64,000 nucleotides of DNA, taken from NCBI RefSeq assembly GCF_947623445.1, contig NC_135242.1, forward strand, positions 558,001 to 622,000, in the 5' to 3' direction. The number at the start of each line of letters is the position of its first letter. Position 1 is the stretch's first letter. Both the position numbers and the translations under genes were made by a program. Shown here one piece after another: positions 1 to 64,000 of the stretch. The stretch comes from Clavelina lepadiformis. Its lineage: Eukaryota; Chordata; Ascidiacea; Aplousobranchia; Clavelinidae. The notes under the pieces were generated by a model, which saw nothing but the letters and a program-made list of their open reading frames with translations, did not search any database and was not told the origin of the DNA.

Positions 1-389
1 TTGTTGCGTGCGGTTAGAATACTCTGAGCTTTTGACTGCCAGAAGCTTTTGAAATAGTTTACAAGAAAAGGTTTTTTATTATAGATTCTGTACAATTTTT
101 CAGTATTACGAATAACGAAAAATAAAGTAATAGTACTGCTTATAAGATGTCTATTAAACAGAAAGTTGTTGGACTAAGCAAATGTGGCAATTATGTCCTT
201 TTTTTGCCTTCAGTGACAGTAATGCTGTCTTGCAGAAAACGTAAGCGTTTGGATTGGTAGAATGTAAGAACACTGTACAGTGCCGTGTAGCGCCCGTTTG
301 GTGTCGCGAAAGTTGGTCATTGAGACCGTCAGAAATTTTGCTTTTTCTGATATGGCAACTCTACATTAAAGTCAAAATCCGCAATAGTG

Positions 390-960
390 ACGTCACACAA
401 TTGTCGCTTCCCGCGTTGGCGGGAAACCAACAAAACCACTGGCCACGAGGAAACAATTCATTCCTGATTTGACTGAGCTGTTGTGCCGACCACATTTATG
501 GCACTTTGCTAAGTAGGGGTTATCCAGCTCGCTTTTTCTCAGCTTTGACTCATGGGTCGAGAATACAAGATATTCGCGGGTGTTGACTGTATAGCAAAGT
601 ATAGCCTGTTGCTTGCTATATTTCGTTATACAGTACAGTATAAGATGGAGCTTAACTTTGTGTTGTCGGGAAAGTGGAAAGAACACGTAATATTGGTGTT
701 TTGGTCACACAAAGCCGACCTCAAAAAAAGCAGGGATTTTCATTGAATTGTTTGGAAGAATGCCATATTGGCACAAGTGACACCCAACCGCACACAAGTT
801 GTGTCCAAACGGTTTTCAAACACTTCGACAACACACGGTAGCCTAGGCATGACTGGAGAAAAGATCGCACAACAATCTTCTGTTAGGCTACGTATCCGTA
901 TTATTTTTATTGGTTCTAACGTTTTACTCCGTACATCACTGTCCATGTAACAAAGAAGTT
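390..960. repeat. Dispersed repeat, copy 1 (partner at 5990-6450)
   Basis: This block and 5990-6450 share long stretches in the same order: a part containing gaggaaacaattcattcctg, then a gtcgagaat...gatattcgcgggtgttga part, then agtggaaagaacac, then cgcaca(c/t)aagttgtgtccaaa. Partial copies of its second half lie at about 1400-1690 and 3690-3960. No coding frame survives across it. It may be a non-autonomous element or part of an old local duplication. I could not find terminal inverted repeats or a target duplication. Confidence 0.6.
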
Positions 961-1099
961 TCCATCTTGTTACGAGCAGTATTGTCATCACATCTTCCGA
1001 AGATTATTTGTCATTGGTGTGCTTTTCGGCTTTGTCGTCACTTTTTCCTGTTCAATGGCGCGTGTTAGTAACAACCGGCTTGATTTTTCGTCCCCACCG

Positions 1100-1400
1100 C
1101 GCTTTTGACTAAAAAAAATTGAATGAATTACAGCAAGTGGACAGTTTTAATGCTCACTGATTGTTTCGTAAGATCTGAACTCACACAACCCGGTCCAGCT
1201 ATTTCCATTATTCGTTTCAGACTGAAGAACGTTTTTTCCTTAGCCTGAAGCATTAAGAAACCTAACAATGTCTCACGATGCACTGTGTTCACTGACAAAA
1301 TCAGAAGTACACTTACCGTGACAATGACATCTTTAGGGTGACTGAATTTTTAAAACTCGACTTTGAGCATTCCAACGTTGTTCGTGTTTGTACTGGTACA
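1100..1400 (-). pseudogene. Decayed ZU5-exon remnants
   Basis: On the minus strand, 1250-1390 resembles the second ZU5 exon of the intact caspase gene (12530-12652) and its flank: caacgttg(g/a)aatgctca, a region like the PVSIKMP-coding part, and a splice donor at the same place. About 1190-1235 resembles the next exon and its acceptor near 12225-12265. The frame is not kept. Shorter scraps of the same exon recur near 1100-1180, 1745-1830 and 3900-3960. These look like remnants of further duplicated copies of the gene. Confidence 0.5.
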
Positions 1401-1690
1401 TCTAGTTTTCAATTTTATGATTTGATTGCGATGGTTTTGCCGGTGTCGACTCTGCAGCTTAATGCGTGCTGTGTTTTAGTGCATGGATGCAGCTTCACTG
1501 GGTGTTTGAAAAGTGGAAAGAACACACGAAATCCTAAATGGATGAACCCGAAAAATGCTGATTTTCTCATGCATGTATATCATTAAAATGACTGTTGGTA
1601 GCAATGGTAGGCAAAAGGCACCCGACCGCACACAAGTTGTGTCCAACACTACACATATTTCAAATCATAATCATAGCCTATTTTGTTTTT
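1400..1690. repeat. Dispersed repeat, partial copy 2
   Basis: Contains gtgctgtgttttagtgcat, gaaaagtggaaagaacacac and cgcacacaagttgtgtccaa in the same order as the copies at 390-960, 3690-3960 and 5990-6450. Closest to the copy at 3690-3960. Confidence 0.5.
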
Positions 1691-2012
1691 TTTGATCAAA
1701 CATAGGCCTACATTGACTACACAATTTGAGTCACAGGCTGACCAGGACATTTTTTTGATGTTTTACTTACAGTAACTGGGCGCTCATGGTGACTGATTGT
1801 TGAATAAGATCTAATAACCCGCCCCATTTAAAAAGCTAACCTACTTCAAGCCAGAAGTTTTACAGCAAATATGATGATGTTTTACAATTGTCTCCCCTAC
1901 GACTTGAGTAGGCCGACAGTAAAAGGGATCTGGATCTTACAACCTTAAAATGGAATTATAGTGAACTATAAATGGAATGAGTGAGTGCACGATAACAAAA
2001 ACAGCGTAGCTT

Positions 2013-2870
2013 CTGGAAATAGAATCAACAACAGTTACTGGTAGGCCAGTAATATATCATACAATTATACCAAGTCAAGTGCATCGTTTATTACTTTATT
2101 ACGTCAGCAGAAAGATTCTTCATCACTGTAACTGAGCATCCGAGACCCTCAAATAGTTTCTTCATCAGTTTGTGTTCTTTTTTCCCTTCTACACCTCTTG
2201 AAAGCGATTTGTGTTTCGCTTTGAAAGGGCCTTCCACTTCGGAAACTTGGTATTGCTTAAGATTAGAACGTGTCCTTTTGGCAAAACGTAAAATATCTTA
2301 AAGGATTACATTAAAACAATAACGTTGCACTTTGTAAGCTATTGCAAACAGCATACAAGGAATCTGTGTAAATTTTAAATCTTTTGAGGTTGAAAATTTA
2401 TAAAAAAATATCTTTTTCAAACCACCCCCGTCATTAGTCTATTTCCTTTGTAGGACATACACATCATATTTAGCTTTGTTCTCAAAAGAAGTTTCTCGAG
2501 CTGCACAAAAATAAGACCACGAGCATAACATATAAAATTGATGTTAAAGACTTTTAATGAGAAAAGCTTTAAATTGAAGGATGTATTTAAGCTGTAGGCC
2601 TACATAGTAGAGGTGGATGCTTGGTGCCTACATGTTTGTAACTGACTTGCCTTTTTCTGATAACGAATGAAACTGAAATGATTTAGAAGCAACACTCCCC
2701 TCGGTATCTGCATCCTTCAGTTTACACTCCACGTTTTCCAAATCAATTTGACAAAGGCAAACTGCCCAGTAATCAATGGCTTATCTTTGAAGATTTGAAT
2801 GCTTCGAATTTTTGTCTGGGCTGGTTAAGATTCTGCACCAGGGCATTTCATTTCCAGTATCACTAAGAGG
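2013..2870 (-). pseudogene. Decayed copy of the TPR-ZU5-caspase gene (exons 8-10)
   Basis: Colinear with 10847-11850 of the intact gene, including introns, so it is a DNA duplication and not a processed copy. The part at 2120-2275 matches the first caspase exon: the GHVLILSN coding stretch, the RGVEGKKEH stretch and the VTVMKNLSADVI stretch are all recognisable. It has lost the start of that exon and an internal stretch, and carries a small insertion that places stop codons just after the ADVI codons. The part at 2620-2870 matches exon 8 with a deletion of about 20 bases. The copy cannot encode a caspase. Confidence 0.8.
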
Positions 2871-3414
2871 ATGTGGATCTCACAAACTTGAATGACTGTG
2901 GAATGAGTGCATGATATTGTGATGTTAGTGGCGGCTGTGCTGCTTGTTCACTAGCAGCTGGCATGTTCTTATTAACACACGAATGGATGACCCCGAAAAA
3001 TACTGATTTTCAATCAACTGTTTCGTCATTTCACTTTTGACAAATCATCATGTATCTATTTATCATTAAATTGGTTGAAGAAACACCAACACTAGTTGTG
3101 ATGCGACTATTCAGTGAGACACTTGTCGTTACTTTGCTTGCTACTTTCACAACAGTATCCTATTGTGACCGATTGTTTCGTAAAATCTGATGTCCGTACT
3201 TTTTAGAAGATGTATTCCTCCAATGCACAAAGGGATTAATTTAATGACTATTTGATTTAGCTATTAATTACACAAATTGCTGACTTGGCTTATGTCATGT
3301 TTTTTATTTTCCATCTTAGCTCTCGGTAGTCTGCCAGCATTAGCATTAAACTAAGAATCAGTCTCATTTTACTGAGTCATGAGAATATTTCATTTAAATA
3401 ACTTGCATCTTTAT

Positions 3415-5185
3415 CTACCTTGATTAACATATCCAGAAGATGTTCGCGCTCTGCATCGTCTATAAAGATTATACGTCATGCTTCAGCAAGACTGAGCATG
3501 CCCGAACCTCCATAAGACGGATGACCTGTGTAACTGGCATATTGAAGCCAGTAAGAAACTAAGCACTGTCACCAATAAAACGGTTATTTAGAAAAGCTGA
3601 AATTCAACTTAGTACACGTTCTTAAAAAAGAATGTTTTCTTGAAGTTTGTGGGATAACAAAATAAAATGTAGTAGTAGCCTGTACCTGCACTGGGAGGAT
3701 TTTGCCAGCGTCGACTGTCTCCTGTTGCATGCTGTGTTTTAGTGCATAGATGCAGCTTTGAAAAGTGGAAAGAACACACGAAATCCTTGTTTTTTCTCTC
3801 GGTTGGTTGGTTGGCACAAATGACACCTAACTACACGCAAGTCATGTCCAAGTGGATGAGTATTGTCTTGTCACTGCACATATTTGTAATCATAGCCTAC
3901 TTTGTTTTTAAGCTTTGGAGGGCTGTTTTTATGGTGACTGATTGTAAGATCTAAAACAAATTTTTGAGATGTTAATGACATCTCTGTGGAATGAGTGCAT
4001 GACATTGTAATATTAGTTGATTGGCTTAGTGGCTGTGCTACTTTGGTCTGGGGACAAATTTCCTTTTGTGTGGTAGAGAAAAACTAAGAATCCAGCTGAA
4101 ATACGAGACAATAATAGCTAAAAATGCTTTGCAGCTGCTTCATGGCCACTTGTTTATTCACTACTTTTTCTCGGAAAACTTGGCCATTCTTCATGCTGAA
4201 ATCGAGAAGCGCAATAATGGTGTCGTCGATGGTTGGAAACAGCGATTGCACTTCCACGATTTTCCCCCTGTTGGCTGTTTAGCCAAGTGCAAACAACACG
4301 CCCGAAATCTGTGCTGCAATTTGAGTCAACCGGTGAAGGCAAACTTCCGCTGGAGTGTATTGTTAGATGAGTAGGCTACATATTCAAAAAACTTCCACAA
4401 CACCGTAGCCATGATATAGATGCATGATTTTATATTTACATAAAATAAATGATCTTCATAATAAGTGAAAACAATGATGTGCGATGCCAGAATCTTATAC
4501 GAGTTCTGCAGCAATCGATAAAGAGCAGTTTTGGTTTGTTTGCCAGAGATTCGTAGTATCCTTCGGTAAAAAGCTTTATCACGTCTCCTCCATCTACGGC
4601 AGTGATCAGTTCTTCTCCATTCGCTGGATCTACAATGACATCATCTTTGATACAATGCGTGCAACAAGAGCATTAGAAACAGTACCCACGAGCCAGGCTA
4701 TACTTTTTACCTGCAAGTGCTACAACCCCTATACTTGCCTTTTGCTCCGTGACTTAAAATAAAAACAGCACAAAAGTCTTTTCTTCAAAAACTCTTCTAA
4801 CTTAGACGACATTTGCTAAACAAAATCCGATTTTTGTAGAAAATTGTTGGATAATGTTTTTACATCAATTCATGTCAAAGTCAAACAAATATAATATACT
4901 CTATATACCAACCACTATAGGACCACGTAACGATTAATCTGCCTTTGCTAGCAACTGCATCGTATCACTTGTAGCGATACGTATGGGCATAAAGTTTAAA
5001 TTTAGTCTGCTTAATACTTTAACCAAACTTACCTGTAATGTTGTGTTGGGGATAAGGTCAACTTTACAGTACAAGCGATTTTGAAATAAGTTGAATATGG
5101 TCGTTTGGTCTTTTTTGTGAGAATCCAGGTTTTTTTGTGAACTTTCCATCAAACATGGAATTGCTCAAGACGAGAACCAAGTTTT
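3415..5185 (-). pseudogene. Second, divergent caspase locus, frameshifted
   Basis: Five exon-like pieces lie in the right order on the minus strand. 5033-5185 gives the first caspase strand (LVLVLSNS) and a CKVDLIPNTTL stretch ending at a gtaag donor. 4735-4815 gives the catalytic histidine (FILSHGAKGK). About 4500-4644 gives LANKPKLLFIDCCR, where the usual QACRG is DCCRT with the cysteine kept. About 4163-4262 gives the first small-subunit strand (DFSMKNGQVFRE). 3415-3470 gives DDAEREHLLDMLIK. The first two pieces each need a one-base frame change inside the exon, and a stop lies just upstream of the last piece, so it is probably a pseudogene. It is far more diverged from the intact gene at 9569-15721 than the 2013-2870 copy, so it is an older paralogue. 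I see no final exon. Confidence 0.6.
3690..3960. repeat. Dispersed repeat, partial copy 3
   Basis: Shares tgctgtgttttagtgcat, gaaaagtggaaagaacacac and the following (c/t)aagt(c/t)(a/g)tgtcca segment with the other copies. It sits inside the decayed caspase locus. Confidence 0.5.
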
Positions 5186-5989
5186 CTTTGCTACGCACTG
5201 GATAAATCTTAACAAAAAAATAGCTTAAACATTGCCATAAAATAACACGAAAGTATCTTTGCTTGAAGTAGAACAGAAAAATTCAAGGTACAAAAATTCT
5301 TTGATTAAAAATGCTGACTTCATCTGCTGCGTTGCGGTGATTGTTGCCTGTTTTGAGATTTTCGTCATCCCAGCTTTCATCTGGTCCAAGAATATCAGTT
5401 GCGATGAGAAACGTTCCAATTGGGTATGAAATTTTATGTTCATACATATTGTATTACCGTATATAACCTGTTTCTTAATATAATCTATCTAGGCCAATTT
5501 CCCTTCGATCCTTTGGTTGAAATAAAATTTTGGCTGCCCGACCCATCATGAAATAACATGGGTGTGTCATAACCAGTGGTAGTGTGGCACTTCGTGCACG
5601 TATTTTATTTAGATGGCTTGATGATGTTTTTGTGTTTAGCTATTCAAGCAAAAACCTTGAATTATATAGTTTTACGATCAACGCAGGATAACTTTGACTC
5701 ATAATTGCTGCAAGGAACTGCTATCAGCACCCATTTTAATCAGTTGAAATCTATGTCGGCAACAATACGTCAGATTCAACAACAACGTCTTGGAAATGGT
5801 CGAGCAGCAAAGAATTGCCACTTTCTACACATCCACATAACGTAGCCTATGGTTGTACTGATTCAGGCAATTACCAGCCTAATACACAAAAACATCTGAA
5901 ACACACTTACTACGTGTCTTTAATAACCGCAACATTGACGTCAATCAAACAATCATTTTATTTTTTGTCAAAAGCGCGGAGGGGAAGAA

Positions 5990-6450
5990 AAAGCAATCGT
6001 CACACAATTGCCGATTCCCACGTTTACAGTGTTGGCGGAAAGCCATTGGCCATGAGGAAACAATTCATTCCTGATTTGATTGAGCTGCAGTGCAGACCAG
6101 ATTTATGGCACTTTGCTAAGTTAAGGTTATCAGGTCGTTTTTTTCTCAGCTTTGACTCGTGGGTCGAGAATAGAACGAGATATTCGCGGGTGTTGACCGT
6201 TCAGCTAATTAGGCTACAGCTTGCTGCTTACTATATTTCATTAAGTAAGATGCGGCTTAACTTTGTGTTGTCAAAGTGGGAAGAACACTGGTTTTTTTCT
6301 TTCTTCTTGGATTCAGATTTTTAAAACCAACAAAGATAACCATGGCAAGTTTTTTTTGAGATATATTGAATTGGTTGTTGGAACAACGTCATATTGGTAC
6401 AAGTGACAATCAACCGCACATAAGTTGTGTCCAAATGGATGAGTCTTTCA
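5990..6450. repeat. Dispersed repeat, copy 4 (partner of 390-960)
   Basis: Colinear with 390-960 over its whole length with scattered substitutions and small indels. A separate short match links about 6580-6640 with 4320-4380. No gene is supported here. Confidence 0.6.
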
Positions 6451-7312
6451 AGGTTTATACTTTGTCAATTGTGACCAAACACACATTGGACTGTTTTGAT
6501 TAACTTTATTTGCGCGCTTATTACAACACCGGCTTGCTGAAGGTAGTTATTGTTTCTTTCTTTGGTGGTCGAGAACAAATCAGTTGAATCAACCAGTGAA
6601 AGCAAATTACCGCTGGAATATATTGTTTAGATGAGAACGCAGTGACATCGGCCTAAAGGGGTCGGCTGTGATTGGCAATAATCTGCATTGAGATGGAGAG
6701 ACTTGAAAATTGGGGCAAAATAAAAAACAAACAAAATCCTACGGAGGTATCTTGCAAGACTGAAAAGATGAATTTTGTTTGTAATTGAATCATTGCAAAC
6801 ATAACCCTGGAAAAATCAGTTCCTCACCAACCACGAACAGCAGGTCATTGGATGCAACAGGAAATGTATTGACAACAAGCTGATAGAAACAAACTGGTTA
6901 AGGACGGCAATTATGACAGTATTTTATAAATATAGTCAGTTTTAGATCTAATCGCAATTTTTTCAATTTATAATTTCCAAACACTTTGTAAAAGGATTCA
7001 TTACCACCTGTCAATCAAGCACTACACTATGCTTTAGCAACTAAAATAATTGGAGGTCATGACTCTGCGCCAAAGCAGATGTGCGCTGGTACTTAAATTA
7101 GCCCCGCTCACACCGCAGTAGCTAGAAGGAGCTGAACTCTTACGCAATCATGATCTGGGTTTGTTACTCTATAGAGTTTAGCTTGTTATAATATTATCAA
7201 TAAATGTAATATAAGATTGTATAAGACATAGAATTCTCATCTATCGAATCAGTGAAGCAAAACACTGCGTGACGTAATCGATTGCTTCCCTGTTACTGTG
7301 CGTGCAGTACGA
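6451..7312. other. No gene seen
   Basis: AT-rich sequence without a convincing coding frame. The stretch 7070-7300 has an AATAAA-like and promoter-like composition that could be an old solo LTR, but I could not find matching ends. Confidence 0.4.
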
Positions 7313-7320
7313 GTTATCAC

Positions 7321-7936
7321 TAGGGCAACCAGTTTTTTGACCTAAAAATTTTAAATTTTGACCTCATTTTGACCTAAAACGTTTAAATTTTGACCTCATT
7401 TTGACCTAAAACGTTTAAATTTTGACCTCATTTTGAAAAACGCTATACTGATAGTCTCTACAATGTCTACAGCAACTTTCTAATCTAAAGCTGCATTTAA
7501 AATTGACAAAATGCTTTTCTAGTGTTGACTTTTTTTTCGTTTCTGCGTATTAAGATTGACAACTTGCAGTTTCAAATGCAATGCCGTCACATCGTGACGT
7601 CACCAAACGCGCTGAAAAGCCTTCCCTCTCTTTGTGGCTTTGGTTCTAAGTAAAATTTGCGGGACTGGAATTGTTTGCGGTACAAGAAAAGAGAAAAACG
7701 GAAGAATAATATTACAAAATGGTTACAAAATTACAATTTTAATAGATTTTGACCTAAAAAAAAGACCTAACGAAACAATTTGACCGTATTTTGACCTAAC
7801 GTAACATTTTGACTTTATCTGACCTAATAACTTCTATACCACACGTCGTACAAAGCTGAAATTTGTTTTGTGCTTGTTTCATAGCATTCTGAGCAGGTAA
7901 AAAAAAAATTGACCATATTGACTTTTGGTTGCCCTA
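7321..7936. mobile_element. Non-autonomous hAT-type transposon (616 bp)
   Basis: The ends are perfect inverted repeats of at least ten bases, TAGGGCAACC on the left and GGTTGCCCTA on the right, extending a few more bases with mismatches. They are flanked by an exact 8-bp direct repeat, GTTATCAC, at 7313-7320 and 7937-7944. An 8-bp target duplication with TAGGG-type ends is the hallmark of the hAT superfamily. There is no transposase frame inside, so it must have been moved by an enzyme encoded elsewhere. It is rich in the word TTTTGACCT, also near its right end. Confidence 0.9.
7336..7435. repeat. 32-bp tandem repeat inside the hAT element
   Basis: Three consecutive copies of a 32-bp unit built from GACCTAAAACGTTTAAA plus TTTTGACCTCATTTT. 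The first copy is slightly diverged. Degenerate single units recur at 7748-7830 on the other side of the element. Confidence 0.8.
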
Positions 7937-7944
7937 GTTATCAC

Positions 7945-9568
7945 TTATGAGTCTCTTCTTGTTATTACGTTCAACGCCGCAACATGTCTTTATGCTGTTG
8001 CTGTGACAATGTTTTATCTTGATGTATTCGTTCAAAGAAGCTTCAATATAATCAGAATATATAGTTGTCGAGGTGTACAATTAATTCTAAGATTAAGAAA
8101 AACAGACAACGACCTTGAGACTCATTTACATCGAGGACATTAAACAATTCAACAGAGAAACTTTGTAATTGAAGTGGTCGCCCTTACAGGATAAGGAACG
8201 ATAAACAATCACTTCATTACAAGCTATTTCGTATATTCATCGAATTCAACGCATGTTCGGCCGAGGAGTGAAAAGGACATGGCCCAGTGCCAATGTTGTT
8301 CCTGCAACATCACATGGAAGTAAGCAAGAAAAGATTTAGCAGAGTGACAACGTAATTGCCTGAACTCATCAGTTGTCAGGTATAGCGATGAAGGAATTAA
8401 GTTGATCATATTTACTTGCGCACCGTGTATGCTGTTTATTAAGGGGCTGTAGGTCCATCCGAAGGCCTATCTTAAACAATGCGAAGTAACATTTTTCAAT
8501 TTGCATTTGCTACTAAACAAGCCGGTCATCTAGCTGAGTTTTTGTATCCACCGAGATGTAGGATAAAAGGACTTAATGCAATAAATATTTTGAGCAAATT
8601 CTCGCATCTGAAATTCTCACACCAAATGCTTCAACTTCTTTCCTTGCATTTTTCCAAACGGCAGCCGAAAAGCCTTAATTTTGAATCAACAATAAATGTC
8701 AACTTTAGCCTGGACCTACACTCAGCAAAATCCATATCAACAACAAACCATCACAAATTAACCTCACATGCTCACTGGACCGGAACCATTTATACTTTTT
8801 CTATAGTGACGTCTTGGATAAGACCTTCGTCACAATCGCCGTGTTGCTGTTTTAAAACTGCTCAAAATGGTACTACAGGCCCTTAAGCACCTGCACAGTG
8901 AAGCGAATGGCTTTTGCTAGCAGCCTAGCCTAGCGGTTAGTCGATACTTGCCAATTATATCAGTCCAACACCAAAATCTCTTTCCAGTTTAATAAACTAT
9001 TCACAAAACTACTCTCATAAATCACAGTGCACGGTTTGAGATGCGACACGTAAGATTGCATAAACACATACAGCGCATGAAACAATTACGTCAAGTGCTT
9101 ATGGCCGTTATCGATGCTTGCATTTGGATAGAAAACGTCAATTGCAAATAAACCACATTACAGGTTGCAGGTATAATAATAATGTTTTTGTATTATATTA
9201 TTAATGATTACAAGTTATTTTCTTAAGTGCAAGGAAAAATTGGACAGTAAACAATAATGTTAGCTCTAAAATCCTGCTTCTGACAAATAATACTGCACGG
9301 CTTACGTTTACTTCATTCATACAAACGCAGTGCAGCAAATCAATTTCAATAGAGAGCATTCAATCAACACAAGATAACTAAAAAATTCAAAAACAATCAA
9401 ATCAATGTTAATAAAAAATATATCGCTTTTGAAAAGTGCATTTCAGCAACAAAAGCACAAAATTCTACAATATCAACAGGTTAACTACCACACTGGCTAT
9501 TCAACCAATATTCAACATTGTTCAAACGATTGGCCTAAAACTGAATCTCTATCATTGAATGCACGGGT
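7945..9568. other. No gene seen
   Basis: Open frames here are short or of low-complexity composition and show no known domain. The left part of the stretch just before 9569 is probably 3' UTR of the minus-strand caspase gene. I found no clear polyadenylation signal for it. Confidence 0.4.
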
Positions 9569-12500
9569 TCATTCCATGTGCAATATTCCAGGATACAAAT
9601 ATAACTTTTTCCTTAAGGAGAACCAAGTGTCTGTGAGTTGCATGCTGCCATCGGACCATCTTCTACTTTGATGCGAAACCTCATTATTGACCTGCAGTGG
9701 TCAGAGTAAAAATTTGCAAAGTTTTACGTTCAGTCCGAGATACGTTTACCAGTCGTTACAAGACAAAAAAATTATGCTGAAGTTTGCCGAATGTTGATAA
9801 ACATCAACAATCATTGACTTACCTTTGTCATCAAGTCAAGCAGATGCTCGTCTTTAGCTTCTTTCGAAAATATACGAACAATGCTGCTCATGTATAATCC
9901 ACGCTTCGACTTAAAACCTGACGAAAAACATTTCCTCATGTATAATTTATAAGTTTACAACTTATCGAACATGATCCTGCTCAGGAAACTGTAAGTTGCG
10001 ATTTGAAAAGCGAATTTTATGGCTTGTATTTTTTTTCCTATTTTTCATAATTTGTGTTGATATAATAAACGCACCCTCTAACGTAGAGAATCCAACGAAG
10101 AGGTCAGGCTGGCTTACAATTTTGCTCTCAGTGCACAAGACGCTTTTAAAGTTCTGGAGAAGTTCTGCAAAGAGAGTAAAGTAATTAAGCATGCGAGGCA
10201 TTGGTGAAAGCAGACCCATTTGCTTCGTTGTACGTGCTGTTGCAACTGCGTAAAGAAAAGTTCACACGCGTACCGTAAAATGGACGTTGCAACGTTTTAT
10301 TTGCAACTGAATTTTATTAACTGAAAGCAAAATACAAAAAACTTAAGCAAAGTTTGAAAATCACGTGTTGGTGTTGAAGAATCTTGTGGAACATATTTGG
10401 ATTCGTTTTCATCGGACTCGTTCCCTCCATCTACAATATTAGAAGACGGCGTTGGAGGCAGATCAACAAATGAAAAAGTGCGTTAAACTTCAATGAAATG
10501 TTTGGCACAAACATAGGTTATCAAACGGTCTCCAAATAAAAACAATCATCGTACATCCTCTGCAGCATTGAAAGAAAAATACTTTTGGTTTCCCATCCAA
10601 GCTTTGGCTATCCTCGCTTTTACAGAACTTTTCAACAATTTCTGGTACTGAGACTGGAACGCAGTCCGATCCAAATACCAATGTTCCCCGTTTGACATCT
10701 AAAACATATAAAGCATGAGACGATAAAGTCTACAAATGACATACAAGACCTTAACCACGAAAACATCACCACATTTTCCATGGCTCATCATGCATAGTAT
10801 GGAGAAGTTTGTGTGATCGGACCATTGTGAAAATTTCTCAGCAGAACAACGTAGCTTCTGGAAATATAATCAACAGCAGTTACTGGTAGGCCAGTAACAT
10901 ATCATACAATTATACCAAGTCAAGTGCATCGTTTATTACGTCAGCAGACAGATTCTTCATCACTGTAACTGAGCATCCGAGACCCTCAAATAGTTTCTTC
11001 ATTAGTATATGTTCTTTTTTCCCTTCTACACCTCTTGAAAGCGATTTGTGTTGAGTTTTCTTGAACTGCCTGCCACTTGAAAGGGCCTTCCATTTCGGAA
11101 ACTTAGTATTGCTTAAAATTAGAACGTGTCCTTTTGGTTTTTCTTTAACCTGGTATACCTGGCACAACGTAAAATAACTTAATTACAGTAAAACAATAAC
11201 GTTGCACATTTGCACTTCATGAGCAATAATCCACTTAGTAAGCTATTGCAAACAGCATACAAGGAATCTGTGTAAATTTTAAATCTTTTGAGGTTCGAAA
11301 ATTTATAAGCTTACAAAAATATCTTCTCAAAACCACCTACATGCTTATTTCCTTTATGTTTGTTGAAAAATGCTGTCGTTGTGTGTAAGACATCCACATC
11401 ATATTTAGCTTTGTTAGACGATTCTATCACATTTTCCTCAAAATTTTCTGGAGCTGCCCAAAATTAAGACCACGAGCATAACATATAACATTGCTGTTAA
11501 AGACTTTCAATGATAAACGCTTTAAATTGTTGTAGCCATTGCTAGTAAGTAGTTAAGGATGTATTTAAGGTATACACAGTAGAGATGGTTGCCTAGTGCC
11601 TGCATGGTTGTAACTGACTTGCCTTTTTCTGACAACGAATGAAACTGAAATGATTTAGAAGCAACACTCTCCTCGGTGTCTGCATCCTTCAGTTTACATT
11701 TCACGTTTTCCAAATCAATCTGTCCTTCATCTTTGATAAAAGCAAACTGCCCGGAAATCAATGGCTTGTCTTTGAAGATTTGAATGCTTCGAATTTTTGT
11801 CTGGGCTGGTTCAGATTCTGCACCAGGGCATATCATCTCCAGTATCAGGTTTTGTTTCTTTCTGAACACAGCAATGAGCTACTGGTTTGAAAACAACTTA
11901 ACAACCAAATAAACAAACTGTTTCAAAACACTCACCGCACTTCCACAGAAAATGTCCACGCACTTTCAATATCATGAACATCTGGAAGATTTTCTACCAT
12001 TTTCCACTTAATAACGGGATCACTCGATTCTTCCAAAGATTTTTCACAAATAAACATCATTTTTTTGACATTAAAGTTGGCTTTTGTGCCCTGGATTCTT
12101 TTTCTGTTAATTGATATCAAGTTAGTTTGACAGTGACACGGGAGCATTACATTCATACTCACTTACTTGCAAAATGAGGTCGTACTAAAAAAGATTGAAT
12201 AATCATCCTGCACTTTCACTGGTTCCAGCTTTTTCCAGCCACATCCATCATTTGTTTCAGGCTGAAGATAAAACAAGTTTTTTGCTTAAAAATTACAATG
12301 TCAAAATTCAGTTAATTTCAGTTTGATAAAAAAATGCAAAATATTAGGGGCCAAGTTTGACACAAGAAAGATATTTCAGTAAGTGAGTAAGTAGTGAGTA
12401 TGATATGTATGATGCGTCGTACTATGTACAAGATATGTTTTACTGAGCTTTAAAGACCTTAGAAAATTGGATGCACTGTTTCGCACTGATGACAAAATCA

Positions 12501-15500
12501 AGTGTAGCCTACACTTACATCACACTTACCGCGACCAGGACATCCTTCTGCGTTGTTCTATAGCAAGTGGGCATTTTTATGGAGACTGGTCTTTTAAATG
12601 TCTGACTTGGTGAGCATTTCAACGTTGGTGTTAAAACAATGTTTTCTGAGGTCTGTTGGATTAACAAAGTGTACATTGTTTTCTTGCAGCACATACCCCT
12701 AATTTTTTGAAATTTCGCCGTCCACTTTCCTTCAATCATAATTTTAAGGTCACTTTACCAATGCCAGTGCAGTGCAGGCAAAGCAACAAACGGATTCTTT
12801 TCTTAAGGTTAATCACATAAATTTACCTCTGCAATGGAGGGTTTGTGCTTCAGAGCAAATTTGAAGAAAATATACTCCTCCAATGCTCCAGGAGGAATGT
12901 TGATCTCACAACCTCCGAATTTAATGACATCTCCATCCTCGCCAACTATCTGTGGCAACATAATCTGTTAAACTATCTGTTTTGTAACATAAAATAAAGC
13001 ACCAAAAACTTTTATGACGTAGTGATCCTCCACGTGACCGCTGCAATTGGATACTCACTGCCGATGTACAGAGTGTAATGTAAGTGCTTGAAGTTTCTTT
13101 GCTGCTCAAAATTTCACCGCCGGTACCTTCACCAACAAAACAAAACATTACGGTGTTAAATCAGTGTCTCTGCATCATTAGGTAGAAGTCTAACTCTAGC
13201 AGCTTTGTATTTGCGCTTTAACTTTTCTCGACTCAAAAGTTCTCTTACCTGCGTTCTTTGTTTCATGACAAGGGTCCTTTGGTGATTGTCGGTGCTGGTT
13301 CTGAGAACGTAAATAAAGCATAGAATTATAATACCGTCTAATTGTGAAATAAGCTATGCAATTTTTGATGATTATTTCCAGTGTAAATACAGTAATAGCC
13401 AAAATTAAGAATTAACTATACAGTATATTACAAAATTGCATAGTTGTTTTTAGCTCTTTCGTCTGTTCTGTCTGCATGAATCAACCTTTTAACTCTAAGC
13501 ATCGAATTACCATCAATTTCATCCTTTTCTACTTTACCTCAGCCTCTCCTTCTAAGGATGTTGAGCAGACACTTAAAGCCATTTGAGAAGTTGTTTGCTG
13601 CTGTTCACTTTTAACAGGAACTTCTGTTAAGTGCTGGACCGTGGAAATGTCGCGTAAGGCCACAAATGCTTTAAAATGATACAAAGCTTCCCTCTCTTTT
13701 CCTGTCGCCATAGATTGTTTGCCAGAAACATACATAACTGTTGCCATGGCATTTGCTATGGACTGCCTTAATGTCATAAGAACAGGGTTTTTTTCAATGA
13801 TGTTTTGACATGTAGGCATCAACTTTTCAATTTCAGAAAATCTTTTCTTTGCAAATAAGCTGTCAATCATATGTCCAGAAGTTGCTAAGACGTGAACATC
13901 ATCGGAGTCTGTATCTTTAGATATTTTCTTTTGAATTTCCAAAGCACTGTTAAAACTTTCCAACGCCTCATCATGTCTATTTAACTTTTGCAAGCAAACA
14001 CCGGCGTTGAAAAAATAGGCGGCAGCATTTTCATCTCTGGCCAAATCAATGGATGCTTCCTTTTGTATTTCTATCGCTGATAGATGTTTAGATAAAGCTT
14101 CGTCAAGTTTATCAAGGTGAAATAAGCACTTGCCAATCTGATTAAGAAAAAGTGCCACGTGTTCGTTCCTTTTTATTTCAGGGGATGTTTTTTCTCGAAT
14201 TGCTAAACCGTTTTCGAAAAACGTGAGAGCTTCTTGAGGAGCATTTGTTTGCACAAGACATTCGCCAACTACATACGAATAGGTGGCAATATCTTCATCT
14301 ACTTCAGGGTTTACTGAAATACGTTTCTGCACATCTAATGCTTCCTGAAATTTTTCTATTGCTTCGTTTTGTCTTCCTAGCCCAATTAAACACAAACCAA
14401 CCTGAAGAAGTAAATTTGCATCACTTTTATCTTTACTTTCCATTAAGCATTGAAGCCGAGCTGTGATTTTGATCGTGTCATCATCAGCTATAGCTTTGCG
14501 TTGAAGTCCCAAAGCGGAACGAAATTGTTGCAAGGCTTGTTCATGACGTTTTAACTGTGCATAGCAAATTCCAATGTTGGTGTGATACTTGGCTGTGATG
14601 GAATGATGTTGATCATTCTGGGGAAGCTGTTGTTGGATCGAGAGACCTTCCTCCAGACATTTCAACGCTTTTTCTGGCAAGTGCATGTTTCCATAGCAAA
14701 CCCCTAAAGTAAGCAGAGTACCTGCGATGTCTTCGTTAAGTTTTTCTTCGGTGTTTATTTCTCTTAGAACATCCAAACAAGATGTTAAGTAATTTGCAGC
14801 TTCTTTATAGTTGTTTTTGTCCATTAACATTGACCCAATTTGCTGGTAACGTCTGGCCAATGCGTTTTTGTCCGATACTGATTTCAGTAAAATATGTGAG
14901 GATTTTTCCCAAACTGTAAATGCATCATCCATTTTGTCAAGTTTTGCGAAGCAAATTCCTTTATTAAACAGGCAATCGCTGACAAATGTCTGCCTATCTT
15001 CATCTGATGGGGAGCTATCCATGAATTCCAATGCTAATGAAAAGTTATCTGAAGCTTTGTCGAACTGGTTCAGATGATAATAACACAAACCAATCTGATT
15101 GAAATAGTTGGCAATGAGTGGTTTATTCTGCTTATCCGAAGCAAGATTTTTTTGAATTACAAGACCGTCTTTGAAATATTTCACACTTTCTTGGTGGTTG
15201 TCCAGGTTTTTGTGACTTATTCCCATGTTAAAAAGTATGGCGGCAATTCCTTTATCTTTATTTTTGTCTTCAGTGATGGTTCGGCGAATTTTTAGCGATT
15301 CTTTTAAATATTCTAGAGCCTGTTTAGAGTTTTTTAATCGATCGAAGCAGATCCCGATTTGATTAAAAGTGTCTGCTATATCTTTATCCCTGCTTTCGCC
15401 TGATGACAACTCTTTTCTAATCTCTAATTCTTCTTGAAACAATTTGAGAGCAGCGTCATAGCTGCCCTCTACGCGAAGGGAAACTGCTCTGTTGAAAAGT

Positions 15501-15721
15501 GCATTTGCTTTATTTCTTCTTCTATCACTGACCATGAACGGAAACTTAATTTTTTCTGGCGTCAGGAACTGATCCTTGGCATCCTGCGAGAGTGGTCCAC
15601 TAGAGAGGAGATAATCGAAAAGCGGATCCCATTCTGGTTGCAGAGTAGGCGGGAGCTGTTTCCCAGATTTTTCAGAAGACAAATAATTGTCTGACAAACG
15701 TTGCGAAAACTGGGTACTCAT
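9569..15721 (-). CDS. TPR-ZU5-UPA-caspase fusion protein, 15 exons
   Basis: Exons on the minus strand: 15721-13538, 13300-13249, 13126-13059, 12949-12827, 12652-12530, 12261-12167, 12103-11936, 11861-11576, 11158-10916, 10857-10770, 10698-10555, 10430-10365, 10164-10075, 9917-9823, 9691-9569. All junctions are GT/AG and all phases agree, giving about 1,315 residues. Residues about 75-700 are 12-13 TPR repeats of kinesin-light-chain type (FNQIGICF pattern). Residues about 752-880 are a ZU5 domain (GGCEINIPPGAL; TLKCSPS...PVSIKMPTC). Residues about 880-1033 fit a UPA domain. Residues about 1034-1315 are a caspase: GHVLILSNTKF, catalytic His about 1140 in MMSHGK, catalytic Cys about 1189 in FFFQCCRG, then small-subunit strands (FVGFSTLEG, FSKEAKDEHLLDLM, KKLYLYPG). 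It is likely a cytosolic cysteine protease gated by its own TPR and ZU5-UPA parts. That role is inference. The least certain junctions are the donors of exons 10 and 12. Confidence 0.85.
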
Positions 15722-16914
15722 ATCAGAATTGACGTAGCGTAAGCTTATTCAATTTAATTGCATATTTTTCATTTTTATATTTTTTTTCATATTTTTTTTC
15801 ATATTTGTTCACATTCTTACTATATAGTCTTGTGTTTCTGACAAAAGAATGTTTGTTATTTTTGTGGATTATCAAAAAAAGTTACTGATAACCGACCCAA
15901 GAACAGTATATTAACCTGTATGTTACAATACAATTGCTTGAAATCTGTTTTCTCTTAGAAAAAAAAAGAATAAACGAAGATGAACAAAAGTCGTCCTTGT
16001 GAGCTGTGCAATGCTCATTGTTATACACTGTACATTGTTTTGTCGTAACTTGATCGTATTGTTTCGTTTGTCCTTTCAGCAAGCAACATATAATAGTACA
16101 GAGGTTGGTATAAGAATTTAAACCGAACATTTTAAGGTTTCAAAGAAAGTTTTAACCCTTCAAATTACAATCTATTTTAAGATTGCAATACACGAACTAA
16201 CTTAAGGTTACAGGTTACGGTTACAAATACAAACATGTACAAACAAATACAAAATTATGAATAAAACATTAACATTATCATTTATTCAAAATATTCTACT
16301 ATTTTAATGGTGACTTTTTGTTGTCAGCAATATATACAGCTTCTCGTTAGCATAAAAAGGCACATGCCATCTTATCAAACTTCCACAGCCTTGCTAACTT
16401 GTTTTTTGATAAATTCCTGAATTTTATTTAATACATTGCTAGCGCCCGTTATAAGCCGAACTTTTAAAGTCGTAACAAAAATCAAAGAACTGTTTAAATA
16501 AAATAATGACTTAAGTACAAAAATATGGAAGTGATAAAATGAAATACGATTAAACGCAAAATAAAAAGATTACTTTAAAGCACAATAAAATAACTGTTAA
16601 TATAAGGTGAGTATACAACAGGTCATATAATAACAATACACACAGGCAACAGCGCAAAATTTTTAAAGTCAATTTTACAATTTACTGTTTTAATCGATTT
16701 AAAAAACTGACTGAAAATGACTAAAATTAATGACTTAAACGTTTCAATCAATTCTGTAGCAGGTGCAGTAATCGCTTTGAAATTCTGTCATCTACTCCAA
16801 AGAAAGAGGATTTTAGTTTCGTTTTTAAAACATAATTATAAACTAGTACAATGAAATATTCTCTCATTTACAAAAACAGAAAACTATACATACAAGCTAG
16901 ATCTACTTGAATCT
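15722..16914. other. Upstream region of the caspase gene; no gene seen
   Basis: Very AT-rich, with T-runs at 15770-15810. It should contain the promoter and 5' UTR of the minus-strand caspase gene. I see no clear TATA box or coding frame. Confidence 0.4.
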
Positions 16915-18027
16915 ACACACTTCCACTCTTCAAGTATTATGCTAATTGTGAAGAACTCAGAACTAAGCAAACTCATGGTGGTAACTAACTAATTAGCCTA
17001 ATCACTAAAAATATTAACTAACTAAAAATTACTAAACTAACAACAACAAGCTAAGAACATGAGAAGCTGATCCCACAGATATCAATCATATTAACTCCCA
17101 GCTTTAAAGTGTAATAAAAGTTCTAACTCTCCTTAAATTATTTCTTTATTCAGGAATTTGGAACCAATTAAGTTATTGTGCAACATAAAAATCCTACTAA
17201 AGACGTATTTTTACATCAAGAACAAAATAAACTCATCACTAAATTTAAAATGACCTGAACAATTCTATCAAAGCAATATGTTCTCGCATCGTTTCCATAC
17301 TTGCATCAACTTCTCCTGTCTAACTCTCAATTGTCAATTTAACAGTTACATACTTTCAGTTACCAAATTTAATAAAAGTCTGTTTGATAACTTTTATGCG
17401 AGGTCGTCAAAGTATTATCAATAGTATCATAATATTAACTGAAAAAATATTTATTTAACTTAGAAACAATATTTTTTCCTTGGTTCCGTTTTGCGATATG
17501 ATATTATATGATTGCTGGTAACAAAGAAAGTTTTAAGAAATATTGAAACTTTATATCTTTCATTGTTGTTGTTGTTGCACAAGGGACGCTATTGGGGGTC
17601 GGTATGGAAACTTTTCCACGTATCAGTTTACTTGACTCAGCACCAGTATATCAGGTTGAGTTGTAAGTTGTCCACGATAGAAACTTGGTGGAATTGCTAC
17701 CGCGTCACTATAAAAAATATACAAAGAAATAGAAGAAATGTATCTCCTAAAAATACTAAAAAGCTATGACAACAATGTCTATTGTCTACAGGCGATTAAA
17801 CACAATGATGTAGCAACCATGGGTCGGGACGGAAGCCAGGCGTGGGATGGACGGGCAGAGACGAATATCATGAGAAGCATAGCATAACAATAGCATGAGA
17901 CGCTGTGTAAATCAAAAAGCTGTGGGAATGAGGAACACGAAATCGATCGAAAAACAATTAACCTGAGGTCCCGCTGACGATACAAGCCGATGATAAATGA
18001 AATGTGTTTCAGCAAATTTAAGAAAGT

Positions 18028-18452
18028 TTATTAACTCCGCTTATTATGACCATCTTGGGACCAGACTATTTTGATCATAATGACCACAATATCCGAATGA
18101 TTCGAATGACCACAATAACCGGAACTGCTACAGCGCTTTTTAACCACGTCAGGATTGATACAGTTTGGCTCAAAATGACAAAAAACATCAAATTCATCAT
18201 TTATTTCATTAACATCAAAGTGAACGTAATTAGATGAACTGAGAACACACGAGGCACAATTGTCACAGCCAAGTTGCATAACTGATATAAATAATTGATA
18301 AAAAAAAACCTATAAAAGTGGTCAAAATATCCGAAGACTGGTTATTGTAAACGGAGAATTTTATACGCCAAAATTCGGGACCGTACCAAAATGGTCATAT
18401 AAAGCGGGTGGTCGTGTTATCCGCGGTTATATTAAGCGAATTTTACTGCATA
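18028..18452. mobile_element. Possible pogo/Tigger-like small element (copy at 20755-21130)
   Basis: One edge reads ttaactccgcttattatgacc and the opposite edge, read on the other strand, cagtaaaattcgcttaatata followed by acc-rich sequence, a loose inverted repeat. The interior has repeated tgaccac(a/t)at(a/t)tccg words. No transposase frame. The family call is tentative. The same block occurs in unit 2. Confidence 0.35.
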
Positions 18453-18554
18453 AAGGCACAAGTAGTTTAACGGTGATACAGCGGCACAAAAGTTTTGTAG
18501 AAAACGTGACAACGACGTCCTGTAGAAGTCAAATGTATTTGTAAGATTTTTAAT

Positions 18555-18764
18555 TCATCGCAATTCTGAGATTTCTATTTTCTTTTCCGTGAGTATTCTC
18601 AACAAGTATGACGTAGCACTATCCGTGAAGAACGTCGATGGTATTATGACGTAATAACCGGGATTTAGTTCCCCAAATAAACAAACTTCTCGTTGCTGTT
18701 TATAAACCGGTGTCTGTGACGTCACGTTTCTGGCCGCTCCCAAAAACCGAGTTTCGAGCGAACC
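18555..18764 (-). pseudogene. Duplicated last exon of the calpain gene
   Basis: Encodes the calpain domain III end (REVCLFGELNPGYYVIIPST, then YLLRILTEKK) and stop exactly as in 21224-21430, with only a few amino-acid changes. The similarity stops inside the exon, just before FLGAARN, and the upstream sequence is unrelated and lacks the acceptor used in the true exon. So it was copied with the 3' flank of the gene and is probably not a gene of its own. Retention of the frame suggests the event is recent, or that the exon is occasionally used. Confidence 0.7.
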
Positions 18765-19155
18765 CGAATATATGAAGGTCGACACGAACGAATCCCGAAT
18801 CTATTCGTATTAGAACAAAAACAATAAATGAATTTCTTCCAAAAGTTGTCAAGTCTTGCTTCTAAAATAACGTATTCGATAAACAAATCGCTTTCTTTCG
18901 AAAAATAGTGATTAAAAAACGTTTTAAAAAGCAAAATCATTAAGAAAACAACCTTCATTGTAAGTACTGCTGACTCTAGTTTAGCATTGTCGGGAAACTA
19001 GATCATCATTTTTTGCGAAAGTCAGTAAATTTATAAGTAATATTGTATTCGGGTTCGCCATTGTTGGTATTCGTGTTCGCCCGATTCTTTCATAAAGGCG
19101 ATATTCGGCGAATCTATTCGGATTTGGGTTCGTATCGGCCCATCCTTAGCATATA

Positions 19156-21428
19156 AACATTTCCAATCTTCAAGTATTATGCTAATTGTTAAGAACTTAA
19201 GAATTAAGCAAACTCATGGCGGTAACTAACTAATTAGCCTAATCAATAAAAATATAAAATAATAAGAACAAGCTAAAAACATGCGAAGCTGATCCCATAT
19301 CAATCATATTAACTCCCAGCTTCGAAGTGTAACATTTTTGTTCCTGTTTCATTTAATCAAATTCCCTTTATGACGCAATACGTGTCAAAAGAGGTCAAGC
19401 GTCAATATAGACATTGCCCTATCGACAATGTCACAGTTTGGAGTCAGTCCAAAGAAAATTCCAAAGTGTTGCGTTTGTATTGTTCAAGAAATCACTTCGT
19501 TGTATTCCATTTGTTTGAAGTAGAAAAAACGAGAGAAATACACAGTATTCATTTCCAACAAGTACTGTTGTTTCATCGTTATTTTTGGTTCTTTAAAACT
19601 TAACAAAGAACAGAAGTTTCGTCATAAAGGACAAATTTTAATAGTAAGTGACATTGTAAAAATCCTTGATCAAAACAAGTCTACGAAAAAGGTGATATTG
19701 TTCATTGTTGTTTCGTTGAAAATACAATCGCTTACAAGGACGGCAGCACAAAGAACGGTTACGTAACATGTGCCGTAACATGTAAAAACACTGTAAAATT
19801 TACTAATAATGTTTTTAAATTATTTTTGAAAGATTATAAGCTATTTGCTTGAGATGGAGAATGTCGAATTGATTAATTATTAACAGAAGTCAAGTAACGA
19901 CAAGTAATTCTTGACGTAAGCGTTTATATGAATATTAGAGTATTATATTATTTTTAGAGCAAAAATACGTTAATAAAAATTCCAAAAATCTAAGTTTGTA
20001 AAATACGAGCACTGCCATACTGTCAGTTTAACAGTTACATGTTTTCAGTTACCGAGTGTAATAAAAGTCTGTTTGACGATGACGTATGCGATGGTGTCAA
20101 ATTACGCTCCATGGCGACACAAAAACATCCAGATTGTGTTAAATCAGATATTTTTGTCGTTTTAAAATGTCCATTTTGTGAAACTGAATCATAATATTGT
20201 CTAAAATAATATCTATTTAACTTAAAAACAATTTTTTTCCATGGTTCCAATTTGCGATATGATATGAAATCGTTGCTCTGTTAACAAAGAAAGTTATGTT
20301 AAATATTGGAATTGTATCGTGCACAAGGGACGCTATAGGCCATAAGGCATAGGGCGTCCATATCGATCCTTTTTAAGTATCAGTTTACTTCACTCCACAC
20401 CAGCATATCAGGTTGAGTTGTAAGTTGTCCACGATAAAGACTTGGTGGGGTTGCTACCGCGTCACTGTAGAAAAAGAAACAAAGAAATAGAAGAAATGTA
20501 TCTCCTAAAAGCTATGACAACAACGTCTATTGTCTACAGGCGACTACACACAATGATGCAGCGACCATGGGTCGAGTCGAAAGGCGTGGGATGGACGAGC
20601 AGAGACGAATGGCACGAGGGGCTGTGAAAATCAAAAAGCCGTCGAGAAACACGAAGTCGACCGCAAAACAATTAACCCGAGGTCACCGCTGACGAGGTTG
20701 GATACAAGCCCATGATAAATGAAATGTGTTTCAGCAAATTTAAGAAAGTTTATTAACTCCGCTTATTATGACCATCTTGGGACCAGACTATTTTGATCAT
20801 AATGACCACAATATCCGAATGATTCGAATGACCACAATAACCGGAACTGCTACAGCGCTTTTTAACCACATCAGGATTGATACAGTTTGGCTCAAAATGA
20901 CAAAAAACATCAAATTCTTATTTCATTAACATCAAAATGAACATAACTAAATGAACTGAGAACACACGAGGTACAATTGCCACAGCCAAGTTGCATAACT
21001 AACACAAATAATTGATAAAAAGCCTCAAAATATCCGAAGACTGGTAAACGGAAAATATTACATGGCAAAATTAGGGACCGTATCAAACTGGTCATATAAA
21101 GCGGGTGGTCTTGTTATCTGCGATTATATTAAGGTTTATTCTTATAAAGAACTATTTCTGAACAACGTAACAACGTGACAACGACGTCCTGTAGAAGTCA
21201 AATGTATTTGCAAGATTTTTAATTCATCGCAATTCTGAGATATCTATTTTCTTTTCCGTGAGTATTCTCAACAAGTATGACGTAGCATTGTCCGGGAAAA
21301 ATGTCGATGGTATTATGACGTAATAACCGGGATTTAGTTCCGCAAATAAACAAACTTCTCGTTGCTGTTTATAAACCGGTGTGTGTGACGTCACGTTTCT
21401 GGCCGCTCCCAAAAATCGAATTTCCAGT
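19156..21428. repeat. Tandem segmental duplication, unit 2
   Basis: Counterpart of 16915-18765. It includes the genuine last calpain exon at its right end. The stretch 19330-20020 has no counterpart in unit 1 beyond scattered words. Confidence 0.8.
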
Positions 21429-24400
21429 TTCTTTGAAATTTTGTTTCTGATCTAAAAATAGAACAGAACAATTTCCAATTGTTGTGCAATAAAGGAAAAG
21501 TCGATTAAATCAATTTCTTCGATACAATTTAATACAAGGCTTACAAAATCCCATTTTGACCAGCAAGCCACAACATACCTTGTAAATCCTGATTCCAAGT
21601 CCATGAGTTTGCAGTTCCTTGCTCTCATCCAATTTTCTGTGCTCCTGCATCAGGGCGATTTGTATCGAGCATTTTCTCGCGGAGAATCGATTCAAAATCG
21701 GATCAAAGTCATCTTTACAAAGAGAAATTTTACGTGGTTTGCTCAGTGCGCTGTATACTCAAGTCGAGACATCTTGTGACTAGCTTAAACCTGTTTTACT
21801 GGCGCAAGATGGCGCACTAAGATCATTTAACCTCACCTGGCTCAATCAACCTTAACAAATATTGTGGGTTTGTTGCGTATTTGATGATGTCATTTCCGGA
21901 TCCGCCCGCGTTGATTCCGAGTTCCCAGGAACCTTGAATGGTTGAAAGAAGCCAACTGTTGATGACGTCAAATTGATGAAGAAGATCAAAGAACAACAAA
22001 TATATAATTATGTTGCATGATTCCAGAATTTAACTTCATTTGTTAATTTCGAAAGTTTATGATTAAAATAATCGTGATTATTCGTGAATCATCGTGAATA
22101 ATTGTCGTGAATCACATGATTGGATAATTGTCTAACTTGTGCAAAACTTATACCAACATTATAAAATCCTTATGACATATTAATTATCTTATTTTGTCGT
22201 AATTAACCTTTGTTTGTTAAAAATCCCATTGTCTATATTTGAATGTAACCCCAAGGAGCATATCGTCAGTCGATTGAAGTGACGTAAAAGATCTTCATAC
22301 GTCATCCACCACTCTCCGTCATCAGCGATCTTGTGACGTAACCGTTTTTGTGCCTTCATGCTTAATCTTTTCCAAATACCAGACCTACACACAAATTTCG
22401 CCGTGAAGATTCATTCATGATGTCACACACAAAACAATATGACATCACAGTGACCTGTCACTCCATCGATGTTTCCATTCTGTCGAGTTAGCCCAGGGGT
22501 TCCGAACCCGAACCAGATTCTCCGATTCTCCGGACTTCAACCGAATCTGGACATAATATCGTCGTCATGGTAACGTGTTAATTGGACTTTGCTTTGTAAC
22601 TTACCTGTACGACGTCAGTGATTGTATACGCATGCGCAATCACCAGTCCCGTAATCTCATCAACCCCTTCGTAAGTTATTGGGTTTGGACTCTCTTCTAT
22701 TCCGCAACAAACGAGGCTATTATGACGTATTGACCTGTCAAAAAAGGGTCAAAATAACACTGACATGACGATTCCAGGTTCAACAGTGAATAACCGCGCC
22801 AACTTTCTCAGTTGCTTGAAAATTTCGCGACTTTGTTTTGTCGTTATCCGCTGGAGGTCGCATTCATTCACCATACCGCCAGTGAGGTCAACCAAAACGT
22901 CAGACGTATATCCTCCAACCATTGCGTCATAAGAACCATGCAACCTGACAACATACTCCGTTATATAAGGACAACTCGTAATTGTGACGTAATAATACCA
23001 ACTTGGCATAAGCTTTTTCAAACAAAGAAATCCAGAATTCGTTTGAGTCGCTGCTTCTGCTGTAATATGGGGATTCCCCGTCGATAGTGGGCAGCCAATC
23101 ATCGACGATCACTTCCCGCCATTTTCCGAACCGCCAAAATCTGAATCTGACCAATCCGTCGTATGCAGGATCCCGCTTGTCCAATGTCTGCCCTGGAGGA
23201 ATCACCTGACCGATCGTGATTGGTTAATAACGATGATGTAACAATATAAACCAGGGGTGGCCAAACTGCGGCTCTCGAGCCGCATGCGGCTCTTTAAGCC
23301 TTTAATTGCGGCTCTTTAATGAATTAGCATTGTTGAATTAGACATGCGTTTTCCCGGTCTAGACAAGTTGTAACAATGGACTCATAGTTAGTAATAATCA
23401 AATTACACTCCAAAAAGGACATTATTGTACAGAAGTGTGCTAACTTGTACACTGTAGTTAAGTAAACTGTCAGTTTGAAGCTGTACCTCAGGGCTGACCT
23501 AGTTTTAATTCTCAGTTACGGTTACACTAATAATTGCAAAAAGAGTTGGTGAAGCCCAGGTGGAGACTCATAGTATCACCACGCAGCACTAATGTTTATC
23601 AATAGCTACACTTCGTTGTGAGTGAATAAATTCGTGTTTTTTATTGTGTTTGTGTTGTGGCTCTTTTAAAGCTGGAATTTGTAATATGCGGCTCGAGCAT
23701 GAAGCAGGTCTGGCCACCCCTGATATAACTAAACCTTTTCCATAAGTTTTGGTTGCCTAGCAACGGCAGCACACGACGAAAGAAAATAGCAATCGCCCAC
23801 TTCCCCTTGTATGACGTCATTACTCGAGAAACCGTCTTGTACAAGCCTTGGATTTGAAGACATTTGCTGAATTCAAAGAAAATGCATTTGCATATACGGA
23901 AGGTTAACTCCCGCCAGTAATTAGCATAAAAGGCAAGCTGCTGCGTCATTCAATGTATTAGGTGTATTACGATACACCACATATCATAGGTTACTTGGTA
24001 TGTGAGCTATGTGGCCTATATGTGTGTGGAACATGGAAATGATTTTACCGCACAAATAATTGAAACGGTACCAAACCTCTTCAAATTAAATTTATGTCGA
24101 TACTTCCGACAAAGTCGAGTAATTTTGTGGATTTGAGAAGAAAAATAATAATTATCTTGAAACAAATGAAAACTTTTGCTGAATATTCAGCTTTTCACTA
24201 ATTTTTAATTTCATGTTGACCGCCATTATATTCATAGCAGAGTGAGTAATATGGAGCTAACTAAGGAGGAAGATACGAACATGTGGACGCCGCCAGAAGA
24301 TGTGGTTGTGGGGATGACTCTTCACAAGGATCCTGGAGTCAGGCGGGAAGGTGGGATCAGTGAAGATGTACTCCGGGATCATCTTCCGTCGATCTTCCAC

Positions 24401-24746
24401 AAAACTCCTCATCTGCTGGTCGTTCTGCGCAGGAAGTGCCAATGAGTTAAGGAGTGGTCTGACACCTACATGAGCTATCAATACTCATGTGCTTATTACG
24501 TCAGAATCCCTCATTATTAAGTCACTTTAGTACAAAGCTACCAACTAATTTTGAATTAATGAACAACTGGATTAAGGCTACTGAGAAAAAATTTGCGGTT
24601 TAAACTAAAATCTACTTCACCGTTTCCAAGCCCAGTATGAATGCGTCATCGGTCAAAGGTCGAGACAGGTTTGTGACGATTTCGACAAAATTTGTGCCCT
24701 CTAGCGGACAAGGGGCTGCTGCGAGTCTATCTTCTATCCAAGACAT
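21224..24746 (-). CDS. Calpain-family cysteine protease without EF-hand domain
   Basis: Exons on the minus strand: 24746-24621, 24424-24281, 23866-23735, 23205-23003, 22944-22765, 22716-22605, 22546-22455, 22384-22250, 21955-21837, 21712-21579, 21430-21224. All phases agree, giving about 527 residues. The protease core shows the catalytic Cys (QGEVGDCYFLSS, residue about 116), the catalytic His (GLVIAHAYTIT) and the catalytic Asn (VRVRNPWANSTEW). It also has the FRFWRFGKW, NEFWISLFEKAYAKLHGSY and LTGG landmarks. The C2-like domain III follows (GSWELGINAGG...NPQYLLRL; REVCLFAELNPGYYVIIPST). Translation stops right after domain III, so there is no penta-EF-hand domain and no C-terminal C2 domain. 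Calpains are calcium-regulated cytosolic proteases. This one would have to sense calcium through the protease core and domain III only. The first exon (start MSWIEDR) is the least certain. Confidence 0.85.
23252..23722. mobile_element. Non-autonomous hAT-type element in a calpain intron (471 bp)
   Basis: Left end caggggtggccaaactgcgg, right end read on the other strand caggggtggccagacctgc, a clear inverted repeat of the CAGGGGT type. Flanks are atataaac on the left and atataact on the right, an imperfect 8-bp target duplication. No transposase frame. Its right end lies only 12 bases from the exon edge at 23735. Confidence 0.85.
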
Positions 24747-26449
24747 TCTGAAGGGAAACTGCAATTTTCTGGAAAATTCCGATAAATTTAGTTGTAAATG
24801 CTTCCATTCAATGAAATTGTTACTCAATAAGCCTGGTTGTTATTGCTCTGTGAGGTCATAATCGTTGTGAGATAAAGTCTTCACAAACCTTTGAAAGGTG
24901 ATATCCTAAACACATACGTCATAATAAAATAAATCGGATAAAAGCGATCAAACTACAGGAGACATTTTCACACAGGTTGATATTATACACAAAGGACCTT
25001 TATGCCGTAGCTTGTTTCAACAAAAGAATCTTCATGACACCGCATGAACCGATGTCGTCACAATGGAGTAATTCTCCAATAAACTCAAATCTTTTAAACA
25101 ACATTCTTTGACAAACCGCAACCGCTTAAATTTACATGTATTTTGACGTCATAAACAAGTTATGTTAAAAAATTTGTGGAAGAAGACTGACCTGTTACGT
25201 CACAGTAACATCATTGTGTGACCAAATAATAGAATAACTTGCACAGTAATATAAAGCTGGATCTCTAGTTGTTATTACTTTTGCAGCAAATTAAATGTTT
25301 GAAATTGGACAAATAACCTTATTAGTTATACGAGTGAGGAGTGATGACGTCGTGACCACCGTTACGTCATTTTTGCTTAACGACGCTAATCACGTGACAT
25401 TATTTTTCATGCTTAAGTTCAAAGTGACCATCTCACCGTATGTAGGTCACGCAGCCTGTTGTTTAAGATAGGCGATTAGGAGAATGGGTATGTAAAAAGT
25501 TGATTTTAGCTATATAAGGGTTTATTTGAATTATTTAACGTTTTATTGGAGTTAGATTAAGATTAGACGGTAGATTTATGTTAAGTTTATGTTAATATGT
25601 TATAATACTCAAGTTAGATTAACAAGAAACCGTGAAAAATAGCTTCGGACGCACAATTAATAGTGAAATAGTGGTGACCTACAGTATTTGAGCAGATAGA
25701 GCAGACATAGAAGCAGTTAATGGAACCAGCGACACAACTACAACAGAATAATCCCACCACGCGAGAGATGGCAGGTTGAAATAAGAACTTGGCAATAATT
25801 TAAAAATTTTCAGAGTTGGAGTTATTCTAAAAGTTAGTTATCAATAGGCCAAAATTTTTTATTAAGATTCTTGGATTGGATGAGTCTGAGTTTGAATCGT
25901 TCCAGCGCTTAATTAAGCTCGTTTACGAGATTTAGCTGGCATATTAAAATGCGTTCGCAAGCAAGGTAGGAAATGTTTAAAACTTGCAAAACTAAAGACA
26001 TATTTTGAACGTATGGTTTCATAAGAATAGTAAAGGGTAGCAATGACGTAATAATTGACAGAAAAATAACAATTATTATCAACGTTAAGCTTTAAATTCA
26101 AATCCTTGCAATCAAGGTTTATAAGCTGTTGTCTCCAGTTTCCGCCAACTTATTTCTCTGTGACGTAATAATAACTTGTCTTACGTCACAGGGATCAGGT
26201 TTCAGAGTCAACTGCTGAGAAGCCGCAAATATTTCAACTCACCTTTAAATTGCCAGGGGAGTTCGAGCACTCATTGTGACGCAATAAAGCATGTTATCGC
26301 CGATGAACCGAATCATGCTGTTATTTGCCACCAACAGCAGAGGAAAGGATATTTTGCAGAAAATATTGGCTTGAAAACCATAAAAATGCATTTTTATTAG
26401 CATTTGAAAAAGCATTCTAAGAATTAATACAAACTGGTCACATTGTGAC

Positions 26450-26680
26450 CAATGTTCCCTCTAAGCTGCGCGCGTGCGCAAATGCGCACTGCTGACACGG
26501 TCTCCGCGCACAGAAAATCTGTGCTGCGCACAAGAAAAAAATCCAACATGAATTGAAAATAGAATAAACGCATAATAATGGCCACAGTGCGCACGTCTGA
26601 TGTTGCTCACAGTGATCCAAGGGACCGCTCAGGTAGTTAGTGTGTTTGCTCAGACTCGTGAAAAATTAGAGGGAACATTG
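26450..26680. mobile_element. 231-bp MITE with exact 8-bp target duplication
   Basis: Ends CAATGTTCCCTCTAA and its inverse TTAGAGGGAACATTG form a perfect 15-bp inverted repeat. Flanked by ATTGTGAC at 26442-26449 and 26681-26688. The interior is rich in GCGCAC words. Structure indicates a hAT-type non-autonomous element with little decay, so probably recent. Confidence 0.92.
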
Positions 26681-27923
26681 ATTGTGACGTGATAATGCAG
26701 TGAGGTAAAAGCATCTTTGAATTATTTTCCTTGAGGCTATTTTCAAAGTTGAGTTAAAATTGAATCCATCTGCTGGCAGACGAACGAAGCCACACGGCAA
26801 CAGGTGTTATAGATATAATGTTTGTTATTTGAACAACAAAGCTTAGAGTTTCGCAGAAGACAATTCCTCATTTGTGACAGTTTCTGCCTTAAAACCAGGT
26901 GAATGACGTCATAGGCAGCTTTGAAAATAATTTGACCGAGAAACTGGAGCATTTGTTGAAAGGAGAGAAATGCTGAAGATGATTTGAAGTGTTTGGGCAA
27001 CTTGACATGACATAATAATAGCGACTTGTACGGTCTTGAAATCATATTTTTCTTATCCTCCCACTTAATCTCATAAAGTTTTGTTCTACATTATATAACA
27101 ACCGGGTCGCCAGTTCTTTAACGCGGCAAAGAATTATTACAAGTTTTCATTTAGAAATATTTTAGCTTCCAATAGAACACCTGCATAGCATGACCCCATT
27201 GTTCTGTTTAAACGTTAACTGATGTGGGTCGCTTATTGCATTATGACATCGATCGCACGTAATAATAAGCGCTGTCATGCATAATTCAAACTTGATACCT
27301 CAACTTGAAAAGAGTTTTCATAGAATCTAAATATGACGTAGGAATAGGATAATTACTTTGCATAGTGATGAGACGTCGACTGCCAATATACAGCGACATT
27401 TCCGCTATTTTTCGCGGAAATGAGTTGACCAATCACTTGTAAAGTAAGAAGCTAATGTAACAAGGCGACACGATTTCACTCAAACCAAATGCACCGATCG
27501 ATGAAGACATTCGCAGCTGAGCAAAGCGCGCTCGAGGTTCGGTGATTAACCAGCAACTGCATCGCACGTAGCTTGCAACCACGTTGTAGCTTGACTTAGC
27601 GAGCTAGTTCATAGAACGTGGGATAATTTGCAGCAGCTGCGTTGATTAGACGGTAACTGCAGGTCGCGAGGTCAGAGCAAGGAAGAACTGTAGAGGCATA
27701 AATCACTGATTGGTTGAAGTTTGATTGAATTGGTTTATAAAGTTAAATGAAGCTGCAATATATTGTACAGTGAAGTGACAACAGCAATCAAGAATTTGAA
27801 TGTAATATTCCAGAATTGAATTTCTACAGACTTCATCGAATCACTGCTCAGAAAAGATTGTTAAATCATTCTGTGGTTCTCCTTTTAATTAAACCTGGGC
27901 GCTTAGGAATCGATGTCATAGTT

Positions 27924-28112
27924 CGGCGGTTCTCAAACTTTTTTGAGCTTTCTATCAAGTACCTATGACCCTACGCTACAGACAGACACAGACAAGCAGT
28001 GGTAATCTGATTCACTCACTATGGAACAATGTATTTTATTACAAACATAGGTTTGCATCGTCTTGGTGCGACCCATTTTTTGGCTCTTCGCGACCCTTGT
28101 TGGGAGCCACTG
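27924..28112. mobile_element. Degenerate hAT-type MITE (189 bp)
   Basis: Left end cggcggttctcaaac and right end, on the other strand, cagtggctcccaac, both variants of the common hAT end CAGTGGTTCTCAA. Internal cgacc(c)ttg words are typical of such elements. No clear target duplication, so it is old or its edges are slightly misplaced. Confidence 0.6.
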
Positions 28113-28652
28113 CGGCGTAGTTATATAGGCGAAAAATTTTCAGGCAGATTAAATGACAAGCGGCAATTCATCAACAACCTGAGCTTTCATTATGAAAAAC
28201 ACAAATAAGATTTTGATGGGATCAAATGTAAATCGAGAACGCACGAAGTTTGTGACGTCACAAAGCATTAACTTTACGTAGCAACAAAGTGGAAATTTTA
28301 ATGAAAACTTGAGCAAAAAGGCGATTAAAAAGTTGTGAAAATACGTCAATAATTTATATTGTTTGGGTGTGTTTAGACAAACACTAAATATTTTTGTTTT
28401 GGGTAAAATTTTCCGAATAATACAACTCACGATATCGTTACGTCTGTGAAAGCCACAGCAAAGCAGTTTATCCATATTTGTAGGTAAATATGTAAATACG
28501 TCATGTAGCAAGCACATTGAGCTTTTCTAGCAAATATTTAAATCGAATCGTTGTCAATTTTACCAGATCTCACGTTTGAAGACGTTTTCTTGCACCGTGA
28601 CGTCACTAAACAATCCTGAGTATTCCTCGATAATTTCATCTCCAGCCTTTCA

Positions 28653-30012
28653 ATGTTCACTTTCAAACTTCTGGTAGGGTACACACAGTTTATGGTGAGT
28701 TCGACTAATTTTTATTGAATTTTAACAATTTCAAAACCGCTCTTTTTAAGAAAAATGCATTTCCTTTATTACGTCATAAACGCCGTTGCAGGTCTTCGTC
28801 ATAATAAGGTTGATTATAACTGGATCAATCGCGGGTAGATTGTTCGCTGATGACATAAACAAAATCAATTGTTCGTTCATAGAAGAAAGAAATGACAAGT
28901 AAGTGTTTAGATGGCATTGTGACGTCAAAGATGACGCTAAATATGGTTCGAATCGAAGTGAATATTCTGCACAAGCCAGGAAGAAACTTTCGCGACATTT
29001 TTCAATCTCCGTTTTTTTCACAGAAACTTCGCCAAACTTGAGATGAACGAAACGATTAGTAGCCCAGATGCTAATTCTTACGTCATAAAGAAAGATTGTC
29101 TCAGGTAAGTATTATCACGTGACAAAAAGTATAAAATAATATAAAAGGTTTACCGGATATTTGTTATGACGTAATAAACATGTTCCCAGAACCTTGTATT
29201 ACGACACAATATCCCCTTTAACTGCGTGGGCGCTGACCATACTCAGCGCGGTGTTGCCATGGTTACTGACGTTGCCATGGATACCGTGCGAATGGAACCG
29301 GAAGTTGTCCAAATGCCCCAAGTTCAAGCGGAAGTGGCCCTGCCCCAGTTACTTACAAGTCTGCTTCTTGAGAGCGTCTATGAGGTAGGATGACGTCATA
29401 ATAAGTGACGTACGTTATGAAATAAGCGATGAGAATAAAGAGGATGTTTCCACCTCACCAACCAGTTAGATGCATCGACAGGTTGTCCCTGGAGCTGGTC
29501 TTCTTCATCTGGGTCATCGCCACTTACAGGATGTACATACCTCCTCGTGTCACGTGCTATAAGGGAAGTGTGACGTGTGAAACGGAAGGGTCGGGGGAAA
29601 AAACGACCTTCCTATGGATTCTGACAGTCGTCAACTTGGTAAGTGATCTTGCACGACACGGCTGGTGCGTATATTGATTATGACGTCACAACAGGGTTGC
29701 GCGGGGCTGTCTGCGTGGGAGCTCGCCTTCATGTCCACGCATAAAAACTTCTACTACAAGAACGACTCCACTATGAGCAGGTAAATAAGCATAGGAACAG
29801 CGATATAGGCCAAATAACATGACGTCACACTTTCCAGGCGCAGCACTTTAAACGATGACGTCACAAATGATAAAGCGGCTTACCGTGATGACGAACAAAC
29901 GAACCAATTTCAGGTCACCTTTACGTCTGACGTCAAAAAAATATCAGAGTCGACAGACGAAAACAACAAAACACTTCTGGTCAATGACGTCAACGATGAC
30001 GTATTTGTATAA
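28653..30012 (+). CDS. Unrecognised four-segment membrane protein
   Basis: Exons 28653-28694, 28792-28898, 29024-29104, 29190-29384, 29482-29638, 29695-29780, 29838-30012, all GT/AG with agreeing phases, give about 280 residues. Likely membrane segments: residues about 6-30 (MVFVIIRLIITGSIAG), a second in the fourth exon (LTAWALTILSAVLPWLLTL), a third (LELVFFIWVIATYRMYI) and a fourth (FLWILTVVNL with the next exon). Between the third and fourth lies a Cys-containing loop (VTCYKGSVTCETEG), probably extracellular or lumenal. The C-terminus is about 70 residues, polar and acidic. I do not recognise the family, and it does not match DUOXA. The start ATG is the first in frame after an acceptor-like site, so an upstream exon could exist. 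Confidence 0.65.
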
Positions 30013-30055
30013 AAGTGACGCTTTGATGATGCCATTTTGTATTAAGGCAACGCGC

Positions 30056-30061
30056 AATAAA
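30056..30061 (+). terminator. Polyadenylation signal of the membrane-protein gene
   Basis: AATAAA 44 bases after the stop codon at 30012. The facing DHX37 gene ends at 30183, so the two genes converge with about 170 bases between stop codons. Confidence 0.6.
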
Positions 30062-30182
30062 TTTTCGCAACAAATTAAAAAAATATTTTCTCCACTTTCC
30101 ATTCCCCCGGGAAAGCATCACGTGCCGACGTCATCAATCGGAGACCAGATAACAGTGTTGCTCCGCTGCGTCATCTAGCGGT

Positions 30183-33100
30183 TCATGTTGGGGGCCAGGA
30201 TAAGAGCAGCTGCGGATGCAGGGAGGAAGGAATCCAGTCCATGACGGCATCCCTGAGGACTGATCACAAATAGAGAATCAACTTATCGTCTTGTTATTGT
30301 GTGACAGGGGTGGGCACTGGGCAGTCGGTCGCCAACGGAACTGGTGATTGGCAGAACATGTACCGGTAATTTTCGTGTAAAGGATCCTACCGCAATAGCA
30401 ATTTGAACCTTGCTGCAGGTTACTATAGGTCAAAATAAAAGCGACCTCGTTTCTTACAGCTTTGATAGACATTTGCAGACAACAAACGCTAAGAGTTGGC
30501 ATTTGAGGTTTCATTAAAATAAATGTTTGAAAAACAACCTTCTCAAAATAATTGCTTGAAAAGTATCAGGAACCCCTAAAATTTCTTGGGATAGGTACCG
30601 CGGTACCCCCCAACAATGCAGTTGACGAAATTATCAGGATTGAACTTACACGATGAATCCTCCCTCCAAGCTCCAAGCAGCTTCTCCCTGGAGTCCACCT
30701 GCCGCCTCATTAAGTCCTGGAGGAGTTTCTCAGTGCGAGGTTGTAAGCTAAACATACTGGCAGGTTACTTAAAATGATGACGTCAAACTGTTGATGTGTT
30801 CTAAATTTATTTCACCAGTCACTCACTTTGACCACGATTTCGTCATGACCGCCGGTCGAGATAATAGTGATGTCACAAAGCTTTTCAATGACATCATGAT
30901 AAGACCTTCTAATAAGAAACGCCCGAACCACCGATACCTTATTTGGAAATGCATGAAAGCCACGGTTGAATAACTATGTCAGAATCCCGAAAAGTGTTTT
31001 ATTACGTCACAAAGCTTACCTGTCGATTCCGGCCGGAAAATCGATTTCTACGGCACCAAGCGACCAAGAAAGTCGCCCGTACGACGCCGTGACGTGACAC
31101 TTAACCTGGTCGGTTGTAACGTCATAACGAGGTTCTGGAAGGTCAAGGGGTTTGGAGAAGTGACAGTAATGGGGACAGAAGTGGGCAAGCCACTCAGGCT
31201 CGATTGAAGATATGTCTGTGGAAGTGGGAATAATAATTCGGGTTAAAGCTTCTCTTTATGTTGTTTAAAGTCCTGTAATCATCACAACGCCCTCCCCGTT
31301 CAATTTTCTTACTTGCGCTTAAAGGACAATCTAGTTTGCTCATTTAAGCTCGAGTGTGACATCTAGCGGTTTATAAATTGGTTCACTTTGTGACGTTTCA
31401 AGTGTAAATAGCTAAGTCAATTGTTATGTCATAATCAAGATACCGTACATCGCTTGTACTTCGGGGACTAATCGGGCTTAACGCAATTACCGCCCTCATG
31501 TGGCTGACTCACCTCTGATATAAGATTTCTTTCCACTCGATGCTTCCATCAGGTCCTGGAAGATGACGTAAGTTGGAAGCGGGTCACGTGACAGTACGGA
31601 TTCAGGATGAATGAAGACGGGTTCATCGAGGAGCAAACTAGAACAAGATGCTTCGAGTATGAGTCGACAATTGGAAGCGATTTTGAAATTAAAAATGAAA
31701 AATACGTCATCGTTGCTGATACAATGTCGACAGTTCAGTGAAGATTTGTACATTCTAAGTCATATTTTAGCCAAGACGTGATGAGCTTTTAGTGATATTT
31801 GAACAGAACCCGGCAAAATGAGCACATTACTAGTCGTCATGGCAAACCTCTGATAAGCTCCTCTCCATTCCTTCCTCCGCTCGCTCGGGATCTCTTCCAT
31901 AGAAATCTTCCTCGCTACGTGGTCACCCAACCCTGACAACACGATCTTTCGAAGAAGTCTCACCTGAGGAGAACATTTAAAATTATTTGATTTCTGTGAT
32001 TGGTCGAAAATTCAACTTCACGACAAATTTATTTCAACCTGCGCTCATCCATTTTATAAAGACACGAAATTTTGAAACAAAAAATTTTTATCTAAAAGTT
32101 ATTCCTGCGACGTCATAAAGCACGGACCTGTTCATCGGACGGAGGCTCCATCTTTGGATCAATTATGACATCATCAAGCCCAAGCGATGACCTCACAATG
32201 CCGGTGAGCTGAGCTCGCAGTTTACGGACTTCAATAATTGCTTTCGGCCTGCAAGGAACGCGATAACATTGATTATTACGTCATAAATATCTCCGAAGCC
32301 AAATATACCACAGTGTTAGTGGAGGCCACTGCTTGCAGGTCAGAGCCAAGTAACGAAGAAGCAACTTTCCCATAGAAATGTCAGGACATGCACCGCAAGT
32401 GCAATTGTACAAAGTCTTATGTCAGGTTCAAGCAAACGACGGTAGGACCATAGCTGCCGTTGCTAACTTTTACCACTGGGATAAGAATGAGTTACTCGTA
32501 TAACCACATATTTGCAAAGTGACGAATCAAACATTAAGTCAACGGTAATGCTCAAATATCGACTATTTTAGTTATTGTCCCAAGATAATTGTGATCTCGC
32601 GAAACAAATCAACTTGTCATTGGGCAATAAAACAGAAAATCCAAACAAACGTCTGTTACTCCTTGTACGGTGCCCTGGATGTTACGCAATGAGGTGACTT
32701 ATCTGGGCAATACCTGGGCTGGTACATTGCATAGTATTTGCTCATCGCTCACCTTAGACAGTTGCTGACGCAGAAACTAGGTGTCGCCCCAGAGTACTCG
32801 GCAGATCCAATTGCTCCGAGCAGCACCATGAGATCACCGAGGAGTTTTCGTTCCGGTCCACCGCCCACACTGCTCCATAGCGACTTTAAGTGGCTTAAAC
32901 GAGCTCGAAGTTGGCGATTTTGCTCCTGGCAAAGAATTAAATGTAGCAGGTTCCAACACGACTTAATCACAGAAGTTTAAGTTCAAGTAAGTTCAAGTTT
33001 AAGTTCAAAGTTGAACTCTCACCTCATTTGCATCATTGTCAGGGTCATGTGATGGCGTGAAGAAAATTTCCTTCAAAATAAAGGTGATGTCATCAGATGA

Positions 33101-36100
33101 TGATGTCATAGCAAACGTCATAATTGTGAAGTGACTAACTCACAAACTAGCTAAAGCACACACCCCAGTGCAAGATGTTACAGCCCCAGTCAGAGCAGAT
33201 TGGCGTCATGAAACGAGACCATTTTGATTGGACGATAAACTGAACATTACATAACTAAAACCAATAAAACTCACCCGGACAGTTAAACCCGCAACAACTG
33301 TGATGACGTAAGGCATGATGTCAATATGCTTAGTTGCCATGGTGATCATCTTTCCAAACCTCGGGTGAATGGGGAAAGCCGAGATCATGTGACCAAGATC
33401 GGTGATTGTTCCGCTGAACTGAGCTGAAATAGACAAAAAGTGACAAAATCTGGTGTTTTTCGGAAAAAATTGTAGAAATGGGATTTTAAGTCATAATCTG
33501 CACAAAATGGGAAAAACGGGAAATCTAAAGTTAATTCCCCAAAAATCATAAAATTCAACTCAACCTTTAAACGCTACAAGCAAATTTAAAAGCAAGATTC
33601 ACAAAATGCAAAGTTGTTCATCAACATATGGCACCAACCTTGCTTCATTTCCTTCAATGTGCCTCTGTTCAACAGGACCCTGATCGCGCCGAGTGAAATG
33701 AGGAGCTTCTCTGCGCTCTCTAGTGCCTCATGTGGTGGTGGTGTAGGGAACGGGAAGTTGATAACACGATCGATCTTCATCGATTTCATCTGAAAATAAA
33801 GTTAAATGAGAGATTGTGGCGAGAGTAAATTTATTGTTTATCTCTTTGTCGAGCAGCAAGGAGTGACGGAACCATGTAAACTACAAAACTTTGAGTTGAT
33901 TGAGTTGGGCAATGATGAAACTCCTCACAACAAAATTTCATAGAAATCACATCGACACTAAAAAACACGAATCAGAAACGTTTCTTGAACCTGCAGTACG
34001 AGACCAGCCACTGGTTTAGTTTCAATCTCAGGTTTGTCAAATTCGTCAAAATCTTGAAAAACTGCTGAGGAATACAAACGATACGCATGACCGGGTTCCG
34101 TACGACCCGCTCTACCTGCCCTCTGATTGGCTGACGCTTTCGATATCCAGGTGACACGAAACGAAGAGACCCCGGTTATCTACAAATGCATTATTAGATC
34201 ATAATATTAGAGCAACTGCCATATGAGTTATGACAAAGACACACAATCACAGAGGTGTGTTAATATTTGACGTGGGTTATGAATATATCATGTATCGTAT
34301 TTATGGGGTTTGCTTTGTATCAAAAAATATCTCAACCGATAGAGCTGTGAATGACATCAGACCAAAGTATAAATAATATAAACATAAGCTTAAGAGTTGG
34401 AACAAAAACTTTTACCTTATCATAGAGTTTCCTTTTCACCTTCCCGGTATCAACAACGTATTTTATCCCGGGGATTGTCAACGATGTTTCGGCAACATTT
34501 GTGGCAACAACACACAACCTGTTGATAAATTACACACAAATAATATAAAACACAGCCAGTCAGACAACCCATCTCAAATTATATTAAAGTATAAAATACA
34601 TATTAAATATACTTCAAAAGCATTTGTTCCCTTGGTATTGCACCACGTAAAATTGACATATTCACTTCTAACTTTGATTGATTTTAGAAATCATAACCAG
34701 CTTTGTGAGATCACAGAAAGTATTGTCACATTCTGACGGCGACATTAACATGTCAGCCAGGCTATGCACAAGGATTATGACATCACCAATTTACCTGGTC
34801 CCCTCCGGCACAGGAGCAAACACCTGTCGCTGTTTCTCGGATGACAGGAGCGAGTAGAGAGGCAGGACATGGAGAGGGATGGAGGAGTCCATCTCAGATG
34901 TCAATGCATCATCTTCCTGGAGGAGCAAGATAAAGACCACATCAGTTTGTATTGGAATGAAATAAAGAATGTATAATCATTACCAGATGTGGACATGAAT
35001 AAATAAGATGCAGAGCAAAATGATAAAACTTCAATGACACGAAAGGTGGGAGTGAAAAATTATTGCCAAGTTGTGTAAATTGTGGCCAACACAACAGACC
35101 ACTATGATTGTGTTTTTTACAACGCATGTTAAAGGTTGACGAAGGCGACAAACTTAACACAAAATCGGCCTGTTGTTGGTTGTGTCAACCACATCTGGTG
35201 AGAATTAGCATCCTTACCATCATCAACTCATCTCCTGAGCTTCCATCTTCATCTTCAGAGAGATCCAACCTCCGCGTCCTGTCATCCTTTTTAAGATCAT
35301 CACGAGGCTTGGCTTCGTAATTATCCAGGCTTAACACCTGCATCTCTAAGAAAAACAAGTTACTGTGATGTAACAAACAGCTTTCGAACTTGTGCAAAGC
35401 AGGAAGTGAGCTCACTGGATTTCTCTTGATTTCTTGCCTCGTTGTTCTTCTTCGGAAACTTGGAGTTTAGTTTCCGCATCAGCGCATGCACTTCCTGTCG
35501 ACCTGTCACAAATACGAGAATACCACCAGAGGGCAGTGTTCTATGGATCTTACAAATCTAAGAATAAAAAGGCAAATTACAACGGAGACTGATATCCAAA
35601 ATCTACAAACAACATATAGCACCCGAGTGTGAATTTCCAGGCAAATTGATGTCTATGTACGACTCTACAACACTATGCATACTTTTCTGTACGCTTCGTC
35701 CAAATAAGGGCATGTGATGTCATCATCAGATATGGGAGTTTTTTTGTTGAAATGAACGGTGACAGGAAACTGACGAACGTCGATCTGGAAGTGTTTGGTT
35801 GTAATAAGATTTCTATTATGGTCAGTTCACAAAAAAGTAGACAGAACAGGTGAAGAGCAATTACGGCCATGTAAGTTTTCAAACAAACTTGTCACCGGGT
35901 GAGATAAAAAATGATTCAATATTTCCGTGCTCAGTTTCCTTACTAAGATTAAACCTGGAACTTAATCTGAAACAAAAAAGATTCTTTTTAACTCACCTTC
36001 ACCACAGGAGGTGAAGTTTTAAAAAGTCGTTCGTTCTTCGTGAAATCTTCGATCCTCAACGTGGCAGACATGATGATGAGCTTCAGAGGTTTTCCTTTCT

Positions 36101-38707
36101 GTGGCAACAAAACTTGATAATTCTGCATTTAACTTGAATCTAATAGAATGTGGGTCTTCACCAAAAATAATTCAACAAACCAATAAAAGACATAAAAAGA
36201 CAAACCTTGTAAAAGACAAACGGCATTGAATTAAACATACGCTACATTAGCAGAGACAGCTAATATACTGCTAATAGTGGACGCAGCCTGATCAATGCAT
36301 ACAATCTAGAAGAAGATGATGAGGATGCGATTTTACCTTCTTCCTGAGAGGGACAATCCTTGAAAGGAGCCCGATGAGAACGTCTGTGTTGGAAGTTCGC
36401 TCGTGAGCTTCATCCAGGATGATCACAGAGTACTTCGAGAGGAGAAAGTCCTCTTTAAGTTCGCGGGTGAGGACCCCGTCGGTCATGAACTTGATGCTGG
36501 TTTCACTCGTCACATTATTCTCATATCTATGTCGTCAAGGTTTCTCAATTTATTTTAAAATTTCTCCGATACGAAAATGCTGTGATATTCACCCAAGAAA
36601 AAAACCCTGACGTACTGGGTCTCATCCCCCCAGTATCGATGTCATAAATGAAGTAATCAAAACAAACCAATCACCTTATTTGGTATGAAACAATATTGGT
36701 GGATAAATTCATCTCCGTGGCAACTCGTTTTGACATGCTGACAGCAGCTACTCTTCGTGGTTCAGTGATTCCAATTATTCCGTCTCTGAAAAGAAATTTT
36801 TTGTCACATATCTCAACTCCGAGGAACAAGGAAAGATGAGAACGGAGCTACTTTGCAAATCCGGCTTCAAAGAGGAATTGTGGGACTTGAGTTGTTTTTC
36901 CTGATCCGGTCTGCCCACAGACGATGATGATCAGATGCTCTTTCACTGCCTCCATGATCTCCTGCTCCTCCGCGAGGATTGGGAGCAAGAGCCGAGATTC
37001 CTTCAAATGTGAATCAGTTATTATGACATCACATTAGACAATATTATTTTGTGGTAGAATAAATACAGTAAAAAAGTTTTCATGATATTTCCTTCAAGGT
37101 TCACTAAATCATAGCCACGAGATTATCTTGTGGCACATTATTGTTACATAACAATCATATCCCGTGAAACCTGAATTTCTGGAGTTCTCTCAACATGAAC
37201 GTAGGTGGCCGGTTCAACTTCAAGTTTTTCCTTTGACGACGTACAATCTGCTTCAAAAAGCAGAAAGTTTTTAAAAGCAACAAGCAGCAGCAAAACAAGT
37301 TAAAGAGGAACTCACTTGTCTTCTTGCAATCGCTTTCAAGAGCAGGTTCCTCTGGTTTCTTATCTTCAGTAGAGTTTGCGTTCACTTCACAAGCTTTTGT
37401 GGTTTCACTTTCCTCTGCTCAATTTAAGAAGACATAAAAAACGAGGCTGAAAATTCCACACAATTTTGAAATTTCAACTCAGAAGCTTCTGCATCAAATT
37501 TCTGCCAACACACTCAATGCTACCAGTGCATGAATTGTCAGATTTTCAACTTCCTACATCGTATGTAGCCTCCAATTAAATCACCACGTTACGTACCGAG
37601 TTCCTTATCTTCTACATCTTCATCACAAGGAGAGATCTCATCTTCCTGATCATCAGAAGAATTTTCCTCCGAATCACTGCTGCTCGGAGGTGGAGACTTT
37701 TCTTTAAGTGGAGATTTCTCCCTCTAGAAAATTGTTTCACTGATGACATCATCAATTTTGTAGATATTACAACGCAATTTGAGCAAATACAATGAATGGG
37801 ACTTTTGATAATAAATTTGACATTGTAACTGACAACTGAAAAAGAAACATACAAAGTAATCACTACCTTGGTCAATTTTCTTCTTTTCCTTCTCGCCTGC
37901 CAACCTTTCAGATCGACCGATTCATTACTTTGATTCTCGATCGCAATTTTCTGTTCTTCTGTTAACGGACGTTTCGACAATCGACTAAGTTTTGAGTTTT
38001 TTGTCCCCATGTGGGCAACGCTGTCCAACATGGCAAGCTCAGCCGAGTCAACTTGCACGTTTGACAACAATTCCAACAACTCAGCCCTCTATTGAGTATT
38101 CACAAAGTCAGGTTAATCACATAACTTCTAAACTGTCAATCATGAACTCTAGTCCTGAAAACCTTTTCTTTTTTCTTTTTCTGATCAATAACTTTTTCCA
38201 ATTTTTTTCTTTGCTTCTTGCTGAGTTTTTTTGGAACATTTTGCTGCTGAGGAATCTTCCTCCTCGAATCATCCCTTCTACTCGGCAGCACGAGTGCATT
38301 GCTGGGGTCGATGCCTGCGTGGAAGTGAAATCTTAAATATGGCAGGTTTCGGTGTAACGCATTTAACAGAAATCCTTCGTGTAAAAAGAAATATTTTAAT
38401 GTGTCTGTATCTAGGCTAGTGCACGTCGTCAGGTTAGAACTTGTGTCTTAGCACGCACTATTTTGTGTTTCTTACGCAAAAACAGCAAACTTTTTAATTT
38501 GAGTAACAAGAAACTGAAAAGTCCAGCTCGTTGATGTGTCTTTAACACGCGTGTGCCTTTCTACTGTTGTCTAGTTTGCATAAAAAAGCGACTGGACTTA
38601 CCTTTCAAGTCTTCGCCATCAAAGTCTGTTTTCACTTTCTTCATTTCTTCAAGGTCAGGTCTTGCACCAACTCTTCCTGGCGCGTATTTTTGGCGAGCGC
38701 GTCCCAT
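30183..38707 (-). CDS. DHX37: ATP-dependent RNA helicase DHX37 (DEAH box)
   Basis: Many short minus-strand exons spell out the whole protein in order. Start at 38707 ([20 protein letters not shown]). Next come [10 protein letters not shown] and a lysine-rich stretch near 38170-38300, and acidic linkers. Walker [15 protein letters not shown] lies at about 36880-36916, [15 protein letters not shown] at about 36380-36430, and the SAT motif (IIMSATLR) near 36070. [14 protein letters not shown] follows near 35500, [19 protein letters not shown] at about 34440-34516 and [14 protein letters not shown] near 34100-34130. The HA2/OB part follows ([40 protein letters not shown]). The last exon ends [12 protein letters not shown] and stop at 30183, matching the vertebrate C-terminus (WPPTTVH in human). 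DHX37 (yeast Dhr1) removes U3 snoRNA from pre-ribosomes in the nucleolus during small-subunit assembly. All helicase motifs are intact. Exact exon edges were not all derived. Confidence 0.92.
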
Positions 38708-40402
38708 TTTTAATGAAACTCTCGATAAAATCAATCACAATCCCAGTCACAAGGATTTTAAGTCCACAAACTCACAGAATTCTAGGCTAATCCATTCACA
38801 AATTCACAACAACAACACACGTGAGTTGAGAAACCTAAGGAGGCCTGCTGTGTTATGCTAGGAACTTCAACTTTTAAGAACAGTGTACCGCTAGGCATCT
38901 TGGCTAAGAAATGAATTTTTAACAATAAACAAGTTTGTGTAGTCTTGATATTTTGTATTTTTTACTGCAACTTTGATTAAATGTGGAATGCTTAGTTGGA
39001 TTGTGTTTGTTTACGTGAGTAAACGTGTGACTATCTGTAGGGCACGAGGTTTGGCATGTGTGTGGCATGGCATAAATCTGGCTCCAAATAAATGTGATGT
39101 TGCTCGTTCGTCTCTTTTCTCCCGCATAGCACACCACCAGCAGAACGAACAACAGGAAAATCCCTATTACTGTAGAACCCCTATCCCTATCATATCCGTC
39201 CATACATCTATATAAATCCATATCAGCAAAAACAATGAGTTAATATGGTCGTACTGATCATCATTGTACTGATCGTGCTTACCATGGATAGCAAGCAAGA
39301 CTGTTGAAAAACTATTTGCTAATAACTTTACCCAAAGCACTTACCACCTTCTAATTAGACTACAGATGAAGCTCTTTAACTCGGCATTGAAAGGTTTTGA
39401 TGAATTACTACGAGTTAAAAAATTTGAAATAACTGATTTTGCAACGTTTGTAGCCTATTTTGTTGAGATCTCACCACTAACCTTGAGTTAACTTATCCTT
39501 GTCCAAAATTAAACCCAATTTGAAAAATCAAATTGCCGCTATGAGGCGTAGCTGAAACGTCATATGCTTATATGACGTATAAGACGACAACGGTAAAATA
39601 CGTCAAATTCAAGGTCAAAAGAAAAGTCAACCTTTTTAAAAATACGTTTTCCCGCTCGCCGTAACTTATAACAATGGAAGGTTGTCGAGCCAGGACTGGG
39701 CGAAGAAGCAAGTTGCTTGCATTCGTTATTGTCAATGTTGAAAGCGTTATAGATTCATAAAGCAGAGGATGTGACCTTTGCTTTGCTACGTTTTAAACAT
39801 ATATTCTCTTGTGTTAAGTTGAGCTGTCTCATATGTAGTAGGATGCATGGTGCGGGCTTTATATCTCATACATCCGCCTTAGACCAATAATTGGCACAGT
39901 AGCTATTTGTTTATTACGCACAAGACCGACTAATGCATGCGTCAATTATTACGTCAAAATCAATGTCAAAATAACGTAAATGAAATGCAACAAAACAATG
40001 AGAAAAGTCGGATCAACCCGCACGGCCACAAAATGGGAATTGAATGTATTTAATGGTTTAACGCCAGCAATAAAATTTATGTGGACAATTCCCTTTAATA
40101 GCTTTTGCGGATATTTCAGAGCTTGGCCCTTTAATAACCTTCATTCAATTCATGAGCAACGTAACGAAGCATTGTGCGGCAGGTTAATAATAAACCAAGC
40201 GACGTCCATAGAAATAAAAAATATTCAAATTCGTGTTCCTGGTTTATGGTGAAGTTCCTGGAATATGTAGAGGAGCAAGAATTGACGAGAAGGGAAACCA
40301 AGAACCAAACCAACTTCTCTTCATCTCTGTGTAGACACTGATGATATTATTGTTTAATTAATTATTTTAAATTACAAATGTTAATGACGTCATAGTAAGT
40401 AG
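38708..40402. other. Intergenic; no gene supported
   Basis: Contains the DHX37 promoter side. A 100-codon minus-strand frame at 38919-39221 has one hydrophobic stretch, but it overlaps simple direct words and has no homology I know. Other frames look random. Confidence 0.4.
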
Positions 40403-42140
40403 AATCAATAAACACTTGAAATTAACACAAAGTTGTTGCGGGAGTTCTTGGAAAAAAAGTTGTTTATTCCGACTCTTGTTCCTTCACAATGCCCTTTGTC
40501 CTTCTACTTGTTTGATTTGCACTTGACGTTGTTGATCGACCCCAAACGTAAATGACAGGATGTGTTAGAAACATCCAGCATGTGCAAAAATATGTTCAAC
40601 TTAGATCACGTAAAGTTACAATGGAAACTTATGACGTACTTGTTTGTGGCATTTTATACAATTTTTAAATTTTAATTAAATTTGGAAAGAATCTAACTTG
40701 TTCACGAGCCTAATGCGGACGATACCAGCTGTAGGTTGCCGGCAAACTTAATTTCTTCTTGCTCAGTTTGCCAGCACCGGTTTGCGGTCGAACCTGGTGA
40801 CGTCATTTGTTCCTAGTATTTCCCAGCTTGATCGTTGCCACTTTAAACCCAATATAAATCTAAATATAGACAAGAGTAGCCGGAATAGAAAGTTATGACT
40901 ACATAATAATGACTAAGTTTGGTGATTGCGTTCATGAGTCAACACAAAGTCTCAAAAGTCAAACATGGTGATAAAATTAATTCGGGTTTTGTATCTGGTA
41001 TCAGAAAATGTAAATATATTCTATAAAATTAAATTAAATATAATCATATTCTTACGCCACAATGCACATTTTTATTACCTTTTTCTGGCAAAATTACTTT
41101 TGGATAACATGTCTATGTTAAACAACTGACGTATTTATCAAACAAAAACAACAGCATAACTGCACAAAAGATTTCTATCTTGCTTATCAAACTGTCAAAG
41201 CTTTATATTAATTCCCCTACCGACGCATTCTATTCATTTTACGGGGCTCTGGTTCCTCCAATGCTGTTTGCATTTAATTTCACAACGAGGCAAAATTCTA
41301 TAGGAACGTATTTAGTATGTTGTCTATGGCTTCTTCACTCCTGTTGACAACGAAAAGCGACATTTCACAAGAAATTTGGCAAGTGACACATTCCAGGTTG
41401 AAGCATTGTGCATGCGACACTTTAGCTGATGACGTGCTTTTGCAATTGTTTACGTCATCAACCAATTTTACTAAACCAAATTCGATTGTTTTCAATTTTA
41501 ACGTTCATTCATTTGTGGTTAACTTATTTGAATAAGGAGACTTTTGTCTACGAAGATCCAACAAACAGCGTTGCAATGAATCATATTCGAGAGTTGCGGG
41601 GTCTTAAAGCAGCTTTAAAGGAAACTAATTTTGAAGAAAATCTTTTGAAAGTTTGGGAAGTTAGATAGCTTTTGCCACTAGTTGGCGCAAAAGAAACATT
41701 TATTATGGTAGGGCCTTTTTATCAACGGTAAGAGCAAAAGAGAGAAAACGGTTATGCTCGAGTGATTTTGAACCTATCTGGCAAGCTGGGTGAAACTTTT
41801 TTCCACAATGCGGAAGAAGAGACTCTCCCTCTCTCTCTCTCTCTCTTATTCTAAACAAACTCTCTCTCTTATTCTAAATGCTGATAAAATAGCTTTAACA
41901 TTTATTACCCTTTGTTAGGAAACAAATTATTTTATCAATGATTTCATGCTTGCCCATTGCGGGGCATTATGACGTGCCATAGGTCACGTTCACACAAAAT
42001 CCACGATTAATTAACCAGGTCGTCTTTGTAAGTATAACTTGTTTGCCTTTACTTGGAAATATGTTGCGACATAGGTTTCGGTGCTTTTCAATTATTATTG
42101 GAAGCATAAACCAATTCCATATATGGTCATGTGCTCATTA
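40403..42140. repeat. Large dispersed or segmental repeat, copy 1
   Basis: Colinear with 44224-46260. Shared landmarks are agaatcaataaacacttgaa at the left edge, ccagctgtaggttgccggca in the middle, and ttccatatatggtcatgtgc at the right edge. Copies differ by several indels. No intact coding frame is shared by both copies. Confidence 0.8.
41823..41846. repeat. (CT)n microsatellite
   Basis: An uninterrupted CT run, followed 14 bases later by a second short CT run. It lies in a stretch of copy 1 that is absent from copy 2. Confidence 0.9.
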
Positions 42141-42509
42141 TCAAACTCACATTCGACATTGATAGCTTGAATATTTAAGACAGTTTCAGCGAATTTAAAA
42201 TTTATTACTTTGTTATCCAATATCCGTATGGTCTGAACGTGACCTTGAGAAATCGCTTCACCGACGAGTGTAGTTCTTATTGTTTTGTAACAATCACTGC
42301 CCTTCCGCCCCCTTAAAATTATTTATCAAGCTACAATTTCAATTGTTTTGGAACAAACAGCATTAAAATGACAAAATGAAACATTCTTAAAGTATAAAAT
42401 ATTTAGACATCATCGCGTGGGCGACGGTGGGAGAAAATCTTCATAACTTTCAATGAATTAAAATTTTCCCTGAACGCTCGTAATCAGGGAAAATTGTTGC
42501 GAGTGTAGT

Positions 42510-42975
42510 TGTTGTCGTTCAACCTTTGTCTTAGCAACGAGACGTCCCGGTCACAACCGAGCAACCGGCGACGATCTTTTCAATTCTCATCAAAAACAAC
42601 CTGATAGTTTCGTTCTATCGTTGACAATATTTATGAATATTTCAATCGAAAAGAAATCGTCAAAAAGCGAGTCTGCGTTTTGTGTCGAGCTTTGTGGCCA
42701 GGAATAGAATGTTAATGAGAACTCAACTATTTCGCTTCACGTGTTGCCGGCTGGGTCATATTTGATTATGACAAATAACCGCGTTTGTTTGACAAACAAT
42801 GGCGGCTCAAGCGACCAGAGGGAAATTCAAAGTTTCAAAATGGCGATTTCGATTTTAGAATCTTTGTCAGTCAAAATGAAGTTAGCGACAGAAAATCACT
42901 CAACTCTTGTTTTATGACGACAAGTGAGCAAATAAATAAATAAACCAACTCATTGACGTGTTTATGACTCAACTG
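42510..42975. repeat. Dispersed repeat, partner inside DUOX intron 2
   Basis: Shares long identical stretches with 48640-49045, including caaaaacaacctgatagttt, caatggcggctcaagcgacc and gttttatgacgacaagtgag. The 48640 copy lacks an internal piece of about 85 bases present here (between about 42670 and 42760). Confidence 0.85.
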
Positions 42976-43661
42976 TGTTAAGTGTATCATGACGTAATAT
43001 GCAGATGTCAGTTTTCTGAGACTGAAGTTTTGAATTTTGACAAAACACAATTACACAAACAAAGCAATATCCAACTGAAACAAAAGAAAATTAGTAACCA
43101 GAAATAGTTAATTATGTGTTGGTTAATCTTCAAGTTTTGATTTTCAAATCATTTTTACACAAAATATCTCCTGCTAACTTACCAGCTAATTTCTTGAACT
43201 TTGCTTTCTCCATTGTTAGCTGAAAGGTGCATTATGACGTTTGAAACCCTCCATTATAACACACAATGACAAGTTTTCAACAGAAAGCTCATTGTTCCAG
43301 TCATTCATGAAACGTCGTATCTAGAAATATTTTATTGTTGCGATGATTGATCGCTTCACAAAATTCGCACCCATCAATCATCGCTTTTTGCTATGATTGA
43401 TGTATAATGCGCATCAGGGCCACCTAGCGGCCAGCTTTTTTGAAATTAAAAAGTTATTTGAAAGAATTCTTTTTTACCTGCGTCATACACTTGATACACT
43501 ACTAACGGCCTTTTTGTTCTAGAAAGTTCAGGCTTGAGAGAAAAAGAACTTTCTTTCGGTTTAATTTGCGCAGTGAAAATATTCGAAATCTTTTTGTTGG
43601 AAAAACGTCATTAAATAAAAGCTGAAGTTTGCATTAAATTGTTAAGAACTACTGAAATTAC

Positions 43662-43837
43662 CGCTGTGTGTTGGCGCGTTGGCGGCGATGACGAGATGAT
43701 GACGACGATGCCGCCGTGTTATTCTGAGACGCAGTTGTCGGTCCAATTTCCGAAATAGAGCTCCAAGATTTGATGCTTTCAAACTTTCGACCTCTTACGC
43801 GCGCTTCAGCTTGTCTGCGGTCTGGTGTTTGCGTCAT
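43662..43837 (-). CDS. Candidate orphan first exon
   Basis: Open from an ATG at 43837 to a possible donor (gtaatt) at 43661, 58 codons. The peptide is basic then serine-rich (TPDRRQAEARVRGRKFE; ASSSSSRHRRQR), typical of a disordered protein start, and its GC content is higher than the flanks. I could not find a next exon in phase. A short ATG-containing exon-like piece lies at about 43185-43215. It may be a fragment. Confidence 0.3.
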
Positions 43838-44223
43838 CCATTTGCACAACCACAAAATCTATGCAATAACTTTTATGAGAGGGAAACTTACTTTTATTCT
43901 TTGTATAATATTTCAGGAGTTATCGGTTATTCTATTTATGTATTACTATATATGGAAGCAATGTGTGACGGGTAAATAAAAAAACAAGCGATTTCTATGG
44001 ATTTGAAAGACTGTTTGGTCGAATTCTGGTTCCCGCATTAGTTCGACGTTCCAGGAATATTGACATAGGGAGGCGTAAGAACTGATCGAACGTGCAAAGA
44101 AAATCAATCAAATTCGACTTTTTTGACTTTCTCTGTCGCCGCCAATGTTGGTGGTGACTTTAGTTTTTTTTGTAACTTGGAAACTTTTCAAAATCAAAAA
44201 CATTTTTAAGGCCACAGCGAAGA

Positions 44224-46260
44224 GAATCAATAAACACTTGAAATTAACACAAAGTTGTTGCGGGAGTTCTTGGAAAAAAAGTTGTTTATTCCGACTTTTG
44301 TCACTTCACAATGCCCTTTGTCCAACTATTTGTTTGATTTGCACTTAACGCGGTTAAGCGGACGACCTAGAATGACGTAGTATAGTACGGCATGGCCGCT
44401 TACAACAACAATCATGCTAAACTCTTTTCAACATCGATCATGAATTTACACGTCACAATCGATGTTCAGTCGTTTTTCTCAATTTCTGACAAACTGAGCA
44501 GTAGGTGGCGCAGTATAAAGTGAATTATAAGAACAGTTCAATTAAAATGTATCCAAGAAAAATCTTTGTCTGTTTATCGAAAAGAAAGTCGTTTTGCAAA
44601 ATTCTTTGTAAATGATAGTTGCCACAACGCTTCAGAAATAGCGATTAAACCGGATGAGCTTGCGGAATGTCAAGCTTTCCACCTTAATCTCAACCAATAT
44701 TTCTAACTTAACATAATCGTGAAGTCAATTAGATTTTATTCAATAACATTCCCAGACTAAACATAAGATTTTAAATTTATGTTGTTGTCAAATTTTAGTG
44801 CTTCTCTCATTATCCCTGGCGTAGCGGTAAATGTTATTGATAAAATGACTGATCACACACGCGGACGGTACCAGCTGTAGGTTGCCGGCAAGTTTAATTT
44901 CTTCTTGCTCAGCTTGCCAACGCCGGTTTGCGGTCGAACCTGGTGACGTCAGGTGTTCCTAGTATTTTCTCGGCTTGATCGTTGCCACTTTAAACCCAAT
45001 ATAAATCTAAATATAGGCGGGAGTAGCCGCAATAAAAAGTTATGACGACAATTCTAACTAACTCGGTGATTGCGGACCTAAGTCAACAGCAGAAAAGCAA
45101 GGCTTGAAAAAAGCGAGCAGCTAATAAGATGAAGCCGGGTTTTGTAATTTGGTATCAGACAGGATAACAAAATATTAACTTAAATTTGCACAACACGTTA
45201 TACTTACTACGCAAAACATTTTGAACAAATATTTTTGAATAACATGTCTCTGTTACACAACTGTCGTATTTATTAAGCAACAAAGGACAACACAAATATA
45301 CAAAAAGATTTCGATCTTGCTTATCATGCTACTGTATTTATTCTAAGCAAACAAGCTTTTTAGCAATGCGCTTGCCGACCTATTCTATTTATTTTACAGG
45401 GTTCTAGCTTCTCCAATGTTGTTTGCATTCAATTTCACAACGAAGCAAATTTCTATAGGAACGTACTTAATATGTTGTCTATGGCTTCTATATGCTCCTG
45501 TTGGCAACAAATAGCCAGAGAAGAATACCAATGTTATATAAGATGTCAGCTACAACCAACTTAAGGCCGATGACAAGATTATTTTATCACACAAAAGACA
45601 AGTCACAACAACTCAACAATATCACAAACACCGTGGAACGTGGAATGGATGGATTTGATCAATTTTACATCTGCCGTGCTTTGTGGTTTGGTGGTTGCAA
45701 AAGAAATTTTGCAAAACATTACATTCCGAAACATTGACGTCATCATTTTGTTTTTTCAAAAAATGATGTCACCGATAATTTGTTGACGCAAAGTTGTTTC
45801 TTGACAATTTAAACAAAAACTTTTCATTTTTGTTATAACGAGGACATGAAATAATCACAACCTGTTCGCCCTTGCACTTACGACTTTCGTCAGCAAACTT
45901 TTTGTTAGTTCTCAGCTTGACTTGTTTGTTTTAAACCAACAACAAACTTTTAAACGGTCATAAACCAAAGGGTAAAATAATTTTGAAGAAAGGAATTTTA
46001 GAAGCAAGGAGGTCGGTCTTTTGTCACTAGCTAGCGCAAAAGAGACATTGATTATTATTTATCGCCTTTGTGATAAAACAAAATGTTTCAGCGAATAATT
46101 CTTTATTTATTCATCGTGGAGCATTATGACGTGTTTAAGTCACGTTTACGCCCTTACTTGGCAATATAGTTCCAATACTTATGATGGTCGCGACATCGGT
46201 TTCGGTGCTTTCCAATTATTGGCAGCATTAACCAGTTCCATATATGGTCATGTGCAGATA
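44224..46260. repeat. Large dispersed or segmental repeat, copy 2
   Basis: Counterpart of 40403-42140 in the same orientation. Present in two copies within 6 kb here. Short AT-rich frames inside are not conserved between the copies. Confidence 0.8.
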
Positions 46261-48153
46261 GCATGATTTATTTTTCACCATTGATTGTGGGAGCGAAAAA
46301 CAGCGATGACCTTGTTACAGCAAATATAACAGATAATATGATCACAACAATGAAAGAGCGGACAACGCGAAAGCGACATAGCCTGGAAAATGTTAACTCT
46401 ATACAGTGATGACCATGGAAGGTTACCATGACTACCAAACCCGGAATGCGTTTACGATGAAAGTTATCACAAGAGAAAAACAAATAATAATTAGAATAGC
46501 AAAAGGCGCAGAAAACACAAAAATATTTTATTGCTTAGGTCAAAAACTATTTGAAAAGGCGTAAAAAACGCATAAATAATTAAAATAAAATTCACCCAAC
46601 CCAGTATCTGCGGTCAGGCTGAGAGCATTGTGTCGAGGTTCGCACAAAGTATTCCAACGAATGAGATGTTTTTAAACAGCTTAATATTTAAACGAACCCG
46701 AAAACAAATCATTTACAGGAATATTTTCAAAACAACAGAATGCGTTGTCTATATCCAGTACATGGATTAATTTTTAACCTAAACAAATTACTCTGTTAGT
46801 TTAATTGGACATTTCGTAAATTGTCCGAAATAAACAAATTTATCTCGAAATGTAAATAATAAACTTAAATTCGACGTTGATCTAACTCGAACGTTTATTA
46901 CATTTCCACCGATTTTTATGTGGACGACTTTAGCGTCCAATCTCTGCACATAAATGAGCAACATGTCGTGATTTCAAGACACGAAGCGTCAAATCGCAGG
47001 TGACTTGTTCTGCAACGTCACAGGCGGTACTGAAGGTAAAGATTCAGCCATGCGGAACTTAACTGGAATTGGCCTGTTCAATTGTTGCGTAGGCGATGAC
47101 GTGTCGATAACAGCTGACAAATAAAGATACATAAAGCCAAAGTCAAGTTCACATTTTCTCATGAAAACAACAAAACCAGGAGAATTAAATTTTTACCTGC
47201 GAGGAGAAAAGTCTCCTCTTGTTTATTTATTGTTCGAAAACAATCACCACCCGCTCTCCGCCATTGTTTGGCAGATAGCGATAAAATGAAATAAAACGAA
47301 ACTTTTATGAAATTAAAAATAAGCAATTTTGTCAATTCTTTTTTAAAATTCATACAAACTTTATGCATGGTCGGTTGCTATTAACAACGAGACAAGTAAT
47401 ATAACTCTGACGTCAATGTAATGCTTTCGTATAGCAGCAGTGGACCTAAACATTGTGACGTCATGTTGTAACATAGGCAGTTTATTGCGATATGTTATGA
47501 CGTCACAACAACCGTTTTTATTGAAACTAATTTCGTAATTTTCAACGTTGCTTAACATGTATACGCCAAAGTTTAATATATACGTCACAATAAACAATTA
47601 TGATTCAACTGCCGATGCCGCTATCGAAATTTTACCTTTTTCTTTTCGTCCCGGCCCCGAATTCCCCTATGTCGATGGTCCCCGGCCCTGGTATATAAAT
47701 CAGTGCCTGCCCCTTTGTTCGCAATCTTGGATCTTTTGGATTTACCTGAGAACGAAATCATGTTGAAAGGTTATTTTAGTGCGAGGTGGAACGTTTGTTA
47801 AATTGTGGCTTGAGTCGAAAATTGAAACTAAGTTTACGAAATAGAAGTTTTATGAAACCAAATTTATTTTAAAAATAGGATTTGTGTTACATTAAAATAA
47901 ATATAATAAGATCGTATATCAAATTTTTTGTTATCAAATTCATTGTTTTGAATTTTTGTTTAGAATATAACTATGTAACAAATATACCCCAATTTTTAAA
48001 AAAATTGTAAAAATTTCTTGCAAAGTATTTGAAGAAATGGTAAAAAGTTTAATCAAACTTAAAACTTAGCATTCAAATGTCTCGTTTTTTTCAGAGGATT
48101 ATGTTATTGAAGTTTATTTTGGAGAAATCGCGATCAATTAAAATTAAAGAAAA
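46261..48153. other. Upstream region of DUOX; no gene seen
   Basis: AT-rich. Contains scattered TGACGTCA sites (47410, 47457, 47500). The DUOX promoter should lie near its right end. No clear TATA box was identified and no supported coding exon is present. Confidence 0.4.
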
Positions 48154-51100
48154 ATGTTGAAATTTATTTTTGTTTTCATCCTGAATCTCTCCTTCGTCCA
48201 AAATGAAAGTGAGTTCTCTGATAGTTCTCTGAAATTTAAAATAAATTTTTTTGCATCATTTTCAATTATTTTTGAAAACCTTTGCTTTATTAAAAAAAGC
48301 AGCGGGTTATTGCGATACCAACTTGAGATTTTAAATCGAAATTATTTTTAACGCAGATGGCGGTAAGGAATATCCTCCATACGACGGTTGGTTCAACAAC
48401 AGAGACAACCCTTCATCGGGAGTAATTGGTGAGTTAGATCAAATTTCGTTCTTTCGAAAAAACAAAATTTTTTAATACAATCAAAGTTTAAAACGACTTA
48501 TGCAATTATGTCGTAACAATGTTTAAACGATTTAATCGTTTTTATTCCGACAATTAGGAAAGATGTCTTTCTGTAAACAAAGCGGATTTTATTTAACCAA
48601 TAACCAGAAACGACGTCGCGTTTGGTCGAGTTGGTCTTGTCACAAAAGAGACAATTCACATTGTTTTCGTTCAAGCTTTGTCTTAGCAACGAGACATCCC
48701 GGTTACAACCGAGCAACCGGCGATGATTTTTCAATTCTCATCAAAAACAACCTGATAGTTTCGCTCTATCGTTGACAATATTTATGAATATTTTAATCGA
48801 AAAGAAATCGCCGGTTTGTTCATATTTGATTATGACAAATAACCGCGTTTGTTTGACAAACAATGGCGGCTCAAGCGACCAGAGGGAAATTCAAAGTTTC
48901 AAAATGGCGATTTCGATTTTAGAATGTTCGTCAATCAAAATGAACTTAACGACAGAAAATCACTCAACTCTTGTTTTATGACGACAAGTGAGCAAATAAA
49001 CCGTTGAAACATTTATGACGCAACATTTTTGCTGTATAATGACGTAATAAGCAGTTATCAACCATGCAAGAGTGAAGTTTCAAATTTATTTGATTAAGAT
49101 TGTTCCAATATAAACGACGACAGCGAATAGGTTCCACCGTAAGACGATATCGCGGTGAATGGAAGGATTTTACGAAACGGAGAGGTTCATGAACAGACAG
49201 GATTGCTGATCTAGACAAAGATTGGATTCAATCAACTCAGTAAATTTCAGTCAAATTTTCAACTTTAGCCTGAGTCGATTTTTTCCGTCGCTCAAATTCT
49301 AACTCAATGTTACATCACCACGAAGGCTGACTCTGATTGGTTGACACAAAATTTCGCAAACTTAAACTTGCCTTGCCAGGTCCCCTTATAATGAACTCAT
49401 TAAATACAACTGCTGCAGGGTGGAATCTTTTAAAATGTATCTTTTACTTCATAAAGCTGTCTCCACGCCTTCAATTATTACGTAATAAATACTATTTATG
49501 ACCGAAAGTCGTTTCCAGCTTGAGTCTCTCAAACCAATAAAACAATCCACTTCTCGCTCTGTCTGGAAACATCTCGCGTAGGAGCGACTCCCCTACCCTC
49601 TATTTGTTCGCTGATTATGACGTCATATATATTCTAGATTCGACGCTTTGCAGAAGACTTCCAACGCATTATGAGGATGGCGTGAGTGCGCCATCTGGTG
49701 CCAAGAGACCCAATCCTCGGCTTGTGAGCAACGTCATAATGGCGGGGGAGAGCGGCAAAGCTTCGTACAACAACAAGACAGCGCTCTTCGCTTTCTTTAG
49801 TGAGTTAACTTTTGATTTCGGGACTTTACAGTTAAAATTCCTGATGAAAAGTTGCAGCGAATATTCATTTGTAATCTAAAAGTTCATAAAGAAGAAAAAG
49901 AAATTCGAGCGAAAATATACTTTTAAGTGATCTCTGACCTTGATCCTTTTCAAACACTTTCACCATCATCAGGTCAACACGTTCTAAGCGAGATTGTGAA
50001 CGTTCAAAGCAACCAATGTCCGCCCGAGCCCTTCAACATTCCTCTGCTGGAAAATGACTCTTTAAACCCGCAAAAAAAGAAATTTTTTCTGATGCCATAC
50101 GAAAGATCGCGTTACGACACTTCCAACTACGGGTCTTCCCCCAACCATCCAAGGAACCAATTAAATGACGTCACATCTTTTTTGGACGGCGGAAGTATAT
50201 ATGGGTCACAGAAGTCCTGGGCCAATCAGCTTCGGCTTTTCAATTCGACCTGTCCAATGAGAACACGAACTTCGAACTTGTTTGCAAGTCAGGTATGACG
50301 TCATGTATGTCATAGTTATGATATCACTACAACTATTGTGAGCTCATGTGTCGTAAATTTACTCTAAGATCTGAACAAATACGTCATTAGGTTTCGGTTT
50401 TGACGTCAAACTTATTGCGTTTTAGAAAAATCCGACTGACTGCCGAGGAGAGTTGAAGTCGTTGAACGACGAAGGGAGATTCCCCGGTCAAAATGACGTA
50501 GGACTTTTTTACGAAAATCACTTTGATCCAAGAGACCACAAGATCAAGAAAACGGAAAGTTTTTACCGTAAGTTTGTTATTTCTTGATCGTTTTCTCACA
50601 TTTAGATTTTTATAGTCGGCGACATTCTATTTAAACCCGTCGCGAGTTTACCGACTCCGTATTTGATCGAATTAATTATTACGTCATAGAGATACAAAGT
50701 AGGCGCCAGAATTTTGAATTCTGAGAATTGGAAAGAACTCGCAGCAAAGATTAAATAAGGAGCTAGTTTAGGTCGTTGACCTTGTCTCGAACACAATAAT
50801 ACTTCTATGGCGTAAAAGTTCAAACAACAACATTGCTGTTTTGAATTTAAAGGAAAACAAGTGAACATCTCGCACGTGCGAGTGCTCTGTTGGCTTGTTC
50901 AGGAATAAACTAAAACCCGACAAATAATTGTGACGCAAGACAAGGAGCCGGAACTATTATGAGCAAACAAACGATATTTACTCAACGTAACGATCAAACC
51001 GGCCCACGTGGTTTAATCTTTGATTGTTACGTGCTCACGTCTACCGGCTTTATTATGACGTCAAAAAAGCGTTTTCAGTGTTTAGTGCATAATTCTGTTT

Positions 51101-54100
51101 AATGACCCAAACAGCCGAGATTTTCAACCAAAAATAATTTCTTTTCAGTTCTTGGCAACAAACAAGGCGAGGAAAATCCCTTTCTCCTCAGTCTGGAGAT
51201 AATGTGGTTTCGTCATCACAACTGGCTTGCCATGAAACTTCGTGATGACGTAGCTCACTCTGATTGGACGGACGAGCAAGTGTTCAATGAAGCGAGAATT
51301 CGAAATATCGCGGTGCACCAGGTAACAATGGCCGCCGTGTTCTTCCGCTCACCTGTGGTCCGATGTCTCTTCGTTTTTCTGAAGTGATTTCCAAGACATC
51401 ACAAACAATCTGTCATCTGTAAAATTTGCTATAGTAAGACAATCTTGGACACAATTGGCAAAAAAAATTTATTCTAGGGCTCATCTGGCTTTCTCAGCGC
51501 TTTCGTTTGACTTTCACCCACTCAGACTCCAAAAACAACGTGTCATAGGTCACAAGTTTACGTCATAATTGAAACTCTCTTCCTCAGAGGCGCATCAAAA
51601 TATTTATGCAAAAGTTTTAATTCAAGTTCAAGTTTTATCTTTTTTGTGCAGAAAATCGTCATGCACGAATGGCTTCCTATATTGTTGGGTCACAATTGTA
51701 ACACAAGCAAACCAGTTGATTGTGACGTCATAACTCCTTATAAAGGTATTTGCTTAAACTTTTATTTTGACAAACAAGACGATTTTTCTGTCATAAATTT
51801 TCGAAAACGTTCGATTCTTACGTCATAAGATGCAGCCCAAAATCGCGTTACTTCTGCTCATGTATAAGGGATAAATCTTTTCGAAATGTAGCGATTCATC
51901 AAAAGCCCTTCTGTGCTGATTATTTACGTCAAACGTGTCAGTATGTCGCTTTCGGCGCTCGTTTAAGATTTACAGCCACAGGTGAACTTTGCCCTAGAAA
52001 CGTGCAGAGCGGAAACCTGACCCACACAAAACACGGAGCTCATCTGCTGTCCAATTAGACTCAAACACGAAATGTCACCATAAAAGTAGTGTGACGTCAG
52101 GCTATTGTGGAGACCTGCACTTGGCACTGCCTGGCCTGTGATAGTTTTAGCCATAAAGTCGTCAAAACGCATTTAGCACAAACCCGCACTAAATTATCCA
52201 CAATTAGCACATATTTGTATCATGGCAATGTTTTTTTCCCGCATTATTTAAACCAACATGAGTGTTATTTGAAACCAAACTTTTTTGCAGGATACAATCC
52301 AGGGAGTCCGGTAGGTGTCACTAATGTGTTCCAAAGCGCCGCCATGCGATATATTGACACTTTAACGCCACCTGGTGTGTTCGTTCGAGGAAATTACGAC
52401 AGGTTTGCAACCACTTCGTTTTCATCGCGTGCAGCATAACTCAGTCTTGATTTATGACGCAATAATCAAATTGTCCGCACACCACAGCTCAACCAATGAC
52501 TGCGTGTTCTACAACATGACGCGGGAAACAGCGGGAGATGACGAGAATTTCGAACAGCAGCACATCGGGAAACCGGCTCTTCGGCTCCTCAACACTTTCT
52601 GGAACTCTCACGTGAGTAACAAGATATTTGACTAAACCATTATAATGAAATATTACGTCACAGATTTTGATTGTTATGTCACAGGAGGCGATAAATGAAT
52701 TCGACATCGACAAGTTGTTGATGGGGATGTCGAGCCAGATCGCCGAGAAAGAGGACAACGTCATCACTCCGGACATCCGGGAAGGTTACTACGGGTCCCG
52801 AAGATTCTCCAGAGTAGACGCGGTTGCCATGACGATACAGGTATCTCCATCCGGCGTGATTGTCGTATTGTGACACAGTAATGACGTATACTTTTGCGTA
52901 CGTCAGCAAGGGAGAGATCACGGGCTTCCGGATTACAACACAGCACGCAGGGAGCTGGGAATGGCGGAGAAGCGGAATTTTGAGGAGATAAATCCGCAAA
53001 TTTTCCAGGAGGATCAGGATGAAGGAGGAAAAGTGAGATTTGGAGAAAAATCTTCTTTTATTTAAAATGCGCCACCTGACGGGAGATGCAAAGTTACTAA
53101 TGTTTAAAAACTTCGTAAACAAATTTTTTGTCATAAACTCCGTTACAAAATTATTAAAGTAAATTATTTTATTTTATTTTTTACCAGTTGCTCGAAAACT
53201 TGAAAAGTGTTCACCGCGGTTCAATTCAATTGCTCGATATTTTCACTGGAGGATTGTTGGAAACAAGAAATGGAAACCCTGGAGAACTTTTCCGTTTCCT
53301 GATCAAGGAACAGTTTGAAAAGATTCGAGATGGAGACAGATTCTGGTTCGAAAATGATAAGAACGGGTAAGATAGAAGTCCTGCATCCAACATCATCACT
53401 CTGAGATCGTATCAGGTCTTCATCATTCAACTTTTATCTTCATCTTGCAGGTTGTTCACGACGAACGAAATTGAAGAAATTCACAACGTTTCAATACGAG
53501 ATGTGATCTTAAGAACAAACCCATCCATGAATCCGAGTGAAGATTTGCAAGAAAATCCATTTCTCTGGGACATGACAGGTATCCATCAACCGGATATGAC
53601 ATAAGGTCTTAAACAAGATCTTGCGGATATGACGTAAGAACAATATCTTTGAAAGCAAAATGATTTCGTTTCAGATGGAAAAGCGCCAGCGTGCGGTCAA
53701 CCCTTCCAGCTTAAAGACTCAGACATGGAAGGTTGCACAGAGCTCGAAACTTACGACTACTTCGAAAATGACCAGGTCTCATTTGCGGTTGTATTCACCG
53801 GGCTTGGAGTCTTCGTGTTCGGTAAGCTTGAACGCTGCTTTGTTTTTGAAACATTCAGAGAAATCTTTTAAGACTTACGAGGCTTTGTGCAGTAAAAGTT
53901 ACGTAACAAATGCTGTCTTATTACGCGCAGTCGCCATTGCATCAATGTATTTGGTTGGGGAAAGTACCAAGATGTTGCGGGAACGAAAAAGGAATAGAGC
54001 GACACCTGCCGACGAGGAAAACGTGGCGAGGAAAGCGATGGAAATTCTGGGAAGGAACAATAAATGCAAGGAAGTTCAGGTACATGGTTGACGTCACTTT

Positions 54101-57100
54101 GCACTCAGCACGTCTCCGACTGGATAACAATGTACCGATTATGAGGTGATAACAGTCTAAGTCGTTTTTCTAGATTCAGAAAACTGCAGATAACTCGATC
54201 GTTTTAAAATCTGGCAAAAACCGAAGACTTTTAGAATTTAAGGGACATGTCGAGATTTACGTCAGCAAAGACAAAGGCAGACGAAGCATGTTCGTGAGGA
54301 CAAGTCGCGCAACATACGACCTGGTAAGTGGTTATCACTGATACACTGAAGCTCGCAAATTTAGACCTGATGAGTTTTCATGATTCTTTAGCGATGACAT
54401 TTTTCTGTTTTTTATTGGATTGTGTGGTGACCTGGGCACCATGTTTGCTTTCATTGGTGGCCGAAGATATTGGCAGACTTTTTTGTCTGTTTTTGTTTTT
54501 ACTTTCGACTTTCCCATCACAGCGCCTCTAGTGATCTCTGACAATTACTCTTCAATGTCGTCATCTTTGCCCAGGTTTTGAAATTTGAAACTTCGCGCGA
54601 ATGCGAAGATTTCATCGAAGTTTTAAGAAATTCCTTCCACGCTTCCGGTGTCTCTTTTTCGACGTTGGCGCTGAGCGAGAAAGAGCTCTTCCGAGAAGCA
54701 AAGATGAAGGATGCACGAGATGAAGAGCTGAAGAATTTCTTCCGGACTGCCCTGGGAAAAGTAGGAGGAGTTTTGATGAAAATGTTTCCGTCTAATTAAT
54801 AAGATATCTATATAAATGCGATATAAAATTGGGTAGAAACTTGGTAAAGCTGCAATATACAGGATTCGATTAAACCTAAAGTAATGAAAGTAAGAAGAAA
54901 TGAACGAGATAGAAAGGAAAACAACCACCATAAAAATAAAATAAACATAAACTTGACGTAATTCTGAGAGAAATAACAGAAGTTTTAAAAGAGCATGATC
55001 CGGTGAAATGTTAAAGTAAGATGAATTTTTCTTCTTTAGTCGATGAATCTGGATTTGGATGAAAACAGGAACGTCCCGGATCCATCAAGATCTCATGAGC
55101 TCATCACCACCAGGTTGTCCCAGGATGAATTTGCCGAATACTTGAACTTGAAAGCAAACAGCGGTTTCGTTCGTCAGATGTTCCAAATTGCAGGCAGCGA
55201 CGAGAACGACTTCATCACCATTCGAGAGTTCCTCAATATCATTGTGCTCTTTGAGAAAGGTGAGTTGTTACGTTGAAAGAATTCCTGGATTCCTGGTTTA
55301 AAAAACTTTTCATTCTTGGAAACCTTTTTTTACCTTGAATTATTCTTCCTCTCGCCAGCACTAACTTTCCTTTATTTCGAACGCAACAGGCAACACGCCG
55401 GAGGGCAAACTGAAGCTGATGTTTGACATGTACGACCTCGATAAAACCGGAAGATTGTCTGCGGATGACTTCAAGAACATGCTAAAGTGACTACAAATTT
55501 TACCACTTATTTATACGTCTAAATATTTGTAAGGTTGTTTTATGCTTTTCCTCATGTTCTCTACATGACCATTTAAAAAAAAATTGCTCAAACAATTTTG
55601 TGCAAACGATTTCTATGATTTAACATCAGGTCAATGTTGGAAGCCATCAACACAAAGATTGACCTCGACAATCTTGACCAGCATGTCAATGAAATTATGA
55701 CATCTAGCGGCTGTTTTTCACGAACCGGACTGACGTTTGATGACTTCAAGAGCTTGGTAGAGGATCATGAAACCCACTTGTGCGCCTGCAAACTAAATAT
55801 CCCAGGTTCATATTGTTGCGTAACTATACACGTGACCAACGAAGAATTCACTTTCATATATTTCTGTGGAAAGTTTCGTTCTGTATCGTACAAAAATTTA
55901 TAGTTTTTCGATTAAAATTTTTCTGCTTATTTTTGAAGATGAATCAACCAAAACGAAGAGAAAAACAAAACTTGAAAGATTTCGAGAATCATTTAAAGGA
56001 GTCGAAGATATGTAAGCAGCTTTTAACAAAAGCGTGATAGTTAAAAATGCAGACAGGATGCAATGTTAGAAAACAAAAATTGAATAAAACGGCCTTAAAA
56101 GTATTCTTAATCTTCCAGCGGTTTCTCCTCAAAGAATAATCTTGACGATCGCATTTCCAGCGTCCGGATCCAGCAGCATCCAGGGAAGTTGAAGAAGATG
56201 AAAGTGGTGGTGGAGAAATACGTCGAACATTACAGATTATGCATCTTCTGGGTCGGTCTCTACACCTGGGTCACTATCGGAGTCTTCTTGTACGCATTCA
56301 GTGAGTTGATTATTTCGATACATCTAGTTCAGAGAACGCCAAAAAAATTTTAAGAAGAAAATTCGATTCTATAAATTTGATCATAGATTAGTGAAGATTA
56401 TGTAATAGATTAGATTAACTTTAAAGAATTTGAAAGATTAGAATTAGGTAAGTTATTTTATCAAGCATTCTAGCAAGTATTCTAAATTAAATATTGATGC
56501 TGTGACTGCTGTTTTTTTGCTCTATATTTGAACAAACTGATTGGATTTTAGTGTCCATGGTTATGATGTCTATGAGATGTTGTTAAGTTGATGAAAATAC
56601 TTTTCTTTACATCTTATTCCATTTCAGACGCAGCGTCATCAAATAAACAATCCGGTCTCGGTTTCATTACCGGCTATGCTGTGCCGCTCGCTAGAGGCGC
56701 TGCTGGTGCACTAATGTTCAATTTCTCGACAATCCTCCTCACAATGTGCCGGAATACGATCACATTTCTCCGCGAGACCTTTGTCCATAGATATGTCCCG
56801 TTCGATTATGCCGTCACAATGCATAAAATTATCGCCTGGATGGGAATGTTTTTTTCAGGTAAGTCGCACCACTGGGTACCGAGTTAAACAGTTAAAATCA
56901 CTTGAAAATAACCGAATAAACCCAAAAAATGAACGATTGTTTCTCCTTAAACTTAGTTGTCCATGTGGTGGCGCACGGAATCAACTTTTACTCCATTGTG
57001 ACGCAATCGCCTTCCGATCTTCTTTGCTACTTCCGCGATTATTGGTATTCGAGCGATTTCACGCCCAGCTTTTTGTTCTGGTGTTTGCAAACCATCACGG

Positions 57101-59417
57101 GGGTGGCCGGAGTCGCGCTCTCAATGACCCTGATCATCATGTAAGTGACCCTGACCCTGTAAGTGGCGATGACCATAATTGGTTTCACGTCTGACACATC
57201 TCAACTAATCTCAATAATTACGCTTCTTCCAATCTTCATGAATTTTTTGTCCCCTGAAGCGAAAAGTATCAAATTTTAACGCAATCTGGTCAGCGACCAA
57301 TCGACCTATTAATTGATACCAGTTAACCGATTAAGTGTTAACTTGAAACCAATCCAACCTGTAACATACCCCAGGTACGTGTACGCTTGCGACTACGCGC
57401 GTCGATTCATCTACAACGTCTTCCATTGGACCCATTTCTTCGGCTACATCCTTGTCTATTTCTTCACTTTCATGCACGGCAGCGCTATGATGGTGCAGGT
57501 ATTTGCATAGAAATCTTATATTATATTTTCAAACAGGTAATTTTCCCGAATTTGACTCAATTTCCATTCCTTCAATGCAGATGCCGAGTTTTTATTTGTA
57601 CTTCCTTGGACCTGGTATCTTATATACACTGGACAAACTTTACAGCCTCAGTAGAAGGCACCAAGCGGTGCCAGTGGTGAACGCTAGGCATCTGCCTTCC
57701 GAGGTTTTGCACTTGGAGTTCATCAGACCTCCACATTTTCATTACAAGGCAGGACAATGGGTAGGTTTGCAACGTTTAAATAATTGATTGTGACGTAACT
57801 ATATCAAGCGAGTGTTGATTCATTGTAAACAAACATTATTTTTGCGTCAGGTTCGAATCGCTTCCCTCGACCAATCACATAACGAGTACCACCCCTTCAC
57901 TCTGACGTCAGCACCGTGTGAAGCGAACCTGAAGCTTCACATCCGGGCTGTCGGGCCCTGGACCCGGAACCTGAGGAGCTCATACGCCCCCGAGAACCTG
58001 GACGGGAAACCTTACCCCAAGGTAAGTCAGACTGTCGGTGCTTTGTGCTTATCTGGGCCCTGTTTTCTTTGTTCCTTGTCCAGTAACTGATGAGTAATTA
58101 AGCAATTAACCTTACTCAGCTCTACTTGGAGGGTCCCTTCGGGGAGGGGCACCAAGATTGGGACAAGTATGACGTATCTGTGCTGATAGGGGGCGGAATA
58201 GGGGTCACGCCTTTTGCTTCCATCTTAAAAGAACTTTCAGATCCCCATCACAAGCACGGGATCAGTTGCAAGAAGGTGAGCGCGCCATCTAACGGTGAGG
58301 TGAAATGACTTGATTTGAATGCAACGGATGTTGTATGGATGGATGTCGTTGGAAAAATTTCGGCACACTTAAGTTGAGCGCTTTCCTCACTTTTATCATT
58401 TAATCCGTCTCAGGTCTATTTCATATGGGTGGCACGTGACCAGCGTCAGTTCGAGTGGTTGTCGGAGATAATAGAGAAAGCGGAGCAAACAAGCGGCATG
58501 TTGTCGGCTCATGTCTTCATCACACAGATTCCTCATAAGTTCGACCTCAGAACCACAATGCTGGTGAGATTGTGACCGAATAATTGCCAGATTGTGGTCA
58601 AACAATTGACTTGTTGATGCTTACGCTGGTATAATCATCGGCTGACGTTTTGTGTAAGTTGCCGAAGCGCCGCCGTTTTAGATTTTAAGATAAACTTTTG
58701 CTTTCCCAGTATATTTGTGAGAAACACTTCCACAAGGTGGCGGGTCGCTCCATGTTCACTGGGTTGAAGGCGCAGACACATTTCGGGCGACCAAATTTTG
58801 AAGAGTTCTTTGAATTTCTCGCGATTGAACACTCTGTGGTAATTTTTTTCAGTTATTTGTTTGTTGACTTAAAGTTGTCGTCACAATGGCCGCTTATCAC
58901 GTAGATTTATGTGAAGGACTTAAATTCATTTTTGTTGTTGTTTGTGTTCAAGAATCAATTAAATATCTTTCCTTGTCTGCTTAGTTGCCTGAACCTAGCC
59001 TAATCCTGACCTTAATGAAATCTTGTATTGGAAATTTACCTCAAACCATTCTTAGCATATATCTCTGCGTGGCCGACAACGCCCTATGCGTGGCTTAAAT
59101 TTGTTTTCTCAGCATGTTTCATGATAAATTTGTGCAGATTAAACAAATGCTCAATATGACACAATATACGCGTCAGGCGTGCTAGCACACACACTGACCA
59201 CACGCACCGTCAGTGCAATGGTCAATACCAGTGTAAACTTTATTGCAATGTTAAATACAATGTCACGTTCCAGGAGAAATCGCGGTTGAAACGATCCCAG
59301 TCCTTCGGTGTTTTCAGCTGCGGACCGCCTGGGATGACAAAGAGCATCGAAGAAAGTTGCGTGAAGTTGAACAGCAGGAAAGGGCCATTATTTTGTCACC
59401 ATTTCGAGAACTTTTAA
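48154..59417 (+). CDS. DUOX: Dual oxidase (peroxidase-like plus NADPH oxidase)
   Basis: About 31 phase-consistent exons encode roughly 1,550 residues, the usual DUOX length. Exon 1 (48154-48208) is a signal peptide ([14 protein letters not shown]). The extracellular peroxidase-homology domain runs from exon 2 (YDGWFNN) to about 53580, with [36 protein letters not shown] and [12 protein letters not shown] first membrane segment lies near 53790. EF-hand region: [15 protein letters not shown] near 55200 and [14 protein letters not shown] near 55430. The six-helix oxidase core (56160-57660) has paired haem histidines ([28 protein letters not shown]). FAD and NADPH sites: [44 protein letters not shown]. 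It ends HHFENF at 59417. DUOX passes electrons from NADPH across the membrane to make hydrogen peroxide outside the cell, under calcium control. It normally needs a DUOXA partner, which I do not see nearby. Confidence 0.95.
48640..49045. repeat. Dispersed repeat inside DUOX intron 2
   Basis: Partner of 42510-42975. It lies wholly within the long second intron (48429-49637), which suggests insertion after the intron was already large. No inverted ends or target duplication seen. Confidence 0.85.
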
Positions 59418-61169
59418 AGCCACATATTTTTTTTCGTTTCCTATTCTGCATTTTACTGACATTCGTGAGGAACTTTTTACACCTACTTTTTCTTACTTAA
59501 CAGCATCTTTGTACTGTATGTAAAACTATGTGAGCAATATTGTCTATGTTTTAATATATTTTTGAAAAACTTTTACGTTTGCCTTTATTATAAATCGTTA
59601 TAATAAAAACTTCTATGATGAAATTGACCACTTTTTTTCATCATAAAAAGTTACTTACGAAAACATATGAGCGTTGAGTGCGCCAGCTACTTCGAAGTGA
59701 GAGCAACCTATCATGAACGAGCGCCAGCACAGGTTGAGCTCACATTGAAGTAGGCGGCCGTCAGGTAGAACTAGAGAGTAGTTGCTGACCATATGCAAAC
59801 GAACGCAGCTCATCCCGAATCCACAAGAGCAGTTGCAGAATTAGCTGTGATATGACAAATCTTTCAATACTTTGCAGCAATCATTATAAATGTGCCAGCA
59901 AACTAGTTAATTCTCGCAACATAAACCAGTCACGATGGTGCTGTGGAGTTTATGCAGCAAATTTACTCGTCAGCTTCTGTCTTTCTTGTTGCTGACGACC
60001 AACCACGCTTATATATGAGCTCCACCGGCCTCATTACGTCAAAAACTCACACAAACAAATCCTTTTCACGTCAACACTGGATGGTTATGACATAACAATA
60101 CTTAAAATAAGCTTAAAAACATCTGGATTTGAAAGCGATGTGTCCTGATCGATTCATGAACTGAACTTCGCGCGAGAGATGTCCTCGATTTTTATTGGCT
60201 GGAAATGACAAGCTCCCATAGTTCCCACAAACCCAAATCAAGACACATCTGTCGCCAAGAATTGAAAACGACAATCTACGTCTGACTGAGACAGATAAAC
60301 ACATAATTAATTGGCCATTATGATGCCATTACGGCACATAGCAGGCTATAGCTTTCACAGAGCAATCACCATCCCAAGATTTTACCCTACTTTACGTCAT
60401 GACATAATAATTGGTCCAAATTATTTTGAAATGACAGCGGAAATACTTTTTTTTTGTTTTTTCTAAAATTTATGAAATACCACATTTTCTGATACTGAAC
60501 CTCATAAAGGAATTATTAGAATCATTGGTTGTAGGATGACTTTAAAATCCTTGTTTTTAACCGAAAATAAACTGTCGTCCAAGCTGAAAAAACCAAAAAC
60601 AGCCCGTCGTCATGGATACATAATACTGTAGGTTGAAAGCAAACAAATATTTATTTGTGAATGGATTTGCATTTCCGTTTCGAAGTTTGAGTTAAATTTA
60701 AAGCCGCAAAGTAAAATTATAAATGATTATGAGCCGCACCCAACCATCAGACCCTCTATTGAAGAAAAAATTTAACCGCAAGCATCGGGTTAAATTCCAG
60801 ACGATGTCCAAATAACCTTTTGCTAAATAATTGTGCAATAAAAACATCTGCTACTACAAAAAATGTGCAGTCATCATTTGAGATTGTTACGTCACAATAC
60901 GCATTGATTATCGCATAAAACAACACAATAATGACCTTAAGCCGAAATTTTTCAGAAGTTATTGTACACGTAGAAACCAAATTTACAAGCATAAGCCTGG
61001 AGAGTTTGGCAATTTGCGACTTAGACGCGTCTCTCCATGTAAATTTTAGATAGATTTTAGAAACCATCGTTTTGATATTTGCCGATGAACTCCATCTAAA
61101 TTTGATGGGTTTAATTTCTGACTTTCAATTTACCCAAAATCAGCAGCCCTACGTCAGAGGGTTTTCAAA
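59418..61169. other. DUOX 3' flank and upstream region of the kinase gene
   Basis: After the DUOX 3' UTR no coding frame is convincing. A 103-codon minus-strand frame at 60756-61067 has no recognisable domain. The stretch 59650-59830 is less AT-rich and could be repeat-derived. Confidence 0.4.
59602..59607 (+). terminator. Polyadenylation signal of DUOX
   Basis: AATAAA about 185 bases after the stop codon, followed by a T-rich stretch at 59630-59640. Confidence 0.5.
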
Positions 61170-63232
<2,063 letters not shown>

Positions 63233-63723
63233 TTCTGGAGGAAATGTCCGCTTTTGAGGAACTTCTTTACATTTATTACGTTTTATAACAAAAATCTTAC
63301 TACATAAATCATTGGGATAGAACTCGAGCGCCATCCACTTAACTGCATTAACACGTTCGAAAATCTTATATTTTATGAAACCGATCTGATCACTAATTGC
63401 CATCCACGGGGTGGTGATGTTGAGCACGTTTTCAACTGCATTCGCATAATTGTAAATTTGTAACAAACCAGCGCAACAGCAGAAACATGAAAAGTAACTT
63501 TGCTTAAATTGCAATACGCCAGGGGCAGTGATATACAAGGCAGCATGACACTAACATACACCAACTTCAACTGTATATACTGTAATTTTATAACCTTCAA
63601 CAGACTACACTAGAAACTGACATGATTTGAAACTAAGGCCATATTCTGTGTATGCATTATAGCAGCGTTTTAATTGCAATCAGCTGAACTCTTAAGTTTG
63701 ATTGACAAAAATTTCTGCACGTG
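63233..63723. other. Spacer between converging genes
   Basis: Lies between the TSSK stop and the stop of the next minus-strand gene, so it should hold both 3' UTRs. No coding frame is supported. Confidence 0.5.
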
Positions 63724-64000
63724 TCAAGCCCCAGCATCAACTGATATTTTAAAGACAACAAGTTCGCTGGATGTCAGCACGTACATTCGTTCATTCGACG
63801 CAACAAAGCCTAGAATGTTGTCGTTGCTGTCCAGGGTTGCCACCTGTTGCACGGCCACTTTACCAATGACCTGTCCGGACGATCGATTCCGCAGAGATGT
63901 TGTCAGCGGCGATGGCTGTCGGTAGATGAAGATCCGGCGCTGACATTCGCACAACGCTACGTACGACACATCAGGGGCACAAGCACAGAATTTAAGGTTA
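63724..64000 (-). CDS. C-terminal end of an unidentified protein (runs off the window)
   Basis: Open on the minus strand from the window edge to a stop at 63724, about 91 codons. The peptide has short beta-strand-like blocks ([37 protein letters not shown]) like the last blades of a beta-propeller. The family is not recognisable from this fragment. The reading frame continues past the edge. Confidence 0.55.

Follow-up and report, generated by a model that had tools for sequence, protein, structure and literature searches.

The gene model on chromosome 3

The window, a stretch of 64,000 nucleotides from Clavelina lepadiformis chromosome 3, carries a TPR-ZU5-caspase gene on its minus strand, read from position 15721 to 9569. 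Sixteen coding exons, all open and with every join in phase, encode a chain of 1369 aa, in which about 12 TPRs, held within a single exon, are followed by a ZU5 domain, a stretch in the place of a UPA domain, and a caspase. The original prediction of a continuous, in-phase gene on this strand was upheld, although its count of 15 exons was not, as 16 were found. The exons were checked by aligning two public Clavelina proteins, P0001 and P0002, and the proteins of five paralogues (C4a, C4b1, C4b2, C5a and C3x1) to the window DNA:

13538..15721, minus strand: exon 1 (728 aa), N-terminal part of about 70 aa, then the TPRs, about 12 as counted by eye; model and Pfam, P0001 aligned from its residue 11
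13249..13300, minus strand: exon 2, linker; model, identical with P0001
13059..13126, minus strand: exon 3, linker; model, identical with P0001
12827..12964, minus strand: exon 4, start of ZU5; model and Pfam, P0001 fits an in-frame acceptor 15 bases on (exon from 12949)
12530..12652, minus strand: exon 5, ZU5 core (residues 815-855); model and Pfam, both ends reproduced with 5/5 paralogue proteins
12167..12261, minus strand: exon 6, end of ZU5 and S884-F885-C886 (C886 codon 12171-12169); model, SF in 6/6 rows of alignment A1
11936..12103, minus strand: exon 7, stretch in the UPA place; model and protein-to-DNA alignment
11623..11861, minus strand: exon 8, stretch in the UPA place, GC donor at 11622; model, both ends reproduced with 5/5 paralogue proteins
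11341..11453, minus strand: exon 9, linker from the stretch in the UPA place to the caspase; model, both ends reproduced with 4/5 paralogue proteins
10916..11158, minus strand: exon 10, start of the caspase large subunit; model and Pfam, 3' end less sure (10940 preferred with 4/5 paralogues)
10770..10857, minus strand: exon 11, caspase part holding the catalytic H1167 (codon 10782-10780); model, 3' end sure within one codon
10555..10698, minus strand: exon 12, caspase part holding the catalytic C1216 of QCCRG (codon 10564-10562); model, identical with P0002 and 5/5 paralogues
10365..10430, minus strand: exon 13, inter-subunit linker, YVPQD ending at D1235; model, recovered with P0002 and, of the five paralogues, with C5a alone
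10075..10245, minus strand: exon 14, start of the small subunit; model, 5' end less sure
9823..9917, minus strand: exon 15, small subunit; model, identical with 5/5 paralogue proteins
9569..9691, minus strand: exon 16, end of the small subunit and stop; model

With P0001, six of seven introns were placed as in the model and the acceptor of the seventh fell 15 bases further on; P0002 reproduced two of four, C4a, C4b1, C4b2 and C5a eight each (of 12-13), and C3x1 nine of 11. The joins of exons 8-9 and 9-10 matched the model with all paralogues except C5a, and the ends of exons 10 and 11 are less sure, four of the five paralogues preferring sites 24 and 3 bases earlier, respectively. Realignment of the model's own protein returned exons 2-16 exactly, a result which tests the aligner and not the gene model. 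Intron 8 is a GC-AG intron of 169 bases, a kind often overlooked by gene finders; besides its GC, weak donors include GTGATG, GTACGA and GTATAA. Within 1 kb past the stop there was no AATAAA, only an ATTAAA at 8993 and weaker variants.

Partial copies lie near the gene (window 2097-2863; C3:531136-531881), as might be expected if it were a pseudogene, or a recent chance fusion, inside a decaying tandem array. We consider this extremely improbable, given that all 16 exons are open and in phase, that P0001 (83% identical to the window protein) and P0002 (74%, its missing exon counted as a gap) align to it with mostly identical joins, and that the diverged paralogue C4a shows the same order.

Assignment of the domains

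Each of the TPR, ZU5 and caspase assignments of the original prediction was borne out by Pfam, and the catalytic His and Cys are present. The TPRs, tandem repeats of the 34-42 aa class, were matched by TPR_12 (E 1.9e-57) in six stretches from residue 72 to about 600, and a low-confidence structure prediction of P0001 placed helices in this part. The caspase domain reached 80 bits with PF00656 (cut-off 21.4, E 2.8e-22), which assigns it to the C14 fold, and matched caspase-8 structures by sequence (E 1.9e-12); the dyad is present as H1167 in MSHG and C1216 in QCCRG, aligned to SHG and QACQG of caspase-8. D1235, at the end of YVPQD, may be a self-cleavage site between the subunits.

ZU5 was recognized by PF00791 (24.0 bits, cut-off 21, E 4.6e-5), and the same model matched 8/8 family rows (E up to 1), the best at 8.7e-8. 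Family profiles matched the ZU5 structure of ZO-1, the sole ZU5 protein reached among solved structures, with E 6.5e-5 when built from nine rows and 0.012 from eight; matches to an FNR-type regulator and to TIF1-beta (E 0.05 and above) were taken as chance. When the profile was compared with ankyrin ZU5, 0/100 shuffles scored equally well, at an hhalign probability of only 34%; across the hhalign comparisons with ankyrin, the ZU5 part alone was aligned, with low probabilities of 2.6%, 11% and 34%. Searched directly, the genome yielded four stretches with Pfam ZU5, the window gene among them at E 0.003, and the window gene was not listed at E 0.001 with the Pfam caspase model; such searches detect it poorly because the gene is interrupted by introns.

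The stretch that follows had been labelled UPA-like, and for this label its place after ZU5 and its length (about 137 aa) still speak, whereas the domain searches do not. Pfam UPA (PF17217) matched 0/8 family rows at E up to 1, no UPA structure was found by the family profiles among solved structures, hhalign against ankyrin gave nothing over the UPA part, and 85/100 column shuffles scored as high as the comparison with ankyrin UPA. A Pfam UPA search of the Clavelina genome gave no match, but carries little weight, as no positive control matched in it. Structure prediction of P0001, run without an alignment, had a mean pLDDT of 41, falling to about 20 over ZU5 and beyond, and was uninformative there.

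Continuity of the gene and its paralogues

A related Clavelina gene is split in two in the public models at the position of the GC-AG intron. P0001 unites the TPR exon with exons 2-8, then runs on past the exon 8 donor and ends before the caspase. The caspase has a record of its own, P0002, on a contig of equal length; we regard P0002 as a poor model because it lacks the exon of the catalytic His and runs into the intron past exon 14. Split models of this kind can hide such fusions. A break between the TPR exon and ZU5, which the original prediction had named as refuting it, is opposed by P0001 and by C4a, both of them gene models. Since P0001 and P0002 break after exon 8, the join from there to the caspase rests on the intron places kept in paralogues.

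Six distant loci in the same genome (C4a, C4b1, C4b2, C5a, C3x1 and C3x2) carry ZU5 and then caspase on the same strand. The introns before residues 814, 855 and 943 were reproduced by the aligner with the places and phases of the window gene in 6/6 of these loci, and both joins into the caspase (1019-1033, phase 1; 1058-1060, phase 0) are kept in all six. With the protein of the window gene as query, rather than the Pfam ZU5 model, at least 24 ZU5 match groups (E up to 1) were found in the genome; among the matches listed, seven have a same-strand caspase downstream, the nearest at 1.0-2.1 kb, and none of the 24 has one upstream or on the opposite strand within 5 kb.

These data bear on whether two adjacent genes, one for a TPR-ZU5 protein that stops within exon 8 or beyond it and one for a short, independent caspase, have been joined here by accident. 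The read-through of P0001 to its end and the separate listing of the caspase as P0002 are what two genes would give, but P0002 is defective, intron 8 is short, of the GC-AG type and without AATAAA or ATTAAA, the caspase joins recur in every paralogous locus and were found in the window by four of the five paralogue proteins, and the caspases near ZU5 groups lie downstream on the same strand; two genes are thus very unlikely. The idea of a unique oddity was rejected in view of the six paralogous loci. A chance fusion of neighbours is likewise unlikely, because the six share the order and most intron places and phases, and C4a adds the TPR: there, removal of a 57-base GT-AG intron would link a TPR frame in phase with ZU5, giving a second TPR-ZU5-caspase locus. 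The TPR exon of the window gene resembles TPR arrays on C9 (44%) more closely than it does the one of C4a (33%), and we therefore do not claim that the TPRs of the two genes were inherited together.

The His motif was present in 7/7 ZU5-caspase models, the window gene included, and the Cys motif in 6/7. A real fusion whose caspase part is inactive, or merely binds other caspases as a scaffold or decoy, would be consistent with the C3x2 model, in which no Cys motif is recognizable, and with substrate-loop and linker regions unlike those of mammalian caspases (judged by eye against caspase-3 residues). We nevertheless think it unlikely, as both His and Cys are kept in the window copy, C4a, C4b1, C4b2, C5a and C3x1, and two pairs of paralogues gave dN/dS values of 0.30 and 0.42 over the caspase exons. 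Over the ZU5-caspase exons, dN/dS was 0.38 (C4a/C4b2) and 0.44 (C4b1/C5a), these being point estimates from paralogue pairs in which the window copy is not included.

C3x2 was included in the count of ZU5-caspase loci and excluded from the tree; C7 entered neither, because its aligned model is broken. The L040 frame resembles the beginning of a caspase on inspection, but Pfam gave no match and the frame was not counted. C5a has a NACHT frame 11 kb upstream, and C4b1 is preceded by kinase and death-domain frames; all of these are treated as neighbours and not as joined exons.

Proposed mechanism and comparison with known systems

That one chain holds repeats of a sensor type, a ZU5 and a protease, as originally proposed, agrees with the in-phase gene model and the Pfam assignments. 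From the sequence, we give slightly better than even weight to a single-chain initiator caspase, with the TPR solenoid as sensor or docking arm, ZU5 as switch or clamp, and the caspase as built-in effector. ZU5, possibly aided by a UPA-like partner, would hold the resting chain inactive; binding or clustering of the TPRs would then bring caspase domains together, activating them by proximity. The caspases would form dimers and self-process at a point between the subunits, for instance after D1235, and the active enzyme could start cell death or an immune response.

An alternative trigger would be self-cleavage at F885/C886, as in CARD8 and NLRP1, with Cys as nucleophile, so that loss of the TPR-ZU5 half would free the post-ZU5 half as a caspase-bearing fragment, in the manner of a FIIND sensor. 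SFC occurs in 6/7 ZU5-caspase models, the window gene included, and SFSW in the related loci C3y and L039; 43 residues separate the PTC motif from SF/C in the window, the spacing of His-252 and Ser-297 in CARD8 being 45, and Ser, Thr or Cys may serve as nucleophile in this self-cleaving class (PMC3210808, excerpt). C3x2, in contrast, has SFI, C7 has SFW, C4c has SEL and L041 has no SF, and the searches for UPA found no match. Counted along the sequence rather than aligned by structure, the positions of CARD8 His-252 and His-270 hold Thr and Asn in the window, and a His at the latter is confined to C4a and its near copy C4b2. Because the CARD8 His is Asn here, the cut is doubtful for the window copy, and we regard such a sensor as improbable. 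Returning to the single-chain initiator, it is conceivable, if unlikely, that it represents a whole class of one-protein devices in Clavelina resembling inflammasomes or PIDDosomes, in which a ZU5 switch with a self-cleavage site of the cysteine type (SF/C) sits directly on a caspase and is combined with varied sensors (TPR, nucleotidyltransferase-TPR, and perhaps parts with a kinase or death domain) or with other effectors (TIR).

Among the literature matches listed, no animal protein combined ZU5 with a caspase, in keeping with the original prediction, which knew of no animal protein of this order, and a word-limited protein search found no relative of the same architecture outside Clavelina. 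PIDD1 recruits a caspase through an adaptor; the window gene has the caspase in its chain. Vertebrate ZU5-UPA proteins reach a caspase via adaptor domains, the death domain in PIDD1 and CARD in NLRP1 and CARD8 (partly PMC7483925, excerpt). If our reading is true, this tunicate family, which carries the caspase itself, would show that the adaptor step can be bypassed; it would allow sensor, switch and protease to be studied together in a single polypeptide, as a minimal system, and would open the question of a ZU5 self-cleavage running on Cys.

PIDD1 (LRR-ZU5-ZU5-UPA-death domain) resembles the window gene in placing a repeat sensor and then ZU5 upstream of a cell-death output; it differs in its LRRs, two ZU5 domains, death domain and cleavage at HF/S (PMC3210808, excerpt), where the window gene has TPRs, one ZU5 stretch and SF/C. 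No Death domain match was found in the window protein among the best 25 of 27 Pfam families. NLRP1 and CARD8, in which FIIND (ZU5-UPA) is followed by CARD, share ZU5 ahead of the effector and SF at the end of ZU5, but have CARD, SF/S with Ser, and His, whereas the window gene has a caspase, SF/C with Cys, and the His not kept; the window gene contains no NACHT. The amphioxus LRR-ZU5-kinase XP_035662392, tabulated in PMC9573974 (excerpt), likewise carries a repeat part, ZU5 and an enzymatic effector within a single invertebrate-chordate chain, with LRR and kinase in place of TPR and caspase. Outside Clavelina, the best match to the caspase part among named species was a caspase-2-like DD-caspase of Styela clava (P0003, E 2.2e-18), which shares FFQCCRG and carries a death domain (Pfam) instead of TPR and ZU5. 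Bacterial conflict proteins use caspase, TPR and ZU5 domains, the vocabulary of the window gene, in other orders (excerpts of PMC3482391 and PMC8195603), and bacterial TPR proteins, such as P0010, were among the matches to the window protein.

Architecture of the window gene

Reading of the sequence places 16 exons on the minus strand, from an ATG at 15721 to a stop ending at 9569 and encoding 1369 aa; the original prediction was right about a continuous, in-phase minus-strand gene, and its count of fifteen exons is corrected to 16. The introns are GT-AG throughout, except for a GC-AG intron of 169 bases after exon 8. The predicted TPR, ZU5 and caspase domains, the last with its His and Cys, were borne out by Pfam matches (TPR_12, E 1.9e-57; ZU5, 24.0 bits against a cut-off of 21; caspase, 80 bits against 21.4) and by the catalytic residues H1167 and C1216. 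By sequence, the closest solved structure to the caspase is caspase-8 (E 1.9e-12), and a Styela DD-caspase is nearest among named species outside Clavelina (E 2.2e-18).

Two public Clavelina protein models match separate parts of the gene. P0001 (1059 aa) spans the TPRs to the UPA-like region at 83% identity to the window protein, carries an extra 30-residue stretch within the TPRs, and has a 3' end that is a read-through of the exon 8 donor; P0002 (224 aa) covers the caspase, skips exon 11 and finishes in read-through intron sequence. The contigs of the two records agree in length (11.6 Mb), a length other than that of C3; both, we infer, derive from another assembly than the window.

The ZU5-caspase family and the exon model

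When the protein of exons 2-16 was searched against the genome (209 Mb, 95 contigs; window at G000:C3:558001-622000), 69 of 81 candidates were scored and yielded at least 79 hits (E up to 1), which group into at least 24 ZU5 loci. Caspase matches lay downstream on the same strand in 7 of the 24 listed loci, the window included, the nearest 1.0-2.1 kb off; within 5 kb, none of the 24 had a caspase match upstream or on the other strand.

ZU5-caspase paralogues of the window gene
C4a, C4:403465-406916, plus strand, ZU5-caspase paralogue
C4b1, C4:1223278-1219591, minus strand, ZU5-caspase paralogue
C4b2, C4:1239713-1236027, minus strand, ZU5-caspase paralogue
C5a, C5:747208-743583, minus strand, ZU5-caspase paralogue
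C3x1, C3:24184361-24180387, minus strand, ZU5-caspase paralogue
C3x2, C3:24189873-24193549, plus strand, ZU5-caspase paralogue

Exons were checked with a spliced protein-to-genome aligner written for the analysis, which places other proteins on the window DNA; given the window protein itself it returns exons 2-16, a test of the aligner only. In all six paralogues, by this aligner, the introns before residues 814, 855 and 943 keep the window's places and phases, as do the two that lead into the caspase, at 1019-1033 (phase 1) and 1058-1060 (phase 0); the intron before residue 887 is common to five, C3x2 being the exception. Most paralogues also match in the later introns; the final part of C3x2 and C5a is uncertain. 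With P0001, 6 of 7 introns came out as in the model and the remaining one used an exon 4 acceptor displaced by 15 bases; P0002 gave 2 of 4. Identical introns numbered 8/12 with C4a, 8/13 with C4b1, 8/12 with C4b2, 8/13 with C5a and 9/11 with C3x1, models which are not fully independent of the window gene because its protein guided their drawing. Agreement was found in all five for the 3' end of exon 4 and for exons 5-8, 12 and 15, and in four for exon 9; four of the five place the ends of exons 10 and 11 elsewhere than the model does, and exon 13 was recovered with C5a and P0002 alone. What is in doubt here is a few residues and the caspase inter-subunit linker, not the domain order.

In A1, an alignment of family rows that leaves out C4b2 and C5a and includes the related locus C3y without a caspase, identity to the window is 33-35% for the five aligned rows. 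The His motif is present in all seven ZU5-caspase models, window included, and the Cys motif in all except C3x2. Without a significance test, dN/dS is 0.38 for the pair C4a/C4b2 and 0.44 for the pair C4b1/C5a; in the latter pair the UPA-like part is near neutral (0.88). In a 12-row caspase tree, which omits C3x2 and the related locus C7, the six ZU5-linked rows group together with support of 87/84, under the strict mark. At the level of sequence, architecture, catalytic dyad and conservation are established.

Two partial tandem copies of the window gene, at window 2097-2863 (minus) and C3:531136-531881 (minus), hold the UPA-like exon and a caspase exon, with matches in different frames; the former is 87-100% identical to the window gene.

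ZU5 and the SF motif

The identity of ZU5 in the family is firm. Pfam recognizes it in 8 of 8 family rows at E up to 1, the ZO-1 structure is matched at E 6.5e-5 (0.012 with a smaller alignment), and against ankyrin ZU5 none of 100 shuffles was equally good, with an hhalign probability of match of only 34%. The UPA-like label originally attached to the region after ZU5 is not established as an identity.

According to PMC3210808, CARD8 and NLRP1 are cleaved at SF/S and PIDD at HF/S, CARD8 cleavage needs F296, S297, H252 and H270, and the nucleophiles of this self-cleavage class are Ser, Thr or Cys. Where ZU5 ends, all 6 rows of A1 carry S and F; the residue after them is C in four rows and S in one (C3y), and C3x2 has a gap. 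The unedited models have SFC in six of seven ZU5-caspase genes (window, C4a, C4b1, C4b2, C5a, C3x1) and SFI in C3x2; among related loci outside this set, C3y and L039 have SFS, C7 has SFW and C4c has SEL, and SF is absent from L041. P0001 aligns with SFC at the site and also holds an earlier SFS. By counting, without structural alignment, the window has Thr for CARD8 H252 and Asn for H270; a His occupies the H270 place in C4a and, by reading, likewise in C4b2. The SF/C motif is suggestive of a self-cleavage site in the family, and cleavage of the window copy at SFC appears doubtful.

TPRs, related architectures and neighbouring frames

Upstream of C4a, a 1099-aa frame matches a DUF294 nucleotidyltransferase (E 1.8e-5) and TPRs (E 2.5e-21), and a 57-base intron (GT-AG, phase 0) allows it to be joined to the ZU5 exon; the TPR-ZU5-caspase order therefore occurs twice, in genes whose ZU5-caspase parts are about 35% identical. 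Among 59 TPR matches, only the window and C4a loci coincide with ZU5-caspase loci. Since the window TPR exon stands at 44% to TPR arrays on C9 versus 33% to C4a, the two genes may have acquired their TPRs separately. Two places hold arrays of TPR frames that stay open for as many as 2405 aa and are related to the window TPR exon:

G000:C9:2447731-2492208, TPR frame array
C3:2353422-2418459, TPR frame array

In such a single chain, the TPRs would serve as sensor and ZU5 as switch, and proximity would activate the built-in caspase. An amphioxus LRR-ZU5-kinase protein, reported in PMC9573974, is likewise a repeat-ZU5-enzyme chain, with a kinase where Clavelina has a caspase; because such chains are known in another chordate, the Clavelina gene is not of a wholly new kind. 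TRADD-N fused to FIIND or UPA-Zu5 is reported in PMC8195603. In the passages covered of PMC8195603, PMC3482391, PMC3196919, PMC10923776, PMC9573974, PMC7483925, PMC11760013, PMC3210808 and PMC10884593, no animal protein is described that carries both ZU5 and a caspase, and no tunicate paper on the two together came up in a literature set with few subscription papers.

Other domains were observed near related loci and in the window:

L037 3465-3794 (C3:24138465-24138794), minus strand, TIR frame (TIR_2, E 5.1e-15) following C3y, a ZU5-UPA-like gene with an SFSW motif, at a distance of about 0.5 kb
L024 4-291, C4, minus strand, death-domain frame (E 8.2e-8), neighbour upstream of C4b1
L024 3826-4260, C4, minus strand, kinase frame (E 5.3e-14), neighbour upstream of C4b1
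L028 7299-8750, C5, minus strand, NACHT frame (E 8.6e-15), neighbour 11 kb upstream of C5a
L039 3-467, C4, minus strand, kinase frame (E 1.4e-17), with an SFSW-bearing ZU5 gene about 3.6 kb upstream of it
Window 49927-50298, plus strand, animal haem peroxidase exon (PF03098, E 5.7e-17)

By eye, a PiggyBac-like frame lies between the death-domain and kinase frames upstream of C4b1. The window frame 56576-56887 has no Pfam match; plus-strand frames near the peroxidase exon, up to 57680, resemble dual oxidase by eye.
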